This document shows positions 1 to 64,000 of a stretch of DNA of 64,000 bases, in pieces. Within the stretch, counting starts at the first letter, position 1. Each line of letters begins with the position of its first letter. Below the pieces are notes generated by a model. The model worked only from the letters and a program-made list of their open reading frames with translations, was not told where the DNA came from and did not search any database. Origin of the DNA: Acidobacteriota bacterium (GTDB lineage Bacteria; Acidobacteriota; Vicinamibacteria; Vicinamibacterales; UBA2999); NCBI GenBank assembly GCA_021730945.1, contig JAKFYH010000019.1:62001-126000 (forward strand), given 5' to 3'. The translations under genes and the position numbers were made by a program.

Positions 1-2
1 CG

Positions 3-2438
3 GCGCTGCCGCGGGCGTCGCAGGCCGTGCAGTTGCTGGTGGTGTTGTTGGCGATGGTGCTGCCCTCGGTGTTGCTCTACCCGTCACTGGTCGATGCGGC
101 CAATCGCGCCCGGCGGCAATTGGTCGCTGAACGCTACGCGCCTGAGGTATTGAATCAACGTCCCGATGTGCGGCTGAAACTGTTGCAGGCGCTCGGCGAG
201 ATCGATCGGCGCGAAGGGCTCGACGCGCTCGTGCAAGCCAGCGAAGTACCGGCGAACGGCCCAATGCCCAGCGAGGCCGCGTTCCTGGTGTGGTCGCAGA
301 CCAGCCTGGCCACGCAGCGGCTGACGTCCAGCGTGGAACTGCACAACCCCGCCGGTACCATGGTGAGCCGGTTTGCCCTCAACCTGCCCGACAACGCCCA
401 GGGCCAGGTGTGGCGGGAGTCCTCGTGCGAGTGGGAGATGCTCGAGGAAGTGTCGCCATTTTTCTCGGAGGAACGGCGGCTGCTGCACGCCGGCCGGGCC
501 ATCTGCACGACCGGCGCCGATGGCCGCCGGGTCATTGCGGGTTCGGTGGTCGTGCACTCGATGCTCGACTACGCCAACCTGTCGTTTATCTCGGCCCAAA
601 ATCCATACACGGTCTTGATGCGGTCGGGGCAACTGCGGCCTGAGCCGCGCCCGCGAGCCGAGGTCGAGTTGTACGTCTACGGCTGGAGCCGGCGGGTGCT
701 CTACAGCTCGGCCGAGTCGGCGCCACCGCTCACCGAGGCGGTCTACCGCCGCGCCTACGAATCGCGGGAGCCGTTCTGGGCGACCATCCCCCGCGGGTCG
801 TCCTCGCTTGACGTCTACGTCATGAGCGACCGGGCGGCGATCTATGTCCTGGGGACCGCGGACCCGACGGCCTTCGGTCACCTGGTGACGATCGCCGAAA
901 TGGTCACGCTGGGCTTCGTGTGGTTTGTCGTCATGCTGGCGGGCGCGGTGGCGGCCAACGTCCTGCTGGCGCGGACGCCGGCCACCGGTCGAGCGCTGCT
1001 GGCTGAGGTGCGCGCCAGCTTCTATCAGAAGCTGTTCCTGGCCTTTGTGCTGTCGGCCATTGTGCCCGTGCTTGCGCTGGCGTTGGTATCGCGGGCATAC
1101 ATGGCGCGGTTGATGCTGGCGGACATCGAACGGGAAGCCATGCGATTGGCCACGGTCGCCAGCCGCGTGGTCGAAGACGTCGGGGCGCAGATTGGCCAGT
1201 CGGCCGTCGACGACAACATCATCGTGTGGCTCAGCCGCGTCATCGCCCAGGACGTCAATATCTTCGAGGGCGCCACCTTGCTGGCGTCCAGTGAGCGCAA
1301 CCTGTTTGCCTCGGGCCTGCTGCCGACGCGCACGCCGGGCGAAGTGTTCCGCGCCATCCTGCTGGATGGCCAGCCGTCGTATGTGGGTCGCGATGTGGCG
1401 GGTGGCCTCGAGTACCTGACGGCCGCCACTTCGGTTCGTATTCGCGGCGGCCGCCAGGCCGTGTTGACCGTGCCGTTGACCTCGCGCCAACAGGAGACCC
1501 AGGCGCAGATCGACGACCTCGATCGGCGGGTGCTGCTCGCCGCCCTGGTGTTCATCATGCTCGGGGCCGGCATCGGCTATTACATGGCGGAACGGATCGC
1601 CGATCCGGTGAACCGGCTGATGCGGGCGACCCGGCGCATCGCGCGCGGTGATCTGGACGCGCGTGTGCTCGCCACTTCGTCCGACGAGTTGCGGCGCCTG
1701 GTCGAGGCGTTCAACCAGATGGCGGCCGACCTGCAGCGGCAGCGCCAGGAACTGGAGCGGACCAACCGGCTGGCCGCCTGGGCTGACATGGCGCGGCAGG
1801 TCGCGCACGACATCAAGAATCCCCTCACGCCGATCCAGTTGAATGCGGAGCACCTGCGCCGGGTGCATATCGATCAAGGACGGCCGCTGGGCCCGGTGAT
1901 CGACGACTGCGTCAGCAACATCCTCGGCCAGGTGCGGTTATTGCGGCAAATCTCGTCCGAGTTCTCGAACTTCGCCTCGTCGCCGGAACCCAAGCCGGTG
2001 GCGACCAACCTGGCCGGATTGGTCGCCGAGATCATCGACCCGTATCGCGCCGGGCTGGCCGGCCGCGTGGCGATCGAGTCGCACGTGCCGGCCGGACTGC
2101 CGATGCTGCGCATCGACCGCATGCTCGTGGGGCGCGCGCTGACCAACATCATCGAGAACGCCTTGCATGCGATGCCGGGGGGCGGCTCGCTCACCATTGA
2201 GGCCGCACTGGCGCCGGGCCAAATGGCGCAACTGCGCTTCACCGACACCGGCATGGGGATGGACGCCGATGCCTTGGCCAGGATTTTTGAACCCTACTTC
2301 TCGACCCGCGCGATTGGCACGGGCCTCGGCCTGACCATTGCCAAGCGCAACGTCGAAGCCAACGGCGGGGTCATCCACGTGACGTCCGAGCGTGATCGCG
2401 GCACCAGCGTCACGGTGACGCTGCCGCTGGTCAGCTGA
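3..2438 (+). CDS. NtrY-like membrane sensor histidine kinase, 5' end cut by window edge
   Basis: Sensor kinase of a two-component system, autophosphorylating on His in response to an unknown envelope or metabolic signal. The frame is open from position 3 with no stop, so the true start lies upstream; numbering here is from the GTG at 27. A hydrophobic segment spans residues 1-20, followed by an extracytoplasmic domain, membrane segments near 290-312, 335-357 and 504-524, a HAMP linker at about 525-575, and the H-box ARQVAHDIKNP with the phosphorylated His at 594. The N-box (NIIENALHAM), G1 (DTGMGM), F (FEPYFST) and G2 (GTGLGL) motifs of the HATPase domain follow. The layout resembles NtrY, which would predict a neighbouring response regulator, but the partner would be outside the window. 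The stop overlaps the convergent pssA stop by 8 bp. Confidence 0.9.
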   Translation, partial: ALPRASQAVQLLVVLLAMVLPSVLLYPSLVDAANRARRQLVAERYAPEVLNQRPDVRLKLLQALGEIDRREGLDALVQASEVPANGPMPSEAAFLVWSQTSLATQRLTSSVELHNPAGTMVSRFALNLPDNAQGQVWRESSCEWEMLEEVSPFFSEERRLLHAGRAICTTGADGRRVIAGSVVVHSMLDYANLSFISAQNPYTVLMRSGQLRPEPRPRAEVELYVYGWSRRVLYSSAESAPPLTEAVYRRAYESREPFWATIPRGSSSLDVYVMSDRAAIYVLGTADPTAFGHLVTIAEMVTLGFVWFVVMLAGAVAANVLLARTPATGRALLAEVRASFYQKLFLAFVLSAIVPVLALALVSRAYMARLMLADIEREAMRLATVASRVVEDVGAQIGQSAVDDNIIVWLSRVIAQDVNIFEGATLLASSERNLFASGLLPTRTPGEVFRAILLDGQPSYVGRDVAGGLEYLTAATSVRIRGGRQAVLTVPLTSRQQETQAQIDDLDRRVLLAALVFIMLGAGIGYYMAERIADPVNRLMRATRRIARGDLDARVLATSSDELRRLVEAFNQMAADLQRQRQELERTNRLAAWADMARQVAHDIKNPLTPIQLNAEHLRRVHIDQGRPLGPVIDDCVSNILGQVRLLRQISSEFSNFASSPEPKPVATNLAGLVAEIIDPYRAGLAGRVAIESHVPAGLPMLRIDRMLVGRALTNIIENALHAMPGGGSLTIEAALAPGQMAQLRFTDTGMGMDADALARIFEPYFSTRAIGTGLGLTIAKRNVEANGGVIHVTSERDRGTSVTVTLPLVS

Positions 2439-3258
2439 CTTCGCGGTCCTTCTTGGCCGGCGCCTCGACCGGCGACTCCACCGGCGCGGGCTCGGCGCTG
2501 CGTCCCTTGAGCTTGGTCATCAGCGCCCCGACAAAGCCCGACGCGAAGTAGGTGTAGGCCAGCACGATCAGCACTTCGTGGGGGTAGGTCGCCAGCAACC
2601 CGATGAACACCGCCACCAGGATCAACCCACGGAACCCGCGGCGCATGCCGAGGTCGAATGTCTTGAAGCTCTGGAAGCGGAGGGTGCTGACCATCAGCAG
2701 CGCCGGCACGGCCAGCATCACCAGGCCCAGCCAGGCGAGCGGCTTGGCGTCGAGACCGATCGGAAAGTAATAGATGGTGGCGGCGACCAAACCCGCGGCC
2801 GCCGGGCTGGGCAAGCCGATGAAGTACCGCTTGTCGGTATTGGTCTGGATGTTGAAGCGCGCCAGGCGCAGGGCCGCGGCGGTCAGATAGACAAACCCAA
2901 CCGCCCAGCCGATGCGGCCGAGCGGGACCAGGCCCCACTGAAACGCCAGCACGGCCGGCGCCATGCCGAACGAAATCAGATCGGCCAGCGAATCCAGTTG
3001 CACCCCGAAGTCACTGGTGGTGCCGGTCATCCGGGCAATGCGGCCGTCGAGCATGTCGAGCACGACGGCGACGCCAATAAACGGGGCGGCGGTCGAGAAC
3101 TCGCCGCGCATGGCGTGAACCACGCAGGCCCAGCCGCAGAACAGGTTGGCCAGCGTAAACAGGCTGGGCAGCAGCGAGACACCACGCCTCAGCGCGCGCC
3201 GGTCGTGGCCGCGGTTGAAGGCATGGACGCGAATGGGCGAACCGTGTCGCGATTCCAA
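2431..3258 (-). CDS. pssA: CDP-diacylglycerol--serine O-phosphatidyltransferase
   Basis: Integral membrane enzyme that makes phosphatidylserine from CDP-diacylglycerol and serine. From the TTG at 3258 it is 275 aa. The CDP-alcohol phosphatidyltransferase signature is complete: D68-x2-D71-G72-x2-A75-R76-x8-G85-x3-D89-x3-D93, inside a polytopic membrane protein with a charged C-terminal tail. I chose the TTG at 3258 because a GGAG lies 7 nt upstream and it starts 1 nt after the psd stop; a more upstream TTG at 3312 would overlap psd by about 50 bp and lacks a well-spaced ribosome site. It sits directly downstream of psd, so the two consecutive steps to phosphatidylethanolamine are co-transcribed. 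Confidence 0.93.
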   Translation of the reverse strand: MESRHGSPIRVHAFNRGHDRRALRRGVSLLPSLFTLANLFCGWACVVHAMRGEFSTAAPFIGVAVVLDMLDGRIARMTGTTSDFGVQLDSLADLISFGMAPAVLAFQWGLVPLGRIGWAVGFVYLTAAALRLARFNIQTNTDKRYFIGLPSPAAAGLVAATIYYFPIGLDAKPLAWLGLVMLAVPALLMVSTLRFQSFKTFDLGMRRGFRGLILVAVFIGLLATYPHEVLIVLAYTYFASGFVGALMTKLKGRSAEPAPVESPVEAPAKKDREVS

Positions 3259-3259
3259 T

Positions 3260-3889
3260 TTACGACTCCAGCGTTGCGATCGTTGTCTCACCAGCGACGA
3301 CCTTGTCGCCAACCTTCACGCGAATGGTCGCGGAAAGCGGCAGGAATACATCCATGCGCGAACCGAACTTCATGACGCCGTAGCGCTGCCCCCGTTCCAC
3401 CCGATCGCCGACTTGCAGGCGGCAGACGATGCGCCGGGCCAGCACGCCGACAATCTGGCGGGCAACAACCGCCCCGCCGGGCCGGTCGAACCAGACCTCG
3501 GTCCACTCGTTCAGCTCCCCGGCTTCCTTTCGGTAGGCGGGCAGGAACTGACCCGGATGATACTCCACCCGGCTGATGGTGCCGTCGACCGGCGTCCGGT
3601 TGACGTGGACGTCGAGGGGCGACAGGAACATGCTGATCACCTGCCACTCGCCGGGCGGCGCGCCGGGCCACAGGCGATCGCCGGCGGCCATGATGCGGGC
3701 ATCGGCCGGCGAGACGACGAGGTTGCCGCCCGCGGGGATGGTGCGATCCGGATCGCGGAAGAAGAAGACGAAGAAGGCAGCCAGCACCAGGACGGGGATC
3801 GACCACGCGCGCCCGAACCACACACCGGCAGCCAGCGCCACCACCAGGGCCACGCCGACAAAAGGGAGCCCCGCGCGATCGATGAACAT
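3260..3889 (-). CDS. psd: phosphatidylserine decarboxylase, short archaeal/actinobacterial-type proenzyme
   Basis: Converts phosphatidylserine to phosphatidylethanolamine with a pyruvoyl cofactor generated by self-cleavage. The protein is 209 aa, typical of the short Psd class. The cleavage site is G176-S177 in KFGSRMDV; D62 (SPADARI) and H95 (PLDVHVNR) correspond to the conserved autocatalytic and substrate residues. Two N-terminal hydrophobic stretches (about 9-26 and 30-45) anchor it in the membrane. A -10-like TATTAT (3902-3897) lies 7 nt upstream of the ATG, suggesting a leaderless mRNA. It is first of the psd-pssA pair. Confidence 0.94.
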   Translation of the reverse strand: MFIDRAGLPFVGVALVVALAAGVWFGRAWSIPVLVLAAFFVFFFRDPDRTIPAGGNLVVSPADARIMAAGDRLWPGAPPGEWQVISMFLSPLDVHVNRTPVDGTISRVEYHPGQFLPAYRKEAGELNEWTEVWFDRPGGAVVARQIVGVLARRIVCRLQVGDRVERGQRYGVMKFGSRMDVFLPLSATIRVKVGDKVVAGETTIATLES

Positions 3890-3904
3890 CCTGTTGATAA
3901 TAAG

Positions 3905-3972
3905 ACGCCGGGCGCGTTTCCCGGAAAATATCGAGGCGCCGTGTGCGGCGCCCCGGGAAACCTGCCCGGCGT
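3905..3972. repeat. nested inverted repeat (20-bp arms around a 7-bp hairpin)
   Basis: Outer arms 3905-3924 and 3953-3972 are reverse complements with only two mismatches (ACGCCGGGC..GTTTCCCGG against its complement). Inside them GGCGCCG (3935-3941) pairs with CGGCGCC (3946-3952) around a TGTG loop. It fills the gap between the DUF465 stop and the psd start, so on the minus strand it follows DUF465 and precedes psd. There is no adjacent T-tract; it could be a transcription-termination or processing structure, or a small REP-like element. Confidence 0.7.
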
Positions 3973-3985
3973 GGGTAGCGGGTCG

Positions 3986-4222
3986 CTAGGCCGACAGCGG
4001 CTGCGAGCCGGCGTGGCTGACATGCCGCATGATCGATTCCATGCGGTCTTTAATGTGGAGTTTGCGTTTCTTGAGGCTGACTTCTTCGATGTGCTCTTCG
4101 TCGGACAGGTGCTGCTTGGCTTCGAGTTCGTGCAGGCGATCGTCGAGTGAGTGATGCTGTGAGGCCAACTCGCGAAATTCCTCGTTGGTCTCGAGGAGTC
4201 GATGCTTCAAGTCCTCTGCCAT
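3986..4222 (-). CDS. DUF465 / YdcH-family small coiled-coil protein
   Basis: A 78-aa protein matching the DUF465 family: a short, highly charged helical hairpin with a K-K-x-K-L-x-x-K-D core near residues 53-61 (LKKRKLHIKD). The ATG at 4222 is chosen because GGAGG and a further GGAG lie just upstream and the family begins close to this point; an upstream in-frame start at 4270 adds a non-conserved basic tail. The function of the family is unknown. Its C-terminal extension (HAGSQPLSA) is not conserved. Confidence 0.8.
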   Translation of the reverse strand: MAEDLKHRLLETNEEFRELASQHHSLDDRLHELEAKQHLSDEEHIEEVSLKKRKLHIKDRMESIMRHVSHAGSQPLSA

Positions 4223-4262
4223 CTCTCCGCCTCCCTTCCGGGGCCGGTGCGGGAACGCTGAC

Positions 4263-4277
4263 CGCCCCAATGGGGCG
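4263..4277. other. GC-rich perfect hairpin
   Basis: CGCCCC-AAT-GGGGCG forms a 6-bp stem with a 3-nt loop between the rimI stop and the DUF465 start. On the minus strand it lies about 40 nt after rimI and may stabilise the 3' end of the tsaB-rimI transcript. No U-tract follows, so an intrinsic terminator is not supported. Confidence 0.35.
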
Positions 4278-4315
4278 ACTCTACCACCACGATATTGTGA
4301 AAGGAAGCGACAAGG

Positions 4316-4765
4316 TTACCCGAGCGCGTGCCTGACCAGCACCAGGGCATCCTCGACCGGCTGGGTGTAGTAATTGCGTCGCACACCCGCTTCAACGAAG
4401 TGCGCCTTGGCATATAACCGCAAGGCCGGTGTGTTCGAGCGGCGAACCTCAAGCGTGGCGCTCGCGACCCCCAACCGCGCCGCCTCTGCCAGTACGCCGG
4501 CCAACAGCCGGCTGGCCAGGCCCTGGCCACGCAGTTCGGGCCGCACGGCCAGGTTGTTGATGTGAATCTGGTCGGTGACCCGCCAGAATGCGCAGAATGC
4601 CGCCACCGGGCAGTCGGGAGTACGCAGGACGTAGATGTGACACACCTCCGGGCGCTGCAGTTCCGCCTCATACCACTGCCTCGTCGTCGGGTTGTTGAAC
4701 GACGCATCCTCAATTGCCAGCACACCGTCGAGATCCTCGGCAGTGGCCAGCCGTTCGACCGTCAT
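4316..4765 (-). CDS. rimI: GNAT N-acetyltransferase, RimI-like
   Basis: A 149-aa GNAT protein of the RimI group, which acetylates the N-terminal alanine of ribosomal protein S18 and possibly other proteins using acetyl-CoA. The acetyl-CoA-binding A motif is LAVRPELRGQGLASRLL (about residues 71-87), followed by the B-motif region NTPALRLYAKAHFVEAGVRRNYY typical of RimI. The ATG at 4765 overlaps the tsaB stop by 4 bp (ATGA), giving translational coupling; the tsaB-rimI order is widespread in bacteria. Confidence 0.9.
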   Translation of the reverse strand: MTVERLATAEDLDGVLAIEDASFNNPTTRQWYEAELQRPEVCHIYVLRTPDCPVAAFCAFWRVTDQIHINNLAVRPELRGQGLASRLLAGVLAEAARLGVASATLEVRRSNTPALRLYAKAHFVEAGVRRNYYTQPVEDALVLVRHALG

Positions 4766-5454
4766 GACTGCCCCCGGCGGTCGCGCTCGATCTCCACGTC
4801 GGGACGCCGCACGTAGATCGGCGTGAGCTGATGCGGCCGGCCGCCCTCGCCGCGCGCCGCGCGGACCGCTGCGATTCGAGCCAGGGCCGGCGCCAACGGT
4901 GGCGGTGTGCGGGCGATCCACTGCCCTGCCCCCTTCTCGGCGATCAGGGCGGCCTCCCGCCCGGCGGCGTCGCCAATGAAGACCGCGGTCCGGCCGGCCA
5001 GATGGGCGTGCCACGAGGCGAGCACCACCGACGGAGGCGCCGCCAGCGGCGGCTCGAGCGTGCGGCCGCCGGGGTCGAGCAGCGTGGCGAAGACCTCGCC
5101 GCGTTGGGCGTCCATCCACGGGGCGACGAGCGCCACACCGTCAGCGGCCTCGTCCGCCAGTGCGTCGAGGGCCGAGATGCCGATGACGGGCCGGCCAAGC
5201 GTCATGGCCAGTCCTTGCATGGCGGCGAGGCCGATTCGTAGCCCGGTGAAGGCTCCCGGACCAGTGGCCACCGCCAGCAGGTCGATCCCGTCCGGCGCCA
5301 GACCGGCCTGGGTCAGCGCGGCGTCGATCTCGGCCGGCAGCCGCTCGCTGTGCGAGCGGGCTGCATCACCAGCGACCAGGGCCAGCACCTGGGTGTCGCG
5401 GGTGACAGCGAGGCTGCCGCCGCGGGTGGTCGTATCGAGGGCGAGAATGATCAC
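4762..5454 (-). CDS. tsaB: tRNA threonylcarbamoyladenosine biosynthesis protein TsaB
   Basis: Non-catalytic scaffold of the TsaBDE complex that installs t6A at position 37 of ANN-decoding tRNAs. From the GTG at 5454 it is 230 aa, beginning MIILALDTTTRGGSLAV, the usual ASKHA-fold opening, with the family motif GPGAFTGLRIGLAAMQGLA. The longer open frame to 5712 runs into mutS and is discarded. It is co-translated with rimI by a 4-bp overlap and is divergent from mutS. Confidence 0.93.
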   Translation of the reverse strand: MIILALDTTTRGGSLAVTRDTQVLALVAGDAARSHSERLPAEIDAALTQAGLAPDGIDLLAVATGPGAFTGLRIGLAAMQGLAMTLGRPVIGISALDALADEAADGVALVAPWMDAQRGEVFATLLDPGGRTLEPPLAAPPSVVLASWHAHLAGRTAVFIGDAAGREAALIAEKGAGQWIARTPPPLAPALARIAAVRAARGEGGRPHQLTPIYVRRPDVEIERDRRGQS

Positions 5455-5475
5455 GGTTCGGGTCAACGGCCATCG

Positions 5476-5481
5476 TATACT
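5476..5481 (+). promoter_or_regulatory. putative -10 box for mutS
   Basis: TATACT lies about 30 nt upstream of the mutS GTG in the 56-bp gap between divergent tsaB and mutS. No convincing -35 hexamer is visible. Confidence 0.4.
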
Positions 5482-5510
5482 CGACCACACCCCTTTTTCG
5501 AACCGCGACC

Positions 5511-8186
5511 GTGTCCCAACCGCCATCTTTTGCGTCCGCAGTGCCGCCAACCGGCGCGCAACTGACGCCGGCCATGCGTCAGTATTTCGACGCCAAGCGC
5601 CAATACCGCCACGCCCTGGTATTTTTCCGGATGGGCGACTTCTACGAGATGTTCTACGAGGACGCGCTGGTCGCCTCGCGCGCCCTTGACCTGACGCTGA
5701 CCTCGCGGTCAAAAGACGCGGCCGGCACGCCGGTCCCCATGTGCGGCCTGCCCTATCACGCGGCCGATGGCTACATTGGACGGCTGGTGAAGAAGGGCTA
5801 CAGCGTCGCCATCTGTGAACAAGTTGAGGATCCCAAGAAGGCGAAGGGCGTCGTCAAGCGCGAGGTTGTCCGCGTCGTCTCGCCCGGCACGTTGACGGAC
5901 TCGGCCTACCTGGATGCCCGAGAGCCGGCCTTCCTGATGGCGATCGTGGCCACCCACGCCGCCGCCGGCCGGCCGGCCGAGTACGGCGCCGCGCTGGTCG
6001 ACCTCTCCACCGGCGAATTCGACGTGGCTGAGTATGCCGGCGTTGAAGGCCTGGCGTCGATGCGGGCCGAGATCGCGGTGCTGAGGCCGCGTGAAATCGT
6101 GGCCGCCTCGGCCAGTGACGCCCGCGCCCTGCTGCCGGAAATCGAGCAGTACGGCGTGCCGGTCACCGAGATCGACGGTTGGCACTTCGAACTGGAGTCG
6201 GCCCGCCAGACCTTGCTCGACCAGTTGCGCGTCGGCGGCCTGGAGGGGTTTGGGCTCGAGCGGCGCCAGGCGGCCGTGTGCGCCGGCGGCGCGCTGGTCC
6301 GCTACCTGCGCGACACGCAGAAGGCCGACCTCGCGCACGTGCGCTCGGTCCGGCTCCGGCAGCTCGCCGATGGCCTGCTGATCGATCCGACGACGCTCAA
6401 GCACCTGGAAATCGTCGAATCCATGGAGGGCGGCCGGGCCGGGACGCTGCTCGACGAGATCGATCGCACGGTCACGCCGATGGGAGGACGCCTCCTGCGG
6501 GCGTGGCTGCTCAGGCCGTTGACCGCGATCGAGCCGATCCGCGATCGCCTCGATGCGGTCGAGGAATTAGCGGTCAAGACCACCGAGCGCGGCAAGTTGC
6601 GCGAGACGCTCAAGTCGATCCTCGACCTCGAGCGGCTCATCTCACGAATTGCCTTGTCGACCGCCAGTCCGCGCGACCTGGTGGCGCTCGGGCGATCGCT
6701 CGCTGCCGTGCCGCGGCTGGCGCTGATGCTGGTGGATTGCCAGGCGCCGCTGGTGCGTAGCCTGATCGGCGAACTCGACGACCTCGGCGACGTGCGCCAG
6801 TCGGTCGAGGCCGCCATCATGGACGAGCCGCCGGCGCTGGCGCGCGACGGCGGCTTCATCCGCGACGGGTTCGATCCCACGGTTGATGAACTGCGCACGA
6901 TCAGTCGCTCCGGCAAGCAGGTCATTGCCAAGATGGAAGAAGGCGAACGCGCCCGCACCGGCATCACCTCGCTGAAGGTGCGTTTCAACCGGGTGTTCGG
7001 CTACTACATCGAGATCTCGAAGTCGAACCTCCACGCCGTGCCGGACGATTACATCCGCAAGCAGACCATTGCCGGCGGCGAGCGCTACATCACGCCGGCG
7101 TTGAAAGAGTACGAGGAGAAAGTCCTCGGGGCCGACGAGCGGATCGTGACCCGCGAACTGGAACTGTTCGAAACGCTGCGCCAGAAGGTGGCCGCCGAAG
7201 CGCCGCGCGTGCTCGACACTGCGCGGGCCGTGGCCGGCCTCGACGTGCTCGCCGGACTGGCCGAGACCGCGACCGTCTGCAACTACACCAAGCCCCACGT
7301 GCATGACGGCGACGAACTGGTGGCGCTCGATGTGCGGCATCCCGTCGTGGAGCGGCTGGCGGCCGGCGCCTTCGTGCCGAACGACATCACGCTGAACGGT
7401 TCCACCCATCAGTTGGTGATCCTGACCGGCCCGAACATGGGCGGCAAGTCGACCTACCTGCGCCAGGTCGCGCTGCTCTGCCTGATGGCGCAGACCGGCT
7501 CGTTCGTGCCGGCCCGCGAAGCCAAGCTGTCGCTGATCGATCGGCTGTACGCGCGGGTCGGGGCGTCCGACAATATCGCCCGCGGGCAGTCCACGTTCAT
7601 GGTGGAGATGCAGGAGACGGCCCACATCCTGAGCGGCGCCACCTCGAAGAGCCTGGTCGTGCTCGACGAGATTGGCCGCGGCACAGCGACCTTTGATGGC
7701 CTGAGCATTGCCTGGGCGGTGGCGGAATACATGGCCACCAATGAACGGGCGCGACCCAAGACGCTGTTTGCCACCCACTACCACGAGCTCACCGACCTGG
7801 CCGACGCGCTCGGCGGCGTGGTCAATGCGCACGTGACGGCGCGCGAGTGGAAGGACGACATTATCTTCCTCCACAAGATCCTGCCGGGCCGGTCGGATCG
7901 CAGCTACGGCATCCAGGTGGCGCGCCTGGCCGGCATTCCGCCGTCGGTGATCGCCCGCGCCCGCGACATCCTCGGATCGCTCGAGCACGACGAACTGGCA
8001 CGTGGCGGCAAGCCGACGCTGAGCGGCACGCCGGTGGCGCCGCAGCAGCAACTGGGGCTGTTTCAGTCAGCCTCCCCCGCCGACGACAGGCTGCGCGAGC
8101 GGCTGCGCGAGATCGACATCAATCGCACCACGCCGATCGACGCCTTGCAGATTCTGCAGGAACTCAAGAAGTCGATTGAGGAATGA
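5511..8186 (+). CDS. mutS: DNA mismatch repair protein MutS
   Basis: Mismatch-recognition ATPase of 891 aa. The N-terminal domain carries the mispair-stacking motif F-x-E (MGDFYEMFYED); connector, core/clamp and ATPase domains follow. Walker A is G640-PNMGGK-S647; Walker B is VVLDEIGRGTATFDG. The C-terminal helix (RLREIDINRTTPIDALQILQELKK) is the dimer/tetramer element. Start is GTG at 5511. It is the full-length MutS1 type, so methyl-independent or MutL-dependent repair is expected. mutL is not in the window. Confidence 0.98.
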   Translation: MSQPPSFASAVPPTGAQLTPAMRQYFDAKRQYRHALVFFRMGDFYEMFYEDALVASRALDLTLTSRSKDAAGTPVPMCGLPYHAADGYIGRLVKKGYSVAICEQVEDPKKAKGVVKREVVRVVSPGTLTDSAYLDAREPAFLMAIVATHAAAGRPAEYGAALVDLSTGEFDVAEYAGVEGLASMRAEIAVLRPREIVAASASDARALLPEIEQYGVPVTEIDGWHFELESARQTLLDQLRVGGLEGFGLERRQAAVCAGGALVRYLRDTQKADLAHVRSVRLRQLADGLLIDPTTLKHLEIVESMEGGRAGTLLDEIDRTVTPMGGRLLRAWLLRPLTAIEPIRDRLDAVEELAVKTTERGKLRETLKSILDLERLISRIALSTASPRDLVALGRSLAAVPRLALMLVDCQAPLVRSLIGELDDLGDVRQSVEAAIMDEPPALARDGGFIRDGFDPTVDELRTISRSGKQVIAKMEEGERARTGITSLKVRFNRVFGYYIEISKSNLHAVPDDYIRKQTIAGGERYITPALKEYEEKVLGADERIVTRELELFETLRQKVAAEAPRVLDTARAVAGLDVLAGLAETATVCNYTKPHVHDGDELVALDVRHPVVERLAAGAFVPNDITLNGSTHQLVILTGPNMGGKSTYLRQVALLCLMAQTGSFVPAREAKLSLIDRLYARVGASDNIARGQSTFMVEMQETAHILSGATSKSLVVLDEIGRGTATFDGLSIAWAVAEYMATNERARPKTLFATHYHELTDLADALGGVVNAHVTAREWKDDIIFLHKILPGRSDRSYGIQVARLAGIPPSVIARARDILGSLEHDELARGGKPTLSGTPVAPQQQLGLFQSASPADDRLRERLREIDINRTTPIDALQILQELKKSIEE

Positions 8187-9735
8187 AGCAGGTGCTCAGG
8201 TGCTGAAGTGCTGGGGTGCTGAAGTGCTGCGGTGCTTGGGTGCGATGGTGCTGGGGGGCGTCATCAGTGGGTGCCAGTCGGCGCCACCGGCCAACCATGT
8301 CGTCACGCTCGCGGTCCTCAGTTCGCCCAACAGCCTCGATCCGCGGGTGGGCTCCGATGAGACTTCGCAGCGCGCGCATCAACTGATCTACGACAACCTG
8401 CTCGCCCTCGATGAACAGTTGCGCGTCGTTGGCGGCCTGGCCTCGAGTTGGCAACAGCGAGACGCCCTCACCTACGACGTGGTGTTGCGGCAGGGCGTGC
8501 AGTTTCACGACGGCCGCGAACTGACGGCGGCTGATGTCGTCTATACCTTCAGCTCGTTCATCGACCCCGCGTTCGTGTCGGCGCGCAAGGGGGCGTATCG
8601 GCTGCTGAAGCAGGTGATCGCGGTTGACCGCTATACCGCGCGATTCACCTTGTCTGAACCGTTCGGCTCCTTCCCGATCCAACTGGTGATGCCGGTGGTG
8701 CCGAAGGACGCGGGCCCAGGGCTGCGCGAACACCCGGTCGGCACCGGACCGTACAAGTTTGTGAGCTTCGCTGTCGACGACGAGCTGGTGCTGGAGGCGT
8801 TTCCGCAGTACTTTCGCGGCGCACCGGCCAACGACGGCGTTGTGTTGAAAGTGGTGCCCGACGAGATCATGCGGGCGCTCGAGTTGCGCAAAGGCACGGT
8901 CGACCTGGTCGTGAACGACCTGTCGCCAGACGTCGTGCATCAACTGGCGACCGACCCGGCGATGTCGATTGTCGAATCGCCAGGCACCGACTACGCCTAT
9001 GTCGGCTTCAACCTGCGCGACCCGGTGCTGCGCGATCGGCGGGTGCGGCACGCCATTGGCTACGCGATCGATCGGCAGGCCATCGTCGATTACCTGCGCC
9101 GCGGCCTGGCCACGCCGGCGGCGGGCATCCTGCCGCCGGTGTCCTGGGCGTTCGAGCCCGACGTGTTCCAGTTCACCCACGATGTCGCCCGCGCGAAGGC
9201 GCTGTTGGACGAGGCCGGCTATCCCGATTCCGACGGCGAGGGCCCGGCGCCGCGGCTGCGGCTCACGCTCAAGGTCTCCACCAACGAGTTCATCCGCCTG
9301 CAGGCGGCCGTGATCCAGCAGGACCTCAAGCAGGCGGGGATCGAGCTCGATGTGCGGTCGTACGAGTTTGCCACCCTCTACGCGGACGTCTTGAAGGGCA
9401 ACTTCCAGTTGTTTACGCTGCAGTGGGTCGGGGTGTCGGATCCCGACATGCTGCGCCGGGTATTCCACTCGCAGCAGATGCCGCCGTCCGGGTTCAATCG
9501 CGGCTACTACGAGAATCCGGAGGTCGACCGCCTGATCGATGAAGCGTCCGCCGCTGCAACCGACACCGATCGCCGGCGGCTGTTCGGGCAGGCCCAGCGC
9601 CTGGTGGCGGAGGATGCGCCGTACATCAGCCTGTGGAACAAGACCAACGTCGCCGTCGCCCGTACAGGCATCGAGGGCGTCAAGTTGACGCCCTCGGCGG
9701 AGTTTACGTTCTTGCGGGACGTGACGAAACGCTAG
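8176..9735 (+). CDS. ABC transporter substrate-binding lipoprotein, family 5 (peptide/oligopeptide type)
   Basis: Extracytoplasmic solute-binding protein (SBP_bac_5), likely for peptides or similar small molecules. The TTG at 8176 overlaps mutS by 11 bp; a GTG at 8200 is an equally good start. The signal peptide ends in a lipobox, VISGC, with the acylated Cys at residue 33 from the TTG (25 from the GTG). The mature region has the usual family pattern SPNSLDPR, ADVVYTFSS and GTGPYKF, and covers the expected 500 aa. Unusually, the signal peptide is encoded by an 8-bp tandem array (8192-8255). No permease or ATPase genes are adjacent, so it is an orphan binding protein. Confidence 0.88.
   Translation: MRNEAGAQVLKCWGAEVLRCLGAMVLGGVISGCQSAPPANHVVTLAVLSSPNSLDPRVGSDETSQRAHQLIYDNLLALDEQLRVVGGLASSWQQRDALTYDVVLRQGVQFHDGRELTAADVVYTFSSFIDPAFVSARKGAYRLLKQVIAVDRYTARFTLSEPFGSFPIQLVMPVVPKDAGPGLREHPVGTGPYKFVSFAVDDELVLEAFPQYFRGAPANDGVVLKVVPDEIMRALELRKGTVDLVVNDLSPDVVHQLATDPAMSIVESPGTDYAYVGFNLRDPVLRDRRVRHAIGYAIDRQAIVDYLRRGLATPAAGILPPVSWAFEPDVFQFTHDVARAKALLDEAGYPDSDGEGPAPRLRLTLKVSTNEFIRLQAAVIQQDLKQAGIELDVRSYEFATLYADVLKGNFQLFTLQWVGVSDPDMLRRVFHSQQMPPSGFNRGYYENPEVDRLIDEASAAATDTDRRRLFGQAQRLVAEDAPYISLWNKTNVAVARTGIEGVKLTPSAEFTFLRDVTKR
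8192..8255 (+). repeat. 8-bp tandem array GTGCTNNN, eight units, inside a signal peptide
   Basis: Consecutive octamers begin GTGCT (GTGCTCAG, GTGCTGAA, GTGCTGGG, GTGCTGAA, GTGCTGCG, GTGCTTGG, GTGCGATG, GTGCTGGG). The array lies in frame at the 5' end of the solute-binding lipoprotein and supplies most of its hydrophobic signal segment. The same octamer family occurs at 17451-17490, 21257-21297 and 33338-33390. Confidence 0.85.
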
Positions 9736-9739
9736 CGCG

Positions 9740-10486
9740 CTAGCTCTTGAGCTTCTCGAGCTCGGTCTTGGCATCCGCCGCCAGTGGCGACTCGGCGTGC
9801 TGCTCGACCACCTGCGTCAACGCCTTGCGGGCGTCCTCAGTCTTGCCGGCCAGGCGGTAGGCCCGGGCCAGTTCCATCAGGACGGCGTCGACCGGCAGCG
9901 TGGTGTTGGGCTGCTCGGCGGCTTCCTTCAACGTGGCAATGGCCGGATCGAACTGGCCGGTGCGCAGTTGCGCCTCGGCCTTGCCCAGCCGCGACATGCG
10001 CTGGATCAGGTCAGAGCCGCTGGCGATCACGAGGTCGTATTGCTTGATCGCCTCGTCAAAGCGTTCCAGCGAGACCAGGATGCGGGCCGCATGGTAGCGC
10101 GCGTTGCGGCCCGCTTCGGTGTTGGGATAGCCGTCGGTGGTCGCCAGGAACTTCGGCAGCGCGGCTTCGAACTTGGCGCGCTCGGTCGGATAGGTCCCGG
10201 GGGCCTGCCCCGGCGTGAGCGTCGGGTCGGTGGTGGTACCGGCCGGCGGGCCCGGCGGCATGACCCTCGCTTCTTCAATCACCATCGCCTCAGCCAGGAG
10301 CGTCCGGGCCCGGGCGCTGATGCTGCGGTTCCACGCCGTGTAACCGGCGACGCCCACGGCGGCCACGACGACGACGGCGACGGTCGCGATCACGGCGGTC
10401 TTGTTCTGCTCGACCCACGCCTGGACTTGCGCCAGGGCAACGGCCAGGGGGTTGGTCTTGAGGTGTTGCCGTTCAGTAGTTTTCAT
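9740..10486 (-). CDS. membrane-anchored TPR protein (YfgM/tetratricopeptide-like)
   Basis: A 248-aa protein with a short cytoplasmic N-terminus, one membrane helix at about 29-51 and an extracytoplasmic helical domain. The C-terminal half contains TPR-like pairs, for example NARYHAARILVSLERFDEAIKQYDL and MELARAYRLAGKTEDARKALTQ. This topology matches YfgM, a periplasmic chaperone-network component associated with the SecYEG translocon; here that role is inferred from architecture only. A proline- and threonine-rich insert (about 77-97) separates the anchor from the repeats. It is convergent with the binding lipoprotein, 4 bp apart. Confidence 0.75.
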   Translation of the reverse strand: MKTTERQHLKTNPLAVALAQVQAWVEQNKTAVIATVAVVVVAAVGVAGYTAWNRSISARARTLLAEAMVIEEARVMPPGPPAGTTTDPTLTPGQAPGTYPTERAKFEAALPKFLATTDGYPNTEAGRNARYHAARILVSLERFDEAIKQYDLVIASGSDLIQRMSRLGKAEAQLRTGQFDPAIATLKEAAEQPNTTLPVDAVLMELARAYRLAGKTEDARKALTQVVEQHAESPLAADAKTELEKLKS

Positions 10487-10536
10487 AACTCAACAAATCC
10501 TTCATTCACGAACTCACCAATTCGCCAATTAGTGAA

Positions 10537-10613
10537 TGGTGCGCCTGACAGGGATCGAACCTGTGACCTTCGGTTTAGGAAACCAACGCTCTATCCAACT
10601 GAGCTACAGGCGC
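10537..10613 (-). tRNA. tRNA-Arg (anticodon CCT)
   Basis: The minus strand folds as a cloverleaf: acceptor GCGCCTG paired with CAGGCGC, D-arm AGCTCAGTTGGATAGAGC, anticodon stem TTGGT/ACCGA around loop TTCCTAA (anticodon CCT), and T-arm with GGTTCGATCC. Discriminator A and an encoded CCA are present (10540-10537). The 5' nucleotide directly abuts the apt stop codon, so the tRNA is probably cut from the apt transcript. Confidence 0.97.
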
Positions 10614-11129
10614 TTAGTACCTCAGGACAGAATAAACCGGCTCGCCCGGCAATTTCGCGCGGCCGTTCAGGAAGTCCAGCTCGATCAGGAAGGCGACGCC
10701 CAGGACCTTGCCGCCCGCCTTCTTCACCAGGTCGACTGCGGCGCGCGCCGTCCCGCCGGTAGCCAGCACATCGTCGACCACCAGAATGCGCTGGTTGCCG
10801 GCGCACGCGTCCTGGTGAATCTCCAGTGCGTCGGTCCCGTACTCGAGATTGTAGCTTTCCCGGAACGAGGCGGCCGGCAGCTTCCCCGGCTTGCGAATGG
10901 GGACAAATCCGCATCCCAGGGTCGTGGCCACGGCGGCCCCCAGAATGAAACCGCGGCTCTCGATGCCGACGACCTGGTCGATGTCTTCGCCCATGTACGG
11001 CGCCGCCAGCGCATCGACCGTGTCGCGGAAGCCTTGCTGGTCGCTGAGCAACGTCGTGATGTCGTAGAACAGGATGCCCGGCTTGGGAAAGTCGGGCACG
11101 TGCCGAATTTTTGCCTTCAGGTGGTCCAT
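10614..11129 (-). CDS. apt: adenine phosphoribosyltransferase
   Basis: Purine salvage enzyme that makes AMP from adenine and PRPP. The 171-aa length is normal. The PRPP-binding loop is ILVVDDVLATGGTA (residues 115-128), and the N-terminal PDFPKPGILFYDITTLL is the Apt signature. Start is ATG at 11129; the acylphosphatase gene lies 12 bp upstream on the same strand. The TAA stop is immediately followed by the tRNA-Arg gene. Confidence 0.96.
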   Translation of the reverse strand: MDHLKAKIRHVPDFPKPGILFYDITTLLSDQQGFRDTVDALAAPYMGEDIDQVVGIESRGFILGAAVATTLGCGFVPIRKPGKLPAASFRESYNLEYGTDALEIHQDACAGNQRILVVDDVLATGGTARAAVDLVKKAGGKVLGVAFLIELDFLNGRAKLPGEPVYSVLRY

Positions 11130-11141
11130 GTGTCCTGTCGC

Positions 11142-11414
11142 CTATCGAATCTCAAAACCCGCATGCACGCCGGTGGGCTCGGTGCCGTCCACCAGCACGC
11201 GGTCGACCCGTGAGCGCGACGGCCCGCGCCGCAGGGTGCGCTCAAAGCGTTCGAGCGCGTCTGCCTCACCTTCGGCCACCGCCTCCACCGTGCCATCGGC
11301 ATGGTTGGTGACAAAGCCACTGAGACCCTCGCGCCGGGCCGCGTCCTGGGCAAAATAGCGGAATCCGACGCCCTGCACGTGCCCGCTCACCTGGAACCTC
11401 CGGGCCACGCGCAT
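11142..11414 (-). CDS. acyP: acylphosphatase
   Basis: Small (90 aa) hydrolase of acyl phosphates. Both catalytic residues are visible: R19 in the phosphate loop GHVQGVGFR and N37 in FVTN. It precedes apt on the same strand and probably shares its transcript. It is divergent from the riboswitch-controlled transporter. Confidence 0.94.
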   Translation of the reverse strand: MRVARRFQVSGHVQGVGFRYFAQDAARREGLSGFVTNHADGTVEAVAEGEADALERFERTLRRGPSRSRVDRVLVDGTEPTGVHAGFEIR

Positions 11415-11448
11415 CCCACCATTCTAGCTCAGCCCAGAGTCCCGCCGC

Positions 11449-11477
11449 TTGACGGGCTGGCATTCGAGGCGCATTAT
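11449..11477 (+). promoter_or_regulatory. putative sigma-70-type promoter for the riboswitch transcript
   Basis: TTGACG (11449-11454), a 17-nt spacer and CATTAT (11472-11477). The predicted start of transcription near 11484 coincides with the start of the aptamer. Confidence 0.5.
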
Positions 11478-11480
11478 CAA

Positions 11481-11604
11481 AGCTTGCCGAATCTGCCAGC
11501 CACTGGCAGAGCGGGGGACCCAAGAACTAGGGGCAAATCGCGCCGATGCGCGACAGGGATCACCACCCTTGAGCCCGACAGCTAACCTCGCAGGCGGAGT
11601 GGAG
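11481..11604 (+). ncRNA. c-di-AMP riboswitch (ydaO-yuaA type)
   Basis: The 5' leader of the transporter gene carries hallmark conserved segments of the ydaO-yuaA aptamer in order: GCCGAATC, GAGCGGGGGACCCA, AGGGGCAAATCGCG, and the 3' block GAGCCCGACAGCTAACCTCG followed by CAGGCGGAG. These are the parts that form the c-di-AMP pockets and pseudoknot in this class. The aptamer ends within a few nt of the GGAG (11601-11604) in front of the GTG at 11610. I see no separate terminator, so ligand binding may mask the ribosome site. c-di-AMP would be expected to turn the gene off, as for potassium uptake genes elsewhere. Confidence 0.9.
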
Positions 11605-11609
11605 ACTAC

Positions 11610-13439
11610 GTGTTTGGACCCCTGAAGCGGCTGGTCGTCGGCCGCCCGATCGCGACCTACCAGGCCGATCACCACCGGTTTGGCCTCTTCGGCGGACTCG
11701 CCGTTCTGTCATCTGATGCGCTGTCGTCGGTGGCGTATGCCACCGAAGAGGTGCTGCGCGTCCTGATGATTGGCGGGGTCGCCGCCCTCAGCCTGGGTCA
11801 GCCCATCAGCCTGCTGATTGCCACGCTGTTGCTGATCGTCGTCTTTTCCTATCGGCAGACCATCCACGCCTACCCGGGGGGCGGCGGCGCCTACATCGTG
11901 GCCCGCGACAACCTCGGCCCCAACTTCGGGCTGGCGGCCGCGGCTGCCCTGCTGATCGACTACACGCTGACGGTGGCCGTGAGTATTGCCGCCGGGGTCT
12001 CGGCCATCACCTCGGCCATCCCGGCGCTGCACGTGAACCGGGTGGTGCTCAGCCTCGGCTTCATCGGCATGCTGATGCTCGGCAACCTGCGCGGATTGCG
12101 GGAATCGACCAAGCTGTTCGGCGTGCCGGTCTATGCGTTTGTCGGCGTCATGATGGCGCTGATCGTTGCCGGCATCACGCAGGCGATGCTCGGGACAGTT
12201 ACGCCGGTCGTCACCGCTGATCCGCTCCACACCTTTGATACCGGTCCGATCACGTTGTTCGTGCTGCTCTCGGCGTTCGCCAACGGCTGCACCGCGATGA
12301 CGGGAGTCGAGGCGGTGTCGGACGGTGTCCCGGCCTTCAAGGATCCCCCGGCCCAGACGGCGACCCGCACACTCGGCCTGATGGCCGTTCTCGCCATCAC
12401 CATGTTCACCGGCATCAGCTACCTGGCGCACGCCTATCAGGTAGTGCCCAGCGAAACCGAGACGGTGGTCTCGCAGATTGCCCGCGGCGTGTTCGGCGGC
12501 CGCAACATCTTCTACTACACCGTTCAGGGCGCCACCATGCTGATCCTGGTGCTGGCGGCCAACACCGCGTTTGCCGACTTCCCGCGGCTGGCGTCGATCG
12601 TGGCGCGCGACCGCTTCATGCCGCGCCAGTTCATGAACCTGGGCGACAAGCTCGCCTTTTCGAACGGCATCGTGGCGCTCAGTGTCGCCGCCGGCGCGTT
12701 GTGCGTGGTATTCGGCGGTGATCCGCACGCCCTGATTCCGCTTTACATGATCGGTGTGTTTCTCTCGTTCACGCTGTCGCAATCCGGCATGTTTCTACGC
12801 GCCCGCCGGCTGCGCGAGCGGGGCTGGCGGGTGGCATCGTCGATTAGTGGGGTCGGCGCCGTTGTGACGTTCTGCGTCCTGATCGTGGTGGCGGTCACCA
12901 AGGGACCCGACGGCGCCTGGATCGTGGTGGTGCTGATTCCCTTCCTGTCCCTGGTCTTCAAGACGACGCGGAGCCACTACGACAGCGTGGCATCGCAATT
13001 GTCGCTGAGTGGCGTCGAGGTCGATACGACCCCGCGTGGCCACATCGTGATCGTGCCGATTGGCGGGGTGCACCGCGCGGTGATCGAGGCGCTGAATTAC
13101 GCCAGCTCCCTGAAGGCCGATGTGCGAGCCGTCTACGTGAACGTCAACCCCGAGTCGATGGCGTCTCTCAAGCGCGACTGGCCGCAGTGGGGTTCGCACG
13201 TGAAGCTGGTGGTGCTGCAGTCGCCCTACCGCTCGATGACCGAGCCACTGCTGGACTACATCGATCGCGTCGAGCGCGAGCACCCGGATGACTACATCAC
13301 GGTCGTGCTACCCGAGTTCGTGGTCAAGCACTGGTGGCACCACCTGCTGCATAACCAAAGCGCCTTCTCGCTCAAGGCCGCCCTGCTGTTCCGGGCGCGG
13401 GTCGTCACCACCTCGGTGCCCTTCCACCTGAAGCAGTGA
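11610..13439 (+). CDS. kimA: KimA-like high-affinity potassium transporter (APC superfamily)
   Basis: A 609-aa protein with about 12 membrane helices (residues 25-435) and a cytosolic C-terminal alpha/beta domain (about 450-605). It has the size and layout of Bacillus KimA (YdaO), a proton-coupled K+ importer. The N-terminal FGGLAVLSSDALSSVAYATEE and AYPGGGGAYIVARDNLG are typical of this branch rather than of ordinary amino acid permeases. The tail resembles a universal-stress-like domain (GHIVIVPIGGVHRAVIEALNYA). Location directly behind a c-di-AMP riboswitch strongly supports a potassium role; KimA itself is known to be inhibited by c-di-AMP. Start is GTG at 11610 with GGAG 5 nt upstream. 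Confidence 0.87.
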   Translation: MFGPLKRLVVGRPIATYQADHHRFGLFGGLAVLSSDALSSVAYATEEVLRVLMIGGVAALSLGQPISLLIATLLLIVVFSYRQTIHAYPGGGGAYIVARDNLGPNFGLAAAAALLIDYTLTVAVSIAAGVSAITSAIPALHVNRVVLSLGFIGMLMLGNLRGLRESTKLFGVPVYAFVGVMMALIVAGITQAMLGTVTPVVTADPLHTFDTGPITLFVLLSAFANGCTAMTGVEAVSDGVPAFKDPPAQTATRTLGLMAVLAITMFTGISYLAHAYQVVPSETETVVSQIARGVFGGRNIFYYTVQGATMLILVLAANTAFADFPRLASIVARDRFMPRQFMNLGDKLAFSNGIVALSVAAGALCVVFGGDPHALIPLYMIGVFLSFTLSQSGMFLRARRLRERGWRVASSISGVGAVVTFCVLIVVAVTKGPDGAWIVVVLIPFLSLVFKTTRSHYDSVASQLSLSGVEVDTTPRGHIVIVPIGGVHRAVIEALNYASSLKADVRAVYVNVNPESMASLKRDWPQWGSHVKLVVLQSPYRSMTEPLLDYIDRVEREHPDDYITVVLPEFVVKHWWHHLLHNQSAFSLKAALLFRARVVTTSVPFHLKQ

Positions 13440-13457
13440 CTACCCGCGGCGGCCACC

Positions 13458-16400
13458 CTACTGTTGTGGCTTGGCGGCCGGCGCTGCCGGGGGCGCCGCC
13501 GGATCCACTGCCGCGATCTTCTCGCGCCTGAGCGCCGCGTTCAGGCGGGGCAGTTCGGTCGCCAGGGTCTGCTTCATCTTCTCGAGCTGGGCGTCGAGTT
13601 CGGCCGACAGTTCGTTGAAGACCTCGACACTCTGGTCGGTAGGCCGGGCGTCGGCACTCTCGATCACGCCGGCCAGGGCGGCGATCTTGTTGTTCAACCT
13701 GATCGGATAGTTCAGGGGGTCCTGGCCGCTGCGGTTCTTCACCTGGTAGGCCTCCTCCTCCACCACGGTCAGCGGCTGCAGCAGGAGGTCGGCCAGCTTC
13801 TGGACCTCGATCTTCTTGCGCGCGGGCACTTTCTGGAGCCGCTCGTTCACCTGATCCCGGATGTTGCGGATGTCGATCACCGCCTGGTTGGCCTGGCTCA
13901 CCTTGTCGCGCACACGCATGGAGAGCCTGAACTGCTCCATCAGATCGGCCTCGGAGATGCCGTCGGCCTTGAGCCGGGGGTCGAGCGCGATGGTGAAATC
14001 ACGGCTCTGGGTCTCGCCATTGGCCGTGATGCGAACGGTGTAGCGGCCGGCCGGCGCGGCCGGGCCGCGCTGTGGCGCGGCGGCCCACATGATCATGCCG
14101 GGGAACACGGTCGCCCCTTCGTAGCGCATGTCCCACGAGAAGCGGTTGATGCCCTGCGCGGTGGTGACGCGCGGCGGGCCGGCGTTGAACGGGTTCTCCT
14201 CAGCAACCGGCGTGGCATTCGCCTTGGCCGCCCCGGTAAACGAGCGCAGCACGGTGCCTTGCGCATCAAGCAACTCGATCTTCACCTCGGGCGTCTCCTT
14301 GCCCAGGTAGTAGTCGAACGTCACGTTGCGGTCGCGGCCCCGCATCGGGTTGAGCGGCTCGAACAGGTGCAGGGCCTCGTTGGTCAGTTCCGGCGTGGCC
14401 TGACGAAGCACGCCGATGTTGTCGAGCACGTAGAAGCCGCGGCCGTGCGTGCCAATGACCAGGTCGCGGTCTTCGACCACGATGCCGTGCACGGGAGTGA
14501 CGGGCAGGTTGAGCGCCAGCGACTGCCACGAGGCGCCGTCGTTGAACGAGATGTAGACGCCGTGCTCGGTGCCCAAGTACAGCAACCCGCGGCGCTTGGG
14601 ATCTTCCCGAATCGTGCGGGCGAAATCGGTCTCGGGAAGATTGGTGACGATCTTCTGCCAGCTCTTGCCGAAGTCGGCCGTCTTGTAGACGTAGGGCTTG
14701 CGATCGCCCATCTGGTAGCGGTTGCCGGCCAGGTAGGCGACGCCGTTCTGGTGTGGCGACGCCTCGATCAGGCTGATGCGCGTGAAATCGGGCAAGTCGG
14801 GCGGCGTCACCTTCGACCAGTTCTGACCGCCGTCCTGCGTGACATGCACCCAGCCATCGTCTGATCCGGTCCAGATGGTGTTGGCATCCTGGCGCGAGGG
14901 CGCGATCGTAAAGACCACCGCGTAGGTTTCGACGCCGGTCTGATCCTTGGTGATCGGCCCGCCAGACGCCTGCATGGTCTTGGGATCCGAGCGCGTCAGG
15001 TTGGGGCTGATCTTCTGCCAGTTCTGGCCGCCGGTGGTGGTGCGCCAGACATACTGCGACGAGGCATACAGGGTCTTGCCGTCCACCGGCGAGAACACGA
15101 TCGGGAACGTCCACTGGAATCGTTCCTTGATATCGATCGCCGACCAGCCCATGGGGTTGTTCGGATAGATGTTGATGGCGCGCTGCTGGCCGGTCTCGCG
15201 ATCGAGACGGCTCAGGAACCCGCCATAGCTGCCGGCATAAAAGACGTTGAGGTCGTTTGGGTCGGGGGCGATGTAGCCGCTTTCGCCGCCGCCGACGGCA
15301 TAGAAAATCGGCGGCAGGCTGCCCTCCCCCGCTCCCGGGTTGTTCTGGCTGCCGACACACGCGGTGCTGTTGTCCTGCTGCGCGCCGCAGATGTGATACG
15401 GCGTGTGCCGGGTGGTGAACACGTTGTAGAACTGCCCGGTCGGCAGATCCTGGTCGGTCCAGGTCTGCCCGGCGTTCACGGTCACGTTGGCACCGCCGTC
15501 GTTGCTCTGCACCATTCGCTTGTTGTCGGTGGTTGAAATCCACAGGTCGTGGTTGTCGCCGTGCGGCACGCGAATGGTGTTGATGGTCTTGCCGCCGTCT
15601 GTGGATCGGTAGAACTGCACGTTCAGGATGTAGAGCGTGTCCTTGTCCTTCGGGTCGGCGACAATCCGCGTGTAGTAGAACGCGCGCTGGCGGATGTTGC
15701 GGTTGTCGTTGATGAGCTTCCACGTGGCGCCCGCATCATCGGAGGCGTACAGGCCGCCGGCCGCTTCGTTCTCGATCAGCGTGTAGACACGGTTGCCGTC
15801 GACCGGCGACACCGACACGCCGACCTTGCCCCACAGGCCGGCCGGCAGGCCAGGGCTCTTCGTGATCTCGGTCCACGAGTCGCCGGCATCGGTGGACTTG
15901 AACAGTCCGCTGCCGGGGCCGCCGCTCGACATGCCCCACGGCGAACGGTTGGCCTCCCAGAGCGAGGCGAAAATCACGTTGGGGTTCTTCGGGTCAATCG
16001 ACAGGTCGACGCCGCCGGTCTTCTCGTCGCGGAACAGCGTGCGCCGCCAGGTCTTGCCGCCGTCAGCCGACTTGAAGATGCCGCGCTGCGGGTGTTGGTT
16101 GTAAACCTGTCCAAGTACCGCGGCATAGACGATGTCGCAGTTGGTGGGATGGACGCGGAGCCGGGCAATGGCCTGAGAGTCGCGCAAGTCGGTGAGGTGA
16201 TCCCACTTCTCGCCGCCGTCGGTGGTCTTGTAGACGCCGTCGCCCTGGATGATGTTGCCGCGAAACTGGGTCTCGCCGCCGCCGATGTAGACGACATCCG
16301 GATTGGCCTGGCAGACGGCCAGCGACCCGATCGACGAGGTGCCGATCTTGCCGTCGGTCATCGGCGCCCAGTTGGTGCCACCGTCGGTGGTTTTCCAGGC

Positions 16401-16634
16401 GCCGCCGCCGGTGGCGCCGAACCAATATTCCATCGGCCGCGCCTCGCTGCCGCCGACGGCGAGCGAACGTCCGCCGCGAGCCGGACCGACACTGCGCCAG
16501 CGCATGCCGCTGTAGAGGCTGGGGTTGACCGTGCCGTTCGTCTGAGCCAGGGTCGCGGGCGACAAGAAGAGCGCGCCGGCTACGGCCGTGGCCGCCACCA
16601 AGGTGAGCGCCAACAAGAAGTGCAATCGTTTCAT
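13458..16634 (-). CDS. exported VPS10/sortilin-like BNR-repeat protein
   Basis: A 1058-aa secreted or periplasmic protein with a cleavable signal peptide (residues 1-30, ending near TLAQT). The N-terminal two thirds hold many Asp-box repeats (TTDGGTNW, TTDGGEKW, SADGGKTW, STDAGDSW, SDDAGATW, TQDGGQNW, TADFGKSW), which form beta-propellers as in sortilin and sialidase-like proteins. After about residue 740 a non-propeller region follows, including beta-rich and helical segments. Such proteins are numerous in Acidobacteriota, Bacteroidota and Gemmatimonadota, are often called glycosyl hydrolases, but have no proven activity. An AGGAG lies 6 nt before the ATG, and a 17-bp palindrome lies just upstream. 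Confidence 0.85.
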   Translation of the reverse strand: MKRLHFLLALTLVAATAVAGALFLSPATLAQTNGTVNPSLYSGMRWRSVGPARGGRSLAVGGSEARPMEYWFGATGGGAWKTTDGGTNWAPMTDGKIGTSSIGSLAVCQANPDVVYIGGGETQFRGNIIQGDGVYKTTDGGEKWDHLTDLRDSQAIARLRVHPTNCDIVYAAVLGQVYNQHPQRGIFKSADGGKTWRRTLFRDEKTGGVDLSIDPKNPNVIFASLWEANRSPWGMSSGGPGSGLFKSTDAGDSWTEITKSPGLPAGLWGKVGVSVSPVDGNRVYTLIENEAAGGLYASDDAGATWKLINDNRNIRQRAFYYTRIVADPKDKDTLYILNVQFYRSTDGGKTINTIRVPHGDNHDLWISTTDNKRMVQSNDGGANVTVNAGQTWTDQDLPTGQFYNVFTTRHTPYHICGAQQDNSTACVGSQNNPGAGEGSLPPIFYAVGGGESGYIAPDPNDLNVFYAGSYGGFLSRLDRETGQQRAINIYPNNPMGWSAIDIKERFQWTFPIVFSPVDGKTLYASSQYVWRTTTGGQNWQKISPNLTRSDPKTMQASGGPITKDQTGVETYAVVFTIAPSRQDANTIWTGSDDGWVHVTQDGGQNWSKVTPPDLPDFTRISLIEASPHQNGVAYLAGNRYQMGDRKPYVYKTADFGKSWQKIVTNLPETDFARTIREDPKRRGLLYLGTEHGVYISFNDGASWQSLALNLPVTPVHGIVVEDRDLVIGTHGRGFYVLDNIGVLRQATPELTNEALHLFEPLNPMRGRDRNVTFDYYLGKETPEVKIELLDAQGTVLRSFTGAAKANATPVAEENPFNAGPPRVTTAQGINRFSWDMRYEGATVFPGMIMWAAAPQRGPAAPAGRYTVRITANGETQSRDFTIALDPRLKADGISEADLMEQFRLSMRVRDKVSQANQAVIDIRNIRDQVNERLQKVPARKKIEVQKLADLLLQPLTVVEEEAYQVKNRSGQDPLNYPIRLNNKIAALAGVIESADARPTDQSVEVFNELSAELDAQLEKMKQTLATELPRLNAALRREKIAAVDPAAPPAAPAAKPQQ

Positions 16635-16650
16635 GGCAGACTCCTGGGAA

Positions 16651-16667
16651 AACTATCACCGATAGTT
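16651..16667 (-). promoter_or_regulatory. palindromic operator-like site upstream of the sortilin-like gene
   Basis: AACTATC-ACC-GATAGTT is a perfect 7-bp inverted repeat with a 3-nt centre, 17 nt upstream of the start codon and beside TAAACT, a possible -10 element. Its size suits a dimeric helix-turn-helix repressor. Confidence 0.45.
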
Positions 16668-16695
16668 TACTAGCCTGGGCCGGGTCTGCGGCGTG

Positions 16696-17676
16696 CTACG
16701 GCCGGGCTAGGCGGACGAGGCCGGCGGCGTTCAGCACCAGAATGCGCAGCCGGCGTACGAGCGCCAGCGTGACGCCGGCGGCGGGGCCCATGCCAATGGC
16801 CTGGGCGACGGCGCCCGAACCGGCTTCATCGATCCCCAATCGGTATGGGATGAACTTGAAGGCGATGGTGACAAAGCGCCCCGCGCTCTCGAGCAGGAAG
16901 GCGTCCACGAGTGTCGCGTCACCCCCGCCAGGCAGCAGCCGCAACACCAGCCACACTTCGGCGACGGCGGCGACGTGGAACGTTGCCTCCCAGGCGGCCA
17001 CGTGCGCGAGCCGGCTGATCGGCCACCCGAGCACGCCGTAGATCCGTGACTCGACCTCGCGGATCGCATCCGCGGGTACGGCGGTTCTTCCCGCCAGCTT
17101 GGTGACCAACGGCGCAAAGCGGGAGAGCACGGCCGGCTGCGAACGCGCCAGCCACAGCGCAACCACTCCGGCCACGGCGCTGGCAATCACGATCACTTCG
17201 GCAATCTGCTCCAGGGCTGGTGGCACGCCGGCACGCTGGAAGAAGAACCAGGTGCCGGTGAGCAGCACCACCAGCACCGAGGCGGTGTAGAACGCGTTCT
17301 CGATGGTGACGGACGCGACGCTGGTGACGGTGGAAATCCGTGCGCGCGTCATCACGATCTTGGTGGGTTCACTGGCCAGGAGGCCAAGTGGCGTGAGGTT
17401 GCCGAGAGCGTCGGCGACCAGCATGGCGCCAAAGGCATCACGAAATCGAAGTGCTGAAGTGCTTGGGTGCTCAGGTGCTGAGGTGCAGAGCACCCACGCG
17501 CGCGCGCGGCAAGCCATGCGCGTGGCGCCCAGGATGACGACGAGCAGAAACCACCAGCCGACGCTGGTCACGCCCGAGACCACTTCGGACCAACCAACCT
17601 GGCGGATGGTGAACACCAGAAGGCCGACACCGATGGCCGCGACGAGCAGATTAAGGAGGGAAAACTTCGGGCGCAT
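16696..17676 (-). CDS. lysylphosphatidylglycerol synthase-like flippase domain protein (UPF0104)
   Basis: A 326-aa polytopic membrane protein (about 7-8 helices) matching the LPG_synthase_TM/UPF0104 family, which includes the flippase half of MprF. The conserved G-N-L-T-P-L-G-x-x-A-S-E-P-T-K stretch is at residues 91-105. There is no cytosolic synthase domain, so it may move lipid or polyprenyl-linked substrates; this is inferred. The loop after the second helix (residues 63-76, CTSAPEHPSTSA) is encoded by an 8-bp repeat array. A TATAGT lies 15 nt upstream of the ATG. The methyltransferase upstream is on the same strand, 127 bp away. Confidence 0.75.
   Translation of the reverse strand: MRPKFSLLNLLVAAIGVGLLVFTIRQVGWSEVVSGVTSVGWWFLLVVILGATRMACRARAWVLCTSAPEHPSTSALRFRDAFGAMLVADALGNLTPLGLLASEPTKIVMTRARISTVTSVASVTIENAFYTASVLVVLLTGTWFFFQRAGVPPALEQIAEVIVIASAVAGVVALWLARSQPAVLSRFAPLVTKLAGRTAVPADAIREVESRIYGVLGWPISRLAHVAAWEATFHVAAVAEVWLVLRLLPGGGDATLVDAFLLESAGRFVTIAFKFIPYRLGIDEAGSGAVAQAIGMGPAAGVTLALVRRLRILVLNAAGLVRLARP
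17451..17490 (+). repeat. 8-bp tandem array GTGCTNNN, five units, inside a coding sequence
   Basis: GTGCTGAA, GTGCTTGG, GTGCTCAG, GTGCTGAG and GTGCAGAG follow without gaps. The array lies antisense in the UPF0104 gene and is translated as residues 63-76. Because the period is 8, not a multiple of 3, each unit is read in a different frame. Confidence 0.85.
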
Positions 17677-17803
17677 CAGGGGCTCTAGCAGACTATAGCT
17701 TTTCAGCCTGATTGAGGCCCATTACGAGTGGCCGGGCATCCCGGTCTCTTTGCCCTTCCAGCCGCCCACGCCCGGGTTCTCCGCGCGGCGGCGAGCTGAT
17801 CAG

Positions 17804-18673
17804 CTATCGGCGATCGGCGTCGCGCTTGAAGACCAGGTATTGGTAACCTAACGCGCCGGAGCGAAGGGCCAGTTGGAGAGCGTTGCCGCCGGTCAGTGAG
17901 CTCCAATAGTCCCCGCCGCGGAGCTTGAGCTGCCTGGCGATGAGCACGAGCATGCTGACGACGAGGTCGCGGGGGCGGCGCAGTTCGAGATGCGTCGTCA
18001 GGTCGAGCGCACGGCTCAAGCTGAACCCACTGGCGCCCGCCGTCACCGCTGCGTCCTCAACCGTGACGAGCGGGCCCGTCTTCCACCCCGCTCGAAATTC
18101 CCGCAACCAGGTCTGCTCGGTGTCCGACGGGTTGAGGGATGCCCGGTGGGTAAGGAAGTGATCGCAGATGACCAGTTGGCCTCCCGGCCGGATGACACGC
18201 GCCGCCTCGGTGAAGTAGCCGGCGACGTCGGGCGTGTGGACGAACGCCTCGATGGAGAACGCGAGATCGATGTGGTGAAGATCAGAGGGTAACGCCAGGA
18301 AGTTGCCTTCGCGGCAGCGCAGGCCGGTCATGCCGGCGCGGTCAAAGAGTTCTGCCGCATGCTTGGCCTGCAAGGGACTGATCGTGACTCCCTCTCCGAT
18401 GATCGGAAGTCTGCGCGCCAGGTAAAGGAGGCTCGCGCCAACGCCGCAGCCCAGGTCGAGAACCTTTGGCTCAGGTGGCAGGGCGCGCAGTTCGGCCAGG
18501 ATCAGCTCATCGACGAAATGAACGGCCGAATCGCGGGTCGCGACCCCGGGGCCCCAGACAGCGCCATGGATGGAAAGACCAGCCTGGCCATGTCGTTGGA
18601 AGTGCCTCGTATTGTGATCGTAGTAGTCACGCACCTGCCGGGGGAGGTCGGTCGTTGCCAAGGCTTGCAGCAT
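17804..18673 (-). CDS. class I SAM-dependent methyltransferase
   Basis: A 289-aa soluble methyltransferase. Motif I, VLDLGCGVGASLLYLA, spans residues 71-86; the later segment EAARVIRPGGQLVICD is the post-III region of the fold. Overall layout resembles small-molecule C- or O-methyltransferases of the tocopherol/sterol type (substrate-facing helices, AFSIEAFVHTPD), but the substrate cannot be told. Start is ATG at 18673. The 127 bp between it and the flippase-like gene contain no recognisable gene. Confidence 0.82.
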   Translation of the reverse strand: MLQALATTDLPRQVRDYYDHNTRHFQRHGQAGLSIHGAVWGPGVATRDSAVHFVDELILAELRALPPEPKVLDLGCGVGASLLYLARRLPIIGEGVTISPLQAKHAAELFDRAGMTGLRCREGNFLALPSDLHHIDLAFSIEAFVHTPDVAGYFTEAARVIRPGGQLVICDHFLTHRASLNPSDTEQTWLREFRAGWKTGPLVTVEDAAVTAGASGFSLSRALDLTTHLELRRPRDLVVSMLVLIARQLKLRGGDYWSSLTGGNALQLALRSGALGYQYLVFKRDADRR

Positions 18674-18741
18674 AGCGCATCGCCGCGCGCCGAGCAGACG
18701 TGCGAAAGGCCCGGTTTCCCGAGCCTTTTACATCGATAAGT

Positions 18742-18819
<78 letters not shown>

Positions 18820-18892
18820 CGTCCAGACAGCATAACTCAATGTGGGCGAGAAATGCACCCAAAGTCGCTGAATCAGCTATTCTCGGCGGGCC

Positions 18893-19270
18893 ATGTCCAA
18901 ATTGCGCAACCTCCTGGGCCTGATTGCCGGCGTCATCCTCGCCTTAAGCAGCGGCGCCCACACCTTCATGGGATGGCAGGCGCTCAGCGCGGAACTGGCC
19001 AAGACCAACGCGCCGGCCGACCTGGTGACGGGGCTTGAGATCGGCTGGCGTTGGGGCGGTGCCGCGATGCTCGTGATGGGCACCATCGTCGTCACCACGT
19101 TCCTGAAGCGCTACCGGGGCGAACCGGCCTCGACCTTCGCACCGGCCCTGGTGGCTGTGACCTACCTGGCCTTCGGTGCCTGGTCGCTGTTCCACAGCAA
19201 CTACGATCCGTTCTTTTTCGTCTTCATCGTTCCCGGCGCGTTATTGGCGGTGGCCTCAACAGGGCGGTAA
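18893..19270 (+). CDS. small four-helix membrane protein of unknown function
   Basis: A 125-aa hydrophobic protein with four predicted membrane helices (about 5-25, 50-70, 82-101 and 105-122) and a Lys/Arg-rich loop (FLKRYRGEP) after the second. I do not recognise a characterised family. A TATTCT lies 9 nt upstream of the ATG, which may give a near-leaderless transcript. Codon use looks like the neighbours. Confidence 0.65.
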   Translation: MSKLRNLLGLIAGVILALSSGAHTFMGWQALSAELAKTNAPADLVTGLEIGWRWGGAAMLVMGTIVVTTFLKRYRGEPASTFAPALVAVTYLAFGAWSLFHSNYDPFFFVFIVPGALLAVASTGR

Positions 19271-19312
19271 AGGTCTTGGATCCTGAGTCCTGGGGCGTGG
19301 GGTCCGCAGGAC

Positions 19313-20488
19313 TTACTTTTCAAACTCGATCATCCGGTCGGACTTGCCCGTCATGAAGAAGCGCGCGCGCCGGCCGGCGAGGCGATCGGTGCCGGTCCCG
19401 GCTTCAATCCCCACCGCTTGCGGATACCACTGCCCGCCGTTCAGGATCTTCACCGGTGCCGACCACGCGCGCGGGTCGGCAACCGTCGGCGCGAAGGAGA
19501 CGTAGATGCCCTCCTGCCCGAACTGATCGTCCTTGGCGCGGTTGAGCAGCATCACGTACTGCTCCAGGTAGGTGTTCCAGTGAATGGCCGCGCCCCAGAA
19601 CACGTCGTTGACCGACGATCGATCGTGGAACGGCCGGGCGGCCTTCACGAGCGGCGTGCCAGCGGGATAGGTGAAGGGGGCTGACTCGTCGACCTGCGTC
19701 GCGGGGAGCCACGCGCCATCGCTCCAGATGGTGGCCTTCCCCGCCGGTTCATCGCGGTCGGCCCACGCCAGGCGCGCCACCGCCACGCCCTGCCCCTCGG
19801 CAGCAAGCGAATACTGGCTGAAATACAGATACAGGTCCTGCCCGTCGGCATCGAGCACGGCGGTGACGTCGCCGACCCCGCCCAGGACGAATCGGTTGTT
19901 CGAATCGCACGCGTCGCTGCCGGGCGGCGCATCGAGAACAATGCCCAGGTTCTCCCAGGTGGCGCCCTGATCGGTCGAGCGCATGGCACCGATGCGCGGC
20001 AGTTGCCGATCCGGCCGCCCGCACTGACTCGCGGGCCGCTCGTGATGGTAGTAGCCGTACCAGGTGCCGACCTCGTCGGGGACGATCGCCTCCATCCAGA
20101 CGCCATCACCAGGGTGTGAGCTGAACGCCACCGGCGCGCCGGGTTGCAGGGACTCGAGGGTGGTGCCGCTGGACCGGACGGGAACGCCGCCCCACGACGT
20201 AATGGCAAAGAGCCGATTCACGCCATCGACGAGCGACCACGCCATGGGATTACTGGAGTCGATTTCGCCGGGCAGGTTGAATCGCGAGGCCGAGACCAGG
20301 CGTGCGGTGGGAATGCGGGTCGACTGCGCATGCAGCGGCAACCACAGCAGCACGACGGCTGCGAGGCCGGCGCCAGCACCCCGGCACCATCCCGGCAAGC
20401 GATGCCCTCCCGACAAGCTGTTCCCTCTCGACAAGGAGTGCCCTCCCGACAAGGAGTGCCCTCCCGACAAGCTGTGCCCTCCCGACAA
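19313..20488 (-). CDS. exported propeller-like protein with a repeat-derived N-terminus
   Basis: A protein of up to 391 aa with a signal peptide (hydrophobic core GLAAVVLLWLPLHAQS) followed by a mostly beta domain. An Asp-box-like STDQGATW and repeated W/Y-G motifs suggest a sialidase- or DUF4185-like beta-propeller; the function is unknown. The 5' end runs into an 18-bp tandem array in which every unit encodes LSGGHS and offers a TTG start preceded by GGAGG, so the start is ambiguous: any TTG between 20488 and 20416 would work. The surE gene lies just upstream on the same strand. Confidence 0.7.
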   Translation of the reverse strand: MSGGHSLSGGHSLSGGHSLSRGNSLSGGHRLPGWCRGAGAGLAAVVLLWLPLHAQSTRIPTARLVSASRFNLPGEIDSSNPMAWSLVDGVNRLFAITSWGGVPVRSSGTTLESLQPGAPVAFSSHPGDGVWMEAIVPDEVGTWYGYYHHERPASQCGRPDRQLPRIGAMRSTDQGATWENLGIVLDAPPGSDACDSNNRFVLGGVGDVTAVLDADGQDLYLYFSQYSLAAEGQGVAVARLAWADRDEPAGKATIWSDGAWLPATQVDESAPFTYPAGTPLVKAARPFHDRSSVNDVFWGAAIHWNTYLEQYVMLLNRAKDDQFGQEGIYVSFAPTVADPRAWSAPVKILNGGQWYPQAVGIEAGTGTDRLAGRRARFFMTGKSDRMIEFEK

Positions 20489-20502
20489 GGAGTGCCCTCC
20501 CG
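20385..20502 (-). repeat. 18-bp tandem array with GGAGG and TTG in each unit
   Basis: About five full copies (starting at 20403, 20421, 20439, 20457 and 20475) plus a partial copy at each side. On the minus strand the unit is TTGTCGGGAGGGCACTCC with minor changes. GGAGG is 7 nt upstream of the next TTG, as in a ribosome-binding site. The same unit recurs on the plus strand at 44243-44319. Confidence 0.88.
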
Positions 20503-20503
20503 T

Positions 20504-21241
20504 CTACTTCAGGTTTCCGACGAGCGTCTCGAGCATGTCGTAGGCCGTCATGTCCGGCTGCAACGGCGTGACCGAGGTGTAGCCGGCCATCACCGCTTCG
20601 TAGTCCGACCGGCCGCTGTCAGGATGATACTCATCGAGCGCTTCCTCGATCCAATAGTAGGCGTTGCCTCTCGGATCGGTGCGCGAGTCAATCTGCGTGA
20701 CGTGATTGCGCTTGGCCTGGGTCGTCACCCGCAGGCCCTTCGGCGTGCCGGTCGGCACGTTGATATTGAGGAACGAGCGCGAAGCAATGCCGCGTGCGAG
20801 CACCATCGTGGCCACGGTGGCCGCCGCCGCCGCCGACGGGCCAAAGTCGTAGGTTGGGGTGCGTCGCAACGACACGGCGATTCCAGGGACCCCCAGCAGG
20901 GCGCCTTCGAGCGCGCCCGAGACCGTTCCCGAATAGGTGATGTCGTCGCCGAGGTTCCAGCCTTTGTTGATGCCGGAGACCACCAGGTCGGGCAGGCGCT
21001 TCAGGATGATCTCGCACGCGATGTTCACGCAGTCGGTCGGGGTCCCATCCACCGCATAGACGCCGTCGCTGATGGTCTCAATGCGCAGTGGACGGCGCAG
21101 GGTCAGCGCATGCCCAATCGCGCTGGCCTCCTGAAGGGGGCCAACCACCACCACATCGCCCAGGGGTTTCATCGCCGCCGCGAGGGCATGAATTCCCTCC
21201 GACTGCACTCCATCGTCATTTGTGACCAAAATCAGGGGCAT
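20504..21241 (-). CDS. surE: 5'/3'-nucleotidase SurE
   Basis: Metal-dependent nucleotidase, 245 aa, usually linked to stationary-phase survival. Metal ligands are D9-D10 (VTNDDG), the later Ser in QEASAIGHALT and the Asn of VVSGINKGWN. ATG at 21241 is the conserved start; an upstream in-frame ATG at 21256 adds five residues and has a weak AGGTG before it. The 5' flank is an 8-bp repeat array shared with the divergent nfeD promoter. Confidence 0.93.
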   Translation of the reverse strand: MPLILVTNDDGVQSEGIHALAAAMKPLGDVVVVGPLQEASAIGHALTLRRPLRIETISDGVYAVDGTPTDCVNIACEIILKRLPDLVVSGINKGWNLGDDITYSGTVSGALEGALLGVPGIAVSLRRTPTYDFGPSAAAAATVATMVLARGIASRSFLNINVPTGTPKGLRVTTQAKRNHVTQIDSRTDPRGNAYYWIEEALDEYHPDSGRSDYEAVMAGYTSVTPLQPDMTAYDMLETLVGNLK

Positions 21242-21256
21242 TGAACCAACGATCAT

Positions 21257-21297
21257 AGCACCTGAGCACCTGAGCACCTGAGCACCCCGAGCACCTG
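21257..21297 (+). repeat. 8-bp tandem array AGCACNNN in the surE/nfeD divergent promoter
   Basis: AGCACCTG three times, AGCACCCC plus one G, then AGCACCTG. It fills nearly the whole gap between the divergent surE and nfeD starts, so any promoter elements overlap it. Confidence 0.85.
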
Positions 21298-21303
21298 TAT
21301 ACT
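21298..21303 (+). promoter_or_regulatory. putative -10 box for nfeD
   Basis: TATACT ends 7 nt before the ATG at 21311, which would place the transcription start at or next to the start codon (leaderless). The -35 position falls inside the octamer array. Confidence 0.45.
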
Positions 21304-21310
21304 TCAGCTT

Positions 21311-21739
21311 ATGGAATGGTGGCTGTGGCTCGCCGGCGGACTCGCGTTGGCGGTGGCTGAACTGATCACACCGAGCGGCTTTTTCATCATTTTCTTCGGG
21401 GTCGGCGCCATTGCCGTGGGCCTGTTGGCCGCGCTTGGCGTGGTGGAGTCCATCTGGCTGCAGGGGCTGCTCTTCAGCGTGCTGTCGGTGGCGTCGCTGC
21501 TGGTGTTCCGCGGCCGTCTGGCCACGACCTTCCAGCCACCGCCGCCCATCGCCATGGACTCGCTCGTCGGTGTCCTGGCGGTGGTGCAAGAGAGCTTGAG
21601 CCCTGGCGTCGTCGGCCGGGTCGAGGTGCGCGGCGCGTCGTGGAGCGCTCGCAACACCAGCGACGTCGTGCTCAGGGCCGGTCAGCGCGCGCGCGTGGCC
21701 GGCATCGATGGCCTGTTGCTGACGGTGGTGCCGGAGTAA
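21311..21739 (+). CDS. NfeD-like membrane protein, short form
   Basis: A 142-aa protein: two to three membrane helices (residues 4-75) followed by an OB-fold (SLVGVLAVVQE..GRVEVRGASWSA to the end), the short NfeD architecture without a protease domain. Such proteins typically partner band-7/SPFH proteins in membrane microdomains. That fits here: the band-7 gene lies 94 bp downstream on the same strand. No ribosome site precedes the ATG. Confidence 0.87.
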   Translation: MEWWLWLAGGLALAVAELITPSGFFIIFFGVGAIAVGLLAALGVVESIWLQGLLFSVLSVASLLVFRGRLATTFQPPPPIAMDSLVGVLAVVQESLSPGVVGRVEVRGASWSARNTSDVVLRAGQRARVAGIDGLLLTVVPE

Positions 21740-21833
21740 AGATGGCCGCCCATAAAGGGCGGGCCTACGAGGGCCTGGCGATCACCGGCTCAAGCCACAG
21801 GACCCAAGACGCAAGACCCAAAGGAGTTTCGCA

Positions 21834-22754
21834 ATGGAAGGCGGACTGTTCGTCATCGTCCTGCTGGCAATCATCACGCTGGTCATCCTGGCGAAGACCG
21901 CGATTGTCGTGCCCCAGCAAAGCGCGTTCGTAGTGGAGCGGCTTGGCCGGTTCGCCGGCGTGCTCGACGCCGGCTTCCACATCCTGGTGCCGTTCATCGA
22001 TGTCATCCGCTACAAGCACTCCCTCAAGGAGATGGCAATGGACATCCCGGCGCAGATTTGCATCACGCGCGACAACGTGCAGGTGCAGGTCGACGGCGTG
22101 TTGTATCTCAAGGTGCTGAACCCCGAGCGCACTTCCTACGGCATCACCGACTACATGTTTGCCATCTCGCAGCTCGCGCAGACGACGCTGCGTAGCGAGG
22201 TGGGCAAGATCGATCTCGACAAGACGTTCGAGGAGCGCACCAACATCAACATCTCGGTCGTCGCCGAACTCGACAAGGCCACCGAACCCTGGGGCGTGAA
22301 GGTGCTGCGCTACGAGGTCAAGAGCATCACGCCGCCGGCGGATGTGCTGGCGGCCATGGAGAAGCAGATGCGTGCCGAGCGCGAGAAGCGCGCCGTGATT
22401 CTCACATCCGAGGGCCAGCGCGACGCCGCCATCAACTCGGCCGAGGGTGAAAAGCAGCAGGTGATCAAGGCGTCGGAAGCGCGGCGCCAACAGCAGATCA
22501 ATGAGGCCGAGGGCCAGGCATCGGCCATCCTGGCGGTGGCCACCGCGAATGCCGAGGGCATCAAGCGCGTCGCCGCGGCCACCCAGGAGGCCGGCGGCGC
22601 CGAGGCCATTCAGTTGAAGGTGGCCGAGCAGTACATTGCCGAGTTCGGCAAGGTGATCAACAACGCCGACACCATCATCCTGCCGTCAAACCTGGGCGAT
22701 GTGGCGTCCATGATCACCACGGCCATGACCGTCGTCGCTCAGGCCAAGAAGTAG
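21834..22754 (+). CDS. SPFH/band-7 membrane protein (QmcA/stomatin-like)
   Basis: A 306-aa protein with one N-terminal membrane helix (residues 4-22), an SPFH domain (VPQQSAFVVERLGRF to about residue 170) and a C-terminal coiled coil rich in Glu/Ala (AEREKRAVILTSEGQRDAAI). It is close to the QmcA/stomatin-2 group that forms large membrane-bound rings and works with NfeD proteins in membrane organisation and proteolysis control. AAGGAG lies upstream of the ATG. The 3' end overlaps the convergent MFS gene by 69 bp. Confidence 0.91.
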   Translation: MEGGLFVIVLLAIITLVILAKTAIVVPQQSAFVVERLGRFAGVLDAGFHILVPFIDVIRYKHSLKEMAMDIPAQICITRDNVQVQVDGVLYLKVLNPERTSYGITDYMFAISQLAQTTLRSEVGKIDLDKTFEERTNINISVVAELDKATEPWGVKVLRYEVKSITPPADVLAAMEKQMRAEREKRAVILTSEGQRDAAINSAEGEKQQVIKASEARRQQQINEAEGQASAILAVATANAEGIKRVAAATQEAGGAEAIQLKVAEQYIAEFGKVINNADTIILPSNLGDVASMITTAMTVVAQAKK

Positions 22755-23963
22755 CGCGGCGATCAAGGCCAGGACCGCGCCGGTCGTGAAGGCGACCGGC
22801 GCGCCAAACAGCTGCCACAACCCGCCGAAGAACAATCCCGCCGCCAGTGCCCCGAAGCCCTGCACCGCCGAGTGCCAGCCAAAGGCGGTGGCCCGCAGCG
22901 ATTCAGGCGACAGGTCGGCTATCAGCGCCTTCTCACTCCCCTCCACCGCCGCGGCGTAGACGCTGTAGAGCATGAACCAGGCAATCAACGCCTCGACCGA
23001 CTGGCTCCAGGCAAACCCCGCGTAGACCACGGCATAGAGCGTCCAGCCGGCAATGATCAGGGTGCGGCGCCCGATCCGATCGGACAAGGCGCCGCCTTTC
23101 ATCGAGAGCATGGCCTTGACAGCGTGCTGGGCGCTCCAGAGCGCGGTCAGCCCGACGAGCGGCACGCCGGCCTGCGAGAGCTGAAGCAGGAGAAAGGCAT
23201 CGGACGAATTGCCGAGCGTGAAGACGCCGACGATCCACAAGTAGCGTTTCAAGGAACGGGGTAGGCGCTCTGCCAACGGCACCAGCGCCGGCACCAGCAC
23301 GGGTGCCAAGGGTGCGTACGGTGCCTTGGGTGCCAAGGGGTTCGGTGCCAGTGCTGGTGCCAGTGCTGGTGCTGGTGCCAGTGCCGGTGTCGAAGCGGTT
23401 TCCGGCACGCGTAGAAGCGTCATCACGGCCAGCGCGCCGGGGATGATCGTCAGGCCGAACAGTAGCCGATAGCTGTCGGGGGCGAACCAGAGGAATACGG
23501 TCGCCAGCAGCGGCCCAATCGCGGCTCCGGCGTGATCCATCGCCCAGTGATAACCAAACACGCGTCCGCGCTCGCCCGGGGGCGCCAGCGCCGCAAGCAT
23601 GGCATCCCGCGGCGCGCCGCGCAGGCCCTTCCCCACCCGATCGGTCACCCGCACGGCAAAGACGTGGCCCCAGGATGTGGCCAGCGCCACGAACGGCCGC
23701 ACCAGCGACGACAGCGCGTAACCGGCGACCACGATCGGCTTGCGCGCGCCGACGCGATCAGACCAGCGTCCGGCAAAGACCTTGAGGGCGCTGCTGGTGG
23801 CGTCGGCCGCGCCTTCGACAATGCCCAAGGCGATCGGCGGACCGCCGAGCACTTGCGTGATGAAGACCGGAAGTAGCGGATAGACGGCCTCGGTGGCCGC
23901 ATCGGTGAGCAGGCTCACCCACCCCAGCAACTTTACCGGCTTGGATAATGGAGTGTTCGTCAC
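22686..23963 (-). CDS. MFS transporter with Ala-Leu-Pro repeat linker
   Basis: A 425-aa, about 12-helix major facilitator. The loop-2/3 motif appears as GRWSDRVGARKP and its second-half counterpart as GGALSDRIGRRTL. The substrate is not predictable; the sequence resembles the efflux-type group seen next to stress genes. The interdomain loop (about residues 190-230) is a low-complexity ALAP/APLAP tract encoded by GGTGCC-type repeats. The 3' end overlaps the band-7 gene by 69 bp on the opposite strand. Confidence 0.85.
   Translation of the reverse strand: MTNTPLSKPVKLLGWVSLLTDAATEAVYPLLPVFITQVLGGPPIALGIVEGAADATSSALKVFAGRWSDRVGARKPIVVAGYALSSLVRPFVALATSWGHVFAVRVTDRVGKGLRGAPRDAMLAALAPPGERGRVFGYHWAMDHAGAAIGPLLATVFLWFAPDSYRLLFGLTIIPGALAVMTLLRVPETASTPALAPAPALAPALAPNPLAPKAPYAPLAPVLVPALVPLAERLPRSLKRYLWIVGVFTLGNSSDAFLLLQLSQAGVPLVGLTALWSAQHAVKAMLSMKGGALSDRIGRRTLIIAGWTLYAVVYAGFAWSQSVEALIAWFMLYSVYAAAVEGSEKALIADLSPESLRATAFGWHSAVQGFGALAAGLFFGGLWQLFGAPVAFTTGAVLALIAALLLGLSDDGHGRGDHGRHIAQV
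23279..23393 (-). repeat. degenerate GGTGCC(AGTGCT) low-complexity tract within the MFS gene
   Basis: Runs of GGTGCCAGTGCT hexamer pairs (about 23345-23392) and looser GGTGCCAAG/TTG repeats before them encode the ALAP linker. They share the GGTGC core of the octamer family but have 6- and 9-bp periods. Confidence 0.65.
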
Positions 23964-23993
23964 ACCGCTGGCCTGCCCTGAGCGAGCCCGAGG

Positions 23994-26081
23994 CTACGGT
24001 CGACCCGCTCGGCGAAGCTCGGCGACGATGGCGTCGGCCTGGTAGACAACGGAGAGGGCTTCGAGCATGCCGCGGGCATCGACCGAGACGGCCCGGTTGA
24101 CGGTGCCGTCGTAAACGAAATAGCCGGGCAGCGACTGGATGTTGCCGTCGAAGATCAGGCCGACCAATTCGCCCTTCGCATTGATCACAGGTGATCCGCT
24201 GTTGCCGCCGACAATGTCGTTGGTGCTGACAAAGTCGAAGGGCGTGGTCGGTGTGATGGCGGCGCGGGCCGACATCCACGATTCAGGAACCTTGTACGGC
24301 GGCTGCTGCTTGTGCTCGTCGCCACGGACGTAGAGGCCGCGAATCTCGGTAAACGGCGACACCATCTTGCCGTCCTCCATGTAGCCCTTCACCTGGCCAT
24401 AGGAGAGCCGCAGCGTAAACGTCCCATCCGGGTAGGCCGAGTCGCCGTGACTGGCGAACACCGCCTGCGCGATGCGGGCGTAGGCTTCCCGCTCGACACC
24501 GAGCACTTCGTTGTCATATCTGGCCCGCAACTCGCGCGCGCGCGCGTCAACCAGCTTCGCCAGCGCAATGAACGGATCAGCCGATGCCGAGACGGCCGGC
24601 TTGCCGCCGGCGAAGAGCGCCCTTCGAACCGAGGCATCGCCCAGCTTGGTGGCCGCCACCAATTCGACGGCCCGGGCCGCCGGCGTCTTCCCCGCCAGGA
24701 TTTGCCTGACCAGCAGGTGACCGGCGCCCAGTTGCCGCTGCATCACGCCGAGGCCGGCCTCCAGCTTGGCTTGCTCGACGCCGGGATAGATCGGCGCCGC
24801 CGATGCCATTTGCCGCTCGATCGCCGCTTTCCGCCCGTCGGTGAAGTCGGGCAGGCGCTGGCCATTCGGCTTGACCGATTCGTCCGCCCATCGCACCAGC
24901 GTCCGTGCGATGGTGAAGTACTGGGTATAGAGGCCCAGCCCGCTCTCGAACATCACGCGTTCGAGGTTGTAGGCCGGCAGGGCCTTGCGCGCGGCCGCCA
25001 CCTTGTCCCACGCGTCGCCGTACTGCGCCTTGAGTCCTGGATCGGCGTTGACGCGTGCCCGAAGCGCATTCTCGTCTGCCCGCTTCTTGTTCATCAGCGC
25101 CGGGTCGTTGAGCCCGCGCACTTGTCCCTTCCACGACTTTAACGAGTTCTCGATGCCAAACACATCGTCTTTGGCCTGGCGCTCCTGCTCGGCACCCCTC
25201 CTGGCGTAGGCCGCGAGTGCGTCGCGCATCGCCGTGAATGAGTCGATCGACAGCGGTAGGGCGAAGTCGCGCAGGAACTCGAGGTGCGCGGCCGTGTTCA
25301 GCCGCTGCGTGGCGCCGGGGTGTCCAGAGGTAAACACCGCCTCGCCATCCGCCACCCCGGTCGTCGACCAGGGCAGAAAATGCGGCGTGACCAGTGGCTT
25401 GCCATCCTCATAAACCCGCCACAAGGTCATGTCGAGGCAGTAACGAGGAAACGTGAAGTTGTCGGGATCGCCGCCATAAAAGGCGGCGGCAAATTCAGGG
25501 GCGAACACGAGGCGCACATCGGTGAACTTCTTGTACAGATACAGGTGATACTGGCCGCCCTGGAACAGGGTGACGACTTCGGCCTCAAGGGTCGTGCCGC
25601 GCTGGGCGTCCTGCTCGATGGCGGTAATAGCCGCCCGTCGCGCTGTCAACATCTCGCCCGGCGACATGCCGGGCTTGGCTGCCGCGTTCACAGTGCCCGT
25701 GACATCCTCGATTTTCTGGAGCGTCAGCAGCTCGAGGTCAGGCGCCCGCAGTTCCTGCGCGCGAGCGGCGGCGAGGTAACCCTTGCCGGCCAGGTCGCGC
25801 TCGGGCGTGCTGAGCTTGTGGAGCATATCCAGCGATACATGGTGGTTGGTCAGCACCAACCCCTCGGGCGAGACAAACGACCCCGACCCGCCCGGGAAGC
25901 GGACCGACGCCTGTTGCACCCGCTCGATCCACTGGTCCGACAGGTCCACGCCCAACGCCTGCTTGATCGCTGCTCGTGGGATGCGATTGAACGGCCAGAA
26001 GCCCTCGTTGGCGTGGCCAACCAGGGGAATCGAGACAATGAGGGCGACGATGGCCAGGAGCCGGCGGCCCGCCTGTGTCAT
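23994..26081 (-). CDS. S46-family dipeptidyl-peptidase (DPP7/DPP11-like)
   Basis: An exported serine exopeptidase that removes dipeptides from the N-terminus of oligopeptides, feeding on extracellular protein. From the ATG at 26081 it is 695 aa with a signal peptide (about residues 1-25). It has the trypsin-like catalytic His in LTNHHVS and the catalytic Ser in GNSGSPV; SGSFVSPEGLVLTNHH and LPGYFVYDGTVNRAV are S46 features. I chose 26081 over an upstream start at 26114 because a consensus TATAAT lies 6 nt upstream and the extra residues come from repeat sequence. Confidence 0.93.
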   Translation of the reverse strand: MTQAGRRLLAIVALIVSIPLVGHANEGFWPFNRIPRAAIKQALGVDLSDQWIERVQQASVRFPGGSGSFVSPEGLVLTNHHVSLDMLHKLSTPERDLAGKGYLAAARAQELRAPDLELLTLQKIEDVTGTVNAAAKPGMSPGEMLTARRAAITAIEQDAQRGTTLEAEVVTLFQGGQYHLYLYKKFTDVRLVFAPEFAAAFYGGDPDNFTFPRYCLDMTLWRVYEDGKPLVTPHFLPWSTTGVADGEAVFTSGHPGATQRLNTAAHLEFLRDFALPLSIDSFTAMRDALAAYARRGAEQERQAKDDVFGIENSLKSWKGQVRGLNDPALMNKKRADENALRARVNADPGLKAQYGDAWDKVAAARKALPAYNLERVMFESGLGLYTQYFTIARTLVRWADESVKPNGQRLPDFTDGRKAAIERQMASAAPIYPGVEQAKLEAGLGVMQRQLGAGHLLVRQILAGKTPAARAVELVAATKLGDASVRRALFAGGKPAVSASADPFIALAKLVDARARELRARYDNEVLGVEREAYARIAQAVFASHGDSAYPDGTFTLRLSYGQVKGYMEDGKMVSPFTEIRGLYVRGDEHKQQPPYKVPESWMSARAAITPTTPFDFVSTNDIVGGNSGSPVINAKGELVGLIFDGNIQSLPGYFVYDGTVNRAVSVDARGMLEALSVVYQADAIVAELRRAGRP

Positions 26082-26087
26082 CTGCCG

Positions 26088-26093
26088 ATTATA
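26088..26093 (-). promoter_or_regulatory. consensus -10 box of the S46 peptidase promoter
   Basis: TATAAT (26093-26088) ends 6 nt before the ATG at 26081, predicting a leaderless transcript. A palindrome, GGTGTCTGACACC, occupies the spacer region directly upstream. Confidence 0.6.
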
Positions 26094-26094
26094 G

Positions 26095-26140
26095 GGTGTC
26101 AGACACCGTTCCAATATTTGCCACCAGGGTGTCTGACACC
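26095..26140. promoter_or_regulatory. two 13-bp palindromes GGTGTCWGACACC
   Basis: One copy is at 26095-26107, inside the -35/-10 spacer of the S46 peptidase promoter, and one at 26128-26140. Their centres are 33 bp apart, about three helical turns. The arms GGTGTC/GACACC are perfect in both. The arrangement looks like a paired operator, although short palindromes of this type can also be dispersed repeats. Confidence 0.55.
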
Positions 26141-26144
26141 GTGC

Positions 26145-26534
26145 CTACGGCACGTAGGCGATGCAGTCGATCTCCACCCGCAGCCCCTCGCCGGGGAGGC
26201 CGGCAGCCTGGATCGTGGTTCGGGCCGGCCGGTGCTCGCCAAACATGCGCGCGTAGACCCCGTTCATCTGCCTGAACTCGGCCATGTCGAGCAGGAACAC
26301 GCCGCATCTGAGGACGTGCTGCAGGTCGGAGCCACCCGCCTTGAGAATGGCCTGCAGGTTCTTCAGACACTGCTCGGTCTGGGTCTCGACGTCAGCGCCG
26401 GCCAGCGCGCCGGTGGCCGGGTCGGTGGCCCCCTGGCCGGAAACAAAGATCAGGCGCTCGAAATTCATGCCCGGGGAGTAGGGACCAACAGGCTTGGGAA
26501 GATTTGCAGCGTGAACCGGCTTGTGAATCGACAT
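26145..26534 (-). CDS. ridA: RidA-family protein (canonical residues)
   Basis: A 129-aa member of the Rid/YjgF family. Archetypal RidA hydrolyses reactive enamine/imine intermediates from PLP enzymes. The active-site R105 (HRPARTTI) and the Glu at 121 (RVEIDCIA) are both kept, so deaminase activity is plausible. A GATAAT lies 5 nt upstream of the ATG, suggesting a leaderless mRNA, and it is divergent from truA. Confidence 0.9.
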   Translation of the reverse strand: MSIHKPVHAANLPKPVGPYSPGMNFERLIFVSGQGATDPATGALAGADVETQTEQCLKNLQAILKAGGSDLQHVLRCGVFLLDMAEFRQMNGVYARMFGEHRPARTTIQAAGLPGEGLRVEIDCIAYVP

Positions 26535-26539
26535 GCGGC

Positions 26540-26547
26540 ATTATCAT
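26540..26547. promoter_or_regulatory. overlapping divergent -10 boxes for ridA and truA
   Basis: GATAAT on the minus strand (26545-26540) lies 5 nt from the ridA ATG; TATCAT on the plus strand (26542-26547) lies 8 nt from the truA GTG. The two boxes share bases within the 21-bp gap. Confidence 0.4.
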
Positions 26548-26555
26548 GAAGGCTC

Positions 26556-27365
26556 GTGCCGAGATACAAGCTCACGATTGAATATGCCGGGACCCGCTAC
26601 AGCGGCTGGCAGAAGCAGAAGAACGCGCGGACCATCCAGGGCGAGATCGAACGCGCGGTCGGCGAACTGACCCGCGACAAGACTTTCGAGTTCTACGGCT
26701 CAGGCCGTACCGACGCCGGCGTCCATGCCTTGCGACAAGTGGCCCACCTGGACTTACGCAAGACCCTGCCCGCCGAAACCATCCGCCGCGGCATTAACGA
26801 CGGCCTGCCGGCCGACATCCATATCCTCGCCGTCGACAGCGTGCCGCATCGCTTCCACGCGCGCCATAGCGCCGTGGCACGCAGCTACCTTTACCAGATG
26901 TCGAGACGCCGCAGCGCGTTTGCCAAGCCGTTTGTATGGTGGGTGCGCGATCCGCTCGACCTGCCCCGCATGCAGGCGGCCGCCCATCGGCTCACCGGCA
27001 TGCACGACTTCCAGGCCTTCAGCGACGACGACCCGGAGGAAAAGTCCACCGAGGTGCTGGTCGACGAGGTGACCCTGGCCGAGGACGGCGACCTCATCCT
27101 GATCCGCGTGGCCGGCTCCCACTTCATCTGGAAGATGGTGCGACGCATGGTCGGGGTGCTGGCCGAGATCGGCAAAGGCGGCATGGCGGTCGACGCCATC
27201 GACGCCCTGCTGACAGGCGCCGACGGCCCTCGAGGCGGGTCGCCCACGCCGGCGGAGCTTACTGCGCCGGCATCAGGCCTGTTTCTAGAGCGAGTGTTTT
27301 ACGAGGGCGACGGGCGGCAATGGCCGCTGCATCCAGCTGTGGCGGTGCCAGCTGCGCGCGGGTGA
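26556..27365 (+). CDS. truA: tRNA pseudouridine(38-40) synthase TruA
   Basis: Isomerises uridines 38-40 in the anticodon stem-loop of tRNAs. The protein is 269 aa with the catalytic D53 in GSGRTDAGVHA and the family opening YKLTIEYAGTRYSGWQKQ. Start is GTG at 26556. The last 107 bp overlap the convergent CxxC gene, and the C-terminal tail after about residue 250 is not conserved. Confidence 0.96.
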   Translation: MPRYKLTIEYAGTRYSGWQKQKNARTIQGEIERAVGELTRDKTFEFYGSGRTDAGVHALRQVAHLDLRKTLPAETIRRGINDGLPADIHILAVDSVPHRFHARHSAVARSYLYQMSRRRSAFAKPFVWWVRDPLDLPRMQAAAHRLTGMHDFQAFSDDDPEEKSTEVLVDEVTLAEDGDLILIRVAGSHFIWKMVRRMVGVLAEIGKGGMAVDAIDALLTGADGPRGGSPTPAELTAPASGLFLERVFYEGDGRQWPLHPAVAVPAARG

Positions 27366-27516
27366 CCGAGCGCTGGTAGCACTTGTAGCACAGCGCATAG
27401 TAGGGATCCCAGGTGCGGATGCCCTGCTGGCGGAACAGGCCGCGCCGGTTCTCACATGACTTGCAGACCTTCTTGGCGTTGGGGGCGGGCTGTCGGAAGC
27501 GAAAGCGAATCGTCAT
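27259..27516 (-). CDS. small CxxC...CxxC zinc-ribbon-like protein
   Basis: An 85-aa basic protein with two CxxC pairs (VCKSCENR and LCYKCYQR) about 20 residues apart, a likely Zn-binding knuckle or ribbon. The Cys-rich half (residues 15-52) lies outside truA, while the Ala/Arg-rich tail lies antisense to the truA 3' end. ATG at 27516 is preferred; a GTG at 27522 is two codons upstream. I do not recognise a named family. The intact frame, paired cysteines and Tyr/Trp-rich core (TWDPYYALCYKCYQR) argue it is real. Confidence 0.6.
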   Translation of the reverse strand: MTIRFRFRQPAPNAKKVCKSCENRRGLFRQQGIRTWDPYYALCYKCYQRSVTRAQLAPPQLDAAAIAARRPRKTLALETGLMPAQ

Positions 27517-27593
27517 GACCACAGACTACAAAGACCGCTTGTCAGATGAGGTCACGGTGCCCAGGGTGGCCGAATTGCCTGGAGTGCCAATAG

Positions 27594-28589
27594 ATGGAAC
27601 GACACACTGAAATCGTCCGGCAATGGCGCATTCTGCTGGCTCTTGAGGGCAAGGCGCGGGGGCTGACCCTGGCCGAGGCCCAGGAAGTGGCCGGCGAGGG
27701 CGTATCGGACCGTACCATCCGCCGCGACCTCGACGCCCTCACCCAGGCCGGCTTCCCCATCGAGGCCATCAAGCGGGAGGGCAAGACCGCCTTCACGCTC
27801 AACCGCGAGGTGTTCAAGGGCGTGGCCGCCGCCGGGTTCTCGCTGTCGGAACTGTGCGCGCTCTATCTCAGTCGAACCGTGCTGTCGGCGGTGACCGGGG
27901 GCCCTTTCCAGGACAGCCTGGCCTCGGCGTTCGACAAGCTCTACGAGGCGCTGCCACCGTCGCTCTGGAAGTTCATTGAGAGCTTGCCCGATGCCCTTGG
28001 CGCCAAGGAGCATGGCTCACGGCCGCTCACAGGTACGTCGGCCAAGTCGGTGGATGCGCTGATGTCGGCTATCCTCGGCCGCCGACGCGTGCGCATGCGC
28101 TATCACTCGTTCTCCAGCAAGAAGCTCAAGGACTACGTCGTGGAGCCCTACCGGCTGGCCTACGCGCAGGGCGGGCTCTATCTGCAGGCATTTGTGCCCG
28201 ACTACGCCGAGATGCGGACGTTCGCGGTGCAGCGCATCGAGCAGGCGGTGGCGCTCGAAGAGAGTTTCAACCCGGTCGCCGACTCCCCTGCCGGCGTGTT
28301 CCCGCATTCGCTTGGCGCGTTCTCCGGCACGCCGGAGCTGGTGGTGATTGAGTTCACGGCCGCCGAAGCGCCTTACGTACGCGAACGCCAGTGGCATGCC
28401 TCACAGGCGATCGAGAACTTGCCGGACGGACGGCTTCGGCTCACCCTGAACGTGGTACTCGATTGGGAGCTGCAGGCGTGGGTGATGGGCTTTGGCCCGG
28501 CCGCGCGTGTGATTACGCCGCAGGCATTCGCCGACCGCATTGTCGAGAGCCTCGAAGAGGCGCGTGCGACCTACCTTCGGAACCAGTGA
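27594..28589 (+). CDS. WYL-domain transcriptional regulator
   Basis: A 331-aa DeoR-like regulator: an N-terminal winged HTH (residues 5-58, with GVSDRTIRRDLDALTQAGFP as the recognition region), a WYL domain (about 150-235, VRMRYHSFSSKKLKDYVVEPYRLAY) and a C-terminal WCX extension. WYL domains bind nucleic acid or nucleotide ligands and often control DNA-damage or defence genes, but no such genes are adjacent. Start is ATG at 27594. Confidence 0.88.
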   Translation: MERHTEIVRQWRILLALEGKARGLTLAEAQEVAGEGVSDRTIRRDLDALTQAGFPIEAIKREGKTAFTLNREVFKGVAAAGFSLSELCALYLSRTVLSAVTGGPFQDSLASAFDKLYEALPPSLWKFIESLPDALGAKEHGSRPLTGTSAKSVDALMSAILGRRRVRMRYHSFSSKKLKDYVVEPYRLAYAQGGLYLQAFVPDYAEMRTFAVQRIEQAVALEESFNPVADSPAGVFPHSLGAFSGTPELVVIEFTAAEAPYVRERQWHASQAIENLPDGRLRLTLNVVLDWELQAWVMGFGPAARVITPQAFADRIVESLEEARATYLRNQ

Positions 28590-28680
28590 GTCACTGCCGC
28601 AGATTACCTACCCCACAGGGCAACCGCCGATTGCATACCTACCGGATAGCGCAGATGTCGCACAGGTCAGCGGCTGGCGG

Positions 28681-29604
28681 TCAGGGCAGTAGCTCGAGCC
28701 CAGAACGGAGGTGCGGCAGGAGTTCCCGGACACTGGCGAGCTCGCTGGCCGTTGCGCTCGCGAAAAGACTGAGCAGGAACGCCCGAGTGTTGTGCCGCTT
28801 GGCCAGCCCGGCTTCCGACGCGAATGCCTCGTCCCACGATGCCATCGGCGCAGGCGCAAGGATCTGAGCAAACCAAGCGGTCCACTCGTCTTTGCTGTGC
28901 AGGCCGCGCTGCGCGATGAACAGTACGGGCCGCGCCAGGCGATCGGGCTCTCCGGCCGCGTAAGCCACGGTGGCCCGCGGCGCTACTTGCGCCGCAATCG
29001 CGGCCAGCAGTCGACCGAGTTGCGGTTTGGTCAGCGCCGAGTTGAGGGCAAGCTGCAGGGCGAAGTCGGCGCCGTGGGCGACGCCGTGGCGGAAGCCCTC
29101 GGTGTCGTTGAACGCGCGATAGTCACGAGTATCGGTGAGATACGTGGCCGCGGCCTCCACCATCGCCTCGCGATCGTCCGGCGCCATCCACGGTGTGATG
29201 CGGTCGGTGCGCGCGACTTCGGACAGCACCAGCGCGGCAAAGGGAGCGCGAAAGCCGGCCGCGTCGACGTCGGCCAACATCGGCAGCAGTCTCGTGCGCA
29301 GGTCGGCAAGCGTGAGCCGATCCAGTAAACCGGCTCGCATCCAGGTCGACAGCGCCTCGAAGGCCATGCCGTCGCGCAGCTTCGGATTCGGATCGCCGAG
29401 GCAGGCGGTCAGGCCGGCGGCCAGGGCATGACGCGACGGTGCGTCATCGACAACGAACTTTCCGGCCTTCAGTGCCTCAAGTCGAGCGACGGGCCATTCG
29501 AGAGGCGGACAGCCACCGGCTTGACGCGCCGACGCGGGGGCTGCGACGAGCAGACTGCAGGCGAGGGCCGCCAAGCCGCAGATGGTCCTGAAGATCACAG
29601 CCAC
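28681..29604 (-). CDS. exported DUF2785-family protein
   Basis: A 307-aa protein with a signal peptide (residues 1-27) and an all-helical domain resembling DUF2785, with the typical GFRHGVAHGADFALQL and GLHSKDEWTAWFAQI segments. The function is unknown. Start is GTG at 29604 or GTG at 29598; both lie in the edge of a 33-bp tandem array, so the promoter is likely in or beyond the array. The 91 bp between this gene and the WYL gene show nothing recognisable. Confidence 0.7.
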   Translation of the reverse strand: MAVIFRTICGLAALACSLLVAAPASARQAGGCPPLEWPVARLEALKAGKFVVDDAPSRHALAAGLTACLGDPNPKLRDGMAFEALSTWMRAGLLDRLTLADLRTRLLPMLADVDAAGFRAPFAALVLSEVARTDRITPWMAPDDREAMVEAAATYLTDTRDYRAFNDTEGFRHGVAHGADFALQLALNSALTKPQLGRLLAAIAAQVAPRATVAYAAGEPDRLARPVLFIAQRGLHSKDEWTAWFAQILAPAPMASWDEAFASEAGLAKRHNTRAFLLSLFASATASELASVRELLPHLRSGLELLP

Positions 29605-29705
29605 AGATTAGTCACAGCCGCAGATTGATCACAGGTTAGATTAATCACAGCCGCAGATTGATCACAGGTTAGATTAATCACAGCCACAGATTAATCACAG
29701 GTTCA
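29596..29705. repeat. 33-bp tandem repeat, about three copies
   Basis: Units begin at 29613, 29646 and 29679 (CACAGCCGCAGATTGATCAC, then AGGTTAGATTAAT), with a truncated copy starting at 29596. The array fills much of the gap between the DUF2785 start and the cyclase stop. Shorter CACAGATT-like fragments recur at 42356-42385. Confidence 0.85.
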
Positions 29706-29759
29706 GTCACAAGCCCAGGTGCCATGACCAAGGCCCCAAGGACCAGAGGCGGACCATTG

Positions 29760-30740
29760 TTAAAACGTCGCGATGATGTTGGCCGGCGACCCGGTGCCGC
29801 CCGCGACGGCTAGCGGCGCGATCGTCAGCATGAACGACCAGCGCTTGAGTCTGGCGGCGGTGGCCGACAGCGCCTCGAGATCCTGGTTGTCGAGCAGGTT
29901 GATGCCCATGCCGGTCAGCAGCAGCGTGTGCACCGGCAAGCCGATCCCTTCGACCATTGACGGCACGACGTCTTGCGCGGCGTCGCTGCCGACCAACGCC
30001 ACCCCACGCGCCTTGATCCAGGGCGCGATCGAGGCGTGGAAACCGGCCGCGTTCCGGCCGACCGCCCAGGGTCCCACTTGGTCGCGACGGGCCCAGCGGC
30101 CCGTCCGCAAGAGGATGGCATCGCCGGGGCCGATCGTGATCCCGGCCCTCCTCTCCCAGGCTTCGATGTCCTCAACATAGATCGGCGTGCCCGGCTCCAG
30201 GTAGGCCACGCCGCGCAGCAGCGGGATGTCGATCAGGATGCCGCGCGTGATGACGCCCTGCTTGAGGTTCTCGATCCCCAGCTTCACGCAGCCGGCCGGG
30301 GTGTTGACCTCCGCGGTCGGGTAGCCGTTGTAAGTTTGTCCCTTATACAGGATGTGACACAGCGCATCGACGTGACTGTGCGCGTAGCCATGGTAGGAGA
30401 CCCGGTAGTTGTCCATGGTGTTCGCGCCGAGCATGGTCCGCTCGAACGGGCTGGTGTTGTCGTCGGCCTTGTCAGTGAGCAGGTTATGCGAGAGCGACAC
30501 CGTCGTGCCGGTCTTGGCCAGCGCAATGGCCTGCCGGCGGGTGGCGTCGGTCAGGAGGTTCGCCGCTCCAAGTTGATCGTCGGCGCCCCACCGGCCCCAG
30601 TTCTTCACCTGCTGAAACATGAGGTCGAACTCGTCGGCGTTGCGCGGCGCCCGCGAGTCGGGCGCCTGTGCCGATGACGGCGGCAGCACCTGCGACAGGG
30701 CAAGGGTCAGGCTGAACGCGGCGAAGGCGATTCGGCTCAT
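29760..30740 (-). CDS. exported cyclase-family (kynurenine formamidase-like) hydrolase
   Basis: A 326-aa protein of the cyclase superfamily, metal-dependent amidohydrolase-like enzymes that include kynurenine formamidase. The metal motif is visible as H121-S-H123-V-D125-ALC-H129. An N-terminal signal peptide (about residues 1-25) suggests export. The substrate is unknown. It is 16 bp downstream of the serine hydrolase on the same strand, with the second Rid gene just above, so the three may act together. Confidence 0.82.
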   Translation of the reverse strand: MSRIAFAAFSLTLALSQVLPPSSAQAPDSRAPRNADEFDLMFQQVKNWGRWGADDQLGAANLLTDATRRQAIALAKTGTTVSLSHNLLTDKADDNTSPFERTMLGANTMDNYRVSYHGYAHSHVDALCHILYKGQTYNGYPTAEVNTPAGCVKLGIENLKQGVITRGILIDIPLLRGVAYLEPGTPIYVEDIEAWERRAGITIGPGDAILLRTGRWARRDQVGPWAVGRNAAGFHASIAPWIKARGVALVGSDAAQDVVPSMVEGIGLPVHTLLLTGMGINLLDNQDLEALSATAARLKRWSFMLTIAPLAVAGGTGSPANIIATF

Positions 30741-30756
30741 GGGTGACTCCCCATAG

Positions 30757-31992
30757 TTACTGGATGACCGACTGGTCGACTGCGGCCTTGAACCGCTGGC
30801 GGAGGCCGTCTGGACTGGCCGGAACGTTCTGCGACAACAACAAGACGATCAGTTGGCGCGCTGGATCGACGGAGAAGAACGTGCCGGCCGAGCCGTCCCA
30901 TCCGTACTCCCCGGTCGCGGTGAGATACCCGCGTGGACTCGGCGTGACGACGACGTCGACGTTGGCGAGACCCCAGCCCATGGTGCCGCCGCGCTGTTGC
31001 AGCACGGGAGCCGAAAGGCCGTTGACGGTAATCATGTCCACGGTCTTGGCGCTCAGCAGCCGGACGCCGTCGAGCTCGCCCTTGTTCAGCAGCATCTGGC
31101 AGAAGCGCAGGAAGTCGGGTGCGGTCGAGACCAGGCCGACGGCACCTTCAATCAGTGCGGGCCGGCTGGTGAATGGCACCTCCGGCTCGATCTCAAACGG
31201 CACGAGACCGCCGGCCGGTCCAGCCTGGTAGACCGTGGCCAGGCGCGCCTGCGCCTCCCCTTCCACCCAGAATGACGTGTCGCGCATGCCAAGCGGGGTC
31301 AGGATGCGCTCGCTGACGAAGGTGTCGAACGGCTGGCCCGCGACGACCTCGACCAGCCGGCCCAGTGCCGTCGTGCCCTCGCTGTAACGGAAGCGCGTGC
31401 CAGGATCTTCCATCAGCGGCGCGCTGGTGATGTTGGTGATAAACCGGGCCAGGCTCTGGGTGCGCAGCCGGACCTGGCGGGCACGGTACAACTCCGACGA
31501 ACGATGACTGAGCCCCGAGGTGTGGAGCATGACGTCCTCCACCGTGATCTCGCGCGCCGGCGTGCGCGTGTCCTCCGCCGTCTGCACCATGACGTGTTTG
31601 AATTCCGGCAGGTGCATCGACATGGCATCGGTGAGGCGCAGCTTCCCTGCCTCCACCAGCATCATCACCGCAACCGCGGTCACCGCCTTGGTCTGCGAAT
31701 AGATACGGAACAGCGACCGATCGGTCATCGGCGTACGGGAGGCCACGTCCTGCATCCCCACCGGTTCCAGGTAGGCAATCTTGCCCCGGCGCGCAACCAG
31801 TGCCACCGCGCCGGCAATCTTGTGGTCGGCCACCGATTGGCGCAGCACCGCCGTGGCGGCCTGCAGGCGCTCTTCGGACAGCCCGACGACGTCGGGCGTG
31901 GCGCGCGGGGTGGCGGGCGACGTGGATTGGGAGATCACGCCGGTGACGAAGGCGGCGCTGATCAGGGCGAGGGTGACGGCAATCTGGTTCAT
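30757..31992 (-). CDS. beta-lactamase-family serine hydrolase, exported
   Basis: A 411-aa penicillin-binding-protein-fold esterase or peptidase with a signal peptide (about residues 1-25). The nucleophile motif is S99-QT-K102. The second motif, usually YxN, is Y203-SE, so the Asn is replaced by Glu. Family members act as esterases, D-amino acid peptidases or class C-like enzymes; this is more likely an esterase than an antibiotic-resistance gene. It is followed at 16 bp by the cyclase-family gene. Confidence 0.86.
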   Translation of the reverse strand: MNQIAVTLALISAAFVTGVISQSTSPATPRATPDVVGLSEERLQAATAVLRQSVADHKIAGAVALVARRGKIAYLEPVGMQDVASRTPMTDRSLFRIYSQTKAVTAVAVMMLVEAGKLRLTDAMSMHLPEFKHVMVQTAEDTRTPAREITVEDVMLHTSGLSHRSSELYRARQVRLRTQSLARFITNITSAPLMEDPGTRFRYSEGTTALGRLVEVVAGQPFDTFVSERILTPLGMRDTSFWVEGEAQARLATVYQAGPAGGLVPFEIEPEVPFTSRPALIEGAVGLVSTAPDFLRFCQMLLNKGELDGVRLLSAKTVDMITVNGLSAPVLQQRGGTMGWGLANVDVVVTPSPRGYLTATGEYGWDGSAGTFFSVDPARQLIVLLLSQNVPASPDGLRQRFKAAVDQSVIQ

Positions 31993-32025
31993 GAGGTTCA
32001 GCGCATTCTACTTGCCGGCGCCGGG

Positions 32026-32418
32026 TCAGTCTCGCGTGACCGCGGTCAGGTTCATGGTCAGGCGAATACCGGGCTTGGGCAGGTCGCTCACGCCAATCGC
32101 GGTCCGGGCCGGCCGATGGCCGCCCATGACCGCGGCATAGGCCCGGTTCATGGCCTCGAAGTCGCTCATGTCGCGCAGGAACACGTTGATGTGAACCACG
32201 TGGCCGAGGTCCGAGCCGACCGCCTCGAGCATCACCTGGAACGACTCGAGGATCCGGCGTGTCTGCGACGCGACGTCCGGACCGGCCAACTCGCCGGTGA
32301 CGGGATCAAACCCGGCGGTGCCGCCGATGGTGATTGCGCTCCCCACCTGGCTGATGTGGCTGTAGGGCCCGATGGGCTGCGGTGTTCCCGGCGGCGTAGA
32401 GGTGGCGACTGTGGGCAT
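32026..32418 (-). CDS. second Rid-family protein, catalytic Glu not conserved
   Basis: A 130-aa Rid-family protein. R105 (HRPARTAI) is kept, but the Glu found at position 121 of the neighbour ridA is Thr here (RLTMNLTA), so typical deaminase chemistry is doubtful. ATG at 32418 is chosen because the family opening (PQPIGPYSHISQVG) follows; upstream in-frame sequence is the antisense of the sigma gene. It is at the head of the serine hydrolase/cyclase cluster and divergent from the ECF sigma gene. Confidence 0.85.
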   Translation of the reverse strand: MPTVATSTPPGTPQPIGPYSHISQVGSAITIGGTAGFDPVTGELAGPDVASQTRRILESFQVMLEAVGSDLGHVVHINVFLRDMSDFEAMNRAYAAVMGGHRPARTAIGVSDLPKPGIRLTMNLTAVTRD

Positions 32419-32470
32419 GCTGTCTGTCTCCCGAAGAACGCGCGTGCACCCGTATGATACGCTCCGGTGG

Positions 32471-33091
32471 ATGGGCAGTGCGACACCTGTGGATGATGAG
32501 GCGGCCCTCATCGCGCAGTTGCGCGCCGGCGACGAGTCGGCGTACGAGCAAGTGGTTCGCACGTACGGCGGCCGGCTGCTGGCCGTAACCCGCCGTATTG
32601 TTGGCTCCGAAGAGGACGCCCGCGACATCGTCCAGGACGCGTTCCTGAACGCGTTCAAGAGCGTCGGCCGGTTCGAGGGCAATTCCAAGCTGTCCACCTG
32701 GCTGCATCGCATCGCGGTGAACGCGGCGCTCATGAAGCTGCGAACCCGCAAGCGCAAACCCGAGCAGTCGATTGAGACCATGCTGCCCTCCTTCCTGGAG
32801 GACGGGCACCACGAGGAGCGCTTCAAGAGCTGGGACGAACCGGTCGACAAGGCCCTGGAGCGCGCCGAGACCCGGCAACTGGTGCGGGCCAAGATCGACG
32901 AGTTGCCCGACGGCTACCGTACCGTTCTGGTGCTGCGAGACATCGAAGGGTTAGACACCGAGGAAACTGCCAAGATGCTGGGGTTGTCCGTGAACGCCAC
33001 CAAGATTCGGCTGCACCGCGCCCGCCAGGCCCTGCGCACAATGCTGGCTCCTCATTTCGCCGCTTCCGGCGGCGGAAAGGCAACGCCATGA
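32471..33091 (+). CDS. ECF-family RNA polymerase sigma factor
   Basis: A 206-aa sigma factor. Region 2 spans YEQVVRTYGGRLLAVTRR to STWLHRIAVNAALMKLR; region 4 is LPDGYRTVLVLRDIEGLDTEETAKMLGLSVNATKIRLHRARQAL in outline. The ATG at 32471 gives the usual ECF start; earlier in-frame starts overlap the divergent Rid gene. A TATGAT lies at 32453-32458. The next gene, a zinc-finger protein, overlaps by 4 bp (ATGA), the usual sigma/anti-sigma coupling. Confidence 0.92.
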   Translation: MGSATPVDDEAALIAQLRAGDESAYEQVVRTYGGRLLAVTRRIVGSEEDARDIVQDAFLNAFKSVGRFEGNSKLSTWLHRIAVNAALMKLRTRKRKPEQSIETMLPSFLEDGHHEERFKSWDEPVDKALERAETRQLVRAKIDELPDGYRTVLVLRDIEGLDTEETAKMLGLSVNATKIRLHRARQALRTMLAPHFAASGGGKATP

Positions 33092-33339
33092 AGTGCCGAG
33101 AGCTGGCCGACTTCCTCATGGACTACGTGAGTGGCGAACTGCCCGAGGAGCACCGCGCGCACTTCGAGCTGCACCTTTCGCGCTGTCGCAACTGCCACGA
33201 GTACCTGGCCCAGTATGAAAGCACCGTCAAGGCCGGCCGGATTGCCTGCGGCGAGATGAGCGACGAGTTGCCAGGTGATGTGCCCGAGGATCTGGTGAAA
33301 GCCGTGCTGGCCGCACGCAAACTCGACCCCGCCAAATAG
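33088..33339 (+). CDS. anti-sigma factor with zf-HC2 zinc-finger domain
   Basis: An 83-aa cytosolic protein with the H-x3-C-x2-C zinc motif (HLSRCRNC) of ZAS-type anti-sigma factors. It lacks a membrane helix, so it is a soluble regulator, probably releasing the upstream sigma factor on a cytoplasmic signal such as thiol or metal stress. It is translationally coupled to that sigma gene by a 4-bp overlap. Confidence 0.87.
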   Translation: MKCRELADFLMDYVSGELPEEHRAHFELHLSRCRNCHEYLAQYESTVKAGRIACGEMSDELPGDVPEDLVKAVLAARKLDPAK

Positions 33340-33390
33340 CACCGCTGCACTTCCGCACCCCAGCACTCCCGGCAGCACTCCAGCACTTCC
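33338..33390 (+). repeat. 8-bp tandem array AGCACNNN between anti-sigma and hspR genes
   Basis: AGCACCGC, TGCACTTC, CGCACCCC, AGCACTCC, a CGGC interruption, then AGCACTCC and AGCACTTC. It starts within the anti-sigma stop codon and ends 4 nt before the hspR -35 box. Confidence 0.8.
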
Positions 33391-33393
33391 CTC

Positions 33394-33437
33394 GTTGACA
33401 CGAGTCGTATCAAGCCCTACACTTGATCTGTGTCAAG
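33394..33437 (+). promoter_or_regulatory. hspR operon promoter with HAIR-like operator half-sites
   Basis: TTGACA (33395-33400), a 17-nt spacer and TACACT (33418-33423) form a near-consensus promoter; the GTG start at 33430 is 6 nt after the -10, so the mRNA is essentially leaderless. GTTGA-N11-TCAAG (33394-33414) has the spacing of the HspR inverted repeat (CTTGA-N11-TCAAG) and overlaps the -35. A second pair, CTTGA-N6-TCAAG (33422-33437), overlaps the -10 and start codon. Autorepression by HspR is the natural reading. Confidence 0.7.
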
Positions 33438-33783
33438 GTCTGAGTTGATCTTCATCTCGGTGGCGGCCCGCATGCTCGACATGCACCCGCAGACGTTGCG
33501 CAAGTACGAGCGGCTCGGCCTGGTGCGTCCGGCCCGCACCGTCGGCAGCATGCGCCTGTACTCGCACGACGAGATCGAGCGGCTGCGCTTCATCAAGCGG
33601 CTGGTGGATGAGGCCGGGGTCAACCTCGCCGGGGTGCAGCAGTTGCTGTCGGCTGCCGAGGTCATGCAGCGGATTCGTCCGCTGATGCGCCCGGACGCGC
33701 TGCAGCGTGACGCCACCCGCCGGCGCCTGTTACGCGAGATGGATCAGTTGGCGGCCTTGTTAGGCCTGGACGAAGAGGCGTAG
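33430..33783 (+). CDS. hspR: MerR-family heat-shock repressor HspR
   Basis: A 117-aa HTH regulator with the HspR signature [29 protein letters not shown]. In actinobacteria and epsilonproteobacteria HspR represses dnaK/clpB-type operons with DnaK as co-repressor. Here it heads an operon with dnaJ, clpB and ftsH, so it likely controls its own chaperone cluster. Start is GTG at 33430. The dnaJ start follows 1 nt after the stop. Confidence 0.93.
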
Positions 33784-33784
33784 C

Positions 33785-34747
33785 GTGGAATTCAAGGACT
33801 ACTACCACACGCTCGGCATCGCCAAGACCGCCTCCGAGAAGGAGATCAAGCAGGCGTTCCGCAAGCTGGCGCGCAAGTTCCACCCCGATGTGAATCCGGG
33901 CGACAAGGGCGCCGAGGCCAGATTCAAGGAGTTGAACGAGGCCAACGAGGTGTTGAGCGATCCGGCCAAGCGGAAGAAGTACGACGAACTGGGCGCCAAC
34001 TGGCGCGCCTACGAGAACGCGCCGCCTCCTTCCGCCGGCAGCCCGTTTGGGCGGGGTGCCGGTGCCGGCGGGTTCCACACCATGTCGCAGGAAGACATGG
34101 CGGACATGTTTGGCGCCGACAGCCCATTCTCCGACTTCTTCACCACCTTCTTCGGCGGCATGGGCGGGCAGGAAGCGTCGAGCGGACATCGCGGCGGCAC
34201 TCGCGGCCGGGCGCGCCCGCGCAAGGGGCAGGACGTCGAGCACCCGTTCGAGCTCGACCTGGAAGGCGCGCTGCGCGGCAGCGTGCAGCGGTTGCAGTTG
34301 CGGCACGACGGCCAGTCGCGGTCGGTCGAGGTGCGCATCCCGCCCGGTGTCACCGATGGCTCACGGGTGCGGGTGGCCGGCGAAGGTGGTCGCGGCACCG
34401 GCGGCGGCCCCAGCGGCGACCTGTTCCTGCGGGTGGTGCTCAAGCCCCATCCGGTATTCGAGGTCAAGGCCCGCGATGTCTACACCCGCACGCGCGTGCC
34501 CGTGACGACGGCGGTGCTGGGCGGCGAAGTCGACGTGGTGACGCCGGATACCAAGACGCTGCGCCTCAAGGTGCCGGCCGGCACCCAGAGCGGCCAGCGC
34601 TTTCGCTTCCGCGGCCACGGTCTGCCGACGGTCGGCAAGCCCGACGACCGCGGCGACCTGTATGCAAACGTGGAGGTGGAGATTCCACGGACGCTCAGCG
34701 AACAGGAACGCGAGCTGTTTGAGTCGCTGCGTGACTTGAAGAAGTAG
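33785..34747 (+). CDS. DnaJ/CbpA-type Hsp40 co-chaperone
   Basis: A 320-aa Hsp40. The J-domain has H33-P34-D35 ([10 protein letters not shown]). A Gly/Ser/Phe-rich linker (about 80-135) replaces the zinc-finger, so it is the CbpA-like class B form, and C-terminal substrate domains follow ([12 protein letters not shown]). It stimulates DnaK ATPase; dnaK is not in this window, so a partner elsewhere is expected. The start is the GTG at 33785, 1 nt after hspR. Confidence 0.92.
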
Positions 34748-34793
34748 ACGGGAAACAAGAAGCACGAAGAACGGAATCGAGAAAGACCCGATC

Positions 34794-37365
<2,572 letters not shown>

Positions 37366-37373
<8 letters not shown>

Positions 37374-39249
37374 TTCGTCCACGCCGCCCGGCGGTCCACC
37401 CAAGGGCCGCCCTTCGACTCCCAAGCCCACCGCTCTCTGGTGGGTGCTCGGGGCGCTCACCTTGCTGGCGATCGGCCAGGCGCTGTTCCTGGCGCCGGCC
37501 GGCCGCCAGATCTCGTACAGCGAGTTCAAGAACCTGGTTCGCGGCGGCCAGGTGGCCGAAGTCCAGGTCGGCGATTCGATTATCCGCGGCTCGCTGAAGA
37601 AGGCCGGCGACGACGGCGTCACCGTGTTCTCGACCACTCGCATCGACGACCCGAAACTGGTGGAGGAACTCGACCAGGCCAGCGTCAAGTACTCCGGCGA
37701 ACTGGTCAGTCGCTGGCTGCCTGAGATTCTGGGGTGGGTCCTGCCCCTGCTCCTGTTGTTTGGCCTGTGGACCTTCTTCTTCAAGCGCATGGGCGGCGCC
37801 GAGGGCGGCATCATGTCGTTTTCGCGCAGCAAGGCGAAGTTGATGGCGGAAGACGACGTCAAGACGACGTTTGCCGATGTGGCCGGCGTGGACGAGGCGG
37901 CGCAGGAACTGCGAGAAATCGTCGAGTTCCTGAAGACTCCCAAGAAATACACCAGCCTGGGCGGCAAGATTCCCAAGGGCGTTCTGCTGGTGGGGCCGCC
38001 GGGCACTGGTAAGACCTTGCTGGCTCGCGCCGTGGCCGGCGAGGCCAAGGTGCCCTTCTTCAGCATGAGCGGGTCCGAATTCGTCGAGATGTTCGTGGGC
38101 GTGGGCGCGGCCCGTGTCCGCGACATGTTCGCCCAGGCCGAAGCCAAGGCACCGTGCATCGTGTTCATCGACGAACTCGACGCGCTCGGCAAGGCGCGCC
38201 AGCAGAGCGCCTTCGGCGGTCACGAGGAACGCGAGCAGACGCTCAACCAGTTGTTGTCGGAGATGGACGGCTTTGATGCGCGCAAGGCCATCATCATCAT
38301 GGCGGCCACCAATCGTCCGGAAGTGCTTGACCCGGCGCTGCTGCGTCCCGGCCGCTTCGATCGGCAGGTCCTGGTCGATAAGCCCGATGTCAAAGGCCGC
38401 GAAGCCGTCCTCAAGATCCATGCCCGCAACGTCAAGCTGAATGCTGCCGTGGACCTGCGGACGGTGGCGGCGCGCACGGCCGGATTCGCCGGCGCTGATC
38501 TGGCCAACCTGGTGAACGAGGCTGCCCTGCTGGCCGCCCGCCGCGACGGTGACACCGTGGAAATGGCCGACTTCGACGAGGCGATCGACCGGCTGGTCGC
38601 CGGGCTCGAGAAGCGGCGCGTGATGAGTACCCGCGAGCGCGAGATCGTGGCGTACCACGAGTCGGGCCATGCGATTGTCGCCAGCGTGCTCCCCAATATG
38701 GATCCGGTCCACAAGATCTCGATCGTGGCCCGCGGCTTTGGCGCGCTCGGCTACACGATGCAGTTGCCGCTCGAAGAGCGCTACCTGATGCAGCGCGGCG
38801 ACCTGCTGAACCAGATGGCCATTCTGCTGGGCGGCCGCGCGGCCGAGGAGATCGCAATCGGCGAGATTTCCACCGGCGCCCAGAACGACCTGCAACGGGT
38901 GTCGGACCTCGCCCGCTCGATGGTCACCGAATGGGGCATGAGCGACCGCCTGGGCACCATCAACTTCGATCCTCCCCGCCGCGGCCGCTTCCTCGATCTC
39001 GGCATGCCGGCCGAACGCGGCCTCTACAGCGACGACACCGCCCGGGTGATTGACGACGAGGTCAAGAAGCTGATCGGCGGCGCCCACGAAGAGGCCCGCC
39101 GCATCCTGCGCGAGCACCGCGAGGTCCTGGAGCGAGTCACCCGCCGCCTGCTCGAGAAGGAAGTGATGGAAGGCGAAGAGCTGCGCGAGATCATGGCCGC
39201 CAAGCCCGACGAGCAGGAGATCAAGAGTTCAGGAGCAACTATTTCTTAG
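37366..39249 (+). CDS. ftsH: ATP-dependent zinc metalloprotease FtsH
   Basis: A 627-aa membrane-bound AAA+ protease for quality control of membrane and regulatory proteins. Two membrane helices (about 25-45 and 118-138) flank a small periplasmic domain. Walker A is G210-PPGTGK-T217, the second region of homology is [20 protein letters not shown], and the zinc site is H431-ESG-H435. The ATG overlaps the clpB stop by 8 bp, making it the last gene of the heat-shock operon. Confidence 0.97.
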
Positions 39250-39316
39250 ACTTGCTCCTGACGTTTTGACCTCCTGTTTCTGGAACTACTGGCCTCGAAT
39301 CCCCGTCTATTGACTA

Positions 39317-39352
39317 CATTGCAGGCATTGATTTAGCCTGCATTGCAGGCAT
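39317..39352 (+). promoter_or_regulatory. PadR operator-like repeats at the padR start
   Basis: GCAGGC (39321-39326) and GCCTGC (39336-39341) form an inverted repeat, and CATTGCAGGCAT occurs twice as a direct repeat (39317-39328 and 39341-39352). The second copy includes the padR ATG. A TTGACT (39310-39315) could serve as -35. The arrangement suggests PadR autorepression. Confidence 0.6.
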
Positions 39353-39680
39353 GGCACCCATTTACCTCGGCGAATTCGAATACGCGGTCCTGCTGGCCAC
39401 CCTGCACCTCGACCAGGAGGCGTATGCGGTGCCCATCCGCGAGCTGATCGAGTCGCGAACCGGCCGGCCCGTCGCCAGGGGCGCGCTCTATACCGCGCTC
39501 GACCGGCTCGAGGCCAAGGGCTGCCTGCGCTCGCGCATGGGCGACTCCACTGACGAACGCGGCGGCAAGGCCCGCCGTTACTTCACCGTCAGCGCCGCCG
39601 GACTGAAAGCCCTCAAGGCCACCCACGGCGCCCTGGCCAATATGGCCCGCGGCCTGGAAACCATCCTGGAGCAATCATGA
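39351..39680 (+). CDS. PadR-family transcriptional regulator
   Basis: A 109-aa winged-helix protein, FEYAVLLATLHLDQEAYAVPIRELIESRT followed by RGALYTALDRLEAKGCLRSRMGD, the PadR DNA-binding core. In Acidobacteriota, such PadR genes sit directly in front of ADOP permeases. Its stop overlaps the next start by 4 bp, and its own start lies in the operator-like repeats above. Confidence 0.92.
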   Translation: MAPIYLGEFEYAVLLATLHLDQEAYAVPIRELIESRTGRPVARGALYTALDRLEAKGCLRSRMGDSTDERGGKARRYFTVSAAGLKALKATHGALANMARGLETILEQS

Positions 39681-42355
39681 CCACCCCCTCTCGCTTCGCG
39701 GAGCGCGTACTGGCCCTGGTCGTCCGCGATCCGGAATGGCGGGAAGCGGTCATTGGTGATCTGCGCGAAGAACACGCGAGAGCGGTGTCGCGGATTGGCG
39801 CCGCCCGTGCCCGGCGGTGGCACTTGCGGCAATCCCTGGGGATCGCCGTCCGCTACGGTGTCTCCCGGCTGCGGCGGCGCCAGCCGCCAGTGAGGTGGAT
39901 CTCGATGGCCACGGACGAACCGGAGCGACGCTGGTGGTTGGGTGTCAATCGCGACCTTCTCTATGCCTGGCGCGCCATCGCACAGCGGCCGGCGCTGTCG
40001 ATTGTAGTCGTCGTCACCCTCGCGGTCGCGCTGGCAGCCAACAGCGTGACCTACAGCCTGATGGATGCCATCGTGCTGCGTCCGTACCGGTTCCCCGGTA
40101 TCGAGCGGCTCCTGGTGGTCACGACGAAAACACCGGATGACACCTTGGTCGATCGTGCCAACGTGAGCGCGGCGGATTTTGTGGAATGGCGCGAACAGTC
40201 GCGCGCGGTCCGGGGCTGGGCGTTGTACGAGTGGTGGGATGCCAACCTGTCCGGCGTCGACATTCCGGAGCAAGTGGCCGGTTTCCGTGTCACTCCGGGT
40301 TACTTCGCGCTGCTCGGAGCGCCGCCGGTCCTTGGGCGCGAGTTTGTTGAAGACGAGGCACGCCCAGGGCAGCACCGCCGCGTGGTACTAGGCCACGCGT
40401 TGTGGACACGGCGGTTCGCCGCCGATCCGGGCATCATCGGCACGACGGTGCGCTTTGACGGTGAGCCGTACGAGGTGACCGGCGTGGCGGCCGAAGGCTT
40501 CACGATTCCCGATGGCGCCGAGGTCTGGTCGCCGCTCTCGCTGACCGAAGCGCAGTGGCAGAACCGCCGCTTGGCCGGCTACTCGGCGATAGCGCGGCTG
40601 GCCGACGGCGCGTCGGTCGGGCAGGCGCGGGCGGAGCTGACCACACTGGTCGACAACCAGCGCCGCGATCATCCCGATACCAACGTCAACCGGCTGGCGA
40701 GCGTGCTCTCGTTCACCGAAGGCATGGCGGATCCGGGAGCCGGGCCGTTCATGGCCATCTGGCAAGCCGCGGCCGTGCTGCTCCTGCTGATTGCCTGTGC
40801 CAATATCGCCAACCTGCTGATGGCGCGCGGCGCGGAACGGTCGGCGGAATATTCGCTGCGGCTGGCGCTGGGCGCCTCGCGCGCGCGGCTGTTCAGCCAG
40901 ACGCTGCTCGAAGGCTTGATCCTCGCGGCGCTGGCTGTCCTGGCGTCGGTTCCCCTGATGGCGATCGGCCTCGGTTTGTCGCGCGCGGCCATTCCGCCTT
41001 CCGTCGTCCGTTTCCTTCCGGGATGGGCGTTCATCGGCATCGACGGCCGCTTGTTCGCGCTGACGGCGCTGCTCGGCACGGCGGCCATGCTGGTGTTCTC
41101 GTTGGTCCCGGCGAGTCAGGCCGTTCGCGTGCAGGTGGCCGACACGTTGCGCCTGGCCGGACGGACGCTCACCCCCGGCCGCGACCGCCAGTGGCTGCGT
41201 AGTGCCCTGGCGACCACGCAGATGACCCTGGCGCTGGCGCTGCTCTTTGCATCGACCCTGGCGCTCACCGCGGCGGACGCGACCGTGAATGGCGCCCTTG
41301 GTTTCGACAAGCACAACGTCCTCGCGGGCCAACTGGTGCTGCCGGAGCGCACCTACGAGGACGCCGAGAAGCGGCGCCGCTTCATCGCCCAGGTGCTGGA
41401 TGCCATGCGCGCCATTCCGGCCGTGACCGAACTGGGCGCGACCAGTCACATTCCGGCGGCGTTTAGTGGCAGCGGCCGGCAGTTCTGGCCCGAAGGCCGG
41501 GAGCTGACCGAGGCCGAAGCCCGGTGGGTCGACTACCGGCGGACGACCCCCGACTACTTCGGATCGCTTCGCATTCCCCTTTTGCGAGGACGCTGGTTCG
41601 ACGACTCCGACCGGGTCGAGTCACCACCGGTGGCCGTGGTCAGCGCTGCCGTGGCCCGCCACTACTGGGGCGACCAGGATCCGATTGGCAAGCGATTCAA
41701 GCTGGCGAGCGATGGACCGTGGATCTCGGTGATTGGGATCTCGGGTGATGTCATGCACAACTGGTTCCTGCGCCGAACCGAGGCGGTGTATCGCCCCATC
41801 AGCCAGGACGCGCCGTTTACGCTGGCGTTCACCCTGCGCACGGTGGGCGAACCCGAGGCGCTCGCCGGTGATCTGCGCCGCGCTGTTGGCGCCGCCGATC
41901 CGGACCAGCCGATCGCTTCCCTGACGTCGCTGGCGACCCAGGTCGCCGAACGCGCCGCGGGCCTGGCGTTCATTGCCCGGGCGCTGGGCGCCGTCGCGTT
42001 GATCGCGCTGGTTCTCTCGCTCATGGGGATCTACAGCCTGATGGCGTTCCTGACCGCCCAGCGGACGCAGGAGATAGGCGTGCGCATGGCCCTTGGCGCC
42101 GGACGCTGGCAGGTGATTCGCGCGACCACCAGGCGGGCGCTGGTCATCACCGCGGCCGGCATGACCATCGGCGCCGTGCTGGCCTTCGCGCTCGGGCGCG
42201 TCATGCAGGCGATGTTGTCGGGGCTGGTCACGACCAACCTCCTGCAGCTGGCGGCGCTGGTGGCGGCGTTGTCCACTGCCGCGCTGGTGGCGGCTTACCT
42301 GCCGGCGCGCCGGGCGGCGCAAATCGATCCGATGAATGCGCTGCGGGAAACCTAG
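39677..42355 (+). CDS. ADOP-family ABC transporter permease (acidobacterial duplicated orphan permease)
   Basis: An 892-aa MacB/FtsX-like permease with no adjacent ATPase gene, hence orphan. After a roughly 70-aa N-terminal cytosolic prefix (ERVLALVVRDPEWREAVIGDLREEH) there is a first membrane helix (about 110-130), a large extracytoplasmic MacB-PCD domain, a helix bundle at about 360-490, a second periplasmic domain, and a final bundle (about 770-880). This is the two-part duplicated layout of ADOP. Substrate unknown; the PadR pair suggests inducible efflux or envelope stress. Confidence 0.9.
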   Translation: MTTPSRFAERVLALVVRDPEWREAVIGDLREEHARAVSRIGAARARRWHLRQSLGIAVRYGVSRLRRRQPPVRWISMATDEPERRWWLGVNRDLLYAWRAIAQRPALSIVVVVTLAVALAANSVTYSLMDAIVLRPYRFPGIERLLVVTTKTPDDTLVDRANVSAADFVEWREQSRAVRGWALYEWWDANLSGVDIPEQVAGFRVTPGYFALLGAPPVLGREFVEDEARPGQHRRVVLGHALWTRRFAADPGIIGTTVRFDGEPYEVTGVAAEGFTIPDGAEVWSPLSLTEAQWQNRRLAGYSAIARLADGASVGQARAELTTLVDNQRRDHPDTNVNRLASVLSFTEGMADPGAGPFMAIWQAAAVLLLLIACANIANLLMARGAERSAEYSLRLALGASRARLFSQTLLEGLILAALAVLASVPLMAIGLGLSRAAIPPSVVRFLPGWAFIGIDGRLFALTALLGTAAMLVFSLVPASQAVRVQVADTLRLAGRTLTPGRDRQWLRSALATTQMTLALALLFASTLALTAADATVNGALGFDKHNVLAGQLVLPERTYEDAEKRRRFIAQVLDAMRAIPAVTELGATSHIPAAFSGSGRQFWPEGRELTEAEARWVDYRRTTPDYFGSLRIPLLRGRWFDDSDRVESPPVAVVSAAVARHYWGDQDPIGKRFKLASDGPWISVIGISGDVMHNWFLRRTEAVYRPISQDAPFTLAFTLRTVGEPEALAGDLRRAVGAADPDQPIASLTSLATQVAERAAGLAFIARALGAVALIALVLSLMGIYSLMAFLTAQRTQEIGVRMALGAGRWQVIRATTRRALVITAAGMTIGAVLAFALGRVMQAMLSGLVTTNLLQLAALVAALSTAALVAAYLPARRAAQIDPMNALRET

Positions 42356-42405
42356 GCCACAGATTCGCACCGATTAAACACCGATACTCGGACACGGTCC
42401 TGTCG

Positions 42406-42411
42406 TATAGT
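42406..42411 (+). promoter_or_regulatory. putative -10 box for the lactate permease gene
   Basis: TATAGT is 19 nt upstream of the TTG start. The preceding sequence (42356-42390) contains CACAGATT-like fragments similar to those at 29596-29705. Confidence 0.35.
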
Positions 42412-42430
42412 TTCGGCCGAGGTTCCCACT

Positions 42431-44236
42431 TTGGCTGAGTTGTTTCATCAGACCTACAGTCCTGTTGCCGGCAGCGTGCTGCTGTCGGCCCTTGTGGCGT
42501 CGATTCCGCCCATCCTGCTGGCCATTTGCCTGGCTGTCCTGCGCATTGCGCCATGGAAGTCGGCCATTGTCGGCGCCGGGAGCGCCTTTGTGCTGGCGTG
42601 GGTGGTGTGGGGCATGCCGTTTGGCCTGACGGTCTCGGCCGCGACGCACGGTATGGCGTTCGGCCTGTGGCCGATCTGCTGGATCGTCTTCAGTTCGGTG
42701 ATGTTCTACAACTTGTCGGTCGAGAGTGGCGACTTCGACGTGATTCGCCGCTCGCTGGCCAGGCTCACCACCGATCGCCGCATCCAGATTCTGCTGGTGG
42801 CCTTTTGCTTCGGCGCGCTGATCGAGGGCATCGCCGGCTTCGGCGCGCCCGTCGCGATCACGGCGGCCATGCTCGCGGGCCTTGGCTTCGAGCCGATCAT
42901 GGCCGCGGTCCTGGCACTCATCGCCAACACGGCGCCGGTCGCGTTTGGTTCGCTGGGCATCCCGGTCACCACGCTGGGCGGCCTGCTGGCGCCCATGCTG
43001 GGCCACGACACCCAGGACACCACGCGCGCGCTGTCGGCCATGGTCGGCCGCCAACTGCCATTCTTCTCTCTTATCATCCCGGCCTACCTGGTGGTGTTGT
43101 ACGCGGGCTGGGGGCGCATGATGGCGGTCTTCCCCGCCGTCTTCACGGCTGGCTTGTCGTTCGCCATCGGCCAGTTCATGGTCTCGAACTTCGTGGGCCC
43201 CGAGTTGACCGATACCCTGGCGGCGCTGGTGTCGCTGGCGTCGGTGGCGCTGTTGCTGAAGTTCTGGGCGCCCAAGGACGACTACATCGACGCCAGACCG
43301 TCGGTGGTCGAGACCATCCTCGATCCTGCTTCCCGTGTCAGCCGCGCGTATGCCACCTACGGCATCCTGATTGTGACGGTACTGATCGGGCAGGTCGGCA
43401 ATTTCGCCGGGATGTCGCAGTTGCAGCCGCCGGCCAATGTCACCGCCCTGTTACGGTGCGGACAGATCGGCAATCGGCTGTGCCCTGAGCCCTGGATCGG
43501 CGAGCCGGCGGCGGTGGCGCCGCAGGGCTTCCGCTTCCCGGTGTGGGAGTTCAGCTGGCCCGGCGCGTACAACCTGGTCGACGGCAAGCCATCGCCGTTG
43601 GTGCAGCGCGAGGCGCCGGTGGTGGCAGCCACCTCGCCCTACGCGCTGACCTATCGCCTCGACTTCCTCGCGACTGCCGGCACACTGGTGCTGTTTGCCA
43701 CCTTCATCGCGCTGATCCCGATGGTGATGGCCGGATCGCGGCCAGGTATTCTCGGCACGGCGTTTCGTAAGACGGCGGCGCAGCTACGGCTGCCCATCAT
43801 CACCATCGCCTTCATCCTGTCGATTGCGACGGTGATGAACTATTCCGGTATGACATCGTCCATGGCGCTGGCGCTGGCGCAAACCGGCTGGCTCTTCCCG
43901 TTCTTCTCGGCCTGGCTCGGCATGCTCGGCGTGTTCCTCACCGGCAGCGACACCTCGTCGAACACGCTGTTTGGACCGCTGCAGGCCACCACCGCCAAGG
44001 TGTCCGGCCTCGACCCCATTCTCATGGCCGCGACCAATAGCTCAGCCGGCGTGATGGGCAAGATGATCAGCCCCCAGAACCTGTCGGTAGGGGCTGCCGG
44101 CGTTGGCGCTGTCGGTCGCGAAGGTGAGATTTTCTCGAGGGTGATCGTGCACAGCCTGGTGTTGACGGCCCTGATGGGCTTGCTGGCGATGCTGCAGGCG
44201 TACGTCGTGCCGTGGATGGTACCGACGCTCCCATGA
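42431..44236 (+). CDS. lldP: L-lactate permease (LctP family)
   Basis: A 601-aa membrane protein with about 13 helices, the LctP family for lactate (and glycolate) proton symport. Typical features are GALIEGIAGFGAPVAITAAML near the fourth helix and the C-terminal TGSDTSSNTLFGPLQ and SPQNLSVGAAGVG segments. The start is TTG at 42431. No lactate dehydrogenase genes adjoin. It stands downstream of the padR-ADOP pair without overlap and is convergent with the CDGSH gene. Confidence 0.93.
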   Translation: MAELFHQTYSPVAGSVLLSALVASIPPILLAICLAVLRIAPWKSAIVGAGSAFVLAWVVWGMPFGLTVSAATHGMAFGLWPICWIVFSSVMFYNLSVESGDFDVIRRSLARLTTDRRIQILLVAFCFGALIEGIAGFGAPVAITAAMLAGLGFEPIMAAVLALIANTAPVAFGSLGIPVTTLGGLLAPMLGHDTQDTTRALSAMVGRQLPFFSLIIPAYLVVLYAGWGRMMAVFPAVFTAGLSFAIGQFMVSNFVGPELTDTLAALVSLASVALLLKFWAPKDDYIDARPSVVETILDPASRVSRAYATYGILIVTVLIGQVGNFAGMSQLQPPANVTALLRCGQIGNRLCPEPWIGEPAAVAPQGFRFPVWEFSWPGAYNLVDGKPSPLVQREAPVVAATSPYALTYRLDFLATAGTLVLFATFIALIPMVMAGSRPGILGTAFRKTAAQLRLPIITIAFILSIATVMNYSGMTSSMALALAQTGWLFPFFSAWLGMLGVFLTGSDTSSNTLFGPLQATTAKVSGLDPILMAATNSSAGVMGKMISPQNLSVGAAGVGAVGREGEIFSRVIVHSLVLTALMGLLAMLQAYVVPWMVPTLP

Positions 44237-44242
44237 ACTGGA

Positions 44243-44319
44243 GCCTGGCGGGAGGGCAATGCCTGTCGGGAGGGCAACTCTTGTCGGGAGGGCAACTCTT
44301 GTCGGGAGATGCCCTCCCG
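44243..44319 (+). repeat. 18-bp tandem array (same family as 20385-20502) with terminal hairpin
   Basis: Units at 44243, 44261, 44279 and 44297 have the core TGTCGGGAGGGCAACTC. The last unit runs into TCGGGAG-ATGCC-CTCCCGA (44301-44319), a hairpin that may act as a bidirectional barrier between the convergent lactate permease and CDGSH genes. The units carry GGAGG and TTG but no gene starts here. Confidence 0.85.
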
Positions 44320-44327
44320 ATTCGACG

Positions 44328-44567
44328 CTAGGTTGTCACCGGCGGGGCGGGCGGATTTGCCCGCGGGCCGGGGGCCGCTTCGTTGGCAACAAAGCCGCAG
44401 GTCTTGTGGCTGCTGTCGCAGAAGGGCCGCTGCTTCGACTGCCCGCAGCGGCACAGTGAAAACGGCTTCTTCGGCACCACGTACTCAGCGCCCGTCCAGT
44501 CCACCAGCTTCACGTCCTCGCCCTCAACCAGCAGCGAGCCATTCTCTCGAACTTTGATCGTAATCAT
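44328..44567 (-). CDS. CDGSH iron-sulfur domain protein
   Basis: A 79-aa protein with the CDGSH-type motif CRCGQSKQRPFCDSSHK, where three Cys and one His bind a 2Fe-2S cluster. The Gly and Ser of the usual C-D-G-S-H are both Ser here (CDSSH). Function of such small bacterial proteins is unproven, possibly redox or cluster storage. The ATG follows the rho stop directly, so it is expressed with rho. Confidence 0.88.
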   Translation of the reverse strand: MITIKVRENGSLLVEGEDVKLVDWTGAEYVVPKKPFSLCRCGQSKQRPFCDSSHKTCGFVANEAAPGPRANPPAPPVTT

Positions 44568-45935
44568 CTAACCTCGTTGCATGGCCGAGAGGAACTCGGC
44601 GTTGTTCTTCGTCTTCGCCATCTTGTCCAGCAGCAGCTCCATCGCTTCGACTGGTGACAGCGGATTGAGCACGCGCCTGAGCACATAGATGCGGCTCAGA
44701 TCCTCTTTCGGGAGCAGCAACTCTTCCTTGCGGGTGCCGCTCTTGAGGATATCAATGGCCGGGAAGGTCCGCTTGTCCGACAGCTTCCGGTCCAGGTGAA
44801 TTTCCATGTTACCCGTGCCCTTGAACTCCTCAAAGATCACATCGTCCATGCGCGAGCCGGTGTCGACCAGCGCCGTCGCGACGATGGTCAGCGAACCGCC
44901 TTCTTCGATGTTGCGGGCGGCGCCGAAGAACCGTTTCGGCTTCTGCAGCGCGTTGCTGTCGAGGCCGCCTGACAGCACTTTGCCAGACGCCGGGATCACG
45001 GTGTTGTAGGCCCGGGCCAGGCGGGTCACCGAGTCGAGCAGGATCAGGACGTCCTTCTTGTGCTCGACCAGCCGCTTGGCCTTCTCGATCACCATCTCGG
45101 CGACCTGCACGTGCCGCTGGGCCGGCTCGTCGAAGGTCGAGGCGATGACTTCGCCATCGACCGAGCGCTGCATGTCGGTGACTTCCTCGGGCCGCTCGTC
45201 AATCAGCAGCACGATCAGGTACACCTCCGGGTGGTTCTTCGCCACCGATTGCGCGATGCTCTGCAGCAGCATGGTCTTGCCGGTGCGAGGCGGGGCGACG
45301 ATCAAGCCGCGCTGACCCTTGCCGAGGGGTGTCATCAGGTCCATCACCCGCGACGACAGACTGTCGGCGGTCGTCTCGAGCTTGATGCGCTCGGTCGGGT
45401 AGAGCGGCGTCAGGTTCTCGAAGAACAGCTTCTCGCGCGCCTGGTCGGGCGCCTCGAAGTTGACGGCCTCGACCTTGATCAAGGCGAAGTAGCGCTCCCC
45501 TTCCTTCGGCGGCCGAATCTGGCCCGAGACCGTGTCGCCGGTCTGCAGGTCGAACTTGCGAATTTGCGACGGCGACACGTAGATGTCGTCGGGGCCGGCC
45601 AGGTAGTTGTAGTCGGGCGCGCGGAGGAAGCCGAACCCGTCGGACAGCACTTCGAGCACGCCTTCCGAGAAGATGAATCCGCTCAGCTCAGTCTGGGCTT
45701 TCAGGATCTGAAAAATCAGCTCCTGCTTGCGCATGCCGGTGGCACCGGCTACGTCGAGGTCCTTGGCCACCTGGGTGAGATGCTGAATGCTCATCTCCTT
45801 CAACTGGTTGATGTTGAGCCCGGGTTTCTTGGCCTCGTTCAGGGCGTGTTCGGCCGACTCGGCGGCGATGTCGGGCTGGGGCGGGGGTTGGGGACCGCCA
45901 CCGCGGTGGGAACCGTGACGCTTGTGACTGGGCAT
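44568..45935 (-). CDS. rho: transcription termination factor Rho
   Basis: RNA-dependent ATPase that terminates unprotected transcripts. From the ATG at 45935 it is 455 aa: an N-terminal rho-N helical domain ([18 protein letters not shown]), the primary RNA-binding cold-shock fold ([19 protein letters not shown]), Walker A APPRTGKT and Walker [17 protein letters not shown]. The N-terminus starts with a His/Gly/Pro-rich tail ([18 protein letters not shown]). The longer open frame past 45935 overlaps the divergent gene and is rejected. Confidence 0.95.
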
Positions 45936-46053
45936 GCAGGTGATTCCGGGGGAATTCGGGCTTGAGTTGTCAGGGTCTGGAAAGGAGCGGAGCAAGGTCC
46001 GCGAGAACGAAACGGAGGCGATATCGGACGAAACTGCCGGTAGTATACCAGAA
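45936..46053. promoter_or_regulatory. divergent promoter region for rho and the GT39 gene
   Basis: TAGTAT (46041-46046) lies 7 nt before the GTG of the GT39 gene, and its overlap AGTATA reads as TATACT on the minus strand (46047-46042) for rho. That gives rho a leader of about 100 nt, which could host the autoregulatory attenuation common for rho. No structured element is evident. Confidence 0.4.
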
Positions 46054-47721
46054 GTGCATCGCATCACGCTTCCCCTGCTACTGCTGGCCGCGGTGACGTT
46101 CTTTGCCGGGCTGGGACGGGGCGCCATCACCGATTCAGACGAGGCCTTCTACGCCGATGCGGCTCGTGAGATGGTGGCGTCTGGCGACTGGATCACGCCG
46201 CACTACAACTACGAGCCGCGTTTCCAGAAGCCGGTGCTGTACTACTGGCTGACGGCCGCCGCGTCGCTTGTGCTCGGCCATACCGAGACCGCTGCGCGGC
46301 TGTGGGCAGCCCTGGCCGGCCTGGGCCTGGTGCTGGTGACGGCGGCGGCGGGCCGGCGCTGGTACGACGAGTCCACGGGGCTGCTGGCCGGCGCCATCGT
46401 GGCCACCAACTTCGGTTACTTTGCCATTGGCCGCATGGCCCTGCCGGATCTGCCACTGGCGTTTTGCATTTCGCTGGCGATATGGGCAGCGCTGGTTGCC
46501 ACCCTCGAGCAGGAACGGTCGCCGCGCAAGTTCGTAATCCTGGCCGCGGTGGCGCTCGGCCTCGGGTTCCTCACCAAGGGGCCGGTCGGCCTGATTATTC
46601 CGGCGCTGGTGGTCGTGCCGGTCTTGCTGATCGAGCGGCGATCGCTCGCGCTGTCGCCGGCAGACATCGGTCTCGGCTTTCTGGTCATGATGGCGGTGGC
46701 CGTGCCCTGGTACGTGGCGATGTGGGTTCGCCACGGCAACGAATACCTGCAAGGCTTCTTCATCGGCGACAACTTCGAGCGCTTCGCGACCGATCGCTTC
46801 AATGACCCGCGGCCGTGGTGGTTCTACCTGCCAATCCTGGCCGGCGGCCTGCTGCCGTGGACGCCGCTGGCGCTGGTCTGGCTCGGGCCGCTCACGCAGT
46901 TTGTCCGGCGGCGGCGCGATGTCGGGACGATCGACCTGCGCCTGTTGCTGTGGGCGGCGCTGCCCCTCGCATTCTTCTCGTTCTCGGTCGGGAAACAGCC
47001 GCGCTACATCCTGCCGGTGCTGCCGCCGCTGGCGCTGTTATTGGCCTCGTCAATCGTTGAGCGCACCCAGGAGTGGCGGGGCTTTGACGGGGCGCGGTCG
47101 CGGCCGCGGCGCGCCACCGGGGTGGTGGCCGGGTCGTTGTTGAGCGGCGCGTTCTTCATCATCCTGGGGGCGTTGCTCTACCGCGTGCAGCCCTTGTTGA
47201 TCAACGTGGCGCCGGTCTTCACGCAGGTCGCCGCGGGCCTGATCGCGGCCGGCGGCGTGGTCATCGTGCTGATGGCGCTGTCGCCGCAGTGGCGGCTCGC
47301 ACCGGTCATGATTGCGGTGGCGGCCGCCGTGGCACTGCCGGCCCTGCAGTTCGGCGGCCTCTCGAGCGGCAGCGACGACACCGTGCGGCAGATGGCGCGA
47401 CAGGTGCAACAACAGCGCACCGCCGGTGAAGCGATCGGTACCTACCGGGTCTTTGTCCGCAACCTGGTGTATTACACCCAGGCGCAGACCACCGACATCA
47501 TCACCGTACAGCAGGCCATCGACTTTCTGGCCCAGCCGGCGCGCGCCTTAATCGTCGCTCCGGTCGACCTGCTCGACCAGCTGGAGCGTGACCACGGGGT
47601 TCGGGTTGTGCGGATTGCCGAACTGCCGTACTTCAACGAGGCGGGCGTGCGAGTGCGGACCCTGCTCTGGCCCGATGCGAGTCAGGACCTCACGCGGGTC
47701 GTCCTGGCCGCGAATCGCTAG
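46054..47721 (+). CDS. GT39-family (ArnT/PMT-like) membrane glycosyltransferase
   Basis: A 555-aa GT-C glycosyltransferase with about 11-12 membrane helices. The first loop has the acidic [14 protein letters not shown] motif and the [11 protein letters not shown] element used by ArnT-type enzymes, which transfer a sugar from a polyprenyl-phosphate donor to lipid A or protein. Acceptor unknown. The GTG at 46054 is chosen over an ATG at 45934 because it leaves room for a promoter, matches the family start ([13 protein letters not shown]) and lies 7 nt after a -10-like box. Confidence 0.85.
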
Positions 47722-47739
47722 CGCGGCCTCCCGGCCGGC

Positions 47740-48126
47740 TCACGTCTTGGTAATCCAGTTATGGACGGTGTTGCGCACTTCGAGGGCATCACGGCCGGTG
47801 CCCGGCAGGATCATCCAGCCACCCGCCTTGCGGCGCAGCACCACGACGCCGCGATCGATCTTGGCCGCCTCGAACTCCGCCCGTTGAAACGAGCGGCGGC
47901 GCATCAGGCTGCCGACCTGCATGGTGTCGCCATCGAGCACGATCTTCGAGCCGGAGGTCTCGACCGCCGCGGTCATGGCAAAGGCGGTAACCGCCATGCC
48001 GACATAGCGCAGCAGGTAAGAGTCGCCGTAAAAGAAGAAGTACGACGACATGCCGAGGAACGCAAGCGCGGCCAGCCAGATGGCGCCAATCACCCAGGGC
48101 GCCATGCGAATGATGGTCGGTGCCAC
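47740..48126 (-). CDS. small membrane protein with PH-like C-terminal domain
   Basis: A 128-aa protein: two membrane helices (about 10-28 and 33-52) followed by a beta-rich region (GSKIVLDGDTMQVGSLMRRRSF) resembling bacterial PH-domain proteins. The GTG at 48126 begins 2 nt after the aspC stop, so it is co-transcribed with aspC. Function unknown; an ATG at 48105 is an alternative start. Confidence 0.65.
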   Translation of the reverse strand: MAPTIIRMAPWVIGAIWLAALAFLGMSSYFFFYGDSYLLRYVGMAVTAFAMTAAVETSGSKIVLDGDTMQVGSLMRRRSFQRAEFEAAKIDRGVVVLRRKAGGWMILPGTGRDALEVRNTVHNWITKT

Positions 48127-48128
48127 GT

Positions 48129-49343
48129 CTATTTCGACGCGGGGGCCGGGATCGTGCCGGCCTTCTCGAGCGCGGCGATGCACGCGAAGATGCGATCGAC
48201 ACCCTCCCGCAACCGCTCGACCGAGGTCGCGTACGACAGGCGGAAGTAGCCCGGGGAGTCGAAGCCCTCACCGGGGGTGACCGCGACGGCCACCTCCTTG
48301 AGCAGGACCTCGGCAAATTCGCTTGAGGTCTTGATGCCGGCGGGCGACAGCAGATCGGCGATATAGGGGAACAGGTAGAACGCCCCGGACGGCTTGACGC
48401 AGACAATGCGCGGGTCGGCCGTCAGCCAGCCGTGCACCGCATCGCGGCGCCGGCGATACTCGTCGAGCATCATGGTCACGCCGTCCTGCGGTCCGGTCAG
48501 TGCGGCGATTGCCGCCTTCTGCGTGATCGAGTTGATGTTCGAGGTCGAGTGGCCCTGGACGACGTTGCACTGGCCAATCACCTCCCTGGGCCCAATCGCC
48601 CAACCGCAGCGCCAGCCGGTCATGGCGTAGGTCTTCGAGGCGGCGCTGCAGATCACGGTCCGCTCCCGCATCCGGTCGAACAGGATCTTGACGAGGTTGT
48701 GCGGCACCGGGTCGTAGATCAGCCGCTCGTAGGTGAGGTCGGCTATCACCCAAATGCCGCGCGCCGCGGCGGCGTCGGCGATCGCCGCCATCTCGGCCTC
48801 GGCAATCAGAGCGCCGGTCGGGTTGCACGGCGAATTGACCACGATCGCCTTGGTCTTCGGCGTGATCGCGTCGATGATCGCGCTGGCCTTGATAGCGAAG
48901 CCGTCCTCGCGGTGGGTGTGAACGATCACCGGCGTCGCGTCGGCCAGTTTGATCTGGTCGGCAATGGTCGGCCAGAACGGCGCGTGGGTGATGACTTCAT
49001 CGCCCTGCTCGAACAGCACCATGGCGGTGTTGTAGAGCGCCTGTTTGCCGCCGGCGGTGATGATGACTTCCTCGGGCTTGATGGTGACGCCGTAGCGGCC
49101 CAGGTAATCGTGAGCCACGGCATCGCGCAGTTCAAGCACCCCGGCGGACGGTGTGTACTTCGTGAAGTTGGCCGTGATCGCGGCGTGGGCCGCGTCCTTG
49201 ACGTGCTCCGGAGTGCCGAAGTCCGGCTCGCCGGCGCCCAGATCGACGACGTCCACGCCCTGGCGGCGCAGGCGATCGGCCTCGGCCGAAACTCTCAGTG
49301 TGGGTGACACCGTCACCCGGCTCATACGACGCGCGAAGTTCAT
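48129..49343 (-). CDS. aspC: aspartate aminotransferase (PLP fold type I)
   Basis: A 404-aa class I/II aminotransferase, interconverting aspartate and 2-oxoglutarate with oxaloacetate and glutamate. The PLP Schiff-base lysine is K237 in SAASKTYAMTGWRCGW; NSPCNPTG (170-177) contacts the cofactor. Similarity to the AspB group could also allow prephenate aminotransferase activity. ATG at 49343. Confidence 0.9.
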   Translation of the reverse strand: MNFARRMSRVTVSPTLRVSAEADRLRRQGVDVVDLGAGEPDFGTPEHVKDAAHAAITANFTKYTPSAGVLELRDAVAHDYLGRYGVTIKPEEVIITAGGKQALYNTAMVLFEQGDEVITHAPFWPTIADQIKLADATPVIVHTHREDGFAIKASAIIDAITPKTKAIVVNSPCNPTGALIAEAEMAAIADAAAARGIWVIADLTYERLIYDPVPHNLVKILFDRMRERTVICSAASKTYAMTGWRCGWAIGPREVIGQCNVVQGHSTSNINSITQKAAIAALTGPQDGVTMMLDEYRRRRDAVHGWLTADPRIVCVKPSGAFYLFPYIADLLSPAGIKTSSEFAEVLLKEVAVAVTPGEGFDSPGYFRLSYATSVERLREGVDRIFACIAALEKAGTIPAPASK

Positions 49344-49361
49344 TGATCTCGTCCTTGTCGC

Positions 49362-49877
49362 TTAATCCCGCCCGGCCAGCCGGCCGGCGCGCTTCGCCCG
49401 CAGCCGCTCCTCCACGACCGGCGGCACCAGGCCGTCGATCTCGCCATTGAGCATGAACACTTCCTTGATCAGCCGCGAGCTGATGTAGGTGTACTGCTCG
49501 GCCGGCATCATGAACACGGTCTCGATGCCAGGCGCCAGGTGACGGTTCATGAGGGCCATCTGGAACTCGTACTCGAAGTCGGACACCGCGCGCAGGCCGC
49601 GCACCAGGACCGAGGCGTTCTTGCGCTGGGCGTAGTCGACCAGTAACCCCTCGAAGGTGTCGACCTGCACATTGGGCCGCGACTTGAACACATCCTGTAT
49701 CAGCGCGACGCGCTCGTCCACTGAGAACAGCGGCGTCTTCTCGACATTGGCCAGGACCGCCACGATGATTTGATCGAAGATCCTGGCGCCGCGCTCGATG
49801 ATGTCGACGTGGCCATTGGTCAGCGGATCAAACGACCCGGGATAAATGGCGATGCGGGGCGGGTGCGGATGGCTCAT
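49362..49877 (-). CDS. coaD: phosphopantetheine adenylyltransferase
   Basis: Penultimate step of coenzyme A biosynthesis. The 171-aa protein has the nucleotidyltransferase motif T20-N-G-H23 after IAIYPGSFDPL, and the C-terminal YTYISSRLIKEVF typical of CoaD. ATG overlaps the rsmD stop by 4 bp. Confidence 0.96.
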   Translation of the reverse strand: MSHPHPPRIAIYPGSFDPLTNGHVDIIERGARIFDQIIVAVLANVEKTPLFSVDERVALIQDVFKSRPNVQVDTFEGLLVDYAQRKNASVLVRGLRAVSDFEYEFQMALMNRHLAPGIETVFMMPAEQYTYISSRLIKEVFMLNGEIDGLVPPVVEERLRAKRAGRLAGRD

Positions 49878-50407
49878 GCGTAGAAACTCAAGGCGCTGTC
49901 ACCCGAGGTGACCGTCCGCGTCACGGTCAAGCCGTCCGGCGCAGGGGGAACCACGCGGGTCGCGTGTTCGAGCACCAGCACCGCGCCCGGGCTGCGCTGG
50001 CCCGCGGCATCGCGAACGGCGGTGGCCAGCCCCGGATAATCGTACGGCGGATCGAGGACGATGATGTCGAACGGACCGCCGGGAATCGGACGCGCCAGCG
50101 CATGCTGCGCAGCGCCGCGAATAATAGCACAGCGGTGCTCTTCGCCACACCGCGCGCGGTTCTCCTCGATCAACTCGGTGGCGCGGCGATCCTGTTCCAG
50201 GCACGTCGCCGCCGCGGCCCCGCGGCTGAGCGCCTCAAGCGCGATGGCGCCGGTGCCGGCAAACACGTCCAGCACCCGGGCGTCGACGACATGGGGCGCA
50301 ATGATATTGAACAAGGTCTCTCGCAGCTTATCCGAAGTCGGGCGCAGGCCGTCCCACTTTGGCGCCTTCAGTCCCCTGCCCTTGTTGCTGCCGGCGATGA
50401 TTCGCAT
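49874..50407 (-). CDS. rsmD: 16S rRNA (guanine966-N2)-methyltransferase RsmD
   Basis: A 177-aa rRNA methyltransferase acting on the assembling 30S subunit. Family marks are the N-terminal RIIAGSNKGRGLKAP, motif I LDVFAGTGAIALEALSRGA and the catalytic D119-PPY122. It is in a recG-rsmD-coaD series, 17 bp after recG. Confidence 0.95.
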   Translation of the reverse strand: MRIIAGSNKGRGLKAPKWDGLRPTSDKLRETLFNIIAPHVVDARVLDVFAGTGAIALEALSRGAAAATCLEQDRRATELIEENRARCGEEHRCAIIRGAAQHALARPIPGGPFDIIVLDPPYDYPGLATAVRDAAGQRSPGAVLVLEHATRVVPPAPDGLTVTRTVTSGDSALSFYA

Positions 50408-50424
50408 GTCTGCAGAACCCCTGA

Positions 50425-52551
50425 CTATCCAACCGTGATCAGGCCGAACTGCCGTTGCCAGACGCTGCGGACATAGGTCTGCAGGTCGGTGGACAGCGTG
50501 CCGGCGTCGACCCGCACCCGGGCCTCTTCGTAGGCCCGCTCGAGCAAGTCACCATCCCGGACGAGGTCGCCGGCGCGCAGCGTGGGCAAGCCCGACTGCC
50601 GGGTGCCGAAGAAGTCGCCGGGCCCCCGTAACTGCAGGTCGCGCTCGGCAATCACGAAGCCGTCCGAGGTATCGGCCATGGCCTTCAACCGAGCCCTGGC
50701 ATCGTCGCTCCAGGGCGCCTGGTAGAGCAAGACGCAGGTCGAGGCGTGTTCCCCGCGGCCGATCCGGCCGCGCAACTGATGCAACTGCGACAGGCCAAAC
50801 CGCTCCGCATGTTCCACCACCATCAGGGTGGCGTTGGCCACGTCGACGCCGACCTCGACGACCGTGGTCGACACCAGCAGGTGGAGATCGCCGCTGGCGA
50901 AGGCGCGCATGACGCGCTCCTTCTCATCGCCCTTCATGCGCCCGTGCAGCAGCGCCACGTTGAAGTCGGAGAAGACCTCCGCCAGCTCCGCGGCCATTGC
51001 GGTCGCCGCCTTCAGGTCGATCTTCTCCGATTCCTCGACCAGCGGATAGATCACATAGACCTGGCGCCCACGCGCGATCTCCTCGCGAATCATCGCGTAG
51101 ACCTCGTCGCGCCGCGAGTCGGCCTTGACCAGCGTGCGCACCGGCTTGCGACCGGGTGGCAGGCCGCGGATGACCGAGACCTCCATATCCCCGCATTCGG
51201 TGAGGGCCAGCGTGCGCGGAATCGGCGTGGCGGTCATCACCAGCACGTCGGGGTTCAGTCCCTTGGCGGCCAGCGTTCCCCGCTGCACCACGCCGAAGCG
51301 ATGCTGCTCGTCGATGACCGCCAGGGCCAGGGCCTTGAACTTCACGTGCTCCTGCACCAGCGCCTGCGTGCCGACCACCAGGTTGACGTCGCCCCGCTCG
51401 ATCGCCGGCAGCAGATCGCGGCGAGTGGCCGCGGTGACCCGGCCCGTGAGCAGGGCCGTGCGATACGGCCGCCCATCGAGGATCTTGACGACGGTGCGGT
51501 AGTGCTGCTCGGCCAGAATCTCGGTCGGCGCCATCACCGCCGCCTGGAACCCGTTCTCCATCGCAACTACCGCCGCGAGGATGGCGACGATGGTCTTGCC
51601 GGCGCCGACGTCGCCTTGCAGGAGGCGTTGCATCGGCCAGGGCCGCTGGAGGTCGGCGACGATCTCCGCGAGCGCATCGCGCTGTCCGGCCGTCAGCCTG
51701 AAAGGCAGGACCGCTCTGGCGCAGCCGCGGATGCGGTCGTCGACCACTGACACCAGCCGCTTGCGGACCTGCGCGTTCTCGTGGCGGCGCAGGGCGAGGC
51801 CGGTCTGGAACACGAAGAAGTCCTCGAAGATCAATCGACGCTGGGCCGGCGTCGCGAAGGCGTTGAGCGCGTCGATCGAGGTGCCGGCGCCGGGAAAATG
51901 AGCCTGCCAGAGCGCGTCGCGGCGCGAGGGCCACTGCTCGCGCGCCAGCAGGTCGGCCGGCACCGGGTCGAACCCTTCCGCCGGCAACTGCTCGAGCGCC
52001 TGCCACACAAAGCGCCGTTGCATGTTCGGCGTCACGCTCCCGGTTCGCTCGTACACCGGCACGATCCGCCCGGTGTGGAGCGTATCCACCTGGCGACTTC
52101 CGTCTCCCGGCACCCGGCTCCCGGCCGGATCGTCCTTGATGATCTCAAACTCGGGATCGGTAATCTGCAAGCCGCGCGAGCCCCAGAACTCGACCTTGCC
52201 GAACAGCACGATGCGCTGATGCGCATGAATAACGTCCTTCAGGAACGCCTGGTTGGGCCACACCACTTGAATCTGGCCGCTGGCGTCCTGGATCAACGCC
52301 TGGAAGAGGCGAAAGCCGGGACGGCGCGTATGGGCGAGGCCGGCGTTCAGCACTTCCCCGCTGATGGCGGCGGTCATGCCCGGACGCAGCGAGATGATGC
52401 TTTGCAGCCGGCTGCGGTCCTCGTAACGGCGGGGAAAGCGGAACAACAGGTCCTCAACCGTGTTGAGCCCGGCCTTCTTCAGGTCGGCGGCCTTGCGCGG
52501 ACCGACGCCCTTCAGAAACTGCAAGGGCAGCTGGAGGACATCCTCAGCCAC
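50425..52551 (-). CDS. recG: ATP-dependent DNA helicase RecG
   Basis: A 708-aa branch-migration helicase that reverses stalled forks and processes recombination intermediates. It contains the N-terminal wedge (OB-fold) domain, Walker A G313-DVGAGKT320, DEQH box (414-417), and motif VI QLRGRIGRG. The length is normal. It is followed by rsmD and coaD. Confidence 0.97.
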   Translation of the reverse strand: MAEDVLQLPLQFLKGVGPRKAADLKKAGLNTVEDLLFRFPRRYEDRSRLQSIISLRPGMTAAISGEVLNAGLAHTRRPGFRLFQALIQDASGQIQVVWPNQAFLKDVIHAHQRIVLFGKVEFWGSRGLQITDPEFEIIKDDPAGSRVPGDGSRQVDTLHTGRIVPVYERTGSVTPNMQRRFVWQALEQLPAEGFDPVPADLLAREQWPSRRDALWQAHFPGAGTSIDALNAFATPAQRRLIFEDFFVFQTGLALRRHENAQVRKRLVSVVDDRIRGCARAVLPFRLTAGQRDALAEIVADLQRPWPMQRLLQGDVGAGKTIVAILAAVVAMENGFQAAVMAPTEILAEQHYRTVVKILDGRPYRTALLTGRVTAATRRDLLPAIERGDVNLVVGTQALVQEHVKFKALALAVIDEQHRFGVVQRGTLAAKGLNPDVLVMTATPIPRTLALTECGDMEVSVIRGLPPGRKPVRTLVKADSRRDEVYAMIREEIARGRQVYVIYPLVEESEKIDLKAATAMAAELAEVFSDFNVALLHGRMKGDEKERVMRAFASGDLHLLVSTTVVEVGVDVANATLMVVEHAERFGLSQLHQLRGRIGRGEHASTCVLLYQAPWSDDARARLKAMADTSDGFVIAERDLQLRGPGDFFGTRQSGLPTLRAGDLVRDGDLLERAYEEARVRVDAGTLSTDLQTYVRSVWQRQFGLITVG

Positions 52552-52556
52552 GGGCG

Positions 52557-53147
52557 CTACTGCACAACGGTGAAATGGCCGGGGCCGACGTCGATCCGCC
52601 GGATGGCGGCGGGCAACTCGAACGTGTCATCGATGGTGGACCCTTGCGGAGTGTCGGCGGTGCGCGTGAAGTAGTTGACCATTTGCGCCAGCAGCGATTT
52701 CGGTACGGGAATACCGCTGACGTCGGCGCGCTCGAGCTCAAAACGCCCTTTGCCGTCGGCGGTCACGATTCGGCCGACCGCGCTGACCGGCAGCCGCCCA
52801 GTCATGTAACTGGTCGGGTCGAACCAGCCGCCGCTGCTCTGCTTCTGACGCACCACGTCAAGGTCGACGATTGCCCGCGCGGTGATGCGACCGTCACCGT
52901 GCAGGGTGACCTCTGGCTCGGCCAGACCGACCGGCAGCAACGGCCCCGACTTGAACTTCAGGTAGGAATTGGTTTCCGGTTCGCTGAACCGTGTGGGCCG
53001 CGGCGTCTTGGTCTCGACAACGGCCTGGGCCTGCACCGTGACGACCTTCTGTTCGAAGACCTCAGCGAGTTGCGGCGTCAGGGGCGCGACGGCTCCCATC
53101 GCGGAGCCGGCCGCCACGCACACCGCCAGGATCATTGCCGCGCGCAT
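52557..53147 (-). CDS. exported protein of unknown function
   Basis: A 196-aa protein with a signal peptide (about residues 1-19). The mature domain alternates hydrophobic and polar residues, as in beta-rich lipid-binding proteins (ITARAIVDLDVVR, GRFELERADVSGIPVPKSLLAQMVNYF), somewhat like LmeA/DUF2993-type proteins, but I cannot assign it. Its stop is 5 bp from the recG start on the same strand, so it may be transcribed with recG. Confidence 0.65.
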   Translation of the reverse strand: MRAAMILAVCVAAGSAMGAVAPLTPQLAEVFEQKVVTVQAQAVVETKTPRPTRFSEPETNSYLKFKSGPLLPVGLAEPEVTLHGDGRITARAIVDLDVVRQKQSSGGWFDPTSYMTGRLPVSAVGRIVTADGKGRFELERADVSGIPVPKSLLAQMVNYFTRTADTPQGSTIDDTFELPAAIRRIDVGPGHFTVVQ

Positions 53148-53184
53148 GATCCATTCTACGCCCGGGCGAGACGATCCGTTGCGG

Positions 53185-53781
53185 CTACCGCTCCGGTGGC
53201 GGCTGGTTGGGACGGCGGACGGCGGGCGCCTGGCCCTGTGGCTGGTTGGGCCGATTCGGCTGGCGCGCCCGCATCAGCAGGTCAATCTTGCGGCGTTCAA
53301 TCTGCTCCTCGAAAATGCGAAATCGCGCCTGCTGCCGCACATCAAGCACCTCGTCGAGCGCGTCGTAGGCACTGCGCAGTTCCGCGGCAGTGCGCGATTC
53401 CAACTCCCGCAGTGCCGTCAAGCGCTCCTTCACCATCGCCTCATCGGCTCGCGCGGACTGACGCGGGTTGGTCAGGCGCTGGAGTTCTCCCATCAGCCGA
53501 AAGCGTTCCTGCTGACTGCGGCGGCGGGTCTCCTGCAACGACCGCAGTCGGGTGAGGAACTGGGGGTATTGCTCGTCGCTGAGCGTGAGCGCCTGTTGCG
53601 CCTCCATCACGAGATAGGCGTCAAACAGTTTCTGGATCTCGGCCGGCGACATATCGCTGTTGTCGATTCCCGGCAGCGGCGGCCGCTGGCCCTGAGGCTG
53701 AGCCTGGAACTCTTGTGCCGCGGCCGTGCCCAGAAGGCCGGCCGTGAACATCGTGGTCGCGAGGAAGAGGCGGATGGTCAT
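53185..53781 (-). CDS. Spy/CpxP-like exported helical protein
   Basis: A 198-aa secreted protein with a signal peptide (about 1-22, ending TAAAQ) and a long, charged helical region (residues 45-165) rich in Gln, Arg and Glu, ending in a Pro/Asn/Gln-rich tail (RQPNRPNQPQGQAP). It resembles LTxxQ-motif Spy/CpxP periplasmic chaperones or heavy-metal sensors. It is directly downstream of an ECF sigma/anti-sigma pair, so it is a likely target or feedback component of envelope stress control. Confidence 0.65.
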   Translation of the reverse strand: MTIRLFLATTMFTAGLLGTAAAQEFQAQPQGQRPPLPGIDNSDMSPAEIQKLFDAYLVMEAQQALTLSDEQYPQFLTRLRSLQETRRRSQQERFRLMGELQRLTNPRQSARADEAMVKERLTALRELESRTAAELRSAYDALDEVLDVRQQARFRIFEEQIERRKIDLLMRARQPNRPNQPQGQAPAVRRPNQPPPER

Positions 53782-53799
53782 GATGGTGAACTCTCGGGT

Positions 53800-54357
53800 C
53801 TATGACTTGGCACGGGTCAGTTCGGCCTGTAGCAGCCGCGTCAGTTCCTGTTGTTCACTCGCGGTGAGGTCAAGCACCGCCCGATCGGCGGCTCCCGGCG
53901 TGATCGTCAGGCCTGCCGACGCTGCGGTATCCCAGTCCAGGTCGCCGACCAACTCGGCCACGATGGCGAAGCTGTCGGGCAGCGTCGTATCGGTGTCGAC
54001 CTGGGCCGACCGGCCGGGCCCCGTGGCCGGCACCGGCCGCGGTAGCGCAATCGCCAAGGCCATCACGATGAGCGTCAGGGCTGCGAGTGGGGCCAGCACG
54101 GGCCAGCGCAACCAGTCGCGCCAGCCGCCCGCTGCCGCGGGCTCGGCTGCCACGGCCTGCCGAACACGGCTAGAGAGGTGCTGCCAGAACAAGGGCGACG
54201 GCTCGGGGACTGCGACCGCATGCGCGTCGGCGAGCACCTGGCCCAGATCGGTCAACTGCTCCCGGCACGGCGCGCAGGTGTCCAGGTGAGACCGCCGTGC
54301 CGGGTCGAGTACGCCGTCGATGGCGTCGACCAGTTCGTCGGTGGTGAGGTGCGTCAT
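53800..54357 (-). CDS. membrane-bound zinc-finger anti-sigma factor
   Basis: A 185-aa protein with an N-terminal ZAS zinc motif (HLDTCAPC, residues 24-31), one membrane helix (about 88-108) and a periplasmic C-terminal domain ending in LTASEQQELTRLLQAELTRA. Such a layout senses envelope stress and releases the partner sigma factor, which is encoded immediately upstream with a 4-bp overlap. Confidence 0.88.
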   Translation of the reverse strand: MTHLTTDELVDAIDGVLDPARRSHLDTCAPCREQLTDLGQVLADAHAVAVPEPSPLFWQHLSSRVRQAVAAEPAAAGGWRDWLRWPVLAPLAALTLIVMALAIALPRPVPATGPGRSAQVDTDTTLPDSFAIVAELVGDLDWDTAASAGLTITPGAADRAVLDLTASEQQELTRLLQAELTRAKS

Positions 54358-55004
54358 GGCTGATTCCCCAGGAGCTTCTTCAGGTTCGCCAACGCGTGAA
54401 AGAAGTTGGCCTTGGTCGCGCCGACCGAACTGCCGAGTATCTCGGCAATCTGTTGGTGCGACAGTTCATGATACGTGCGCAGGATCAACGTGGCACGCTG
54501 CTTCTTCGGCAGCAGCGCAATCGCGCGGCGCACGGCAGCGGCCCGTTCCTCGCGCAGCATCGCGGCCTGCGCTCCTTCAACGCGCGTGTCCTCAAAGTGC
54601 TCGATCGAGTCGAGCGCAGCGGTGGGCGCCGCCTTCGCGCCCACGCGGTTCAGGCACACATTCACCGCAATGCGGTAGAGCCACGTCGACAGCGCCGACT
54701 GGCCCTTGAAGGTCTTGAGGCCGCGCCACGCGCGCACGAACGACTCCTGTGACAGGTCGCTGGCGTCCTCGTGATTGCTGACGAAGCGATAACAGACCTG
54801 GTAGACCGTGCGGCGATGGCGTTCGACGATGGCGTCGAAGGCATCACGGCCGCCGGCCACTGCGGCCGTCACCAGGGCCGCATCGTCGAGGCCCGCGAAG
54901 TCGACGGGCGTGGACGCAGGGCGCCCGGACTGGGAGACCACCGTCACCGTCCACCCGCTGGCAGCCGGTACCCACGTGTTTCGAACTGCCGATCCATGTG
55001 TCAT
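54354..55004 (-). CDS. ECF-family RNA polymerase sigma factor (second)
   Basis: A 216-aa sigma factor. Region 2 includes EDASDLSQESFVRAWRGLKTFKGQSALSTWLYRIAVN in outline; region 4 is LPKKQRATLILRTYHELSHQQIAEILGSSVGATKANFFHALANL in outline. The N-terminal 35 residues are not conserved, and GTG codons near 54941 could be the true start. Coupled to the downstream anti-sigma factor by a 4-bp overlap and followed by a Spy-like gene, it probably drives an envelope stress response. Confidence 0.9.
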   Translation of the reverse strand: MTHGSAVRNTWVPAASGWTVTVVSQSGRPASTPVDFAGLDDAALVTAAVAGGRDAFDAIVERHRRTVYQVCYRFVSNHEDASDLSQESFVRAWRGLKTFKGQSALSTWLYRIAVNVCLNRVGAKAAPTAALDSIEHFEDTRVEGAQAAMLREERAAAVRRAIALLPKKQRATLILRTYHELSHQQIAEILGSSVGATKANFFHALANLKKLLGNQP

Positions 55005-55077
55005 TGACCGCGCTTCCCTGCTGTCCTGATTAGACCGCCGGCGCCGCGGAAGGTTGAAGGAGTATGCGCCAAGCCGG

Positions 55078-55106
55078 TTGACTTTCGCCTCTTGTTTGCT
55101 TACGCT
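55078..55106 (+). promoter_or_regulatory. putative lexA promoter
   Basis: TTGACT (55078-55083), 17-nt spacer, TACGCT (55101-55106), about 50 nt upstream of the lexA ATG. No GAAC-N4-GTTC or CTGT-N8-ACAG box is visible, so a different SOS operator may be used here. Confidence 0.5.
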
Positions 55107-55158
55107 TCCTGTTCAGGGCGAAGAAACGGAGCAACCCGGGGACTTCGGAGAGCGAATC

Positions 55159-55767
55159 ATGCAACCACTGACCAAGCGCCAGCGCGAAATTCTTGATTAT
55201 CTCAACGAGTTCATCCAGCAGCATGGCTACGCCCCGAGCCTTGAGGAAATCGGCGAACGGTTCAGCTTGTCGTCGCTGGCGACCGTCCACAAGCATCTCA
55301 CCAACCTGCAGGAAAAAGGCTTCATCCGCCGGGCGTGGAACCGCAGCCGGTCGGTCGAGCTGCTGCCCAGCCGCAGCGGCGGCCGCGCGATCGAACTGCC
55401 CATGCTGGGTTATGTGGCCGCCGGGATGCCGATTGAGGCGGTCGCCGGTTCCGAGACCATCAGTGTTCCCGACTCCCTGATCGCCGGCAAGCGCGACACC
55501 TATGTGCTGCGCGTGCGCGGCGAGTCGATGATCGATGAGCAGATTCGTGACGGCGACTGGGTGGTCGTGGAAGACCGCAAAACCGCCGACAACGGCGACA
55601 TGGTGATTGCCCTGGTCGAGGGCCAGGACGTCACGCTGAAGAAGTTCTTCAAGGAGAGCAACCGCATTCGCCTGCAGCCGGCCAACCCGAGCATGCAGCC
55701 GATCTTTGTCGACCCCGATGCCGTGCAGATCCAGGGCGTGGTGGTGGGCGTGATGCGGAAGTACTAA
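55159..55767 (+). CDS. lexA: SOS-response repressor LexA
   Basis: A 202-aa repressor with an N-terminal winged HTH (YAPSLEEIGERFSLSSLATVHKHL) and a C-terminal S24 peptidase domain. The autocleavage site is A88-G89 (YVAAGMPI), the nucleophile S123 (GESMID) and the general-base lysine K161 (DVTLKKFF). ATG at 55159 with GGAG upstream is chosen; the frame extends to 55054 but that part is not LexA-like. Confidence 0.95.
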   Translation: MQPLTKRQREILDYLNEFIQQHGYAPSLEEIGERFSLSSLATVHKHLTNLQEKGFIRRAWNRSRSVELLPSRSGGRAIELPMLGYVAAGMPIEAVAGSETISVPDSLIAGKRDTYVLRVRGESMIDEQIRDGDWVVVEDRKTADNGDMVIALVEGQDVTLKKFFKESNRIRLQPANPSMQPIFVDPDAVQIQGVVVGVMRKY

Positions 55768-55819
55768 GCGACGCGTGGGCTGCGGGGCTTGAGGTAGGCT
55801 AGATCCCAGCAGGCCCAAC

Positions 55820-56149
55820 ATGACCGATCGGAAACAGATCAACTTCACCATCGTCCCCGAGGACGGTGGCTCAGAACCGCGCACTTACGCCAACTTCTGC
55901 GCGGTCAACCACACGCCCTTCGACTTCACGCTGACCTTCTGCGAGGTGCAACCGCTGTCGGAGAAGGAGATCCGCGACGCCGAGGCGGAACACGTCGTCC
56001 GCGCGCCGGTGCGGGCGAAGATCGTCCTGCCCGTGCAGTTCATCCCCACGCTGATCGCCGCGCTGCAGGAGAACATGCGGGTGTACTCGGACTCGCACTC
56101 GGGACCGCAGCCCCAGCCCTTGCCACCGGGCAAGGGGCCCGTCCACTAG
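55820..56149 (+). CDS. DUF3467 family protein
   Basis: A 109-aa protein matching DUF3467: YANFCAVNHTPFDFTLTFCEV and VLPVQFIPTLIAALQENM. Function unknown. The next gene, nth, starts 1 nt after the stop, so they are co-transcribed. The C-terminal tail is Pro/Gln-rich. Confidence 0.82.
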   Translation: MTDRKQINFTIVPEDGGSEPRTYANFCAVNHTPFDFTLTFCEVQPLSEKEIRDAEAEHVVRAPVRAKIVLPVQFIPTLIAALQENMRVYSDSHSGPQPQPLPPGKGPVH

Positions 56150-56150
56150 A

Positions 56151-56813
56151 GTGAAGACGCCCGCCGCGGTCACCCGCATTTTCGATGCGCTCGACCGGCA
56201 TCACCCCGGAGCCGACACCGAGCTCGTGCATCGCAACGCCTTCGAGCTGCTGGTGGCCACCATGTTGTCGGCGCAATCGACCGATGCGCGGGTCAACCTG
56301 GTCACACCGGCCTTGTTCGACCGATTTGCCGACCCGGCGGCGTTGCGGGCGGCCGAGACGGCTGAACTGGAAACCCTGATCCATGCCACCGGCTTCTTCC
56401 GGCAGAAAGCCAAGGCATTGATCGGGATGGCCGCGATTCTGGTGGAGCAACACCAAGGCCAGGTGCCGCCGTCGATGGCGGCGCTGACGGCGCTGCCTGG
56501 GGTCGGGCGCAAGACCGCCAACGTCGTGCTCGGCCACGCCCTCGGCGTGCCGGGCTTGCCCGTCGACCGCCACGTGCTGCGGGTCGCCGATCGCATTGGC
56601 CTGGCCCACGGCGACGACCCGGTCGCCGTCGAGACGCAGTTGGGCAAGTTGCTGCCACCGGCGCGCTGGACCCGCGCCTCCGACACCCTGATTCTGCACG
56701 GCCGGCGCATCTGCAAACCGAAGCCGCTGTGCTCGATGTGCCAGCTGACCAGGGACTGCGACTTCTTCCGCACCGGCGTCACCACGAAACCGAAGAAGCG
56801 GGTCACACGATGA
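56151..56813 (+). CDS. nth: endonuclease III
   Basis: Bifunctional DNA glycosylase/AP lyase for oxidised pyrimidines. The 220-aa protein has the helix-hairpin-helix LPGVGRKTANVVL with catalytic K121 and D139, and the four 4Fe-4S cysteines C188, C194, C197 and C203. Start is GTG at 56151. It overlaps the following metallopeptidase by 4 bp. Confidence 0.96.
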   Translation: MKTPAAVTRIFDALDRHHPGADTELVHRNAFELLVATMLSAQSTDARVNLVTPALFDRFADPAALRAAETAELETLIHATGFFRQKAKALIGMAAILVEQHQGQVPPSMAALTALPGVGRKTANVVLGHALGVPGLPVDRHVLRVADRIGLAHGDDPVAVETQLGKLLPPARWTRASDTLILHGRRICKPKPLCSMCQLTRDCDFFRTGVTTKPKKRVTR

Positions 56814-57247
56814 CGATCGAGCAGTTCAACACGCTGGTGCAGGAAGCCATCGACAGCATCCCCCGCCGTTTCGCGCGGGCCATGCAGAACGTGGCCATCG
56901 TGGTCGAGGACGAGCCCTCGGACGAACTGCTCGATGAGATGGAGATCGACCACGACGACACGATCCTGGGGCTGTATCAGGGGACGCCGCTCACCGAGCG
57001 GTCAGGCTACGGCAACACGCTGCCCGACAAGATCACGTTGTTCAAGGGCCCCATCGAGGACGAGTGCGACGACGACGAAGACGAGATTTTCGTGGCGATT
57101 GGCGAAACCCTGATCCACGAACTCGGGCACTACTTCGGGATGAGTGAAGCTGACATTGCACCGCACGAGGAGCGGTGGCTCCTCGGTCAGGCCGATCCTG
57201 ATGATCTCGACGTTGAGGCCGGCGAGGAAGAGGACCCGCCGTCGTGA
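56810..57247 (+). CDS. small zinc metallopeptidase-like protein (HExxH)
   Basis: A 145-aa acidic protein with the zincin motif H103-ELG-H107 followed by YFGMSE, matching the minimal MMP-like metallopeptidase family found in many bacteria. Its substrate is unknown. The ATG at 56810 overlaps the nth stop (ATGA), and its own stop overlaps ksgA by 4 bp, so it is translationally coupled on both sides. The tail is Asp/Glu-rich. Confidence 0.87.
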   Translation: MTIEQFNTLVQEAIDSIPRRFARAMQNVAIVVEDEPSDELLDEMEIDHDDTILGLYQGTPLTERSGYGNTLPDKITLFKGPIEDECDDDEDEIFVAIGETLIHELGHYFGMSEADIAPHEERWLLGQADPDDLDVEAGEEEDPPS

Positions 57248-58065
57248 GGGCGCGCAAGCGATTCGCGCAGCATTTTCTCGAGCCGGCGTGGGTCACCAAG
57301 GTGGTCAAGGCGGTGGCGGCGACACCCGACGACCGGATTCTTGAGATTGGTCCGGGGCGGGCGGCACTCACCCGTCCGCTGGCCGCCGAGTGCGGGCGGT
57401 TGCTGGCGATTGAAGTGGATCGCGACCTGGCCGCTGAGCTCGAGGCTGCCAGGCCGGCCAATGTCACCGTTGTCGTGGGCGATGTGCTGGAGCAGGATTT
57501 GGCCGCCACCTTGTCGGCCTGGCTTGGCGCTGACCTGGGGCCTGTCAATGCTGTGCGGGTGGTTGGCAACCTGCCTTACAACATCTCGTCGCCAATCCTG
57601 TTCGGCCTGCTCGAGTTGGCGGCCGCCACGGGTGGGCTTCACGACGCGATCCTGATGTTGCAGAAGGAAGTGGCCGACCGACTCGTGGCCAAGGTCGGCA
57701 CCAGCGACTACGGCGTCCTGACGATCCTGACCAAGGTGCATGCCGACGTCACCCGCTTGCTCTCGCTGCCGCCTGGCGCCTTCCGCCCCGCGCCGCAGGT
57801 GCATTCCGCCGTGGTGCGGCTGGCTTTCCGTCCGCCGGCGGTCGAGATTGCCGACCTGCCGGGGTTTGTTCGCATGGTGCGCACCATGTTCACACAGCGG
57901 CGAAAGACCCTGTCGAACGCGCTGAAGCCGTTCGGCCTGGAGCGGTCAGTGGCGCCGGGGGTGGCACTGGCTGCGGCGCAGATCGACGGCCGGCGGCGTC
58001 CGGAGACGCTGGAAATGGCGGAGTTGGCCGCCCTGTTCAGCGCCTTCCACGCAGCCGGAAGTTGA
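57244..58065 (+). CDS. rsmA: 16S rRNA (adenine1518/1519-N6)-dimethyltransferase
   Basis: KsgA/RsmA, 273 aa, dimethylates two adenines in helix 45 during 30S maturation. Family marks are RFAQHFL at the N-terminus, motif I ILEIGPGRAALT and the catalytic NLPYNISSPIL. Start is GTG at 57244, overlapping the metallopeptidase stop by 4 bp. Confidence 0.95.
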   Translation: MRARKRFAQHFLEPAWVTKVVKAVAATPDDRILEIGPGRAALTRPLAAECGRLLAIEVDRDLAAELEAARPANVTVVVGDVLEQDLAATLSAWLGADLGPVNAVRVVGNLPYNISSPILFGLLELAAATGGLHDAILMLQKEVADRLVAKVGTSDYGVLTILTKVHADVTRLLSLPPGAFRPAPQVHSAVVRLAFRPPAVEIADLPGFVRMVRTMFTQRRKTLSNALKPFGLERSVAPGVALAAAQIDGRRRPETLEMAELAALFSAFHAAGS

Positions 58066-58070
58066 ATCTG

Positions 58071-58079
58071 TGCTATAGT
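58071..58079 (+). promoter_or_regulatory. extended -10 promoter for rnj
   Basis: TGCTATAGT is an extended -10 element (TGn plus TATAGT, 58074-58079) a few nt after the rsmA stop. It predicts a leader of about 125 nt before the rnj ATG. Confidence 0.45.
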
Positions 58080-58175
58080 TTCCGACCAAACCCGCCTCGT
58101 TTGACAGGCGCTCCCAGCGGCCTGAACAGGTGACCTTGCCGGCTCGCCAGAGTCCCCGGTTGCCTCGCTAGTTTT

Positions 58176-58206
58176 TCCCTGGGCGTGATGACACGCCCGG
58201 CTGGGA
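58176..58206 (+). promoter_or_regulatory. hairpin sequestering the rnj ribosome-binding site
   Basis: GGGCGTG (58181-58187) pairs with CACGCCC (58192-58198) around ATGA; flanking TCCC and GGGA can extend the stem. The GGGA (58203-58206) is the likely Shine-Dalgarno, 6 nt before the ATG at 58213, so translation may depend on opening or cleavage of this structure. Confidence 0.5.
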
Positions 58207-58212
58207 TATCGC

Positions 58213-59904
58213 ATGAGTGTGTCCGTGCCCGTGGCTCCGGCTGCGGCGCTTGCAGTCGACGTGGTGCCGCTTGGCGGCCTTGGCGAGTTCGGCCTGAACA
58301 TGATGGCGATCTCGTGTGGGGATACCACCATCGTGATCGACGCCGGTGCGATGTTCCCGGAAGCCGATCAACCGGGGGTGGATCTGATCGTGCCCGACCT
58401 GGCGTACCTGGAAAGCCGCAAAGGCCAGGTCAAGGCGCTGGTGTTGACGCACGGTCACGAGGATCACATCGGCGCCGTGCCCTACGTCCTGCCCCACCTT
58501 GACGGCGCGCTCTACGGCACGCCGCTGGCGCTGGCGTTTGCCGGCAAGAAGCTCGAGGAACACGGACTGGAACCGGCCACGGTCGCGGTGCGGCCCGGCG
58601 ACTCGGTGACGATTGGCCCGTTCACGCTGGAGTTCATTCGCGTGACGCACAGCATGCCCGACTGCGTCGCGATCGTCGTTCGCACGCCGCAGGGCGTGCT
58701 CCTGCACACCGGCGATTTCAAGATCGATCAGACGCCGATGGACGGCGAGGCGTTTGACCTCCATCGCTTTGCCCAACTCGGCGCCGAAGGCGTGCTGGCG
58801 ATGTTCTGCGACAGCACCAATATTGACCGGCGCGGCTACACCGGCTCGGAGATGGATGTCGAAGACGGCTTCGAGGAGATCTTCACGAGCACCGAAGGCA
58901 AGATCGTCGTCGCCACCTTTTCGTCGAGCCTCTACCGGCTCCAGATCGTCGCCGACCTGGCCGCGCAGTTCGACCGCAAGCTGGCGTTTATCGGCCGGGG
59001 CATGAACGAGAACTCGGCCATCGCCCAGCGGCTGGGGCACCTGCACCTGCAGTCGGGCGTGGTGATCAAGGACAGTGACGTGCCGATCTTTCCCGCCCAG
59101 GATGTGGTCTGCCTGGTCACCGGATCGCAAGGCGAGGCGAACGCGGCGCTGTCGCGCATCGCCATCAACGACCATCGCCACGTCAAGCTGGCCGAGGGCG
59201 ACCGCGTCGTCATCTCGGCCCGCGCCATTCCGGGGAACGAAAAGGCGATCGGCCGGGTGCTCAATCACATTGCCCGGCGAGGCGTTGACGTGGTGACCGA
59301 GTCGAGCAAGCACATTCACGTCTCGGGCCACGGCGCCGAAGAGGAACTGAAGCTGGTGCTGTCGCTGGTGCGGCCGAAGTACTTCGTGCCGATTCATGGT
59401 GAGTTTCGCCAACTGGCCCGCCACGCCAAGGTTGCCGGCTTCGTGACCCGCGGACTGCCGTCGCCGGTGGAAGTGGTCACCGCGGAAGACGGCGACGTCC
59501 TGCGTTTCGACGCCAGTGGCGGGCGGGTGGCCGACAAGACGGCGTCGGGCCGTGTGCTGATTGACGGCACGCGGGTCGGCGAAGTGGGTGACGAAGTGCT
59601 GCGCGATCGCCGGCATCTCTCCACCGACGGCATGGTGATGCCGGTGGTGGCCATCAACGCCCGCACCGGCGTCGTCGAAGGCGTGCCGGAATTAATCGCG
59701 CGCGGATTCGTCAGTGACGAGGGGACGGCGGCCATGCTGGTGGCCGGCGCGCAGGTGGTGTCCCGGGCGATCGAGGAGTGCAGCGTCGAAGAGCGCACCG
59801 ATCCTGGCTTGATGAAGGACCGCATCCGCACCGAAGTGCGGCGGTTCTTGAAGAAACAAACCGGCCGGCGGCCCATGGTGCTGCCGGTGGTGATTGAGAT
59901 CTGA
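58213..59904 (+). CDS. rnj: ribonuclease J
   Basis: A 563-aa metallo-beta-lactamase/beta-CASP nuclease with 5'-to-3' exo- and endonuclease activity, a central mRNA decay and rRNA maturation enzyme. The zinc motif is H80-G-H82-E-D84-H85 (HGHEDHIGAVPYV), with further ligands in THSMPDC and HTGDFKID, and the SGH-containing beta-CASP segment IHVSGHGAEEELKL. ATG at 58213 follows a hairpin-containing leader, suggesting autoregulation. Confidence 0.95.
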   Translation: MSVSVPVAPAAALAVDVVPLGGLGEFGLNMMAISCGDTTIVIDAGAMFPEADQPGVDLIVPDLAYLESRKGQVKALVLTHGHEDHIGAVPYVLPHLDGALYGTPLALAFAGKKLEEHGLEPATVAVRPGDSVTIGPFTLEFIRVTHSMPDCVAIVVRTPQGVLLHTGDFKIDQTPMDGEAFDLHRFAQLGAEGVLAMFCDSTNIDRRGYTGSEMDVEDGFEEIFTSTEGKIVVATFSSSLYRLQIVADLAAQFDRKLAFIGRGMNENSAIAQRLGHLHLQSGVVIKDSDVPIFPAQDVVCLVTGSQGEANAALSRIAINDHRHVKLAEGDRVVISARAIPGNEKAIGRVLNHIARRGVDVVTESSKHIHVSGHGAEEELKLVLSLVRPKYFVPIHGEFRQLARHAKVAGFVTRGLPSPVEVVTAEDGDVLRFDASGGRVADKTASGRVLIDGTRVGEVGDEVLRDRRHLSTDGMVMPVVAINARTGVVEGVPELIARGFVSDEGTAAMLVAGAQVVSRAIEECSVEERTDPGLMKDRIRTEVRRFLKKQTGRRPMVLPVVIEI

Positions 59905-59916
59905 GGAGAAACCCGA

Positions 59917-62247
59917 GTGGCATCATCCGGTTCCGCCTTGTCGCGCCGCGTCAGCGAAGTGGTTGGCGTCGCGCTGTTCGCGGTGACGCTTATCTGGCTG
60001 ATCGCCCTGGCCACCTACGACCCGAACGACCCGGTCTGGTTCTTCAGCACCGGGACCAACGACGTGCCGGCGAATTTTGCCGGCCGGGTAGGCGCGTTCC
60101 TGGGCGAGTTGTCATTCCAGTTGCTCGGCTACGCCTCCTTCCTGTTGCCGGTTGTGGTGGCGGTGGCGGGCTGGCACTACTTCTGGTGCACCAGGTTTGA
60201 CGCGGTCTACACGAAGATCATCGGCGCTGTCATGCTGCTCGCGTGCGGCAGCGCGTTTCTCGGCCTGACGCTGGGCCGGGTCGATTTCGGCCCCCGCCCG
60301 TTCCGGGCCGGCGGCTACCTGGGAGAATGGCTCGGCGGGTTCATGTCGGAGTACCTGAGCCGGACCGGCTCGGTGATCGTGATCCTGGCGTTGATCGTGG
60401 CCGCGGTCATCATCTCGACGCAGGTGTCGTTCGGCCGGCTGTTCAGCGCCGCGTTTGCCGCCCTCCAGAGGGCCGGTGCCCAGGGCGCCGAATCGTTCCG
60501 CCTGTGGCGTGAAGAACGGCGCAAGGCGAAACAGCGCCGCGAAGTGCTGGTGAAATACGGCAAGAAGGATAGCGCCGCGGCCGACAAGGTGGAGAAACGG
60601 CCGGGGAAGGTTGAGCGCGTCGAACCCGTTACGGTGCCCACCCGAAGCCAGGCCCCCAGCCGCGACCTCGACGACACCCCCGCCGCTGCCGCGCCACGCA
60701 CGCCGCCCGTCGTCAAGAAGGCGCCGCCGCGCACGCCGATGGCGCCGTCGCTGCCGCTGCCGGAGCCGGAGCGCAATGTCGAGCGCCGCCTCGGCTCCTA
60801 TACCCTGCCGCCAGTGTCGCTGCTGGACGCGCCGAAAGCGGAACGCAAGATCGATGAGCGCGAACTCATGGAGTCGGCCCGGCTGCTTGAGGAAAAGTGC
60901 CGCGAGTTCTCGGTTGAAGGCTCGGTCGTGCAGATTCATCCCGGCCCGGTCGTCACCACCTTTGAATTCAAGCCCGACGCCGGTGTGAAGTACTCCAAGG
61001 TGACCGGCCTGTCCGACGATCTGTGCCTGGCCATGCAGGCCGAGTCGGTGCTGATCGACCGCATTCCCGGCAAGGCCACAGTGGGCATCCAGATTCCGAA
61101 CCCCAACCGCGAGGCGATTTCGTTGCGCGAGCTGTTGGAGTCTGAAACCTATACCCGCTCGACCTCGAAGCTGACCTTTGCGCTGGGCAAGACCATTCAC
61201 GGCGAACCGTACATGGCGGACCTCGCCACCATGCCTCACCTGCTGATCGCCGGCTCCACCGGGTCCGGCAAGTCGGTCGGGCTCAACGCCATCCTGACCA
61301 GCATCCTCTACCGCGCCACGCCCGACGATGTGCGGATGATCATGGTGGATCCCAAGCGCCTCGAGTTGGGCATGTACGAGGACATTCCCCACCTGATGAC
61401 GCCGGTGGTGGTCGAACCGAAGAAGGCCGCCAACGCGTTGCGCTGGGCGGTGCGGGAGATGGAAGAACGCTACAAGACGCTGGCCGCCTACGGCGTGCGC
61501 AACATCGAGCAGTTCAACCGCAACGTGCGAGCGGTGATCGAATCAGGCGAAGTGCCCGAGGAAGGACAGCCCTCGCGCCCCTTGCCCTTCATCGTGGTGG
61601 TCGTCGACGAACTGGCCGACCTGATGATGGTGGCCGGCAACGAAGTGGAAGAGTCAATTTGCCGTCTCGCGCAGATGGCCCGCGCCGTCGGCATTCACTT
61701 GATCCTGGCGACGCAGCGGCCTTCGGTCGATGTCATCACCGGGTTGATCAAGGCCAACCTGCCGGCCCGTATTTCATTCCGGGTCTCGTCAAAGATCGAC
61801 TCGCGCACGATTCTCGACAGCAATGGCGCCGAGCAGTTGCTCGGCAAGGGCGACATGCTGTTTCTGCCGCCGGCCTCGTCGCGCCACACCCGCCTGCACG
61901 GGCCTTACATCTCAGAACAGGAGTCGGCCCGCGTCGCCAGCTTCCTGCGCAAACAGGGCAAGCCGGTGTACGACGAGACGATCACCGAGGAAGAGCGGAC
62001 CAACAACCAGGAGCTGCTTTACGAGAAGGACGACCTCTACGACGAGGCGGCGCGAATTGTCGTCCAGGCCGGCCAGGTCTCGATTTCCTACCTGCAGCGC
62101 AAGATGCGCATCGGCTTCAGCCGCGCCGCGCGGCTGGTCGACATGATGGAAGCCGAGGGCCTGGTCTCGCCGGCCACCGGCGGCAAGCCGCGCGAGGTGC
62201 TCGTGGGCCGCGAGTACTTCGAGGAAGTCGACACCCAGCTGCGATGA
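59917..62247 (+). CDS. ftsK: DNA translocase FtsK/SpoIIIE
   Basis: A 776-aa septal DNA pump that clears the chromosome from the division site. It has four N-terminal membrane helices (about 20-170), a Pro/Ala/Lys-rich linker (about 190-300), the motor with Walker A G446-STGSGKS453 and Walker B VVVVDELADLMM, and a C-terminal gamma winged helix (ISYLQRKMRIGFSRAARLVDMME). GTG at 59917, 12 bp after rnj; the following amidase overlaps by 4 bp. Confidence 0.95.
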   Translation: MASSGSALSRRVSEVVGVALFAVTLIWLIALATYDPNDPVWFFSTGTNDVPANFAGRVGAFLGELSFQLLGYASFLLPVVVAVAGWHYFWCTRFDAVYTKIIGAVMLLACGSAFLGLTLGRVDFGPRPFRAGGYLGEWLGGFMSEYLSRTGSVIVILALIVAAVIISTQVSFGRLFSAAFAALQRAGAQGAESFRLWREERRKAKQRREVLVKYGKKDSAAADKVEKRPGKVERVEPVTVPTRSQAPSRDLDDTPAAAAPRTPPVVKKAPPRTPMAPSLPLPEPERNVERRLGSYTLPPVSLLDAPKAERKIDERELMESARLLEEKCREFSVEGSVVQIHPGPVVTTFEFKPDAGVKYSKVTGLSDDLCLAMQAESVLIDRIPGKATVGIQIPNPNREAISLRELLESETYTRSTSKLTFALGKTIHGEPYMADLATMPHLLIAGSTGSGKSVGLNAILTSILYRATPDDVRMIMVDPKRLELGMYEDIPHLMTPVVVEPKKAANALRWAVREMEERYKTLAAYGVRNIEQFNRNVRAVIESGEVPEEGQPSRPLPFIVVVVDELADLMMVAGNEVEESICRLAQMARAVGIHLILATQRPSVDVITGLIKANLPARISFRVSSKIDSRTILDSNGAEQLLGKGDMLFLPPASSRHTRLHGPYISEQESARVASFLRKQGKPVYDETITEEERTNNQELLYEKDDLYDEAARIVVQAGQVSISYLQRKMRIGFSRAARLVDMMEAEGLVSPATGGKPREVLVGREYFEEVDTQLR

Positions 62248-63965
62248 CAGGGAGATTCACCTGGAGGCGCACGATCGTTGCACTCGCCGCCGCCCTGGCC
62301 GTGTCGGTGCCGGCATCCGCGCAGACGGCGCGCGAGCGCTATGAGGCGGCGACCGATCGCGATGCCACGGTCCGCCAGCAATTGACCGAGGCCGGGGCGA
62401 CCGCGACATCGGACCTGCGCGAGCAGATCGGCCGGACCATCGCCGCGTTCGAGACCATCGTGCGGCGTTATCCCACCAGCGGATATTCAGACAACGCTCT
62501 CTGGCAGGCCGCCAGCCTGGCTGAGGCGGCATACCTGAAGTTCAACCGGACGGACGACCGCGAGCAGGCCACTCGCTTCTATCAGTGGCTGGTGAAGGAG
62601 TATCCGTCGAGTTCGCTGGTACGGCGCGCCAGGCAGCAACTGGTGTCGATCGCTGAGGTCAGACCGGCGGTGGCGCAGCCCGTGCCAGCTGCCCCCACGC
62701 AGCCGGCGGCACCGGCGACCCTGTTGGACATCCAACGGACGGTGCTGCCCGACACCGTGCGCGTGACGCTGGAACTCGATCGCGAAGTCACCTACCGCGA
62801 GGAACGAATCGCCGGGCCCGATCGCCTCTTCTTCGACCTCAAGGGGGTCGACGTGACGCCCGCTCTGAAGGACGCGGCGCTCAATTATCCAGGCGACATC
62901 GTGAGCAAGATTCGTGTCGGCCGGCACCCGGACGCGACGATTCGCGTGGTTCTGGATCTCGAAGCGGTGTCGCGCTACAGCGTGTTCACGCTCTACCACC
63001 CCTTCCGGCTCGTGATCGACGCCGAGCGCGCCAACGCGCGCGCCGCCACGACGCCGGCGTTACCGCCCTTCGCGGCCGCACCGGAGCTGCCACTGGCCGC
63101 CGCGTTGTCACCGACCCGCGAGGCCGCGACCGCAGTTGTGCCCCCGGCCTCTCCCGTCGTCATTCCGGCCGCGCCAGTCACGCCAGCGGCCACTCCCCCA
63201 CCCTTGCCGTCGGCCGCGACGGCGAACGGCGCAGGCGGCTTCTCGATCGCGCGGCAACTCGGGCTCGGTGTCTCGCGGATCGTCATTGACCCGGGCCATG
63301 GTGGCCAGGACCCCGGGGTACTCGGCAAGGGCCTCACCGAAGCCACGCTCGTCCTCGATGTCGCCTTGCGCCTCGAGAAGCTCCTGCAGAAGGAGCCAGG
63401 ACTGGAAGTGGTGCTGACCCGGCGGACCGACGTCTTCATCCCCCTGGAGGAGCGCACGGCGATCGCCAACCGTGAGAGCGCCGACATGTTCCTGTCGATT
63501 CACGCCAACGCCAGCCGGAACCTGGCGGCCAAGGGCATTGAAACCTACTATCTGAGCTTCGCTTCGTCACCCGAGGCCGAAGCCGTGGCGGCGCGCGAGA
63601 ACTCGGCATCGGGCCGGGAGATGCATCACCTGCCCGACATCGTCAAAGCCATCACGCTCAACAACAAGCTGGATGAATCACGCGACCTGGCCAACATGGT
63701 CCAGGAATCGCTGGTGACGTCGCTCAGCAAGACCAACACGCAAGTCCGGAGTCGCGGCGTGAAGAAGGCGCCATTTGTCGTCCTGATCGGCGCCGAGATG
63801 CCCAGCGTGCTGGCGGAGATCTCGTTTGTCACCAACCGGCAGGAGTTGGCGTTGCTCAAGACCAACGCCTACAAGCAGAAAGTCGCCGAGTCGCTGTTCG
63901 CAGCCGTGATGCGGTATCGCAAGTCGCTCAAGGGCCAGGCGACCATGGCGTCGCAGGAGCGCTGA
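62244..63965 (+). CDS. N-acetylmuramoyl-L-alanine amidase with AMIN domain
   Basis: A 573-aa exported cell-wall hydrolase. A signal peptide (about 1-26) is followed by a TPR-like helical region (about 45-130), an AMIN septal-targeting domain (about 165-265), a Pro/Ala linker and an Amidase_3 domain (about 345-570) with zinc ligands in IDPGHGGQDPG and SIHANAS and the catalytic Glu in LAEISFVTN. Coupling with ftsK (ATGA) links septal DNA clearance with daughter-cell separation. Confidence 0.93.
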   Translation: MTGRFTWRRTIVALAAALAVSVPASAQTARERYEAATDRDATVRQQLTEAGATATSDLREQIGRTIAAFETIVRRYPTSGYSDNALWQAASLAEAAYLKFNRTDDREQATRFYQWLVKEYPSSSLVRRARQQLVSIAEVRPAVAQPVPAAPTQPAAPATLLDIQRTVLPDTVRVTLELDREVTYREERIAGPDRLFFDLKGVDVTPALKDAALNYPGDIVSKIRVGRHPDATIRVVLDLEAVSRYSVFTLYHPFRLVIDAERANARAATTPALPPFAAAPELPLAAALSPTREAATAVVPPASPVVIPAAPVTPAATPPPLPSAATANGAGGFSIARQLGLGVSRIVIDPGHGGQDPGVLGKGLTEATLVLDVALRLEKLLQKEPGLEVVLTRRTDVFIPLEERTAIANRESADMFLSIHANASRNLAAKGIETYYLSFASSPEAEAVAARENSASGREMHHLPDIVKAITLNNKLDESRDLANMVQESLVTSLSKTNTQVRSRGVKKAPFVVLIGAEMPSVLAEISFVTNRQELALLKTNAYKQKVAESLFAAVMRYRKSLKGQATMASQER

Positions 63966-64000
63966 GGCACGACCACTGGCCGGCTAGCCCCGAAACAGGT

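Follow-up and report, generated by a model that had tools for sequence, protein, structure and literature searches.

The riboswitch closest to the element described here is that of ydaO/kimA in Bacillus subtilis, with which it shares the aptamer family (RF00379) and an orthologous target, kimA; like it, our element is probably an OFF switch. According to the part of PMC9960051 available, the B. subtilis switch is terminator-based, whereas in our locus no terminator was found and the Shine-Dalgarno (SD) sequence lies in a pseudoknot strand. The kdpFABC riboswitch of Bacillus thuringiensis places the same aptamer class over K+ uptake, as the accessible text of PMC6488665 describes; it is terminator-based and serves a transporter other than our kimA.

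A translational c-di-AMP riboswitch has been reported from Corynebacterium. Like our locus, nlpC of C. glutamicum has no canonical terminator and is likely translational, and by the account of PMC9960051 itself, as far as its available sections go, it is the first translational c-di-AMP riboswitch shown. Its authors speculate there on base pairing between a CTCC in the riboswitch and the GGAG in the ribosome-binding site (RBS), and SD docking has been suggested in print; those sections contain no comparative evidence for this pairing. The nlpC switch differs from ours in controlling a cell-wall peptidase gene and in belonging to another phylum. In the docking switches preQ1-III and cobalamin env8, as we propose for our locus, an aptamer loop pairs with the RBS segment and represses translation, and the accessible part of PMC10907184 names ydaO among the docking riboswitches that bind an RBS-bearing segment in the ligand-bound state. 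What sets our locus apart from preQ1-III and env8 is that the 3' strand of the general ydaO pseudoknot, 2 nt from P1, itself forms the RBS strand, so that hardly a separate expression platform is left. A literature search, with many subscription papers (including those on discovery and structure) outside its reach, returned no paper on c-di-AMP riboswitches in Acidobacteria and no comparative evidence for SD docking of c-di-AMP riboswitches. The element described here belongs to RF00379 and has a variant platform; it is ordinary in its identity and moderately new in its mechanism.

We searched the window (the whole 64-kb stretch of DNA analysed) with cmscan. RF00379 matched at 11475-11611 on the plus strand over model positions 1-134 of 134, with 76.8 bits against a gathering threshold of 38 (E 4.4e-16); the other gathering-level Rfam matches in the window were two tRNAs only. 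The 3' end of this whole aptamer covers the first two bases of the kimA start codon, and GGGGCAAAUC stands in the window where the model has GGGGUGAAUC. A consensus scan found one sigma-70-like site of the form TTGACG-17-CATTAT, compared with 0.1 expected in shuffled sequence. The features of the leader and its gene are as follows.

11449-11477, plus strand: promoter-like site from the consensus scan, with -35 TTGACG (11449-11454), a 17-nt spacer and -10 CATTAT (11472-11477)
11475-11611, plus strand: c-di-AMP (ydaO/yuaA) riboswitch aptamer, RF00379, whole model, 76.8 bits
11485-11488, plus strand: P1 5' strand, partner 11593-11596, from the structure line of the covariance model
11559-11566, plus strand: apical loop AUCACCAC of the last hairpin, whose stem pairs 11555-11558 with 11567-11570, from the covariance-model structure
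11560-11566, plus strand: proposed docking strand within the loop of the last hairpin, from covariation across relatives
11593-11596, plus strand: P1 3' strand, partner 11485-11488, from the structure line of the covariance model
11599-11605, plus strand: predicted pseudoknot 3' strand GUGGAGA, from group covariation, the window member itself being weak
11601-11604, plus strand: SD GGAG, inside the pseudoknot 3' strand and 5 nt before the start codon
11610-13439, plus strand: kimA, encoding a KimA-type K+ transporter (APC superfamily, KUP-like) with a cytosolic tail; GTG start, 609 aa, full-length match to 6s3k

The initial annotation had placed a ydaO-yuaA aptamer in the 5' leader, directly behind a promoter and ending beside the ribosome site, and had let the idea stand or fall with a significant covariance-model score. 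The score obtained bears out the aptamer, a promoter-like site lies at 11449-11477, and the SD turned out to be part of the 3' strand of the aptamer's own pseudoknot. Its starting coordinate of 11449 holds for the -35 box; the aptamer itself starts at 11475. The KimA layout with cytosolic tail that it read downstream was recovered from end to end. Residues 1-608 of the window protein aligned with residues 1-606 of B. subtilis KimA (PDB 6s3k; E 2.9e-158), with 268 of 604 aligned residues identical (44%), so that the homology of the 609-aa protein is full-length and includes the tail. Because the alignment begins at residue 1 of both proteins, the GTG start at 11610 is well fixed. Pfam assigned AA_permease_2 to the protein, and its sole NCBIfam match was a permease model far under the cut-off.

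We then mapped the contacts reported for B. subtilis KimA in the available part of PMC10284832 onto the window protein through the 6s3k alignment. All four K+ ligands were identical, as was R337. The nine c-di-AMP-contact residues examined were all kept, and the pocket residues V457, L461, P479, V506, H579, N580, Q581 and S582 were identical at eight of eight positions. N237 was replaced by D, and four of the five residues of the cooperativity network differed, with only F568 kept. As judged from these residues, direct control of the KimA protein by c-di-AMP is plausible. Of 43 further acidobacterial KimA proteins, 37 keep the HNQ motif and 29 the R337 equivalent; the 29 comprise 20 of 23 proteins from genomes with a DAC match and 9 of 20 from genomes without (counted by eye). 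Across these 43 proteins the KimA residues split lineages with a DAC match from those without one only partly. In families f33 and f19, many genomes without a DAC match carry KimA-like proteins that are 38-47% identical (for example L118-L120 and L267-L281); these mostly keep the HNQ motif of the pocket, and their R337 equivalent is often replaced.

A single DAC domain match was found in the genome (4.73 Mb in 67 contigs, 100% complete). The 272-aa protein that contains it scores 242.1 bits with the NCBIfam model TIGR00159 (CdaA), above the cut-off of 188.8, and also has a CdaA_N domain. The diadenylate cyclase on whose presence the initial annotation had staked its prediction is thus found, and it is of the CdaA type. 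A YbbR-domain gene, CdaR-like, follows the cyclase gene, and the open reading frame before it resembles folP by eye. A PgpH-type domain (PF07698) was searched for in the genome and not found. DHHA1 gave four matches, one of which, below the cut-off and outside the window at C3:180108, shares its frame with a DHH domain; by its domains this protein is a candidate phosphodiesterase only. The genome contains a second RF00379 aptamer (62.4 bits, contig C22), which lies before a second kimA whose product is 62% identical to the window KimA.

To place the leader among its relatives, we surveyed genes and platforms behind 100 aptamers, taken with their flanks from the phylum and family lists; the window's class was defined as the genomes labelled with the same genus, family, order or class and comprised 30 aptamers. 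A start codon 28-33 nt after the conserved GCUAAC anchor, an arrangement that we call flush, was found for 25 of these 30. Outside the class, a gene was assigned to 41 aptamers, of which one (G231) had a flush start; a further 29 had no assigned gene. The rule used to pick start codons gives preference to a good SD and made 24 leaders of the class flush; G333, with an in-frame GTG upstream, was added by hand, and the TTG start of G153, at 39 nt, was regarded as spurious. G231 and the 25 leaders of the class together gave 26 flush leaders, in which the P1 GGC is separated from the start codon by 13-18 nt (14 nt in the window). Their start codons were GTG in 22, TTG in 2 and ATG in 2, and a weak start codon may be part of the design. 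A -10-like box (3-5 of 6 matches) ended 7-13 nt before P1 in 21 of the 26 and was missing in 3, a count made without a shuffled control. With a -10 box near P1 and a flush start, transcripts would therefore carry little upstream of the gene apart from the aptamer.

No terminator-like site was found in 11200-11900, where shuffled sequence gave 0.3, and no intrinsic terminator of the kind seen in terminator-type ydaO leaders lies between aptamer and start codon; with only 14 nt from the P1 GGC to the GTG, there is no room for one. A second scan across the leaders was noisy, with 20 of 100 shuffled stretches positive, and served only for the contrast with non-flush leaders: among non-flush leaders it was positive in 46 of 69 outside the class and in 2 of 5 within it, and among flush leaders in 9 of 25, there inside the coding region. 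In G355, a genome of the same order, strong terminator hairpins accompany both aptamers and the start codons lie far off. The initial annotation had noted no obvious terminator and guessed at translational control; the first point agrees with our scan of the window, and the guess gains support from the absence of a terminator, from the position of the start codon and from the loop-SD covariation described below.

The last hairpin carries a loop complementary to the SD. In the window, the proposed pairs are 11566-11599, 11565-11600, 11564-11601, 11563-11602, 11561-11604 and 11560-11605, with an A.A mismatch at 11562/11603. Across the 26 flush leaders, which formed the docking set, the loop-SD energy of true partners averaged -11.4 kcal/mol compared with -9.4 for permuted partners, and 0 of 100,000 permutations were as low. 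For covariation we used an alignment (A2) whose pieces were registered by rule, six rows of the prior alignment having had the SD out of register; in A2 the row G107_C206 is still one column off in the loop. As the choice of register favours pairing, the controls were shuffles, slides by one column and the register-free energy permutations. For a pseudoknot of 7 pairs, 90.1% of cells were paired, compared with 82.0% in shuffles and 53-54% after sliding by one column. Double-change cells numbered 19 compared with 2.6 expected in shuffles, and are not independent events, since relatives share them; they were spread over 4 of the 7 pairs compared with 1.8 expected. Further pair types were not in excess (9 compared with 7.8 expected; 141 of 500 shuffles as high). 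Examples of double changes are those from UUGG/CCAA to UCGG/CCGA (APC group) and to GUGG/CCAC (the window and G277, its sister within the genus).

Conserved loop-SD pairing with covariation was thus found for the group of 26, and it is weaker for the window taken alone. The docking helix of the window consists of 4 bp, the A.A mismatch and 2 bp; at -7.1 kcal/mol it is the weakest of the 26, and 8 other loops fit the window's SD better than its own loop does, which places the latter 9th of 26. Docking helices of 7-8 bp occur in KUP-type leaders. The mismatch is common to the window and G277. In cobalamin riboswitches, as the accessible text of PMC10907184 has it, a bulge in the docking helix makes docking ligand-dependent, and by analogy the mismatch would fit this principle.

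The pseudoknot itself is general. Seventy-one aptamers outside the flush set also prefer their own tail (0 of 20,000 permutations; 3 of 74 loci without the expected anchor were left out). The crystallised ydaO RNA in the available part of PMC5393176 has CUCCUUCG in the corresponding loop and CGAAGGAG in the corresponding tail; these strands appear complementary in our own reading, and a stable pseudoknot is spoken of there for the ydaO RNA. What distinguishes the flush leaders is that the tail strand of the pseudoknot now serves as the SD and is followed within a few nucleotides by the start codon. Nested folding, run both with the aptamer imposed and without it, gave no sign of SD sequestration; the SD was in fact more unpaired with the aptamer imposed (0.76-0.95, compared with 0.54-0.75). 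We did not take this result as decisive, because such models cannot represent a pseudoknot. We also dropped the idea that the SD is hidden by an extension of P1 alone, as the extension varies between relatives by eye.

The aptamer match, the identity of the gene, the cyclase, the leader geometry and the loop-SD covariation across relatives were observed directly, and we consider it likely that the window leader is a translational c-di-AMP OFF switch that docks the kimA SD into the aptamer. From these observations we infer ligand binding, ligand-dependent docking, the direction of control, a transcription start at the foot of P1 and control at the protein level. Transcription would begin at the foot of P1, so the riboswitch would make up practically the whole 5' leader of kimA. 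When K+ is plentiful, c-di-AMP would be high, as it is in Firmicutes, and would stabilise the aptamer together with the pseudoknot between loop 11560-11566 and the P1 3' flank 11599-11605. Because this flank doubles as the kimA SD, the 30S subunit could not bind and no KimA would be made. A fall in c-di-AMP would free the SD strand and allow KimA synthesis, and c-di-AMP would probably also inhibit the finished KimA through its cytosolic tail. Such a switch would extend c-di-AMP control of potassium uptake, so far mainly Gram-positive, to a Gram-negative phylum common in soil, and would offer a covariation-backed mechanism at the level of base pairs for a translational c-di-AMP riboswitch, a question that nlpC left open in the available part of PMC9960051.

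The same leader might act without any loop-SD helix. A P1 closed by the ligand and a compact aptamer, ending a few nucleotides ahead of an unpaired SD, could block the 30S subunit by steric occlusion alone, for which the 13-18 nt between P1 GGC and start codon in all 26 flush leaders and the weak helix of the window would speak; a preQ1-I switch, cited in the accessible part of PMC10907184, represses with its RBS up to 10 nt away. Steric blocking would have no need of the covariation between loop and SD that runs through the group, and we regard it as unlikely to be the whole explanation. Control of transcription, by Rho-dependent or unrecognised termination as in other class members, would agree with the characterised kimA and kdp riboswitches, which use termination according to the available parts of PMC6488665 and PMC9960051, and with the strong hairpins behind both G355 aptamers. 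The empty terminator scan of 11200-11900 and the 14 nt from P1 GGC to start codon, too short for a terminator, make this reading quite improbable, although Rho may secondarily remove untranslated mRNA.

Two further readings change the sense of the switch or deny it. In the first, the 3' strand of P3 (CCUC, 11586-11589) would pair with the SD in the ligand-free state, and ligand would form P3 and free the SD. CCUC is indeed complementary to GAGG, and nested folding left the SD more unpaired under the imposed aptamer, but where relatives alternate between CCUC and CCCC, the SD shows no corresponding change (alignment, by eye), and for this we rejected the pairing; such an ON switch would also raise K+ import at high c-di-AMP, contrary to the characterised members, and is very improbable. 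The second, a relic aptamer that no longer responds to c-di-AMP or that binds another ligand, would account for GGGGCAAAUC in place of the model's GGGGUGAAUC. It is hardly credible in view of the high model score and intact core blocks, the cyclase in the genome, the second aptamer copy before a second kimA and the loop-SD covariation throughout the group.

We next considered the distribution of the aptamer. RF00379 matched in at least 67 of 396 genomes sampled across the phylum and, within the family, in at least 14 of 43 genomes at E <= 0.001, 13 of these 14 exceeding the family cut-off; both counts are lower bounds, first-look candidates having been scored in part. A DAC match was present in 306 of the same 396 genomes. 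It accompanied 65 of the 67 aptamer genomes compared with 241 of the 329 others (Fisher p 2e-6, kinship ignored and the lists compared by eye). The two aptamer genomes without a DAC match were G277 (98% complete) and G226 (77% complete). G277, the sister species of the genus, has two tandem kimA genes behind one aptamer (L110, G277:C90:500-6500), yet no DAC match.

Behind the 30 aptamers of the class we found 12 KUP-family genes, 8 kimA, 6 genes for a 740-aa APC-type transporter and 4 SPFH/Band_7 genes. The predicted c-di-AMP regulon of the class would be small, with KimA and KUP, a so far uncharacterised transporter of the APC type, and SPFH proteins. The SPFH/Band_7 proteins behind flush aptamers (L042, L101, L077 and L084; 4 of 30) are not potassium transporters.

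We also looked for the P1-SD-start pattern in public genomes and obtained at least 119 matches in at least 118 stretches. Among the 119 matches listed, 60 open a reading frame of at least 100 codons and 46 one of fewer than 40; record titles were given for 80 of the 118 listed stretches. By eye, and among the matches listed, convincing N-termini are those of KUP-like or APC-like proteins in records of Gemmatimonadetes and of candidate division FCPU426, as well as those of small secreted, Rpf-like proteins in Actinobacteria records. Matches in Nitrospirae records resemble, by eye, leaders of the terminator type in which an in-frame ATG occurs by chance. The matches show that the arrangement recurs and say nothing on how often. 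In 24 matches not titled Acidobacteria, the own loop beat permuted loops for the own SD region (2 of 20,000); this subset was picked by record title, one record being titled only 'bacterium', and 4 of 60 rows were left out. The permutation result is a test of the pseudoknot and leaves aside whether it serves as an SD.

A wider reading, which we offer tentatively and with somewhat more doubt than belief, is that the ydaO pseudoknot strand is a ready-made SD, and that a nearby start codon would suffice to make the aptamer a complete translational OFF switch without a platform of its own. This arrangement may have arisen in potassium and SPFH genes of the Vicinamibacterales type and, apparently separately, in Actinobacteria, FCPU426 and Gemmatimonadetes; translational c-di-AMP riboswitches might then be widespread and overlooked, and exchange readily with the terminator type.

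The surroundings of some other aptamers deserve mention. On contig C22, the second kimA has lost its stop codon, and a 986-aa open reading frame (L004:8052-11012) joins KimA to a beta-barrel porin, with AA_permease_2 at 32-437, BBP2 at 648-984 and a signal-peptide-like stretch between; it may be a true fusion, a case of internal initiation or an assembly error. Divergent from this aptamer-kimA pair, on the minus strand, lies a DUF4118-HisKA-HATPase histidine kinase (L003:429-1751), whose top NCBIfam match is KdpD, far under the cut-off. In family f31, aptamers precede genes for FAD/NAD-binding oxidoreductase-like and D-Ala-D-Ala ligase-like proteins (named by eye), with start codons about 60-300 nt past the anchor (for example L022, L025, L061, L087 and L091).
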